Origin: a virus
Virus record (IMG/VR): IMGVR_UViG_3300027749_000419
Span: 1-27,612 of that record
Length of the DNA: 27,612 nt
Reading direction: 5' to 3' (one strand)
The notes beneath the pieces were generated by a model. It saw only the letters and a list, made by a program, of their open reading frames with translations, was not told the DNA's origin and ran no database searches. Both the position numbers and the translations under genes were made by a program. This document shows positions 1-27,612 of the stretch, piece after piece. Numbering within the stretch: the first letter of the stretch is position 1; each line of letters opens with the position of its first letter.

Positions 1-44
1 TTCACCATCGAGTCACCGTTTGTCAATGTAATATTGTATGCCAT
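1..44 (-). CDS. Tail fibre family protein, N-terminal fragment (runs off window)
   Basis: Only the first 14 codons are inside the window, reading MAYNITLTNGDSMV. The start is supported by a GGAG Shine-Dalgarno sequence at 54-57, nine bases upstream, and by a late-promoter-like motif at 69-76. The peptide aligns without gaps to the start of the neighbouring collagen-like fibre (M-x-Y, then T-N-G at residues 8-10). In that family, known from marine T4-like phages, this is the beginning of an N-terminal domain that probably attaches fibres to the virion. I infer a second fibre or fibre-like gene with the same attachment domain; the C-terminal part, which would define its function, lies outside the window. 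Confidence 0.7.
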   Translation of the reverse strand, partial: MAYNITLTNGDSMV

Positions 45-68
45 TCTAATTTACTCCAGATTTAATGT

Positions 69-76
69 TATTTATC
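69..76 (-). promoter_or_regulatory. T4-type late promoter motif before the second fibre gene
   Basis: The minus strand reads GATAAATA, followed by ACATTAAATC. T4 late promoters use TATAAATA at about -13 to -6, and related cyanophage promoters tolerate changes at the first base. A start site about six bases downstream would give a leader of about 19 bases containing the GGAG at 54-57. The motif overlaps the stop codon of the collagen-like fibre gene, so the next fibre can be transcribed independently. It is one of only four ATAAATA occurrences on this strand that I found. Confidence 0.55.
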
Positions 77-1007
77 ACCATGCGCCCCACGGTATTCGCT
101 TCCATATATAAGAAGAACCATCAGTCCAATCAGTGGTGCAGTAATATATGTAGTTATTATCAAATGCAAACATGCCTTGTTTGTGACCACGTATTCCACT
201 TTTTGTCGTGGGAGGTGCTACCCCTAAAATTCCGTTGGCACTGTTGGCAACACTACCATCGCCATAGTACACAGCATTGGTGTAGGTATGATTCCAGCGT
301 TTTACCGAAGTGCCAATGTCCTGTGTGTTGGTAACTGACGGAACCAGCGAGGGTGCGCTAATTTCTACAGCGCCTGAACCGTTTGGATCAATTATGATGT
401 TTTGATTTGTTCCTGTTCCCAATATGGTCTGCGTGCCGCCCGCAAATGCGCTGCCCGAGCCCGGTGTACCACTGGGACCGGTTGCACCGGTGTCGCCGGT
501 TGCGCCACGTGGGCCTGTTGCACCGGCCGGACCTGTTGCACCAGTTGAGCCGGTTGCACCTATTCCGGTAGCACCGGTATCTCCTGTAGCACCTGTACGA
601 CCTGTGGGACCTGTGGCACCTGTTTCTCCTGCGGGGCCTGTTGCGCCACGTGGGCCAGTTGCGCCAGTTGGGCCAGTTGCACCGACGTTGCCAGCTGGCC
701 CAGTTGCACCACGTGGACCAATAGTTCCCACTTGCCGCCATTCAGCGCCATTCAGCGCATTTGCAGCCACGTACCAAAATTTCAGTGTGGTATTGGTGGT
801 GTCGTACCACAGTTGTCCTTCCAGCGGATTTGGCGGTGGTGTATCATTAGCAAAGTTTTCTAATAGATGTACAAAGTTGTCTGCCAACAGTTCGCCATAC
901 CCGGCATAACTGCGCCCTATTAGATTAAGTCCAGTAGAAGTATCTACCTCACCTTCGATAATAGTGAGTAAATTCCTACCGTTAGTTTTTCTTACTACAT
1001 ATGGCAT
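75..1007 (-). CDS. Collagen-like phage tail fibre protein
   Basis: This 310-residue protein has three parts. Residues 1-80 form an N-terminal domain (TNG at 8-10, [20 protein letters not shown] at 31-50, then an EGQLWYDT segment) typical of fibre proteins in marine T4-like phages. Residues 97-186 are about 29 collagen-type Gly-X-Y triplets, mostly GAT, GPT, GPR and GPA, broken once by a two-residue GI step near residue 148. Residues 187-310 form a C-terminal tip with the [21 protein letters not shown] segment that resembles trimerising fibre tips, ending in a Trp-rich [10 protein letters not shown]. The protein is expected to form a trimer outside the virion and may contact the host. The start has no clear Shine-Dalgarno sequence and lies four bases after the preceding gene's stop, so translation is probably coupled. 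The fibre role is inferred from the family; the receptor is unknown. Confidence 0.8.
450..719 (-). repeat. Gly-X-Y triplet repeat (collagen-like region)
   Basis: This 270-base stretch encodes residues 97-186 of the fibre. It is a nine-base-periodic, imperfect repeat built from GGTGCAACT-like and GGCCCA-like units, each triplet beginning with a glycine codon. Such repeats change length easily by slippage or unequal recombination. A two-residue GI phase break near residue 148 leaves 17 triplets on one side and 12 on the other; in collagens such breaks introduce a kink or flexible point. Confidence 0.85.
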
Positions 1008-1011
1008 ATGG

Positions 1012-1716
1012 TTAGCTTGTTAAATTGGTAATAGTCTGTATACGAACTGTATAGTCAATCTGTATCTGACGATTTAAACTCTTTTGTACCGGGTGGAAAA
1101 CCACGTGCGTCAGTAGTTTTCCCAGGCCCGGACCGGCCGCATTGAATCCCTTTAATCCTAGCTCGTCAAATACATAGCTGTTGTTGGTGTTTTGTGCATT
1201 ATCAAATGGCAGCTGATCTCCAGGCTCGCCGTAATCCAACAGGCAGGTAACGATAATATCACTATAAACATTACCAGGCACGTGTGTGATAGTCATCTTG
1301 TTGTTAAGTGGCGCTAGGTTTAGCGGATTTAGATTATCAACTATTTTATAGTAGGTAGGATTGTATAGATCGCTGCCCTGTGTTTTTACATTTGGCGGGA
1401 GATAATTGATAACTCCGGTAGGGTCAACGGTGGTACCACCATTGCCAAGATGCATTTCTGTCACAAAACCAACACCCTTGTTGGCTAAACTGTTGGCCAT
1501 AGCTTCACTCATGTTTTCATAGTGAATAGCATTGCGTTTGTTAACAAACACTTCTCCAGAGTCTGGGTCAAAAATTTTAATGTGCCCTTGTATTGCTACT
1601 CCCGATTTTTCGTCAGGCTTGGTGCTTTGTGGTGGCACAGACAAAGATATGCTGTTGTTTTCTTCTTCTTCAGCCAAGCTGGAAAATAGATTTGGGTTCA
1701 TGTTATTATTTATCAT
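1012..1716 (-). CDS. Putative virion structural protein, function unknown
   Basis: I do not recognise a named function for this 234-residue protein. It begins with an Asn- and Glu-rich, probably disordered leader (about residues 1-40). A beta-rich core follows, with segments such as [20 protein letters not shown] and [17 protein letters not shown], and the C terminus ends in alternating hydrophobic strands. There is no signal peptide or membrane segment. It starts two bases after the stop of the giant protein gene and ends four bases before the collagen-like fibre, so it belongs to the late structural operon. Its position between a wedge-like protein and the fibres suggests a baseplate or fibre adaptor, which is inference only. 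Met6 (codon at 1699-1701) is an alternative start; neither start has a good Shine-Dalgarno sequence. Confidence 0.7.
1707..1714 (-). promoter_or_regulatory. Late-promoter-like motif overlapping a gene start
   Basis: The minus strand reads GATAAATA followed by ATAACATG. It matches the late-promoter core but overlaps codons 1-3 of the 234-residue protein, ending only five bases before the Met6 codon. If it is used, the transcript would begin almost exactly at Met6 and be leaderless, or it would serve the downstream fibre gene at 1007. It could equally be a chance match in an AT-rich start region. Confidence 0.25.
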
Positions 1717-1718
1717 GA

Positions 1719-4700
1719 TTAATAGTAGGGGTTATTCTTCAAAAAGATTGATATTGATGACACTGAATCTGCTAGGGTGCCTTCCTGAAACTGTGCATAT
1801 CTAGTGTACACCGCCTTGATTGGTATACCATCAGCAATGCGATCAATTGCCGATTGTGTAAATGTAACGATAATGTAACCTGTGGCGTCCAGGGTGAGTC
1901 TGTAATCCCCCGGGGCTGTATTTGCATTAAATTTCCTCTTGCCCAGCGGTGAATTGACCTCGTCAATTACCAGTTTGTTAGGGCCAATATACAATGCGAA
2001 TTGGTTTTTTACAGTATCCGGCGTTTCCCCTACTGCAAAAGTAGTGGTAAAACTATGTTTAGACTTTTTAAATTTATAAGTAGTGGTCTGAGAATCCGAC
2101 ACTCCAGCAATCTTTAACGACTTATCTGCAGATTCAACACGACTGGCTGCTGGATGCACCAGTCGTGCTGGGGTGCCGCTTGCACCGCGTATCAATCCAG
2201 ACAACTGATTGGTCAGCGAGTCAAATTTATTGGCTATTATTTTTTCACCGTTAATGAAAATTGTAGTCGGCAGCCCAGCTGCTACCACAGGCCCAACTTG
2301 GTCAAGTTGTATGACTGTGTCGTTGTAGTTTAAATCTGCTGTCAAATAGGTATCATGAGCGCCCGCCACTGCGTAAAATTCTGTAGTATCGCTGGTATCT
2401 TTAAACAGTCTATACGCTGCTCGAGCAGAGGTATCACTGGGATTGTTACGGTTCAAATTGGTTATCACAGTCATATTCAACGTATCAAATGTAATTCCCG
2501 GTACCAGCTCTTCTGGTATACCAGCAATGCTGTTTTCCAGTATGCTGCCGCCGCTGATGTTGATGTCTGTGTTGGCCAGCCCAGTAACCTCATCATAGTT
2601 TGGGGGAGATACCATAAATGTATCGCCAACAACATCCACACTGTTATCCACACGATTGGCCAAATTTGGATTTGGAACTATGCGACTCAGATCGATTATA
2701 CCAGTATTACTGTCAAACTCACGCGGGACCTGATACCTATTGGGTTGATATCTTGCTGCAATACGGTCTAGTGCAGTGGTGTAATCACTGTCAGATATTT
2801 TTGCAAACAACAAATAGTTAAACAAGTTACCGGCCGGAACTGCAAATTTAGCTTGGTATCCTACGCCTTGATAGCTTACTCTTGCACCCTCGTTATATGG
2901 TGTGTGCGGAAGCCATTCGGTTATATCAGTTTCGTATGTTACTCTATCAAATTTCAATAGGGTCTTGATGCTGCGTATCTTATGATTGGCCAGTACTGCG
3001 TATGCTGTAGCACCGATGCCATTTCCTTGGATTATGACCACGGGTTCTCCGCGGAAGTTCTGTCCTGGATTGACTATATTGATCTGCTCAACACGACCCA
3101 ACAACTCATTTATTGTGGCAACGGCAACCACCCCGGTTCCAACGCCAGCTGAATCAATTACAGTCACTTTGGGCGGTGCAGTATAACCGGTGCCTTTATT
3201 GACCAAGACAATGTTTTCAATTTGATTAAGGAAGTTGTTGCTCCAATCTTGATATACAGCAGTGGAATACAGTGGGCCATCAATTGCTGGATATTCTCCG
3301 CTTGGGCTTCTGAATCTGCCCAAGGCAGAGTCATAGTATGCTGGTAGATCAAAGTCACTAATCGCAGTGTCAGCTGGGTCAATTCCGTTGTAGGCGATTT
3401 TGTACTCGCGTATCTTGGTTCGATATGGCTTTACTTCGTCAATGTATTGTCGATAGTATGTTGTATTGTCTTTAATGTACACTGGGTATTGTTGCAGTTC
3501 TCTTATTTTGTGTAATACATTAACGAAACTGGTCTTGAACGCCCAGTCAACTGTTTTTTGTTCGCTGAGGATATATTTGATAGCAACAAATATCAATCGA
3601 TTATAGTTGTCTAATAAGTCATCAACAAATATATTTTTTTCTAATCCAGTCAGTATGTTTCTGGTTTCTTGCGAGTAGTCTTTATCAAACGTGGTGGCAT
3701 CAAATGCACCATTATCAAAACCTACACCGTTGACGCTGGTATCCCAAATTAGATTATTTAATTTGAGTGTTCCGCGCTCAACCGCAACCAATGTTGCAGA
3801 GTCAACTGTGGCAAATTGATATATTTCAAAACCGCTGGCCAAGTTATTTAATACCTTGACTATATCGCCATATTGTATGTTTAGTTTTTCAATATCTTTA
3901 TATTCTGCCACGACATAATTGGGTACACTGCCCACGGTATAATCACTGCTGTACCATGTGTCAAAGTCCCACAATTTAGTTGTGTCGTATGATTGATTTT
4001 TTATCAATTGGTACTTGCCATTGATATCCAGTACACGCAATGTCCAGATATTAAAGTATTCGGAGTCGCGGCCAATCAGTACACGAAGCCCTACCAATAA
4101 ATTACCCATGGCATCAAATTGATTAACATATGCCAACTGATCTAAATTTTCCACACGATAATCATATTCTGCAGTATTTGGTTCTGGGTCAGCATGGAAC
4201 CAATTGGTTGAAACAAATTTGAGAGTATTTTGTAACTTGGTTGCCGCGGTAGTTGTTGCGAATACAGAATTTACATACTGAACTATGTTGTGCATGGCCG
4301 AGTTTTTATCTATCACCATGGATTGACGTGGTCGGAGAGACAGCCCAAGCTGTTGTGCTCGGGGCAATGAAATATCAGGAACCGATGCACCTGCACTATC
4401 AGTTCCGCTGAGACTGTCAACCAGCTTGTTGATAATCCTGGTAGGGAACGGAATTGACCCATTACCTTCTTGTACCAATTCAAATTCATTATGGATAATG
4501 TTGCTATTCATTATCTTTTCATAATTTACCTGTAACACTGTGGTATCTGCCGAAATATAATCTTGGCAGTTGATTAATCCAATGCTATGATCCGAAAGAA
4601 TCGCAGCATAAGGTATGTTTTGTCCTTTGGGATCTGATATCAGATCTTCTATTGCCATGGTACTCAGAGTTCTATCACCTGTAGCAGGCACTGTTGGTAT

Positions 4701-7700
4701 GCCTTTTACCCAATAATAATAGGTAGTGGTAATTATTCCAGTAGTTTGGTCTGCCCCATTGATCATTACATAGGCACTGTCATCTGCATGCAGCGGTGTA
4801 CCTTTGTTTTTGCCAAATTTAGAATACTTACTGGGTAATACAGTACTGGAAATCCACTCGTATACAGAGATTACACTGCCTGGGAATAATTTACCCCAAT
4901 TTTTTAATCGGTAGCTTAGATCTTCTTGTTCGTAATCAATGAATCTAGCAGTATCCAAGTTCCACCATGTTTTACCAACCTGTGCGCTGTTCCAGTGATA
5001 CTCATCATTCAGTGTACGATCAATCTTTGTCCCGGCATTGTAGCTGGCTGGATCCTGGCTGGATTTATAATCAAGTGCAGATTCAGCAGCACCAAATATT
5101 TTACCCTTTGCCGGATCAATATAATCCAACGGTGTCAGTGTTTTATTCTCAACGCGATTGTATAAGTGTACCCCAGTTATTCCGTTTACATCTACACTGG
5201 GCATCTGTTGCCGCGACAATACCCATCCTTTGTCGCCGCGGGCATTTGTGAATCTATAAACTTCACCAGAATTTGTTCCTTGTGGCAGCAAATTGTTATC
5301 GTGCATGGCTGATCCTATCAACATGGTACCAGCATTGAAATCAATTCCACTGCCAAACCCATCGCCTATCAGTAATTTTGGTGCTGTGAATTCTTGACTG
5401 AATCCAAATGTGCCATATGGGTCAATGTCGGCCACTGTGGAAGACAAGTAATCATATGCATAGACTACACCGGTTCCCATGGTATAGTCTATGAATCTAG
5501 TGCTGTCGCTATCAAATGTTGTTGTTTTACTGTCTAGGTATGCATACTCTGTTGAGGATCCACCCAATGCACTGATCAACAGCGTTTCGGCGTCCTGCGA
5601 AATACACAAGCGAGTACCAAATCTGTCTCCTTCAGACGATGTCAGTGGTTTAACAATCTTTTGTGTTGCTTGAAAGATTGAAATTCCCAATTGATTGATT
5701 AGGTCGCCAGTCAATGGCACAATATCTAATCTATTATAGATATTGGTAATAGATGATGATATCAATATATTGCCGTCACTGACCCTGGCTGTAACTCCTA
5801 GTATTGCAGCAGAGTTTACTGCTGCTGCAAAATCAGGCAAGGATCCGCCAGCAAATATCACAGCAATTCCATTTATGCCCATGGATCCTGCTGTTAATGT
5901 GGAAACTGTTGGGCGGCCGATAACCTGACCCAGCACCAGGCCAGCATTGACAAATCTAAATACAGCACCACCAGAATACCCAGAATAACTGTATCCGGGC
6001 GCACCAACATAGACACTGCAATCGTTTGGACAAATTTCTACACTGACCCCGACTCTGCCACGATAGGTGGCAGAGTCAGCTGCAAGTTGCTGCATTAATT
6101 CTGGGCCATTACCGGTATTTTTATAAACATAGGCAGCACCGGCATATATCACTTCATTTGCTGTGGCGTCCGGGGCGCCCACAACCAACATCTTTCCAGT
6201 TTTTTCAGTTCTAACACTGTAACCAAACACCGAATTTGTCACGCCTTGTATGGTGCTGATGTAAGAATAATATGATCTCTGGGTCACTACCAGGAAGTCG
6301 TTGAACCCTGTATTGGTAAGTTCGGGTATTATATCATTGGCATAAATTGAGTCTGGTGATAACACCACTGTGTTACCTAATATTGTGTAATCTGTTCCAA
6401 GTGTTAACAGTGCATCTTTATAATAAACTGCGATACTGTTGGCATCGGTTATGGTATAAGGAACACTGTAGTGTGTTATGCTTGGGCTGGCGCTGAATGC
6501 TTTTGTCCTAAACTCATAAGTTTGCAATTGATACGCATGAACTTTGTCTGCCCCAGGACTGCCCACATACAACCAACGACCATTTCGACTGGCTGCAATG
6601 CTGAACCCAAATTTTGCACCTGCGGTGGGATTGGGCGAATTGATATATTGCACCGGTCGTATGTATGTGTCGCCAACTTGAGAATACACAACCACGGTTC
6701 CGGTTTTATTGTTGGAATTTGGTGCACCGGATATGATGTGTAGGTCAGTATAGTCAACACTGGTTCCCAATGCAGTCAAATCAATATTGTTTATTGGCAG
6801 TATTGGTATTTCTTTTTTAATGCTGTCATTGTTGAATACATGCAAGCTGCCGCGGTGATTGAACTCACCGGGACTGCCAATGACCAGTGTATCCCCACGG
6901 GGATTGATTCTAACCGATGTGCCGAATAGGAAATTGGGCCCGTGCTGATATTTTTCTATTTCTATGTTGTCATTCAGTTGCCATGGACTTTGCTTTTTGT
7001 AAACTGCCCATAGACCTTGATGATCAGCATCGACCCAGGTCAAATCTCCATCCTTCCATGTATGCAACGGAGTTGCAGCGGCAATATACTTTGGAGATTC
7101 AAATCTCAAAGAGTGCAATGCCAGTAATACGCCGGTGCCGGTCAATGCAGCGGCTTTCAACAGTTTACTTATTTCAGTAGTGGTTGCAATAGTAAATGAC
7201 CTGCTGTCTAGTGTTATACCAGTCACAGTGTGGAACCCATCAATAATTGAATTGAATTGTTTTACGATAACTGTATCGCCAATTGCAAAGCCGTGTTGAT
7301 TTTTTGTAGTCACTGTTGCAGATAAATCCAAAGAATAAGCCACACTGACCACAGTGTTGTTAGTTTCATTTACGCGATAGATATCCCAGTCACGATTGGT
7401 GCTTTTGGCTACCCATATGGTGTATCCGCTGTTGATATTGGACAAGTTGGACAATAAAGAACCATATGAATTACCATCAAATACTGTAGCATCAACATCA
7501 TTTAAATTTACATAACCGGCGGTTTGTATATCATTACTGCGGTCAGTGTTGGCATTGCGATTGAGGAATTTAACAGGGCCCGGTTGGAACGGCCTAGAAT
7601 ATAAATTTTTATCTTTAACTGATACCATGCCCGGGACGACAGACCGATCATTATTGTCAACAATGGTTATGCCCAATTGTGTGGTTGATGGCCAAGCATC

Positions 7701-10700
7701 ACTCAGCTGTATTCCCACACTGTGGTTGCTGTCTTGTGCTCCATATTCACCAACACGAAGACCCCATTCTTCAAAATAAGAAATATTGTTTTGTAAATTG
7801 TTGAACGAAGTATTTTTTAATGCATCAATGGCATTCTTGGTACCTTTTTCTTTAATATATCCTTGATAGAATTTAATTTGACTGGCTGTGCTGACTCCAA
7901 GGTCATTGAGATAGTCCCTGCTGCGAAATCCAATCAAGCCGGAACTGAACTGCTGTGTCTGTTCGTCAACTGTGCTGTTGTCTACATCATAAGCAGCAAT
8001 TGATTTGGCTGCATTGGTAGCAAAGTTAGGCAGTAAACCAGTGTTGATAGAAGACTTGTTGATGGTTCTCCAGCTGGTTACAGCAAATGTATTGGCTGCT
8101 ACCAAATCAGTCAGTGCAACATAGTAGGCATTTTTGTACACAACAATGTCGCCTTTGAGATAATCTTTACCGCGATGCCATTCATCAACCTGTGTTGAAC
8201 TGTATACAAATCCCGGCGCACTCAATGATCCGTCCCAGTCATTTGTTTTATTACCTACCAGTTTGATACGAAATTGTCGACTGCCCAGTTCAGGCAGATA
8301 GACCACATCGTTGAATATAGTATTATTGTCAAATATCAATACATGCTCAAATTGCACTAGATCCAATTCGGCATAGGCAATGGTCTGTGCATTGGCTGTT
8401 TGTATTGTAAAATTTCCAGCTTGACGAAAGATCACTAAGTTATTCTTTTTAATTACAGAAAAATTAGGATCTAATATTTTGCTTCCCAGCGGCTCGTTGG
8501 TAATTTCGTCAACTACTGAAAACTCACTTATCAAATTGAGTTTTGAATTACAAGGGCTCAATATCAACAAGCTGCCGGTCTTCCAGCCTTGCAGGGTCCA
8601 TGTAAGGAATTCTTGTGCGCTCACTACCCAATCTTGCACAGCACCTAGGTCTTGATTGTATTGGTCAAATATAAATCCTTGGCTGTTTAAAAATCTCTGA
8701 TAGCTTACCAAGAAGTCCACCACCTGCTGCCTTGATGTAAATTCATATCCGTATGGTACTGTTAATTTACTGAATTGATATGTTTTGTAAATGGTTGCAC
8801 TGATATCTTGCACAGCAATTGAGTAGCTTTCGCCGCTGGTATTGCTGGGAATAATAGTGAAGTATGGAGATGCAGTATCGTATCCAGTCACTGTGTAACC
8901 GGATGGGGATTTCTTAACTATGACTGCACTGTATACCACTCGATCTGTTGGCACACTCTTGTTGAGTTGAATTTTGTAATTCTGATCAGGAATTATAATT
9001 GATTCATTCATACTGGTGGGACTGTATTGATCAGCCAGTGCTGTGAGATACTTCTTATCAGTGAATCCCGCAACACGGTATGCCAACTGTATATCAAAAT
9101 TATCTAATAGAGTTCGTATCTTGGTTGGCGCAGATATGCCCAGGCTGATCAAATAGTCCCCGATGTAATTGATATAACCTGCGGTACGTGTCATTACATC
9201 ATTTACAACTTCACCTTGTATTGTAATTCCTGCAGGAGTTATCCTGCCACCCATGATTGACTGTTGATATTGATTCAGTAGCGTATTTTTTGCATATACA
9301 CTTGTATCAAATAGTGAAGCAAAATACACGGCTGGTTTCATCAATGCAACTGCTTGTTGCAGCGCAAACGGATACTCGCTGCTGCGGCGCCAGGCTGTTT
9401 CGGCCGGTGCGCCGTCGCCAATGGCAAAATTATCCCCGGCGCGGCCGCTGTTAAATTGTTTAGCAATCTTTCCCAACGGTGGTACCAAGTTACCGTGCTC
9501 ATCGGCCGGTATCACTGACAGTAATCCAGGACGTGCATACTTGCGGTGTACACCAGCACGTTTACCTTGTTGTATCTTTCCTGCTGCCAGGTCGTCCCAT
9601 AGCAATTTATTTTCTGATGTATACGGACCCGGTCCATATACACTGTTCCACCATGCAGGCTCATCAGTGAATCCCAGCATTTCCCATGGGCAAGAGTGTG
9701 GTTGATCAGTGTCAAAGAAATACTGATAAATTCCTCTCCAGTAGCCAGGGAGTGGTTGATCGTATAACACATCCGTGCTGGTTTTGTAGTTGTAGCTAAA
9801 GGGATTATTTGATTCAAAGAAGCTGTTGGATGAGATGTCAACCTGATTGGTACCAGACCACTTCAACAATGAAGCTTGTATGATGTTGTTGAATTCGTCA
9901 AGCGAGTAATCTGTAGGTTTAAATCTTCCCGGGATATAATCACGCACGTCAACGGCCAACTGCTCGTGATCTATTTTGATATTGTTGTATATCCTGGTTT
10001 CCAACTCAAGCAAAAATAAATCTCTAAAATCACCAAAGGCCAGGGTAATACTGCCGTCATGTCCACGAATCACTTGTTGAGGATCAACATAGGTATCATC
10101 TATGTATAGCTTTGGCATGAATTTGGGATATAGTCCCAATTTGGTAGGAGTCTCAGGTATATAATTTCCATCGGTGTCATACTCGCGAATCTCTATCACT
10201 GATCCGGTCAGTAAATATACTGTATTTTTAATGATAACTGATGGCCTATCAGTGGAAAACTCATAATCCACACCGTGCGTTAATAATTTTTTTCCATTAT
10301 AGACCATTACTGCGCGACTTTGTAATTTATTAGCATCAAAGATACTGTTAATTTTGAACTGACGATCGCGCGGATTAATGACCGAGTAGTGTGTAGAACT
10401 GTACTGGCCGTAAGGTACCATATCGCTAAGGTACCATGGGAACGATGGATTTTTTGCTGCGTTGATTGTTTCTAGAATTGTGTCAATAGCACTGGACGGA
10501 TCATTATAATCTAGCCCAGGTAGAGTCACTGCCACTTCTAAAAATTTATTTTTAAATTTAGTATACTCCCTGCGAGCATAGTCAATTCCATTTATGAAAT
10601 TAACTTGTTTTGATATTAAAAACAGACTGGCATATATTGTAGGTGCTGCCGATTGTAGGATATTACCGCCAGACGACTTGATGTTGATGTCTCGAAGATT

Positions 10701-13700
10701 ACTGTCGCCGGGCAGTTGACCTGTCAGGTGCAGTGCATTTTGGCCAGTCAGCGTCACGTGATTTCTAAGTTGTCCTAGTGACATTGATGTCACATCAACA
10801 TTTTTACTGTTATAGTTTAAATTATCAGGAATTTGATAATAGCCAACTGTGCTAGATTTGGCACTGTTAAAAATCAATATATCAATATTATCGCCGGCAA
10901 TTACTACCGATTTGATATGTATAGTATTGACTGCACCAATTTTTACAATCTCATAAGCAGAGGTGGCCAACAATGCATTGTTTACGTAAACTTTTAATGT
11001 GGGAATATTAACAGCGGGGTCTGGTAAAATATCTATTGCAAAATAATTGGTATCGCCGGGTGCTATTGTATTGATAATTTGATATTGTCTACTGGGTTCT
11101 ATGCACGTGGTCCAAGCAGTGCGTGGAGTAAAATCAGTATAAGATTTATTTTCGCGCAGATAACCCAAGTTGATATTTTTAGTTACAAATGCATCATTTA
11201 CCAAATACTTGAATTGATCAAGATCAAAATTATTACTGAACAATATGTCTGCTGTGGAATTGAAATTCCTATAAGTCAACGGAAATCCCAATACTGTATC
11301 GGGGGTACCGGAGCCAACACTGTAAGAAAATATACTGGTACCTGCAAATTCGCTTGACAGATACACTGGATCACTGAGTGATCTTCCCTGCATGTCAAAT
11401 ACATCAAATTTTGGTGGTTGATTAATGCTGCGCTTTTGTTGTGCCCGATTCCACACTGCACCATCGTACCAAAACGTGACTCCTTTATTTGGGCCACCGG
11501 CGGACACAATAGTGTCTTGACCAACCAATACATCAGCTGGGTCTGTGGATACAATCAATTGTATTCTAGGATCTCTATAGTAAAACTCTGCATTGATTAC
11601 AGGTTCAGCTGCATTTGCTTCCAGCCGTAATTTCGTATCATTGACAATAAAGGCCACAGTGCCTAGATATTTTCCATCTAGATCATACATTGCGCCGCCT
11701 ACTTTTAAATCGGTTGTGAACATGGTATTGATACCATATACATAATTGTTACCAGTAGGTGCAAGTAGTTTAACATCAAAGTTATTGAACTCGGTTGGTG
11801 TATACGGGGTTGTAAAATGTATCAAGTAGTGACGCGATCCCAAGTCATCAATTTGAGTTATTTCCCCAACTGCGCCCGAGCCCGGATAATCTAAACCAAA
11901 TACTTTGATAGCAGTTAAAATGTTCGTTGAGCCAAGCACTTCCCATGTATATCTGGTAGCAGCAGTGGGGTCGGTGTCCAGCACATTCTTTACTGGATCA
12001 CTCACGCTGGCAAAGTTGATTATGGCTGATTCAATTGAAATCTGTCCGTGCCCTTTGCCATCATAGTATGAATCCTTGGCAGAATTATCTTGCAGCGAAT
12101 ACTGCACACGATATATCTGTGTGCGAACCAATGGGTCAAGATCCGCTGCAAATAATACACGCTGGCCTTCCTTGTAGTCAATTCCGTTTACTGTCAGCGA
12201 TCTACTGTGTTGAATTGCATTGCGATAGCTGTTGGCTTCCACTCTGATATCAAATCCCATCTGATATTGTGACAATGTCAGTACATTGCCAAAAATACTA
12301 TACTGGTCTGGTGGTACCAACACGCCGCCTGCGGTGACTGTAATTGTATCGTTGCGGTCGGGAGTAAAATTCAATGTGTAAACTAACCCTTGATTAACAA
12401 AATCAACCTGGCGTGTATGTAAATCGCCAAACGCATTAATGGTGGTGGTGTCAATAATATCTGCAGGAGATTTTCCAACCCGGCCGTTGTTGAATAATTG
12501 TATGCTGGGCTCAAATTCAATTATGGGCCGTTGTGCTCTTGTGGCCTGTTCAAATGTGGCAACTGTGTTATTGTATGCAGCAGCGGCTGTGATCACATCA
12601 ATGTGAAACCAGCGATTTTGGCGCGCCCATGCATTCAGATCAAGAGATCCGCGATTGGACACCACATAGTCTGGCAAAGGCGGGCCTTTGAAGGGTTCGT
12701 CCCAATTGCCGCTGGCATAGGGAACATGGTCCCACGGCACCTGCCCTGCTTCTGCTAGACCTGGCTCAGGAAACGCCAAGTCATCAAATTTTACTAGAGT
12801 TATATTGCGCCCAACTCCCTCAACCACGTATATGGTATTTGCATATTTTGTTGGAATAACGGAACTGTCAAATTTGACCATTAATCCATTGGTGAATACC
12901 ACCCCGGCAGGACTGGTATAACCGGTACGACCAAGTATGTCTTCCTCAACGTCAATTGATTTTACAGCATTGTTTACCAAGTCAATGGTACCATATGCAT
13001 TTGGATTTGATTCGTCTTGGTAATACAAACGATCAAGATTGCTGGTCAATGGTGGTATCTGCTCCAGCTGCCCTGCATTGTTGTAAAACTCTGTACCAAT
13101 ATTGGTTTCGCCCGATCTGATATAGACACGAGTATCTACAGGTACAGTGCGAACAATCTCCAGCTGTATGAAATCTGTGTCGTCGCCATTGGTGACCAAT
13201 TGTATCCTATAGATTTTAGTGTCATTGGATGACAAAAATATTATAGTTTTGTAGTTGGGACTGGTGATACTGCCATCAATCCCAGTGGGCAACTTGCTGA
13301 ATCTATGTCCTCTGATGTCATCAATTGATTGTGTAGTTGCATAATCAACAGCCCCCAATATTGGCATCTTTAAAAAATTATCTTGCGCAGTGTCCAGCGG
13401 CACACTGAATTCAACAGTGCCATGTTCGGTGCCATTGTTGCTGACTCCCAGTATATCTCTGGTACTGATTGCCGGTTGTGATCTTTTGAATCCTGTAATG
13501 CCCGGTTCGGTCTGAATCCAAATTCGTGCTCCGGGGCGATTGGTGTAAAACTTATATAGACCGCCGCGCACCAAAGTCAACGCTGGATTATTTCCCGCCT
13601 GATTCTGTATATTGAGTAACTTGGTATTGGTATCAGCTGACAGGATAAAAGTCTGTTGACTGTTGACAATTGCAGATGTCACAACAACTGGATCTATACC

Positions 13701-14111
13701 GTTGGGTAACCAATAGTATTGACTGTAATTGATAAATTTGTCAAAGTCAAACAGCCCGTCGTATGTGTACATTTCAGACTGAAAAAGTCTGTCATGGTTT
13801 GATGTTTTGGCATTGTAATATTTTAATTTATTGATCAAATCTGTGTAGCCACTGTATTGATCTATAGATCCATTAACAGCCTTTGTTATTACACTAGGCT
13901 CAAGTTGATAGTTTGTACGATCAGCTGTGGATTCGGCAATATAATTATCTTTGAATTGATATGTTGGGGCAAACTTGCGACCAACATATCCATTGAATCT
14001 AACAAAATTAGGCTCGGATAGCAACTGATCCAGTGTGGCCGATAGGAATTTACTGTTGGTGTCGGATTGGAATATTTCAGGAAGAAATTGTAATGTTCTA
14101 CTAGTGGCCAT
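1719..14111 (-). CDS. Giant multidomain virion protein (4130 aa) with beta-propeller, probable baseplate/tail component
   Basis: This single open frame of 12.4 kb directly follows gp6 (three-base gap), where T4 carries gp7 (about 1030 residues), so an expanded wedge-associated role is inferred. The N terminus (FLPEIFQSDTNSKFLSATLDQ) and the segments WEMLGFTDEPAWWNSVYGPG (about residue 1475) and YYRQYIDEVKPYRTKIREYK (about 3560) resemble very large virion proteins of marine T4-like phages. Residues about 2391-2967 hold seven FG-GAP-like units with GSPG or GAPx cores, an integrin-alpha-type beta-propeller. At least four degenerate beta modules (core VYxxxxLLxxxxxY) occur near residues 590, 1050, 1280 and 2570. 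A paired Gly-rich motif (GTGYTAPPKV and GQNFRGEPVV) lies near 3640-3710. No enzymatic motif, signal peptide or transmembrane segment was seen. The start has only a distant GGGA, so it is probably coupled to gp6. It is certainly one uninterrupted gene; its exact role is uncertain. Confidence 0.85.
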   Translation of the reverse strand: MATSRTLQFLPEIFQSDTNSKFLSATLDQLLSEPNFVRFNGYVGRKFAPTYQFKDNYIAESTADRTNYQLEPSVITKAVNGSIDQYSGYTDLINKLKYYNAKTSNHDRLFQSEMYTYDGLFDFDKFINYSQYYWLPNGIDPVVVTSAIVNSQQTFILSADTNTKLLNIQNQAGNNPALTLVRGGLYKFYTNRPGARIWIQTEPGITGFKRSQPAISTRDILGVSNNGTEHGTVEFSVPLDTAQDNFLKMPILGAVDYATTQSIDDIRGHRFSKLPTGIDGSITSPNYKTIIFLSSNDTKIYRIQLVTNGDDTDFIQLEIVRTVPVDTRVYIRSGETNIGTEFYNNAGQLEQIPPLTSNLDRLYYQDESNPNAYGTIDLVNNAVKSIDVEEDILGRTGYTSPAGVVFTNGLMVKFDSSVIPTKYANTIYVVEGVGRNITLVKFDDLAFPEPGLAEAGQVPWDHVPYASGNWDEPFKGPPLPDYVVSNRGSLDLNAWARQNRWFHIDVITAAAAYNNTVATFEQATRAQRPIIEFEPSIQLFNNGRVGKSPADIIDTTTINAFGDLHTRQVDFVNQGLVYTLNFTPDRNDTITVTAGGVLVPPDQYSIFGNVLTLSQYQMGFDIRVEANSYRNAIQHSRSLTVNGIDYKEGQRVLFAADLDPLVRTQIYRVQYSLQDNSAKDSYYDGKGHGQISIESAIINFASVSDPVKNVLDTDPTAATRYTWEVLGSTNILTAIKVFGLDYPGSGAVGEITQIDDLGSRHYLIHFTTPYTPTEFNNFDVKLLAPTGNNYVYGINTMFTTDLKVGGAMYDLDGKYLGTVAFIVNDTKLRLEANAAEPVINAEFYYRDPRIQLIVSTDPADVLVGQDTIVSAGGPNKGVTFWYDGAVWNRAQQKRSINQPPKFDVFDMQGRSLSDPVYLSSEFAGTSIFSYSVGSGTPDTVLGFPLTYRNFNSTADILFSNNFDLDQFKYLVNDAFVTKNINLGYLRENKSYTDFTPRTAWTTCIEPSRQYQIINTIAPGDTNYFAIDILPDPAVNIPTLKVYVNNALLATSAYEIVKIGAVNTIHIKSVVIAGDNIDILIFNSAKSSTVGYYQIPDNLNYNSKNVDVTSMSLGQLRNHVTLTGQNALHLTGQLPGDSNLRDINIKSSGGNILQSAAPTIYASLFLISKQVNFINGIDYARREYTKFKNKFLEVAVTLPGLDYNDPSSAIDTILETINAAKNPSFPWYLSDMVPYGQYSSTHYSVINPRDRQFKINSIFDANKLQSRAVMVYNGKKLLTHGVDYEFSTDRPSVIIKNTVYLLTGSVIEIREYDTDGNYIPETPTKLGLYPKFMPKLYIDDTYVDPQQVIRGHDGSITLAFGDFRDLFLLELETRIYNNIKIDHEQLAVDVRDYIPGRFKPTDYSLDEFNNIIQASLLKWSGTNQVDISSNSFFESNNPFSYNYKTSTDVLYDQPLPGYWRGIYQYFFDTDQPHSCPWEMLGFTDEPAWWNSVYGPGPYTSENKLLWDDLAAGKIQQGKRAGVHRKYARPGLLSVIPADEHGNLVPPLGKIAKQFNSGRAGDNFAIGDGAPAETAWRRSSEYPFALQQAVALMKPAVYFASLFDTSVYAKNTLLNQYQQSIMGGRITPAGITIQGEVVNDVMTRTAGYINYIGDYLISLGISAPTKIRTLLDNFDIQLAYRVAGFTDKKYLTALADQYSPTSMNESIIIPDQNYKIQLNKSVPTDRVVYSAVIVKKSPSGYTVTGYDTASPYFTIIPSNTSGESYSIAVQDISATIYKTYQFSKLTVPYGYEFTSRQQVVDFLVSYQRFLNSQGFIFDQYNQDLGAVQDWVVSAQEFLTWTLQGWKTGSLLILSPCNSKLNLISEFSVVDEITNEPLGSKILDPNFSVIKKNNLVIFRQAGNFTIQTANAQTIAYAELDLVQFEHVLIFDNNTIFNDVVYLPELGSRQFRIKLVGNKTNDWDGSLSAPGFVYSSTQVDEWHRGKDYLKGDIVVYKNAYYVALTDLVAANTFAVTSWRTINKSSINTGLLPNFATNAAKSIAAYDVDNSTVDEQTQQFSSGLIGFRSRDYLNDLGVSTASQIKFYQGYIKEKGTKNAIDALKNTSFNNLQNNISYFEEWGLRVGEYGAQDSNHSVGIQLSDAWPSTTQLGITIVDNNDRSVVPGMVSVKDKNLYSRPFQPGPVKFLNRNANTDRSNDIQTAGYVNLNDVDATVFDGNSYGSLLSNLSNINSGYTIWVAKSTNRDWDIYRVNETNNTVVSVAYSLDLSATVTTKNQHGFAIGDTVIVKQFNSIIDGFHTVTGITLDSRSFTIATTTEISKLLKAAALTGTGVLLALHSLRFESPKYIAAATPLHTWKDGDLTWVDADHQGLWAVYKKQSPWQLNDNIEIEKYQHGPNFLFGTSVRINPRGDTLVIGSPGEFNHRGSLHVFNNDSIKKEIPILPINNIDLTALGTSVDYTDLHIISGAPNSNNKTGTVVVYSQVGDTYIRPVQYINSPNPTAGAKFGFSIAASRNGRWLYVGSPGADKVHAYQLQTYEFRTKAFSASPSITHYSVPYTITDANSIAVYYKDALLTLGTDYTILGNTVVLSPDSIYANDIIPELTNTGFNDFLVVTQRSYYSYISTIQGVTNSVFGYSVRTEKTGKMLVVGAPDATANEVIYAGAAYVYKNTGNGPELMQQLAADSATYRGRVGVSVEICPNDCSVYVGAPGYSYSGYSGGAVFRFVNAGLVLGQVIGRPTVSTLTAGSMGINGIAVIFAGGSLPDFAAAVNSAAILGVTARVSDGNILISSSITNIYNRLDIVPLTGDLINQLGISIFQATQKIVKPLTSSEGDRFGTRLCISQDAETLLISALGGSSTEYAYLDSKTTTFDSDSTRFIDYTMGTGVVYAYDYLSSTVADIDPYGTFGFSQEFTAPKLLIGDGFGSGIDFNAGTMLIGSAMHDNNLLPQGTNSGEVYRFTNARGDKGWVLSRQQMPSVDVNGITGVHLYNRVENKTLTPLDYIDPAKGKIFGAAESALDYKSSQDPASYNAGTKIDRTLNDEYHWNSAQVGKTWWNLDTARFIDYEQEDLSYRLKNWGKLFPGSVISVYEWISSTVLPSKYSKFGKNKGTPLHADDSAYVMINGADQTTGIITTTYYYWVKGIPTVPATGDRTLSTMAIEDLISDPKGQNIPYAAILSDHSIGLINCQDYISADTTVLQVNYEKIMNSNIIHNEFELVQEGNGSIPFPTRIINKLVDSLSGTDSAGASVPDISLPRAQQLGLSLRPRQSMVIDKNSAMHNIVQYVNSVFATTTAATKLQNTLKFVSTNWFHADPEPNTAEYDYRVENLDQLAYVNQFDAMGNLLVGLRVLIGRDSEYFNIWTLRVLDINGKYQLIKNQSYDTTKLWDFDTWYSSDYTVGSVPNYVVAEYKDIEKLNIQYGDIVKVLNNLASGFEIYQFATVDSATLVAVERGTLKLNNLIWDTSVNGVGFDNGAFDATTFDKDYSQETRNILTGLEKNIFVDDLLDNYNRLIFVAIKYILSEQKTVDWAFKTSFVNVLHKIRELQQYPVYIKDNTTYYRQYIDEVKPYRTKIREYKIAYNGIDPADTAISDFDLPAYYDSALGRFRSPSGEYPAIDGPLYSTAVYQDWSNNFLNQIENIVLVNKGTGYTAPPKVTVIDSAGVGTGVVAVATINELLGRVEQINIVNPGQNFRGEPVVIIQGNGIGATAYAVLANHKIRSIKTLLKFDRVTYETDITEWLPHTPYNEGARVSYQGVGYQAKFAVPAGNLFNYLLFAKISDSDYTTALDRIAARYQPNRYQVPREFDSNTGIIDLSRIVPNPNLANRVDNSVDVVGDTFMVSPPNYDEVTGLANTDINISGGSILENSIAGIPEELVPGITFDTLNMTVITNLNRNNPSDTSARAAYRLFKDTSDTTEFYAVAGAHDTYLTADLNYNDTVIQLDQVGPVVAAGLPTTIFINGEKIIANKFDSLTNQLSGLIRGASGTPARLVHPAASRVESADKSLKIAGVSDSQTTTYKFKKSKHSFTTTFAVGETPDTVKNQFALYIGPNKLVIDEVNSPLGKRKFNANTAPGDYRLTLDATGYIIVTFTQSAIDRIADGIPIKAVYTRYAQFQEGTLADSVSSISIFLKNNPYY
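5212..6940 (-). repeat. Seven FG-GAP (integrin-alpha-like) beta-propeller units inside the giant protein
   Basis: The units begin LFGTSVRINPRGDTLVIGSP, LGTSVDYTDLHIISGAP, FGFSIAASRNGRWLYVGSP, FGYSVRTEKTGKMLVVGAP, VGVSVEICPNDCSVYVGAP, FGTRLCISQDAETLLISAL and FGSGIDFNAGTMLIGSA. Each is followed, where conserved, by G-x-x-x-V-Y/F, the usual FG-GAP continuation. The GxP cores lie near residues 2413, 2462, 2517, 2645, 2703, 2847 and 2934. The wide gaps after the third and fifth units contain extra domains. Calcium-binding DxDxDG loops typical of integrins were not seen. Seven units match a closed propeller. Confidence 0.75.
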
Positions 14112-14114
14112 ATA

Positions 14115-17100
14115 TTAATTTAGTCCCATGTTGAGTTGGGCTGCGGATAATGATGAGATGATCTCCACGTTTTCAACTGTGGCTGCACTGATAATGATTT
14201 CGTAGGGATTGGCGTTGATCTGATATAAATTACCAAAGCCAACGTTGGCATTTGCAGGTACTATCACTATAGATGCAATGCTTGGTGTCAAGACTTGGTG
14301 TAGATATGCACTCAATTCACTGAAATAGAATCTTTCTCCAAAGTCCCAGTTACTGATATCAAAATAGGTATTGATGGCATTGATAACACTGGATTTGATG
14401 TCGTTGTCACTGGTTGCAATAGCTGAATTTTTTACCACTTTGAATATTGCCTGTAGGCTGGTATCGGCCTTCTTACCAAATATAGGTTTAAAAATTGCGC
14501 TGTTAAAAATAATGGTATCACTGATGCTGCGTTGATCATTTAATGAATCAAACTCTGCAGATAATTCTTGTGTTGTTGGCGCCACGGGCTTGACTACTTT
14601 GTTGCTGGTATCCTGTATCCAATTTTTATAACCGGTCCAATAAGATGATGTCAATAGATAGATATCGTTGATATTGCTGCTGCTGGGATCAATCCTTCTA
14701 TTACTGGGACTGTTGTGTTTGTACTGAAATGATAAACTTTGTCGTCCAATACGTGCCACATAATCGGCTCGAACATCCAACATCATTGAACTGTTCAATT
14801 GATAGAATACATTATCTGTTGTTGCATAAAATAGTTGTCCAGGTAAGAAGGTACGTCTATTTGCTTGTATATCTGCACGAGTGGCATATCTACTGAATAC
14901 CAATTTGGTGTCAACAGACACAGTGTCCTGAAATCTATCGTATCCAGGTACTACCTGAAAGTAGACAAATTTAGCAGTGGGATTCACAACAGGTGCCACA
15001 ATGGATTCAAACAATACAGGATTAGTTGGTATATTGTCGCCGTTGTCATCTTGGAAAGTTACTAGTATTTTATCGCCACTGGAAAGTCCATCACTTCCAA
15101 CAACAGGCTTGTCAATGTACCAAGTGTAGTCGTACCCTAGTGGAGCAGCACTATCTGCTTGTGAGTTGACTTTCAACACTGTGATTTGATCATGCAAAAC
15201 TGTGCCGGTTTTTGTGTCGTATGTTTTATTTTTCTTATCAAAGAAAAATGTAGTTTCTCCGGCACTTTGGAACACATATTCCAATCCACGATAGTATATG
15301 GTGTACGCAGTGTCAGAAAACATGGCTTTGATCAACCAACTGCTGTCCAGCCCAGTGGCACTGTCGTTACCTTGATTTTCTAGACTAAAATTTTCTGTGC
15401 CAAGATTTTCTTCTGTGATAACTGCCCAGTATTGCTTTGTGCTGTCGTATCGAATGCCAAATGTTTTAAATCCCTGCATCAAGGCCACTATGGTATTTGT
15501 AAAAGTACTGGTAAAGTTGTTTTTAAATATTGGATACACTGCGCCCACTAGACAGCCAGTTGGTATTTTAATATTCAACGCCACTGGGCCAATACCAGAT
15601 GTAAAATTACCAAGATTATTGTTGGTGCCGTCGCCAAATACTTCAGTGACCCCGGCATAGATAAACAAGTGGTCTGTAATCAAGGATGGTGTTCCGGGCA
15701 ATAGGTTATTGTTGACATCAAAGTAGTAGCCTGCAGGAGCATCAAACCTAATGATGGCACCTTTTCTTATATAGCCAGCTGGGTCCCCGCTGCCAACGCG
15801 ACCGGCGATTGCCAATGGTTTTAGATTTCTTGTAAAGTACCCGGTGGCACTGTTTGATCCCACTGTGCTTAAATTCCATGCACAGTTGGGCACTGCGTAT
15901 GCGGAATAGTTTGCATAGTACAGATGCATCATTTCTGTGGATGCAATAATTTCGGCCACCAGCTGCTGATTAATCATGTTGACAATATCAGCATTGGAGA
16001 ACGACATGGATTTAAAATTGCGCACAAAAGGATTTGCATAAACAATGCCATCAATGGCAATCACGTTGGTACTTGAAAATTTACCTGTTGTGTCCAGTGT
16101 GTCTAAAAACCTGCTCAGTCCCGAGCTGGTACGGTTAATGCTTTTGACTTTGATAATATTAGTAAAGCTGGTGAAAGGAACTATGTTGTAGTCCTCACCT
16201 GTTATCATGCGATTTTGTGTATAGTATGTTTGCGGCGCACGTTGGCGTATCTGTTCCAGTGTTTCGCGACTGGTTGCATTGGCCACCGAATACTGCAAGC
16301 TGGCACGTATGGTCAGAGTTTCTGCACGACCGGTGCGACTTACATACTGAATAGCCACTGTGATGTTTTGCATTTCATCAGGTGTAATCTTATAAGTCAG
16401 GCCGGTACTGCTGCGATAGTAAAGTCTATAATTGCCTTGAGGGATATTGGCAAAGCTGCCATCACCAAATACTAGATCAATTTGATCGCCAGCACGACTA
16501 TTGATCTGGTAAAGATTTCTCTGTGATTGTTTTGTATATATTACATTTACCCCGGCCACAGCAGGTACACTGGTCCATAGTTTATTTACAGCACCATTGG
16601 GATCTATGTCATACAACCATACATCGGTGTTGTTGACATTGCCGTTATTAAAACTTTGAACTCTGTTGGGTATACTACCACTAAAGGAAAAATCTTGGCT
16701 TGCCAACGAACCCTGCTTGAAGTAAACAAAAAATCCAGTATCGTTTGATCCGTTGCCATAGTTGTCGTTGCGATATAGGATATTAAAAAAATTATTGGTT
16801 CTTGGTGCTGCTTCGTATATATAACTTTTGCCCAGGCTGGTGGCACTGACTGCTTCGAATGTCATACTGACCCCTTCGATGGCCTGTTCAAATTGATATG
16901 TATTCAACACATCGGGTATGATGTTTATACTGTATTCTTCTGTACGAACACCATCAATTGTTTGTGTGTTTCCGGGTTTGCCAATTACCTGACTGGTTGA
17001 TAGTCCTGCATTGATCACTGTGTTAAATTGTTCTACCCAAGCATCGTTGGTACTGTCGTTCCAGTTTACAACCACGCCGGTTAAGTTAAGCCCATTGCTG

Positions 17101-17492
17101 TCATAGACAGCTTCGCTTGTGCTTACACTGTCAATTTTAAGTAGGCCGCTGGCTGATATATTGCGCTTGGGATTATAGCTGACCAAGCGAGCCAATTTAA
17201 GTATACTGTCCCGGCGTTCAGCAGTGTCTATGTAGTTTTCGCGGGCGTTGAGGTCTGCTCTAAACGCCAGGCTTTGACCCATGAACGCAATCAAATCGAT
17301 CAAGGCAATATACTCGCTGCTTTCGGTAAAATCGTTAAAGTCCTCAGGATAGTAAGTCTTGAGGTAATCAATCATACTCTTGCGCAGAGTTTCAAAGTCG
17401 TAACTAGTGAAGTCTGCTTCTTGGAAGGTCTGATAGATCTTCTTCCAATTTTCAGCCACTAATAAACTGTTTTGTCTTGTATTAATTGCCAT
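14115..17492 (-). CDS. gp6: Baseplate wedge protein gp6, enlarged
   Basis: This 1125-residue protein is homologous to T4 gp6, which joins wedges into the baseplate inner ring. Its N-terminal region (NSLLVAENWKKIYQTF, LIAFMGQSLAFRADLNAREN, RRDSILKLARLVSYNPKR, about residues 8-110) is the typical gp6 start. Near residue 343, VFGDGSFANIPQG is the baseplate-J core, and near 408 TSRETLEQIRQRAPQTYYTQ is the usual continuation. The C-terminal segment (INTYFDISNWDFGERFYFSE, about 1036-1060) matches the conserved gp6 end. T4 gp6 has about 660 residues, so the roughly 400 extra residues lie between the J-like core and the C terminus. The gene follows gp25 as in T4-like phages and has its own late-promoter motif at 17511-17518. 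A weak GGA lies about eight bases upstream of the ATG. Confidence 0.92.
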   Translation of the reverse strand: MAINTRQNSLLVAENWKKIYQTFQEADFTSYDFETLRKSMIDYLKTYYPEDFNDFTESSEYIALIDLIAFMGQSLAFRADLNARENYIDTAERRDSILKLARLVSYNPKRNISASGLLKIDSVSTSEAVYDSNGLNLTGVVVNWNDSTNDAWVEQFNTVINAGLSTSQVIGKPGNTQTIDGVRTEEYSINIIPDVLNTYQFEQAIEGVSMTFEAVSATSLGKSYIYEAAPRTNNFFNILYRNDNYGNGSNDTGFFVYFKQGSLASQDFSFSGSIPNRVQSFNNGNVNNTDVWLYDIDPNGAVNKLWTSVPAVAGVNVIYTKQSQRNLYQINSRAGDQIDLVFGDGSFANIPQGNYRLYYRSSTGLTYKITPDEMQNITVAIQYVSRTGRAETLTIRASLQYSVANATSRETLEQIRQRAPQTYYTQNRMITGEDYNIVPFTSFTNIIKVKSINRTSSGLSRFLDTLDTTGKFSSTNVIAIDGIVYANPFVRNFKSMSFSNADIVNMINQQLVAEIIASTEMMHLYYANYSAYAVPNCAWNLSTVGSNSATGYFTRNLKPLAIAGRVGSGDPAGYIRKGAIIRFDAPAGYYFDVNNNLLPGTPSLITDHLFIYAGVTEVFGDGTNNNLGNFTSGIGPVALNIKIPTGCLVGAVYPIFKNNFTSTFTNTIVALMQGFKTFGIRYDSTKQYWAVITEENLGTENFSLENQGNDSATGLDSSWLIKAMFSDTAYTIYYRGLEYVFQSAGETTFFFDKKNKTYDTKTGTVLHDQITVLKVNSQADSAAPLGYDYTWYIDKPVVGSDGLSSGDKILVTFQDDNGDNIPTNPVLFESIVAPVVNPTAKFVYFQVVPGYDRFQDTVSVDTKLVFSRYATRADIQANRRTFLPGQLFYATTDNVFYQLNSSMMLDVRADYVARIGRQSLSFQYKHNSPSNRRIDPSSSNINDIYLLTSSYWTGYKNWIQDTSNKVVKPVAPTTQELSAEFDSLNDQRSISDTIIFNSAIFKPIFGKKADTSLQAIFKVVKNSAIATSDNDIKSSVINAINTYFDISNWDFGERFYFSELSAYLHQVLTPSIASIVIVPANANVGFGNLYQINANPYEIIISAATVENVEIISSLSAAQLNMGLN

Positions 17493-17510
17493 TCTATGTC
17501 CAGTATCTAA

Positions 17511-17518
17511 TATTTATG
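17511..17518 (-). promoter_or_regulatory. T4-type late promoter for gp6 and downstream genes
   Basis: The minus strand reads CATAAATA followed by TTAGATAC. Together with the motif before the gp48-like gene it gives the shared string ATAAATATTARATAC. It lies in the 45-base gap between gp25 and gp6, 18 bases before the gp6 start codon. By the T4 rule transcription would start near 17505, giving a leader of about a dozen bases. This is the longest gap within the leftward block, which fits a promoter restarting transcription before the gp6-giant protein-fibre section. Confidence 0.6.
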
Positions 17519-17537
17519 GTGCGCATAATACACATAC

Positions 17538-17915
17538 TTAATTGACCATAGATGCTGCGTTTGTCTGTTGATTGAAATCAATATACATTTGTGCAGTTTG
17601 ATTGCTTGGGATATAGGTTATTTCCAATGCCAATTGTATCCCGTGTTCGTACTGCGTCACAGTAACTTGATTCAATGCCAAGCGTGGATCTGTTTGGGCT
17701 ATGCGTGTTATATCGTCGACTATTTGCTGCTTGGTCTCGGATGTAAATGGTTCAAACAGCATGTCCCATACTATGGTACCAAATTTGGGATTCATCAACT
17801 TTTCGCCCTTGCGGATGTTAAAATTATTAAAAAGGTCCTGCTTGGCCAGCTCAAAATCTGTGAGACGGAATTTTTTAAATCTATTATAGGTGCTGAATCC
17901 GCGGTAAGTGCTCAT
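17538..17915 (-). CDS. gp25: Baseplate wedge protein gp25
   Basis: This 125-residue protein begins MSTYRGFSTYNRFKKFRLTD and is a homologue of T4 gp25 (132 residues), part of the baseplate inner ring next to gp6 and gp53. The family signature is visible: DLFNNFNIRKGEKLMNPKFG (about residues 28-47), followed by WDMLFEP. A longer reading begins at 18056, but its first 47 residues lie antiparallel to nothing conserved and overlap the end of gp5. The internal ATG at 17915 is preferred because it starts the conserved protein and has AAGG at 17927-17930. The gp5 stop codon lies immediately upstream and overlaps this ribosome-binding area, indicating coupled translation. Confidence 0.92.
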   Translation of the reverse strand: MSTYRGFSTYNRFKKFRLTDFELAKQDLFNNFNIRKGEKLMNPKFGTIVWDMLFEPFTSETKQQIVDDITRIAQTDPRLALNQVTVTQYEHGIQLALEITYIPSNQTAQMYIDFNQQTNAASMVN

Positions 17916-17928
17916 ACTGTATTTAACC

Positions 17929-20124
17929 TTATGCTGTTTTGGGTGCAGCCAGCACATCCACAGCGTAGCGTCCCATGTTAAAATAGGTGGTGCCCGTGGT
18001 ACCATTGGCATCTGACCCACCACCGGTGGTGCGCCAGGTCTTGGATCCACCGGCACCCAACAGGTGAGCGGCTGCTATTGCTCCTGCTACTGTACACTGA
18101 TCGTCGCCGGATTTGATGCCACCGGTGCGATTCAATTGGTTATAGTTTGCTTGTAACAGATTATACATGGCTTTTTCTTGAAAAGCACCATTTTTCAAGA
18201 ATGCCTGCTTGGAATCAATGCCCTCGTTTTGTGCTTTGGTAGTCCAGCTGCTGGTCTGGTCCAGGCACCGGTTACCAGCCAGCTTGAAAGCGTCTGGCTT
18301 GATATAACCTTGATCCACCAGGGCTGCGGCGCCCAGTTGATATTTGCCCATAAAGTTGTATTGATTTACTGATGCATAATTGAATCCGCTTTCGTTCCAG
18401 CCCAACTGTGTCATCAAGGCCTTGGTTTGTGTCACACTTAGCGGACCAACTCCGCCCGGAGGATTTGGATTGTCTGCCCTATCAATATAGGACTTATTGA
18501 CTGGATTTTTCACCCCTGCGTTTGCAGCAGCTACAGGGCCCGGGTCTGTTGGCTTGGATCCGCCTTTGCACTCTACCACAGGTAAATTTTTCGCAGGTGG
18601 TGCACCCGATGTTACCCCAGCACCAGGAATCTTAGGTACTGCAGATGCAGCGCCACCGCCACCGCCACCACCGCCAGGTGTAGGAGTTGCATTTTGTCCG
18701 TCGGTGGCCACTGTGTAGCCTGCTAATGTAGTTTCCATGTGCAATTTCCACGGCTCATGTGTGGGTGCAATTGGTACTATGGTATGCAATGCTTCGTCGA
18801 CACTTTTCCAGACATTGCCTTCTTGGCCAGTGTCAGGTAATTTATTTACTGTCAGTGCCTCGGGACGCTGTATACCAACTGCACCGCCTTCGTTTAATGT
18901 CAGTTGGGTACCAGTCAGAAACAGCCCGGTGGTACCATTAAAAGTCCCGGTGCCGGTTGCATTTAAATTCAGTGCTCCGCTACTGCCAATACCAACTGTG
19001 CTGCCAAACATGGTAAGTGTTTGTCCTGCATTGATGTTCATGTCTGTGGACTGTAGATTGAATGCTTTGCCAGCACTGATGTTCAAGTTGTTTCCTGCAT
19101 TGATATTGATGTCGTTATCGGCATGCAGATTTATATCTGATTGTGCTCGAACGTTCACACTACTGGTGGTATAGATATTCATATGTCCCGGACCAGTAAG
19201 CTCGATCCATGCACTTCCATCACTGTTACCAATATATAAAATATGCTCGCTGTCATTCATCAGCAGCTGGTGACCGCCGCTGGTTCGTAAACGAATCAAT
19301 CTATCTTTGTCTTGCCAGTTGCCGTCGTCCATGACAAATTGATGGCCACCTTTTCTTCCGCGGATAGCATAATCTTTTTCGTATAAGGTACCGTTTTCGA
19401 TATCAGCCAGCAGTGCCGGGGTAACCGGTGGGTCTTTAATTGCACGACCAGGTGTACTGATACCAAACACTGCACTGGGCATTTCCCGCTGACTACTGCT
19501 GGATATTATTCCTCGAATGTAATCTTCGTGTAGTCCTTGAGCAATCAATACCTTGACATGTTCCTCATGTATGGGCTTGGGCAAATTGACAAAATTTGCC
19601 CAGTCAATATCTTGATTTTCATTGAACTCGGCAACCACAGTGTCATTGGGGCTCTTGGGGTATACTGATGCCACGATTGGATCATCAATTTGACTTGTGT
19701 CTACTTTTGGACTGCCGGCCATGCCTGGAACCATGTGATGCCCGATTGTGTTTGGTACACAGGCAAACCAAAATCCACGGTTGGCATCACCAGCGACAAA
19801 CGTACACAGCACAAAATTGCCTATATCCGGAGGAACAAACCACATGCCGTATGTGTGTTTTACTTTTTGGAATGCATTTTGTTCATTGTCGTCATGGTAG
19901 GTACTGCCAAAAAATGGACTAGCATAACTGACTGTGCGCCAGTTTTCTACTTTTTCTTCTTGCCCTGCACCCAGGTCCGGAATCCATACCTGCAATCGGC
20001 CAGATCTGGTGGGATCTAAATTATTTTTTACCTTGGCTATAAATGGACCAGGATCTGATCGTATTGATGACTCTTCGCGACGGAAATGCGCTGGAGGCAA
20101 TTTACTTATTCGTTTATCTCTCAT
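17929..20124 (-). CDS. gp5: gp5-like central spike / baseplate hub with C-terminal muramidase-like domain
   Basis: In this 731-residue spike protein, residues 26-125 form an OB-fold (GPFIAKVKNNLDPTRSGRLQ and a following VWIPDL), as in T4 gp5. Residues about 255-415 are a triple-stranded beta-helix of the gp5/VgrG type: GGHQLLMNDS, then alternating short repeats such as INLHADNDININAGNNLNIS. A Gly/Pro/Ala linker (483-512, including eight glycines) leads to a C-terminal domain (about 560-725) with LGWNESGFNYASVNQYNFMG and GKYQLGAAAL, typical of lysozyme/transglycosylase-like cell-wall hydrolases. Glu578 in NESGF is the likely catalytic acid. T4 gp5 instead has its lysozyme between the OB and helix domains. 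The start has AGGA at 20132-20135 and overlaps the previous stop as ATGA. Confidence 0.9.
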   Translation of the reverse strand: MRDKRISKLPPAHFRREESSIRSDPGPFIAKVKNNLDPTRSGRLQVWIPDLGAGQEEKVENWRTVSYASPFFGSTYHDDNEQNAFQKVKHTYGMWFVPPDIGNFVLCTFVAGDANRGFWFACVPNTIGHHMVPGMAGSPKVDTSQIDDPIVASVYPKSPNDTVVAEFNENQDIDWANFVNLPKPIHEEHVKVLIAQGLHEDYIRGIISSSSQREMPSAVFGISTPGRAIKDPPVTPALLADIENGTLYEKDYAIRGRKGGHQFVMDDGNWQDKDRLIRLRTSGGHQLLMNDSEHILYIGNSDGSAWIELTGPGHMNIYTTSSVNVRAQSDINLHADNDININAGNNLNISAGKAFNLQSTDMNINAGQTLTMFGSTVGIGSSGALNLNATGTGTFNGTTGLFLTGTQLTLNEGGAVGIQRPEALTVNKLPDTGQEGNVWKSVDEALHTIVPIAPTHEPWKLHMETTLAGYTVATDGQNATPTPGGGGGGGGAASAVPKIPGAGVTSGAPPAKNLPVVECKGGSKPTDPGPVAAANAGVKNPVNKSYIDRADNPNPPGGVGPLSVTQTKALMTQLGWNESGFNYASVNQYNFMGKYQLGAAALVDQGYIKPDAFKLAGNRCLDQTSSWTTKAQNEGIDSKQAFLKNGAFQEKAMYNLLQANYNQLNRTGGIKSGDDQCTVAGAIAAAHLLGAGGSKTWRTTGGGSDANGTTGTTYFNMGRYAVDVLAAPKTA

Positions 20125-22475
20125 GGAGTATTCCTACCAGTAATAGAAGTTGTTGGGGCATTGGCTACCGATTGTTTTAATTGCAATGCACTGTCAGCTG
20201 CCTGCTGTGTATTTGCATTGGGTCGGCTACTGTTGGTGGCTGTCTTATTGACATTTTCATCATTTGCAGACTGCGCTGCGGGTGCTGCACTGGCTGGGTT
20301 TGATGTAGGCTGCTGATCAGCTGGTGTTTTGGCCTCGGGTATTGTTTTTGGCGCCTCGGCTCGGATAGCAATCTCACCACCAGACAAATTGGGACCTTCT
20401 GGATCCTCTAGATTATCAAATATACGAACCAATTTCATAGTTTGTATAAATTGTCCAGCTTGGAAATTGTTATCTACAGTTAAAATTTTATATATACCAC
20501 TGAATGCCGCAGTGGTGTATCTAGTATCGGTTATCATAAATCCAGTGGCAGGATCAAAATCCACTGGAGTCTTAAAGGTTACTTTGACATACCTATCAGT
20601 ATTGTCAAACATCACGCTGTTATGTGGGTCAAGCAGCTGACCGGGGCCCTGATAAGGATTTGTTTTCATGTTAAAGAAAATGTCATCCTGTTTGATCAGT
20701 TCGGGATCTCCGATGATTTTTAAATCCAGATTTATCATATCACCATTACTGCTGCTGAGACTGGATTTATAAAAGTCATTGACCAGCACAGCTTTGGTAT
20801 CCGGCATGCTGGTATTGGGCACGTCTGCTTGACCTGATACCAGTTTGACCTGGTGATTTTGAAACAATATACGATTTTGATTCTCGGCCGAGTTTATAGG
20901 TTTCTTTTTTGTCTTTTTTGGTTGTGTAGAGACTTGTGCTGCATTTCCACGATCAATACTGATTGTGGTAAAAAATATAGCATCAAAGTGTATATCAAAA
21001 TTGATTATACTGTCATTTTTTCCCGAGTAGATATAATCGTATTGTTTAACAATTTCCTTGGGCTGGGATTGCGGAGCATGTGGAAATTTTGAGTTGTACA
21101 GCGAAGTTGGATACACATGATAAGTGATTTTTTTACTGTACACATCTCTAATCATGTCAAAGTCTGATATTTCTACAGTACTGGTAATTCTATACCAATT
21201 GAGAGGATTACTGGTATCCGATGTTGGATCAATTGGTGGGTCCTCTGCAGGATCTGTTATCTGATCCCGCACGTACTTGCTGCTGCGCATGACTAAATTT
21301 ATAACTTCCACAATGCTGGTACCGGCAGCAATGCTGAAACTTGACTCTTTGAAATTGATACCCAGTCCGGTGATACCTGCTTTGGCCCGGATAGCCTTGA
21401 CCGGGTCTATCAGCTCGGTCCTAGAAGTTGGATTCTTTTTAGGAATAACTATTTCGGAATTTAATATGTCAGGATGTATATCAAATACATATGTCTCTGG
21501 GTGTTTTTGATATTTGTTTTTAACCAGTTGTTTTTGATAACTGTTCATGGCCGCAGTATAGCTACCAACTACATACGGACTATCTTTGACTGCTTGACTG
21601 ATTTCGGCTTGAGATTTTTGTAGTGCTTGTACTCTGGCGGTGTTGGGGGTTGATTTTTTTTCCTCTTCACTTATTTCTTTTTTAGTTTGATCTTCGCGCT
21701 CTTGGTTGGCGGTGTTTACTGCCACTATGCCCGAAGCCTGTCCTGCAGATCCCTTGATATCAAAGAATTCTTTTACAGTCTTTACGTTGACTTCAAAGTT
21801 TGCAGGAGTACTGGCGTTGCTCTCATCAAATGCACTCTGATTAAATGGCGATGCTTGTATATCATATTCGGCACCTTTACTGGTGACTTTTACTTTACAA
21901 CTTAATATCTTGATAGGTATATATTTGGTTTGATTCAGTATCGGTGACATAGGCTGTCCCGATTCCGTGTTGCCAACAAAATCTATTTGCAGCATGTAGG
22001 GTATTTGCGACCAGCTGTGACAGCTGGTCTTGGCTGCTGCCAACCAAAGACGATCCAAGAAAGTAACACCATAGGGTTCTATCAAGGTAAAGGTTAGATT
22101 GATCATGTTGCTATTTTTAGATTTGCTGTTTAACCCATTCACGGTTTGCATATTCAAATTTTCAAAATAGAAATCTTCATTGAAGTAAGGATTCCTGGCA
22201 TAAATGTCCGAGTTGCGTTTGCCGCCGCTGGCCACCAGTACCGTGCCCATGCCGCCACTTGTAGCAGTGTACGGAGCACCGTTCATGATTTCATTCCATT
22301 TTTCCGGGGGTACGATGTGCAAACTCAGGCTATAGGTATAATCTGGATACTTGAATAGTGGGTTGGGTCTGGCTGTGCTGGCATCAACTATGCTGATCTT
22401 GGATAGTTCTTTTGTAGAGTCCGAGCTAGCCTGCTCATTTGATCTTGCTGCTGATTGACTTGGCGGTGTGGCCAT
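20121..22475 (-). CDS. Putative baseplate hub protein (gp27 / tail-protein-D-like)
   Basis: This 784-residue protein sits between gp53 and gp5, where a spike-binding hub is expected, and its stop overlaps the gp5 start. The N-terminal part is beta-rich (YTYSLSLHIVPPEKWNEIMN, RNPYFNEDFYFENLN, IEPYGVTFLDRLWLAAA). A charged, possibly coiled segment lies around residues 255-300. YDYIYSGKNDSIINFDIHFD lies around 470, GDPELIKQDDIFF near 590, and GIYKILTVDNNFQAGQFIQT around 660. The last two resemble the closing strands of gp27/phage-D-type hubs, in which GDP loops and G-x-F-x-Q-x-x-x-L strands recur. The final 65 or so residues are an Asn/Gln/Ala/Pro-rich disordered tail. The upstream AAGAAAG is a weak ribosome site. 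The hub assignment rests on position and these motifs and is not certain. Confidence 0.65.
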   Translation of the reverse strand: MATPPSQSAARSNEQASSDSTKELSKISIVDASTARPNPLFKYPDYTYSLSLHIVPPEKWNEIMNGAPYTATSGGMGTVLVASGGKRNSDIYARNPYFNEDFYFENLNMQTVNGLNSKSKNSNMINLTFTLIEPYGVTFLDRLWLAAAKTSCHSWSQIPYMLQIDFVGNTESGQPMSPILNQTKYIPIKILSCKVKVTSKGAEYDIQASPFNQSAFDESNASTPANFEVNVKTVKEFFDIKGSAGQASGIVAVNTANQEREDQTKKEISEEEKKSTPNTARVQALQKSQAEISQAVKDSPYVVGSYTAAMNSYQKQLVKNKYQKHPETYVFDIHPDILNSEIVIPKKNPTSRTELIDPVKAIRAKAGITGLGINFKESSFSIAAGTSIVEVINLVMRSSKYVRDQITDPAEDPPIDPTSDTSNPLNWYRITSTVEISDFDMIRDVYSKKITYHVYPTSLYNSKFPHAPQSQPKEIVKQYDYIYSGKNDSIINFDIHFDAIFFTTISIDRGNAAQVSTQPKKTKKKPINSAENQNRILFQNHQVKLVSGQADVPNTSMPDTKAVLVNDFYKSSLSSSNGDMINLDLKIIGDPELIKQDDIFFNMKTNPYQGPGQLLDPHNSVMFDNTDRYVKVTFKTPVDFDPATGFMITDTRYTTAAFSGIYKILTVDNNFQAGQFIQTMKLVRIFDNLEDPEGPNLSGGEIAIRAEAPKTIPEAKTPADQQPTSNPASAAPAAQSANDENVNKTATNSSRPNANTQQAADSALQLKQSVANAPTTSITGRNTP

Positions 22476-22492
22476 ATTTACTTTCTTGACGG

Positions 22493-22792
22493 TTACAGGC
22501 CCAAGGCCACTGTTAGAGTATTTTTTGTAGGAAGAAAAATGGTAGTACCTGTTGCAAAATCAAACAAAGGATCCACCAACACATTGGGATTACGACTGGC
22601 AAACACCCACCACAGTGTGGGGTCGTTGTACAAGTCATATGCCAGCAGTTGTGGCTTGTACTCGTATATAGAATCTATTACATATCTAATATCGCTGGTA
22701 TTTTTTGGTATAGGCCTAGGTGTCATTACATCAAGGAAACGACCAAACTGCTGCGTAGCATAATATGGACTTGTTTTTGAATAAGCAGACAT
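22493..22792 (-). CDS. gp53: Baseplate wedge protein gp53, short form
   Basis: This 99-residue protein carries the gp53 core: YEYKPQLLAYDLYNDPTLWW (about residues 43-62), then VFASRNPNVLVDPLFDF and TTIFLP. In T4, gp53 (196 residues) clamps the gp6-gp25-gp7 wedge core to the central hub. Here only the conserved N-terminal half is present, and it ends shortly after TTIFLPTKN, so it may be a minimal form with no C-terminal extension. The start overlaps the preceding gene's stop as TAATG and has AAAGGA about ten bases upstream. Confidence 0.9.
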   Translation of the reverse strand: MSAYSKTSPYYATQQFGRFLDVMTPRPIPKNTSDIRYVIDSIYEYKPQLLAYDLYNDPTLWWVFASRNPNVLVDPLFDFATGTTIFLPTKNTLTVALGL

Positions 22793-23604
22793 TAGATAAA
22801 TCCTTTATCCAGCATTTTGCCCTTGGCAAAGTTTTCAAGATCAAATGTGCTGACTGTTTTGCGACTATAGATCGGTTGCAGCGTGACCTGTATCTGGCTT
22901 GATGTAGGCAACCTGGTAATACCACTGGTGGTGGCAGCAGTTGCCCCATTGCCACTGCCACTGCCACCACCGATACCGGGAATTTGAACATAGTCAACAT
23001 CGGCACCCATGGTATGCGAAAATGCAGTACACACGCAAGGCACATGCGGTAGATAGTACTTGCCGTAACCATCAAGGAACAGCAAGGGCGGGGGGTTGCC
23101 CATATGGGTGCTGGCTCCATAGAACATTTTTGTAGCAGCCCTGAAGAAATAAATACAAGCTAATAGATATTGACCATCTTCAACACTCTGTACTGTAAAA
23201 TCACCGGTTATTGATATCCCAGCAACTTCGCTGCTGTCATAAAAATGTGATGCATAATTGCTGTGCGTGAGTTTTTGTGCTGAATAACCAGCACTGAAGC
23301 TGGTGGTAATACTAGGAGTATAGGGAAAAATTACCCCGTGAGTTTTTGTTAGTGGATCTAGGACACCGCCCGGATTTTGATACAGTAGGCCAGAATTTGC
23401 GCCCACACTGACTTTTACCCGCCAGTCATCAGTCTGAATGTTTGCGCCATCAAAATTGATTCGAGTTTCGGAGTTGACAAAGGCCTGTCTCAGTTTCAAT
23501 GTGGCATCATCAACAACCCGGGATATTTTTCGACGAGCGGTTTGAGCAAGGTCGCCCTGGTATTCAATACCTACTGATTTGCCTAAATTATCTATCGCTG
23601 ACAT
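22792..23604 (-). CDS. gp48: Baseplate-tail tube junction protein (gp48/gp54-like)
   Basis: This 270-residue protein is the first gene of the leftward structural block. Its central region (VIFPYTPSITTSFSAGYSAQ, LTHSNYASHFYDSSEVAGIS, YLLACIYFFRAATKMFYGA, NPPPLLFLDGYGKYYLPHVP) matches the tail-tube-like core shared by T4 gp48 and gp54, which cap the baseplate hub and nucleate tail tube polymerisation. I cannot separate gp48 from gp54 by sequence alone; only one such protein lies in this window. A Gly/Ser-rich loop (IPGIGGGSGSGNGATAATT, about residues 217-235) interrupts the last strands. Shine-Dalgarno AAGAGG at 23610-23615 precedes ATG by five bases. Confidence 0.82.
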   Translation of the reverse strand: MSAIDNLGKSVGIEYQGDLAQTARRKISRVVDDATLKLRQAFVNSETRINFDGANIQTDDWRVKVSVGANSGLLYQNPGGVLDPLTKTHGVIFPYTPSITTSFSAGYSAQKLTHSNYASHFYDSSEVAGISITGDFTVQSVEDGQYLLACIYFFRAATKMFYGASTHMGNPPPLLFLDGYGKYYLPHVPCVCTAFSHTMGADVDYVQIPGIGGGSGSGNGATAATTSGITRLPTSSQIQVTLQPIYSRKTVSTFDLENFAKGKMLDKGFI

Positions 23605-23613
23605 AAAAACCTC

Positions 23614-23642
23614 TTGTATTTAATATTTATTCAATGTATAAT
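23614..23642 (+). promoter_or_regulatory. Sigma70-like promoter for the late sigma factor gene
   Basis: TTGTAT (23614-23619) and a perfect TATAAT (23637-23642) are separated by 17 bases. The -35 matches TTGACA at only the first three positions. Transcription would start near 23649, seven bases before the ribosome site at 23656. The spacer contains the oppositely oriented late promoter motif, so both cannot be occupied at once. Confidence 0.5.
23624..23631 (-). promoter_or_regulatory. T4-type late promoter of the leftward structural block
   Basis: The minus strand reads AATAAATA followed by TTAAATAC. It lies 19 bases before the gp48-like start. By the T4 rule transcription would begin near 23618, just ahead of the AAGAGG ribosome site, giving a very short leader. 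It shares ATAAATATTARATAC with the motif before gp6, and the sigma factor expected to read it is encoded 38 bases away on the other strand. Confidence 0.6.
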
Positions 23643-23655
23643 CTACATATATTAT

Positions 23656-23661
23656 AAGGAG
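23656..23661 (+). promoter_or_regulatory. Shine-Dalgarno sequence that sets an ATC start
   Basis: AAGGAG is followed by seven bases and then ATC at 23669, in frame with the sigma factor and with no ATG, GTG or TTG in that frame until TTG at 23744. The only other rare-type codons nearby, ATT and ATA at 23651 and 23654, lie ahead of or inside the Shine-Dalgarno. The spacing is ideal for ATC and impossible for the TTG. Confidence 0.7.
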
Positions 23662-23668
23662 AACTACC

Positions 23669-24544
23669 ATCAAACATAATTATCTCAACAATAAGGACAT
23701 CCTAAAAGAGATCCACAAGAGTAAAAGTACCTATTGTGTATTCTTGCAGCCAGTGGACGCCGATTACGACATGATCCTACAGGATATTTCGGGCATTACT
23801 CCAGCAACCATACTGGAGGCTAGGCAATCAAGAAGCGAGCGCCTGGCCAAGCTGGCACATGAAGCAGCAGTGCTGGCATCTGGAGAAAAGCGCCGACTGG
23901 ACGAGTTTGAGATTGATGTTGCTACTATCGCAGACACCGATGTGGTTTTTCGAGTCATGACCTGGGATCATGTGCCGGTTGATGCGGTCAAGAGCGCCAA
24001 GGCCCGGGCCAAATTGGATCTAGAGGACGAAGAAGAAGATATCGTGCGCACCGAGTACGACGAAGATGTTTTGGCCACTACCAAGTATACCAAATGTAAT
24101 TTTCCCCCATTCCAACACTATAGACTGGACGCAGTGGCCGGGCAACCACAATGCATTGGCAAGAGCCACTGGCGCGGCGATTTGATCACTGGGGAATTCA
24201 GCAGAGACCATGGCACCATGACCAAGAAGCTGGCCTTGATGTTTATGAAATTATGTGAGCGTTATGCTACAAGATCAAACTGGAGAGGGTACACCTACAA
24301 TGACGAGATGCGCAGCCAAGCACTGTTACAACTAAGCCAGATTGGACTACAATTCGATGAGAGCAAAAGTCAGAATCCTTTCGCATACTATACTGCCGCC
24401 ATTACTAATAGTTTTACTCGTGTGCTTAATATTGAAAAACGCAATCAGAATCTGCGCGACGATATTTTAGAAATGAACGGAATGAATCCCAGCTATAGTA
24501 GACAGATGATGAGCAGCGGGGGCGGGGGCGGCGGAGACGAGTAA
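23669..24544 (+). CDS. gp55: Late transcription sigma factor (gp55-like), apparent ATC start
   Basis: The protein is 291 residues if read from ATC (266 from the TTG at 23744). It is a gp55-type sigma factor that would direct host RNA polymerase to late promoters. The signature is in the C-terminal third: CERYATRSNWRGYTYNDEMR (from about residue 196), then LLQLSQIGLQFDESKSQNPF and AYYTAAITNSFTRVLNIEKR (about 236-257), a sigma region 2-like helical core. An acidic stretch, LDLEDEEED, lies near 110, and the C terminus ends in seven glycines then DE. The upstream 25 codons read like native protein (KHNYLNNKDILKEIHKSK), have no in-frame stop and follow AAGGAG at 23656-23661, so I extend the gene to 23669. 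T4 gp55 has 185 residues; longer forms occur in marine relatives. Its target promoters lie on the opposite strand of this window. Confidence 0.85.
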   Translation: MKHNYLNNKDILKEIHKSKSTYCVFLQPVDADYDMILQDISGITPATILEARQSRSERLAKLAHEAAVLASGEKRRLDEFEIDVATIADTDVVFRVMTWDHVPVDAVKSAKARAKLDLEDEEEDIVRTEYDEDVLATTKYTKCNFPPFQHYRLDAVAGQPQCIGKSHWRGDLITGEFSRDHGTMTKKLALMFMKLCERYATRSNWRGYTYNDEMRSQALLQLSQIGLQFDESKSQNPFAYYTAAITNSFTRVLNIEKRNQNLRDDILEMNGMNPSYSRQMMSSGGGGGGDE

Positions 24545-24554
24545 ATTGCTCGTC
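24536..24554 (+). other. Hairpin spanning the sigma factor stop codon
   Basis: GACGAG (24536-24541) pairs perfectly with CTCGTC (24549-24554) across a seven-base loop that contains most of the TAA stop. No T-run follows, so it is not a standard terminator. It may protect the 3' end of the mRNA or slow read-through into gp47. Confidence 0.35.
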
Positions 24555-24589
24555 GCGTTACACCAACTGTTCCTGTTATACTTGTATCA

Positions 24590-25606
24590 ATGACTAATCT
24601 ATTTAAAAAAGCCGCGATATTCACGGACATACACTTTGGGTTGAAATCAAACAGTCAAGTACACAACGACGACTGTTTGAATTTTGTCAAATGGGCCACT
24701 GCCAAGGCCAAGTCGGAAGGTTGCGAAACAGCCATGTTTCTTGGTGACTGGCACAACAACAGAGCCAGTATCAATATTGTAACTTTGAACTACAGCCTTA
24801 GGGCACTAGAGCATTTAAATGATAACTTTGATCGTGTTTATTTTATTCCCGGCAACCATGATCTGTATTATCGCGATAAACGCGATATCCAATCGGTTGA
24901 CTGGGCTCGTCACCTCCCGAACATTCAAATTGTTAACGATTGGTTTGCTAGTGGGGATGTGGTTATCGCTCCTTGGCTTGTTGGGGACGACCACAAGCGA
25001 ATCCCTCGACTATCAGCCAAGTACATGTTTGGGCACTTTGAACTGCCAGGATACCTGATGAACGCCATGGTGGCCATGCCAGATCATGGTGAGGTGCGCA
25101 GAGAACACTTCAACAACTTTGATCATGTGTTTACTGGTCACTTCCACAAGCGACAGACACAGAAGAACATCACCTATATTGGCAACTGCTTTCCGCACAA
25201 CTATGCCGATGCTGGTGACGACGATCGAGGACTTACAATTTTGGAATGGGGTCGAGACCCGGTGTATCATGCTTGGCCCGATCAACCGCGGTATCGTGTG
25301 TTCAAGCTAAGTGACGTGCTAAATCACGCCGAAGCCATGCTGCTGCCAGGTATGCATTGTAGGGTCAACATTGATATTGACATCAGCTATGAAGAAGCTA
25401 CATTTATCAAAGAAACTTTTATTGACACTTATCGTCTAAGAGAGATCAGTTTGATTCCGCAGAAGGAAATTGATCTCGGCGAGAACATCATGCTGGGTAA
25501 TATACAGTTTGAAAGTGTCGATCAGATCGTTACCAGCCAGATAACCAACATCTCCAGCGACAAGTTTAATTCAAACCTGCTGCTGGACATCTATAGAAAT
25601 CTATGA
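24590..25606 (+). CDS. gp47: Recombination endonuclease subunit gp47 (Mre11/SbcD-type)
   Basis: This 338-residue protein is a calcineurin-like phosphoesterase. The metal-binding motifs are all present: TDIHFG (Asp13, His15), GDWHNNR (Asp53, His55), GNHD (Asn89, His90, Asp91), GHFE (His149) and GHFHKR (His184, His186). With gp46 it would form the Mre11-Rad50-like complex that resects DNA ends for recombination-dependent replication and host DNA degradation. T4 gp47 has 339 residues, so length is normal. The start has no Shine-Dalgarno; a -10-like TATACT (24577-24582) and an ATAC-TT-GTAT dyad lie just before ATG, which would make a transcript from there almost leaderless. Its stop overlaps the gp46 start as ATGA. 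Confidence 0.93.
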   Translation: MTNLFKKAAIFTDIHFGLKSNSQVHNDDCLNFVKWATAKAKSEGCETAMFLGDWHNNRASINIVTLNYSLRALEHLNDNFDRVYFIPGNHDLYYRDKRDIQSVDWARHLPNIQIVNDWFASGDVVIAPWLVGDDHKRIPRLSAKYMFGHFELPGYLMNAMVAMPDHGEVRREHFNNFDHVFTGHFHKRQTQKNITYIGNCFPHNYADAGDDDRGLTILEWGRDPVYHAWPDQPRYRVFKLSDVLNHAEAMLLPGMHCRVNIDIDISYEEATFIKETFIDTYRLREISLIPQKEIDLGENIMLGNIQFESVDQIVTSQITNISSDKFNSNLLLDIYRNL

Positions 25607-27372
25607 TACGTATCAAGAATTTGACTGTTAAGAATTTCATGAGCGTGGGCAATGTCACGCAGGCTGTGGACTTTGACCGCAAGGATCTCACACTGGTACT
25701 AGGCGAAAACATTGACCTAGGCGGTGATGATACTGGCAGCAGGAACGGTACCGGCAAGACCACTATCATCAATGCACTCAGCTATGCCCTGTATGGTGCT
25801 GCGCTGACCAACATACGCAAAGACAACTTGATCAATAAGACCAACGGCAAGGGCATGATTGTCACTGTCGAGTTTGAGAAGGACGGTACTGACTATCGTA
25901 TTGAGCGTGGACGCAAGCCCAACACCATGGCCTTCTACGTGGGCAATGTTGAGCGCGAAATCACAGACGAGAGCCAAGGCGACAGCAGAGAAACACAGGC
26001 AGACATAGAACGCATGCTGGGTATGAGCTGGGATATGTTCCGCCATATCGTAGCATTAAACACCTATACCGAGCCGTTTCTCAGCCTGAAAGCCAACGAT
26101 CAGCGCACTATCATTGAACAACTGCTGGGCATCACAGTGCTAAGTGAAAAAGCAGAACGTCTTAAAGAACTAAACAAAGCCACTAAAGATGCTATACAGC
26201 AAGAAGAGTTCCGCATCAAGGCAGTGACAGATGCCAACAGTCGTATCCAAGAACAAATTGAAAGTTTCAAGCGCAGACAGGTGTTGTGGCAGAAAAAGCA
26301 CGACGGCGACTTGGCCTACTTGCAAAAAGGCTACGATGAGTTGAGTCTAATAGATATCGAAGCCGAACTGACCGCACACAAGACCTTGACTGAATACAAT
26401 CAGCGGGTGAAAGATATCTCTGATCTAACCAAGGCCGTTAAACGTGCTGAACTGGACGAGGATCGCGAAAACAAAGTAGTTGAACGACTGCAACGTGAGA
26501 TCGCAGCACTAGAGAATCACCGATGTCATGCATGTGGACAAGACTTGCACGACGACAATCACGAAGCTGCACTGGCCAAGAAACAAAAAGAACTACAAGA
26601 AGCTGCACTACAGGTATTAGCCACCGGCAGTCAGTTAATAGAATTGCAAGATGCGCTAACCGAAGTGGGTCCAGCAGGTACCCCGCCCAGGGTCTACTAT
26701 GATCGAGAAAGCGATGCGTTTGAACATCGCAGCAGCATGGCCAATATATTGAGCCAGATTGCCAGCAAAAACGCAGAAACAGATCCCTATGCAGAACAGA
26801 TAGAAGAAATGGGCACACAGGCCCTGGCAGCCGTAACTTATGACACCATCAACGAATTGGGCAATGTCCGGGAACATCAAGAATTTTTATTGAAGCTGTT
26901 GACCAACAAAGACAGCTTCATACGCAAACGCATTATTGATCAGAATTTGAGTTATTTGAATGCCAGACTGGGACAGTACTTGGATCGCATTGGCTTGCCA
27001 CATGTGGTCAAGTTCAACAACGATCTCACTGTGAGCATAACTGAATTGGGTAGAGAGTTGGACTTTGACAATCTTAGTCGCGGTGAGCGCAATAGACTGA
27101 TACTGAGTCTGTCGTGGGCATTCCGTGATGTTTGGGAAAGTTTGTATCAACCGGTCAATCTCTTGTTCATTGATGAGCTGGTAGACTCGGGCATGGATGC
27201 ATCGGGTGTAGAAAGCGCACTGGCTATCCTAAAACGCATGAGCAGAGAAGCACACAAGAGTATCTGGCTGGTTAGCCACAAAGACGAGTTAGCTGGGCGG
27301 GTCAACAACATCCTGACTGTGGTCAAAGAAAATGGGTTCACCACCTACAATACCGATGTTGAAACTGTATAA
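25603..27372 (+). CDS. gp46: Recombination endonuclease subunit gp46 (Rad50/SbcC-type ATPase)
   Basis: This 589-residue SMC-like ATPase has Walker A GSRNGTGKTT near residues 45-54, preceded by an unusual acidic loop (IDLGGDDT). Charged heptad-rich arms follow (about 180-300 and 315-350), with a zinc hook CHACGQ (Cys308, Cys311) between them. The ABC signature LSRGERNR lies near 491, Walker B LLFIDELVDSG near 521, and the switch histidine in WLVSHKDEL near 555. It pairs with gp47 to process DNA ends. T4 gp46 has 560 residues; all motifs are intact. The start has no visible Shine-Dalgarno and overlaps the gp47 stop by four bases, so it is translated by coupling. Confidence 0.94.
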   Translation: MIRIKNLTVKNFMSVGNVTQAVDFDRKDLTLVLGENIDLGGDDTGSRNGTGKTTIINALSYALYGAALTNIRKDNLINKTNGKGMIVTVEFEKDGTDYRIERGRKPNTMAFYVGNVEREITDESQGDSRETQADIERMLGMSWDMFRHIVALNTYTEPFLSLKANDQRTIIEQLLGITVLSEKAERLKELNKATKDAIQQEEFRIKAVTDANSRIQEQIESFKRRQVLWQKKHDGDLAYLQKGYDELSLIDIEAELTAHKTLTEYNQRVKDISDLTKAVKRAELDEDRENKVVERLQREIAALENHRCHACGQDLHDDNHEAALAKKQKELQEAALQVLATGSQLIELQDALTEVGPAGTPPRVYYDRESDAFEHRSSMANILSQIASKNAETDPYAEQIEEMGTQALAAVTYDTINELGNVREHQEFLLKLLTNKDSFIRKRIIDQNLSYLNARLGQYLDRIGLPHVVKFNNDLTVSITELGRELDFDNLSRGERNRLILSLSWAFRDVWESLYQPVNLLFIDELVDSGMDASGVESALAILKRMSREAHKSIWLVSHKDELAGRVNNILTVVKENGFTTYNTDVETV

Positions 27373-27403
27373 ATTTACTGGATCAAGAGCCGTGAGTCAT
27401 AAC

Positions 27404-27409
27404 TATAAT
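27404..27409 (+). promoter_or_regulatory. Possible -10 element before the GIY-YIG gene
   Basis: A perfect TATAAT lies in the 59-base gap after gp46, 22 bases before the next start codon. The hexamer 17 bases upstream is GATCAA, a poor -35. A late-like TATAAATT also occurs at 27368-27375, overlapping the end of gp46. Either could drive the downstream gene; neither is complete. Confidence 0.3.
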
Positions 27410-27426
27410 ACAGCCTCTTGCTGTAT
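27408..27426 (+). other. Perfect hairpin directly before the GIY-YIG start codon
   Basis: ATACAGC (27408-27414) pairs with GCTGTAT (27420-27426) across the loop CTCTT. Five bases separate it from ATG at 27432. No T-run follows, so it is unlikely to be a terminator. Its position would place structure in the ribosome-binding area, and no Shine-Dalgarno is visible there. Confidence 0.5.
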
Positions 27427-27431
27427 CAAAC

Positions 27432-27612
27432 ATGACTTGGTTCTATCACAATATGCTCGTTGAAACTCTACCCGAAGACTGTGTGGGTTTTGTGTATCTT
27501 ATCACAAATACTGCCACAGACAGAAAGTACGTGGGCAAAAAGCTAGCCAAATTTGCCAAGACCACATATCGTGTGGTCAAGCAAAAGAACGGGATCAAGA
27601 AGAAAAAGAAGA
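27432..27612 (+). CDS. GIY-YIG nuclease-like protein, N-terminal part (runs off window)
   Basis: The first 60 residues are visible. MTWFYHNMLVETLPEDCVGF leads into VYLITNTATDRKYVGKK, the GIY (here GFVY) and YIG (here KYVG) strands of the GIY-YIG fold, then a Lys-rich stretch ending in five lysines. Similar small proteins occur in cyanophages and other T4-like phages as putative endonucleases, possibly of homing type. The catalytic Arg and Glu expected further on lie outside the window, so activity cannot be judged. No Shine-Dalgarno is seen; a hairpin ends five bases before the ATG. ATG at 27453 (Met8) is a less likely alternative start. Confidence 0.6.
   Translation, partial: MTWFYHNMLVETLPEDCVGFVYLITNTATDRKYVGKKLAKFAKTTYRVVKQKNGIKKKKK

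Follow-up and report, generated by a model that had tools for sequence, protein, structure and literature searches.

A closed seven-bladed propeller of the integrin type, predicted with near certainty from sequence and model, lies inside a 4130-residue protein whose gene directly follows a gp6-like baseplate wedge gene. It was found in a window of 27,612 nucleotides (the whole of the stretch analysed, positions 1 to 27,612 of IMG/VR record IMGVR_UViG_3300027749_000419), which comes from an uncultured jumbo myophage with PA5oct and RaK2 among its relatives. We lean slightly towards the view that the propeller, carried by a giant protein at the gene position of gp7, serves as an exposed and exchangeable module for host contact, where it would bind ligands. 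The region first singled out in the window, positions 5212-6940 on the minus strand, encodes residues 2391-2967 of the giant open reading frame, and its FG-GAP units together cover residues 2394-2956 (Table 1).

The earlier note had read seven FG-GAP units here, ending in GSP, GAP or decayed forms, and all seven were located. Their FG glycines stand at residues 2397, 2449, 2502, 2630, 2688, 2832 and 2920; units 1 to 5 end in GSP, GAP, GSP, GAP and GAP, and the decayed endings of units 6 and 7 read SAL and GSA. Across the family all seven glycines are kept, and the GAP turn is degenerate in the last two units. The giant protein scores above the cut-off of Pfam FG-GAP_2 (1.3e-13), and 33 of 33 family members match this model. 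A family unit HMM recovered every unit (7/7) with 18-35 bits (E 1.8e-5 to 1e-10), a result that is partly circular because the HMM was built in part from the window's own units; it detected nothing significant in the other open reading frames of the window or in the T4 gene 5-12 region. When the HMM was made from relatives only, six of the seven window units scored above 5 bits. When the protein was shuffled 200 times, no single unit scored higher than 8.4 bits, compared with 31-46 bits for the real units; the HMM used here, too, was partly circular. Non-circular support for the propeller comes from Pfam FG-GAP_2, from the integrin profile matches and from the predicted fold. Searching PHROGs with the window propeller returned no family at E 0.01. 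Unit 5 contains a CxxxC pair (CPNDC, residues 2693-2697), which reads ICSNNC in many relatives and is missing from several members; it possibly forms a disulfide in a hairpin.

Table 1. Features of the propeller, its carrier protein and the adjoining baseplate genes (window coordinates; residues of the giant protein).
Feature	Residues	Position	Strand	Basis
Predicted seven-bladed integrin-type propeller, including inserts	2374-2966	5214..6992	-	AlphaFold2, VIA-align, integrin profile matches
FG-GAP unit 1	2394-2430	6822..6932	-	Unit HMM
FG-GAP unit 2	2446-2491	6639..6776	-	Unit HMM
FG-GAP unit 3, strands a-c	2499-2530	6522..6617	-	Unit HMM
Blade 3 inserted domain, strands c-d	2532-2612	6276..6518	-	Alignment A1, model strands, sub-threshold CBM_X2
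FG-GAP unit 4, clearest unit	2627-2668	6108..6233	-	Best Pfam stretch 2623-2663; unit HMM
FG-GAP unit 5	2685-2722	5946..6059	-	Unit HMM
Blade 5 inserted domain, strands c-d	2723-2812	5676..5945	-	Alignment A1, model; absent from near relative L013
FG-GAP unit 6, decayed GAP	2829-2889	5445..5627	-	Unit HMM
Blade 6 conserved b-c loop	2849-2881	5469..5567	-	Alignment A1 consensus; length constant in relatives
FG-GAP unit 7, decayed GAP	2918-2956	5244..5360	-	Unit HMM
Giant virion structural protein, propeller carrier, 4130 aa		1719..14111	-	Open reading frame; phrog_10938, 1075 bits
gp6-like baseplate wedge gene, upstream neighbour		14115..17492	-	phrog_10646 baseplate wedge subunit, 2.4e-287; phrog_219
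gp25-like baseplate wedge gene		17538..18056	-	Pfam GPW_gp25, 1e-9, above its cut-off

The fold was examined with an alignment of 33 homologous segments (A1), on which both the family profile and the AlphaFold2 input are based. Against the PDB the A1 profile matched integrin alpha chains, the best being alpha-4 at 2.4e-10, and AlphaFold2 predicted a closed propeller of seven four-stranded blades (pLDDT 84.6, pTM 0.85). Foldseek ranked integrins at the top for this model, and VIA-align superposed it on the whole of an integrin-alpha propeller with a Z of 39 and an rmsd of 2.5 Å over 350 aligned residues. Since the aligned span runs from model residue 30 to 621, the entire array forms one propeller. 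The closed integrin-like propeller that the earlier note had placed in the giant protein after gp6 is thus upheld by both routes proposed with it, structure prediction and a profile search against integrin and FG-GAP families.

Beyond that reading, two inserted domains split the array in the window, and blade 6 carries a long conserved b-c loop with the family consensus TTFD...TTFD...TRF.D...GSG. All seven unit positions are present in 33 of 33 aligned copies, a few units being degenerate. Without an insert, about 40-70 residues separate one FG from the next; for blade 6, with its long loop, the distance is 87-106. Inserts of about 60-270 residues occur at blades 3, 4 and 5 in many members and at blades 1 and 7 in a few. 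In four loci (L081, L083, L086 and L089) the propeller is free of inserts and about 385 residues long. L013, whose protein shares about 80% identity with that of the window, has intact blades but is missing the blade 5 insert (83 residues). Pfam CBM_X2 matches the blade 3 insert at 6.4e-4, below its cut-off. By the strand order of the model, the inserts lie between strands c and d, and the blade 6 b-c loop is on the other face; taken together with the published description of integrins, this order would put the inserts on the face that carries the Ca2+ loops in integrins.

The propeller is a clade-specific module, which the earlier note had not seen: it is absent from the cultured relatives of the giant protein and present in nearly all sampled uncultured ones. 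At the site itself, neither HMM nor Pfam detected FG-GAP units in nine cultured jumbo phages with both flanks (PA5oct, RaK2, GAP32, Munch, XaC1, Vibrio 2.275.O, Atu_ph07, Phosso and SCTP-2), nor were hidden units detected by either in the spacer segments of the cultured relatives. A tblastn search with the propeller alone found no match in 50,697 phage records, and a scan of genome contigs with the propeller profile found no relative, a weak negative based on one peptide pattern. IMG/VR holds 249 candidate loci coding for relatives of the propeller query; of these, at least 78 from phages span the site and carry the array, and in all 78 retrieved loci holding both flanks five to seven units are detectable. 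Among loci found via the upstream core and spanning both flanks, a biased sample drawn from the 80 loci closest to the window, all but one carry the propeller. L031 lacks it and has between the same conserved flanks a YHYH domain instead (14018-15103, Pfam 1e-32), as does L259, a separate contig (45% identical over the segment). YHYH domains are predicted hydrolases and are described as fused in many cases to tail or baseplate proteins (PMC7824862). In a core tree, which has a midpoint root and a long branch to PA5oct, the sampled carriers fall into a single clade (100/100), and L031 is nested next to the group of the window; the tree fits a single gain and one later swap. A large insertion of about 1540 residues without a convincing Pfam match occupies the propeller site in Atu_ph07 and Phosso (L003 and L007).

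In 23 of 23 relatives, blade residues share less identity with the window than either flank does (median 34%, compared with 46% and 44%). Taken together, the constant core with exchangeable inserts, this faster divergence, the patchy presence in the family and the YHYH swap fit an exposed host-contact module best, and variable plug-in domains on seven constant blades point to a host-touching surface module but do not prove one. In the mechanism we propose, the giant protein takes the gp7 gene position of the wedge and most likely extends outwards from the wedge of the baseplate, and the propeller would form a disc that is rigid and exposed. One face, that of the c-d loops, would present plug-in domains that differ between phages, and the other the conserved blade 6 loop; the disc may contact ligands of the host envelope, glycan or protein, and thereby help adsorption.

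Faster blade divergence is, however, also expected of a structurally tolerant propeller without host contact. It is possible, if somewhat unlikely, that the propeller acts structurally, as a spacer or clamp that joins neighbouring baseplate proteins or fibres and makes no host contact, with the inserts as docking loops for these partners. The conserved blade 6 loop is what a partner contact would predict, a fixed number of blades with variable loops also suits the docking of different partners, and the family works without a propeller in cultured phages, as it could if the propeller were an accessory scaffold. The swap for YHYH, a proposed tail hydrolase, and the higher divergence of the blades nevertheless favour an exposed role, not decisively.

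Where the propeller would sit in the virion depends on its carrier. The gene order in the window is gp5 - gp25 - gp6 - giant gene, and the giant gene directly follows gp6 in every cultured relative examined; a sequence search found homologues of the protein in PA5oct, RaK2 and Atu_ph07, among others. T4 gene 7 directly follows gene 6, so that the giant gene occupies the matching position. A T4 gp7 homologue was nevertheless not recognized by PDB profiles, PHROGs or hhalign: searches of the PDB with core, flank, N-terminal and KGT-region profiles gave no match, and hhalign stayed under 1% probability whether run with a single gp7 or with a six-member gp7 alignment. T4 gp7 is also not among the Foldseek matches listed for the propeller model, which excludes nothing. 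A KGT motif at residue 2089, which looked gpI/gp7-like, offered a further lead towards gp7 that no profile supported. As gp7 sequence homology was not detected, the wedge placement rests on gene order, and we therefore call the product a giant protein of the baseplate region that occupies the gp7 gene position, and do not call it gp7.

The designation as a virion protein in the earlier note gains from this gene order and from the ESI-MS/MS tag in the record of the PA5oct homologue, from both of which we infer a location in the virion; the tagged homologue itself, however, has no propeller. The PHROG of the giant protein, annotated as a virion structural protein, is filed under head and packaging, and Atu_ph07 bears whiskers associated with its capsid, many of its virion proteins being unplaced (PMC6102473). 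A head- or whisker-associated protein merely adjoining gp6 is nonetheless improbable, given the constant place directly after gp6 and the gp5 - gp25 - gp6 cluster in the window, and a PHROG category reflects annotation and tests nothing. Wedge proteins of the gp7/gpI kind have an N-terminal helical hairpin that bundles with two copies of gp6; in the giant protein, residues 1-165 show conservation (52% mean column identity). AlphaFold2 modelled residues 1780-2345 with low confidence (pLDDT 57.8, pTM 0.25). Pfam CBM_5_12, a chitin-binding-type module, matches the protein at 3.6e-8 in two stretches, the best being residues 3732-3754, and residues of about 1978-2020 resemble it by eye.

On the far side of the giant gene lies a 234-residue protein (1012-1716, minus strand) of phrog_11259, which has no assigned function; it has at least 599 IMG/VR relatives, many of them 55-70% identical, and is conserved better than most of its neighbours. 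It is followed by a collagen-like protein of tail-fibre type (75-1007, minus strand; Pfam Collagen 3e-11). Within that gene, a proline-rich open reading frame of 161 residues (424-909, plus strand) is the Gly-x-y repeat read in antisense and probably no gene. On the strand opposite to the baseplate cluster (24590-27372, plus strand), a calcineurin-like phosphoesterase (Metallophos) beside an AAA/SMC-type ATPase makes up a gp47/gp46-like recombination pair. Rfam and tRNA scans across the window gave no match.

Other seven-bladed propellers are lactonases, mutarotases or hydrolases. It is very improbable that the propeller of the window is likewise an enzyme, with envelope polymers as its substrate. 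In favour are weak, sub-threshold matches, to an NCBIfam mutarotase model (18.3 bits, under its cut-off of 243) and to a Lactonase Pfam in 1 of 33 members, and the fact that YHYH, which replaces it in two relatives, is a predicted hydrolase (PMC7824862). Against it, such enzyme matches do not recur across the family, no catalytic motif was found, and in both profile and fold searches the best matches are all integrin alpha propellers, which are non-catalytic.

The fold itself is not new, and some phages already have proteins annotated as FG-GAP. We found no description of an integrin-type propeller in a gp6-adjacent giant protein in the searchable literature, an absence that is weak evidence because this literature takes in few subscription papers; a survey of jumbo-phage domains (PMC7824862) and a 2026 review (PMC13282480) mention neither FG-GAP nor integrin nor propeller. 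We put forward, tentatively and with more doubt than for host contact itself, that the seven-blade disc serves as a docking station on which domains are exchanged at a few fixed loops of one face and which can itself be swapped for YHYH, giving modular host contact apart from the tail fibres. If the module touches hosts, it would offer a handle on host range in jumbo phages for which metagenomes are the only source, with the insert sites as the places to look.

Like the integrin alpha propeller, that of the window is predicted to be a closed disc of seven four-stranded blades, in which the first strand carries FG and the second is followed by a GAP-type turn (PMC3192720), at about 20% identity. 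Several integrin blades are marked by DxDxDG calcium loops (PMC3192720); by contrast, no such motif was found in the window propeller, where the 1-2 loops are mostly of 8 residues or fewer, and Pfam detected no thigh or calf leg domain, membrane segment or beta-subunit-partner domain in the 4130 residues. As its units lack the Ca2+ loops, we call it integrin-type by fold, not an integrin. Unlike its integrin counterpart, it also sits inside a giant phage protein and has domains inserted in blades 3 and 5. Further viral FG-GAP propellers are found in Cyanophage S-TIM5 (H6WG31), Atu_ph07 (A0A2L0UZX4) and an uncultured member of the Caudovirales (A0A6J5S3H5), all three matched by the model in Foldseek at E 1e-14 or better, and in algal and giant viruses and MntV1 (PMC11467894); these are about 14-15% identical and belong to other, mostly much shorter proteins, not to a gp6-adjacent giant protein. 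The giant proteins of PA5oct, RaK2, GAP32 and Atu_ph07 are of the same family (phrog_10938) and stand in the same place after gp6, with flanks 20-36% identical, whereas short or unrelated spacers of about 50-1540 residues take the site of the propeller. In T4, the family unit HMM result for the gene 5-12 region agrees with the statement in the earlier note that the baseplate has no such module. The wedge protein gp17 of XM1 is likewise encoded directly after gp6 (PMC10457771), and in this shared position the giant protein, with 4130 residues, compares with 1032 for T4 gp7 and 242 for XM1 gp17.
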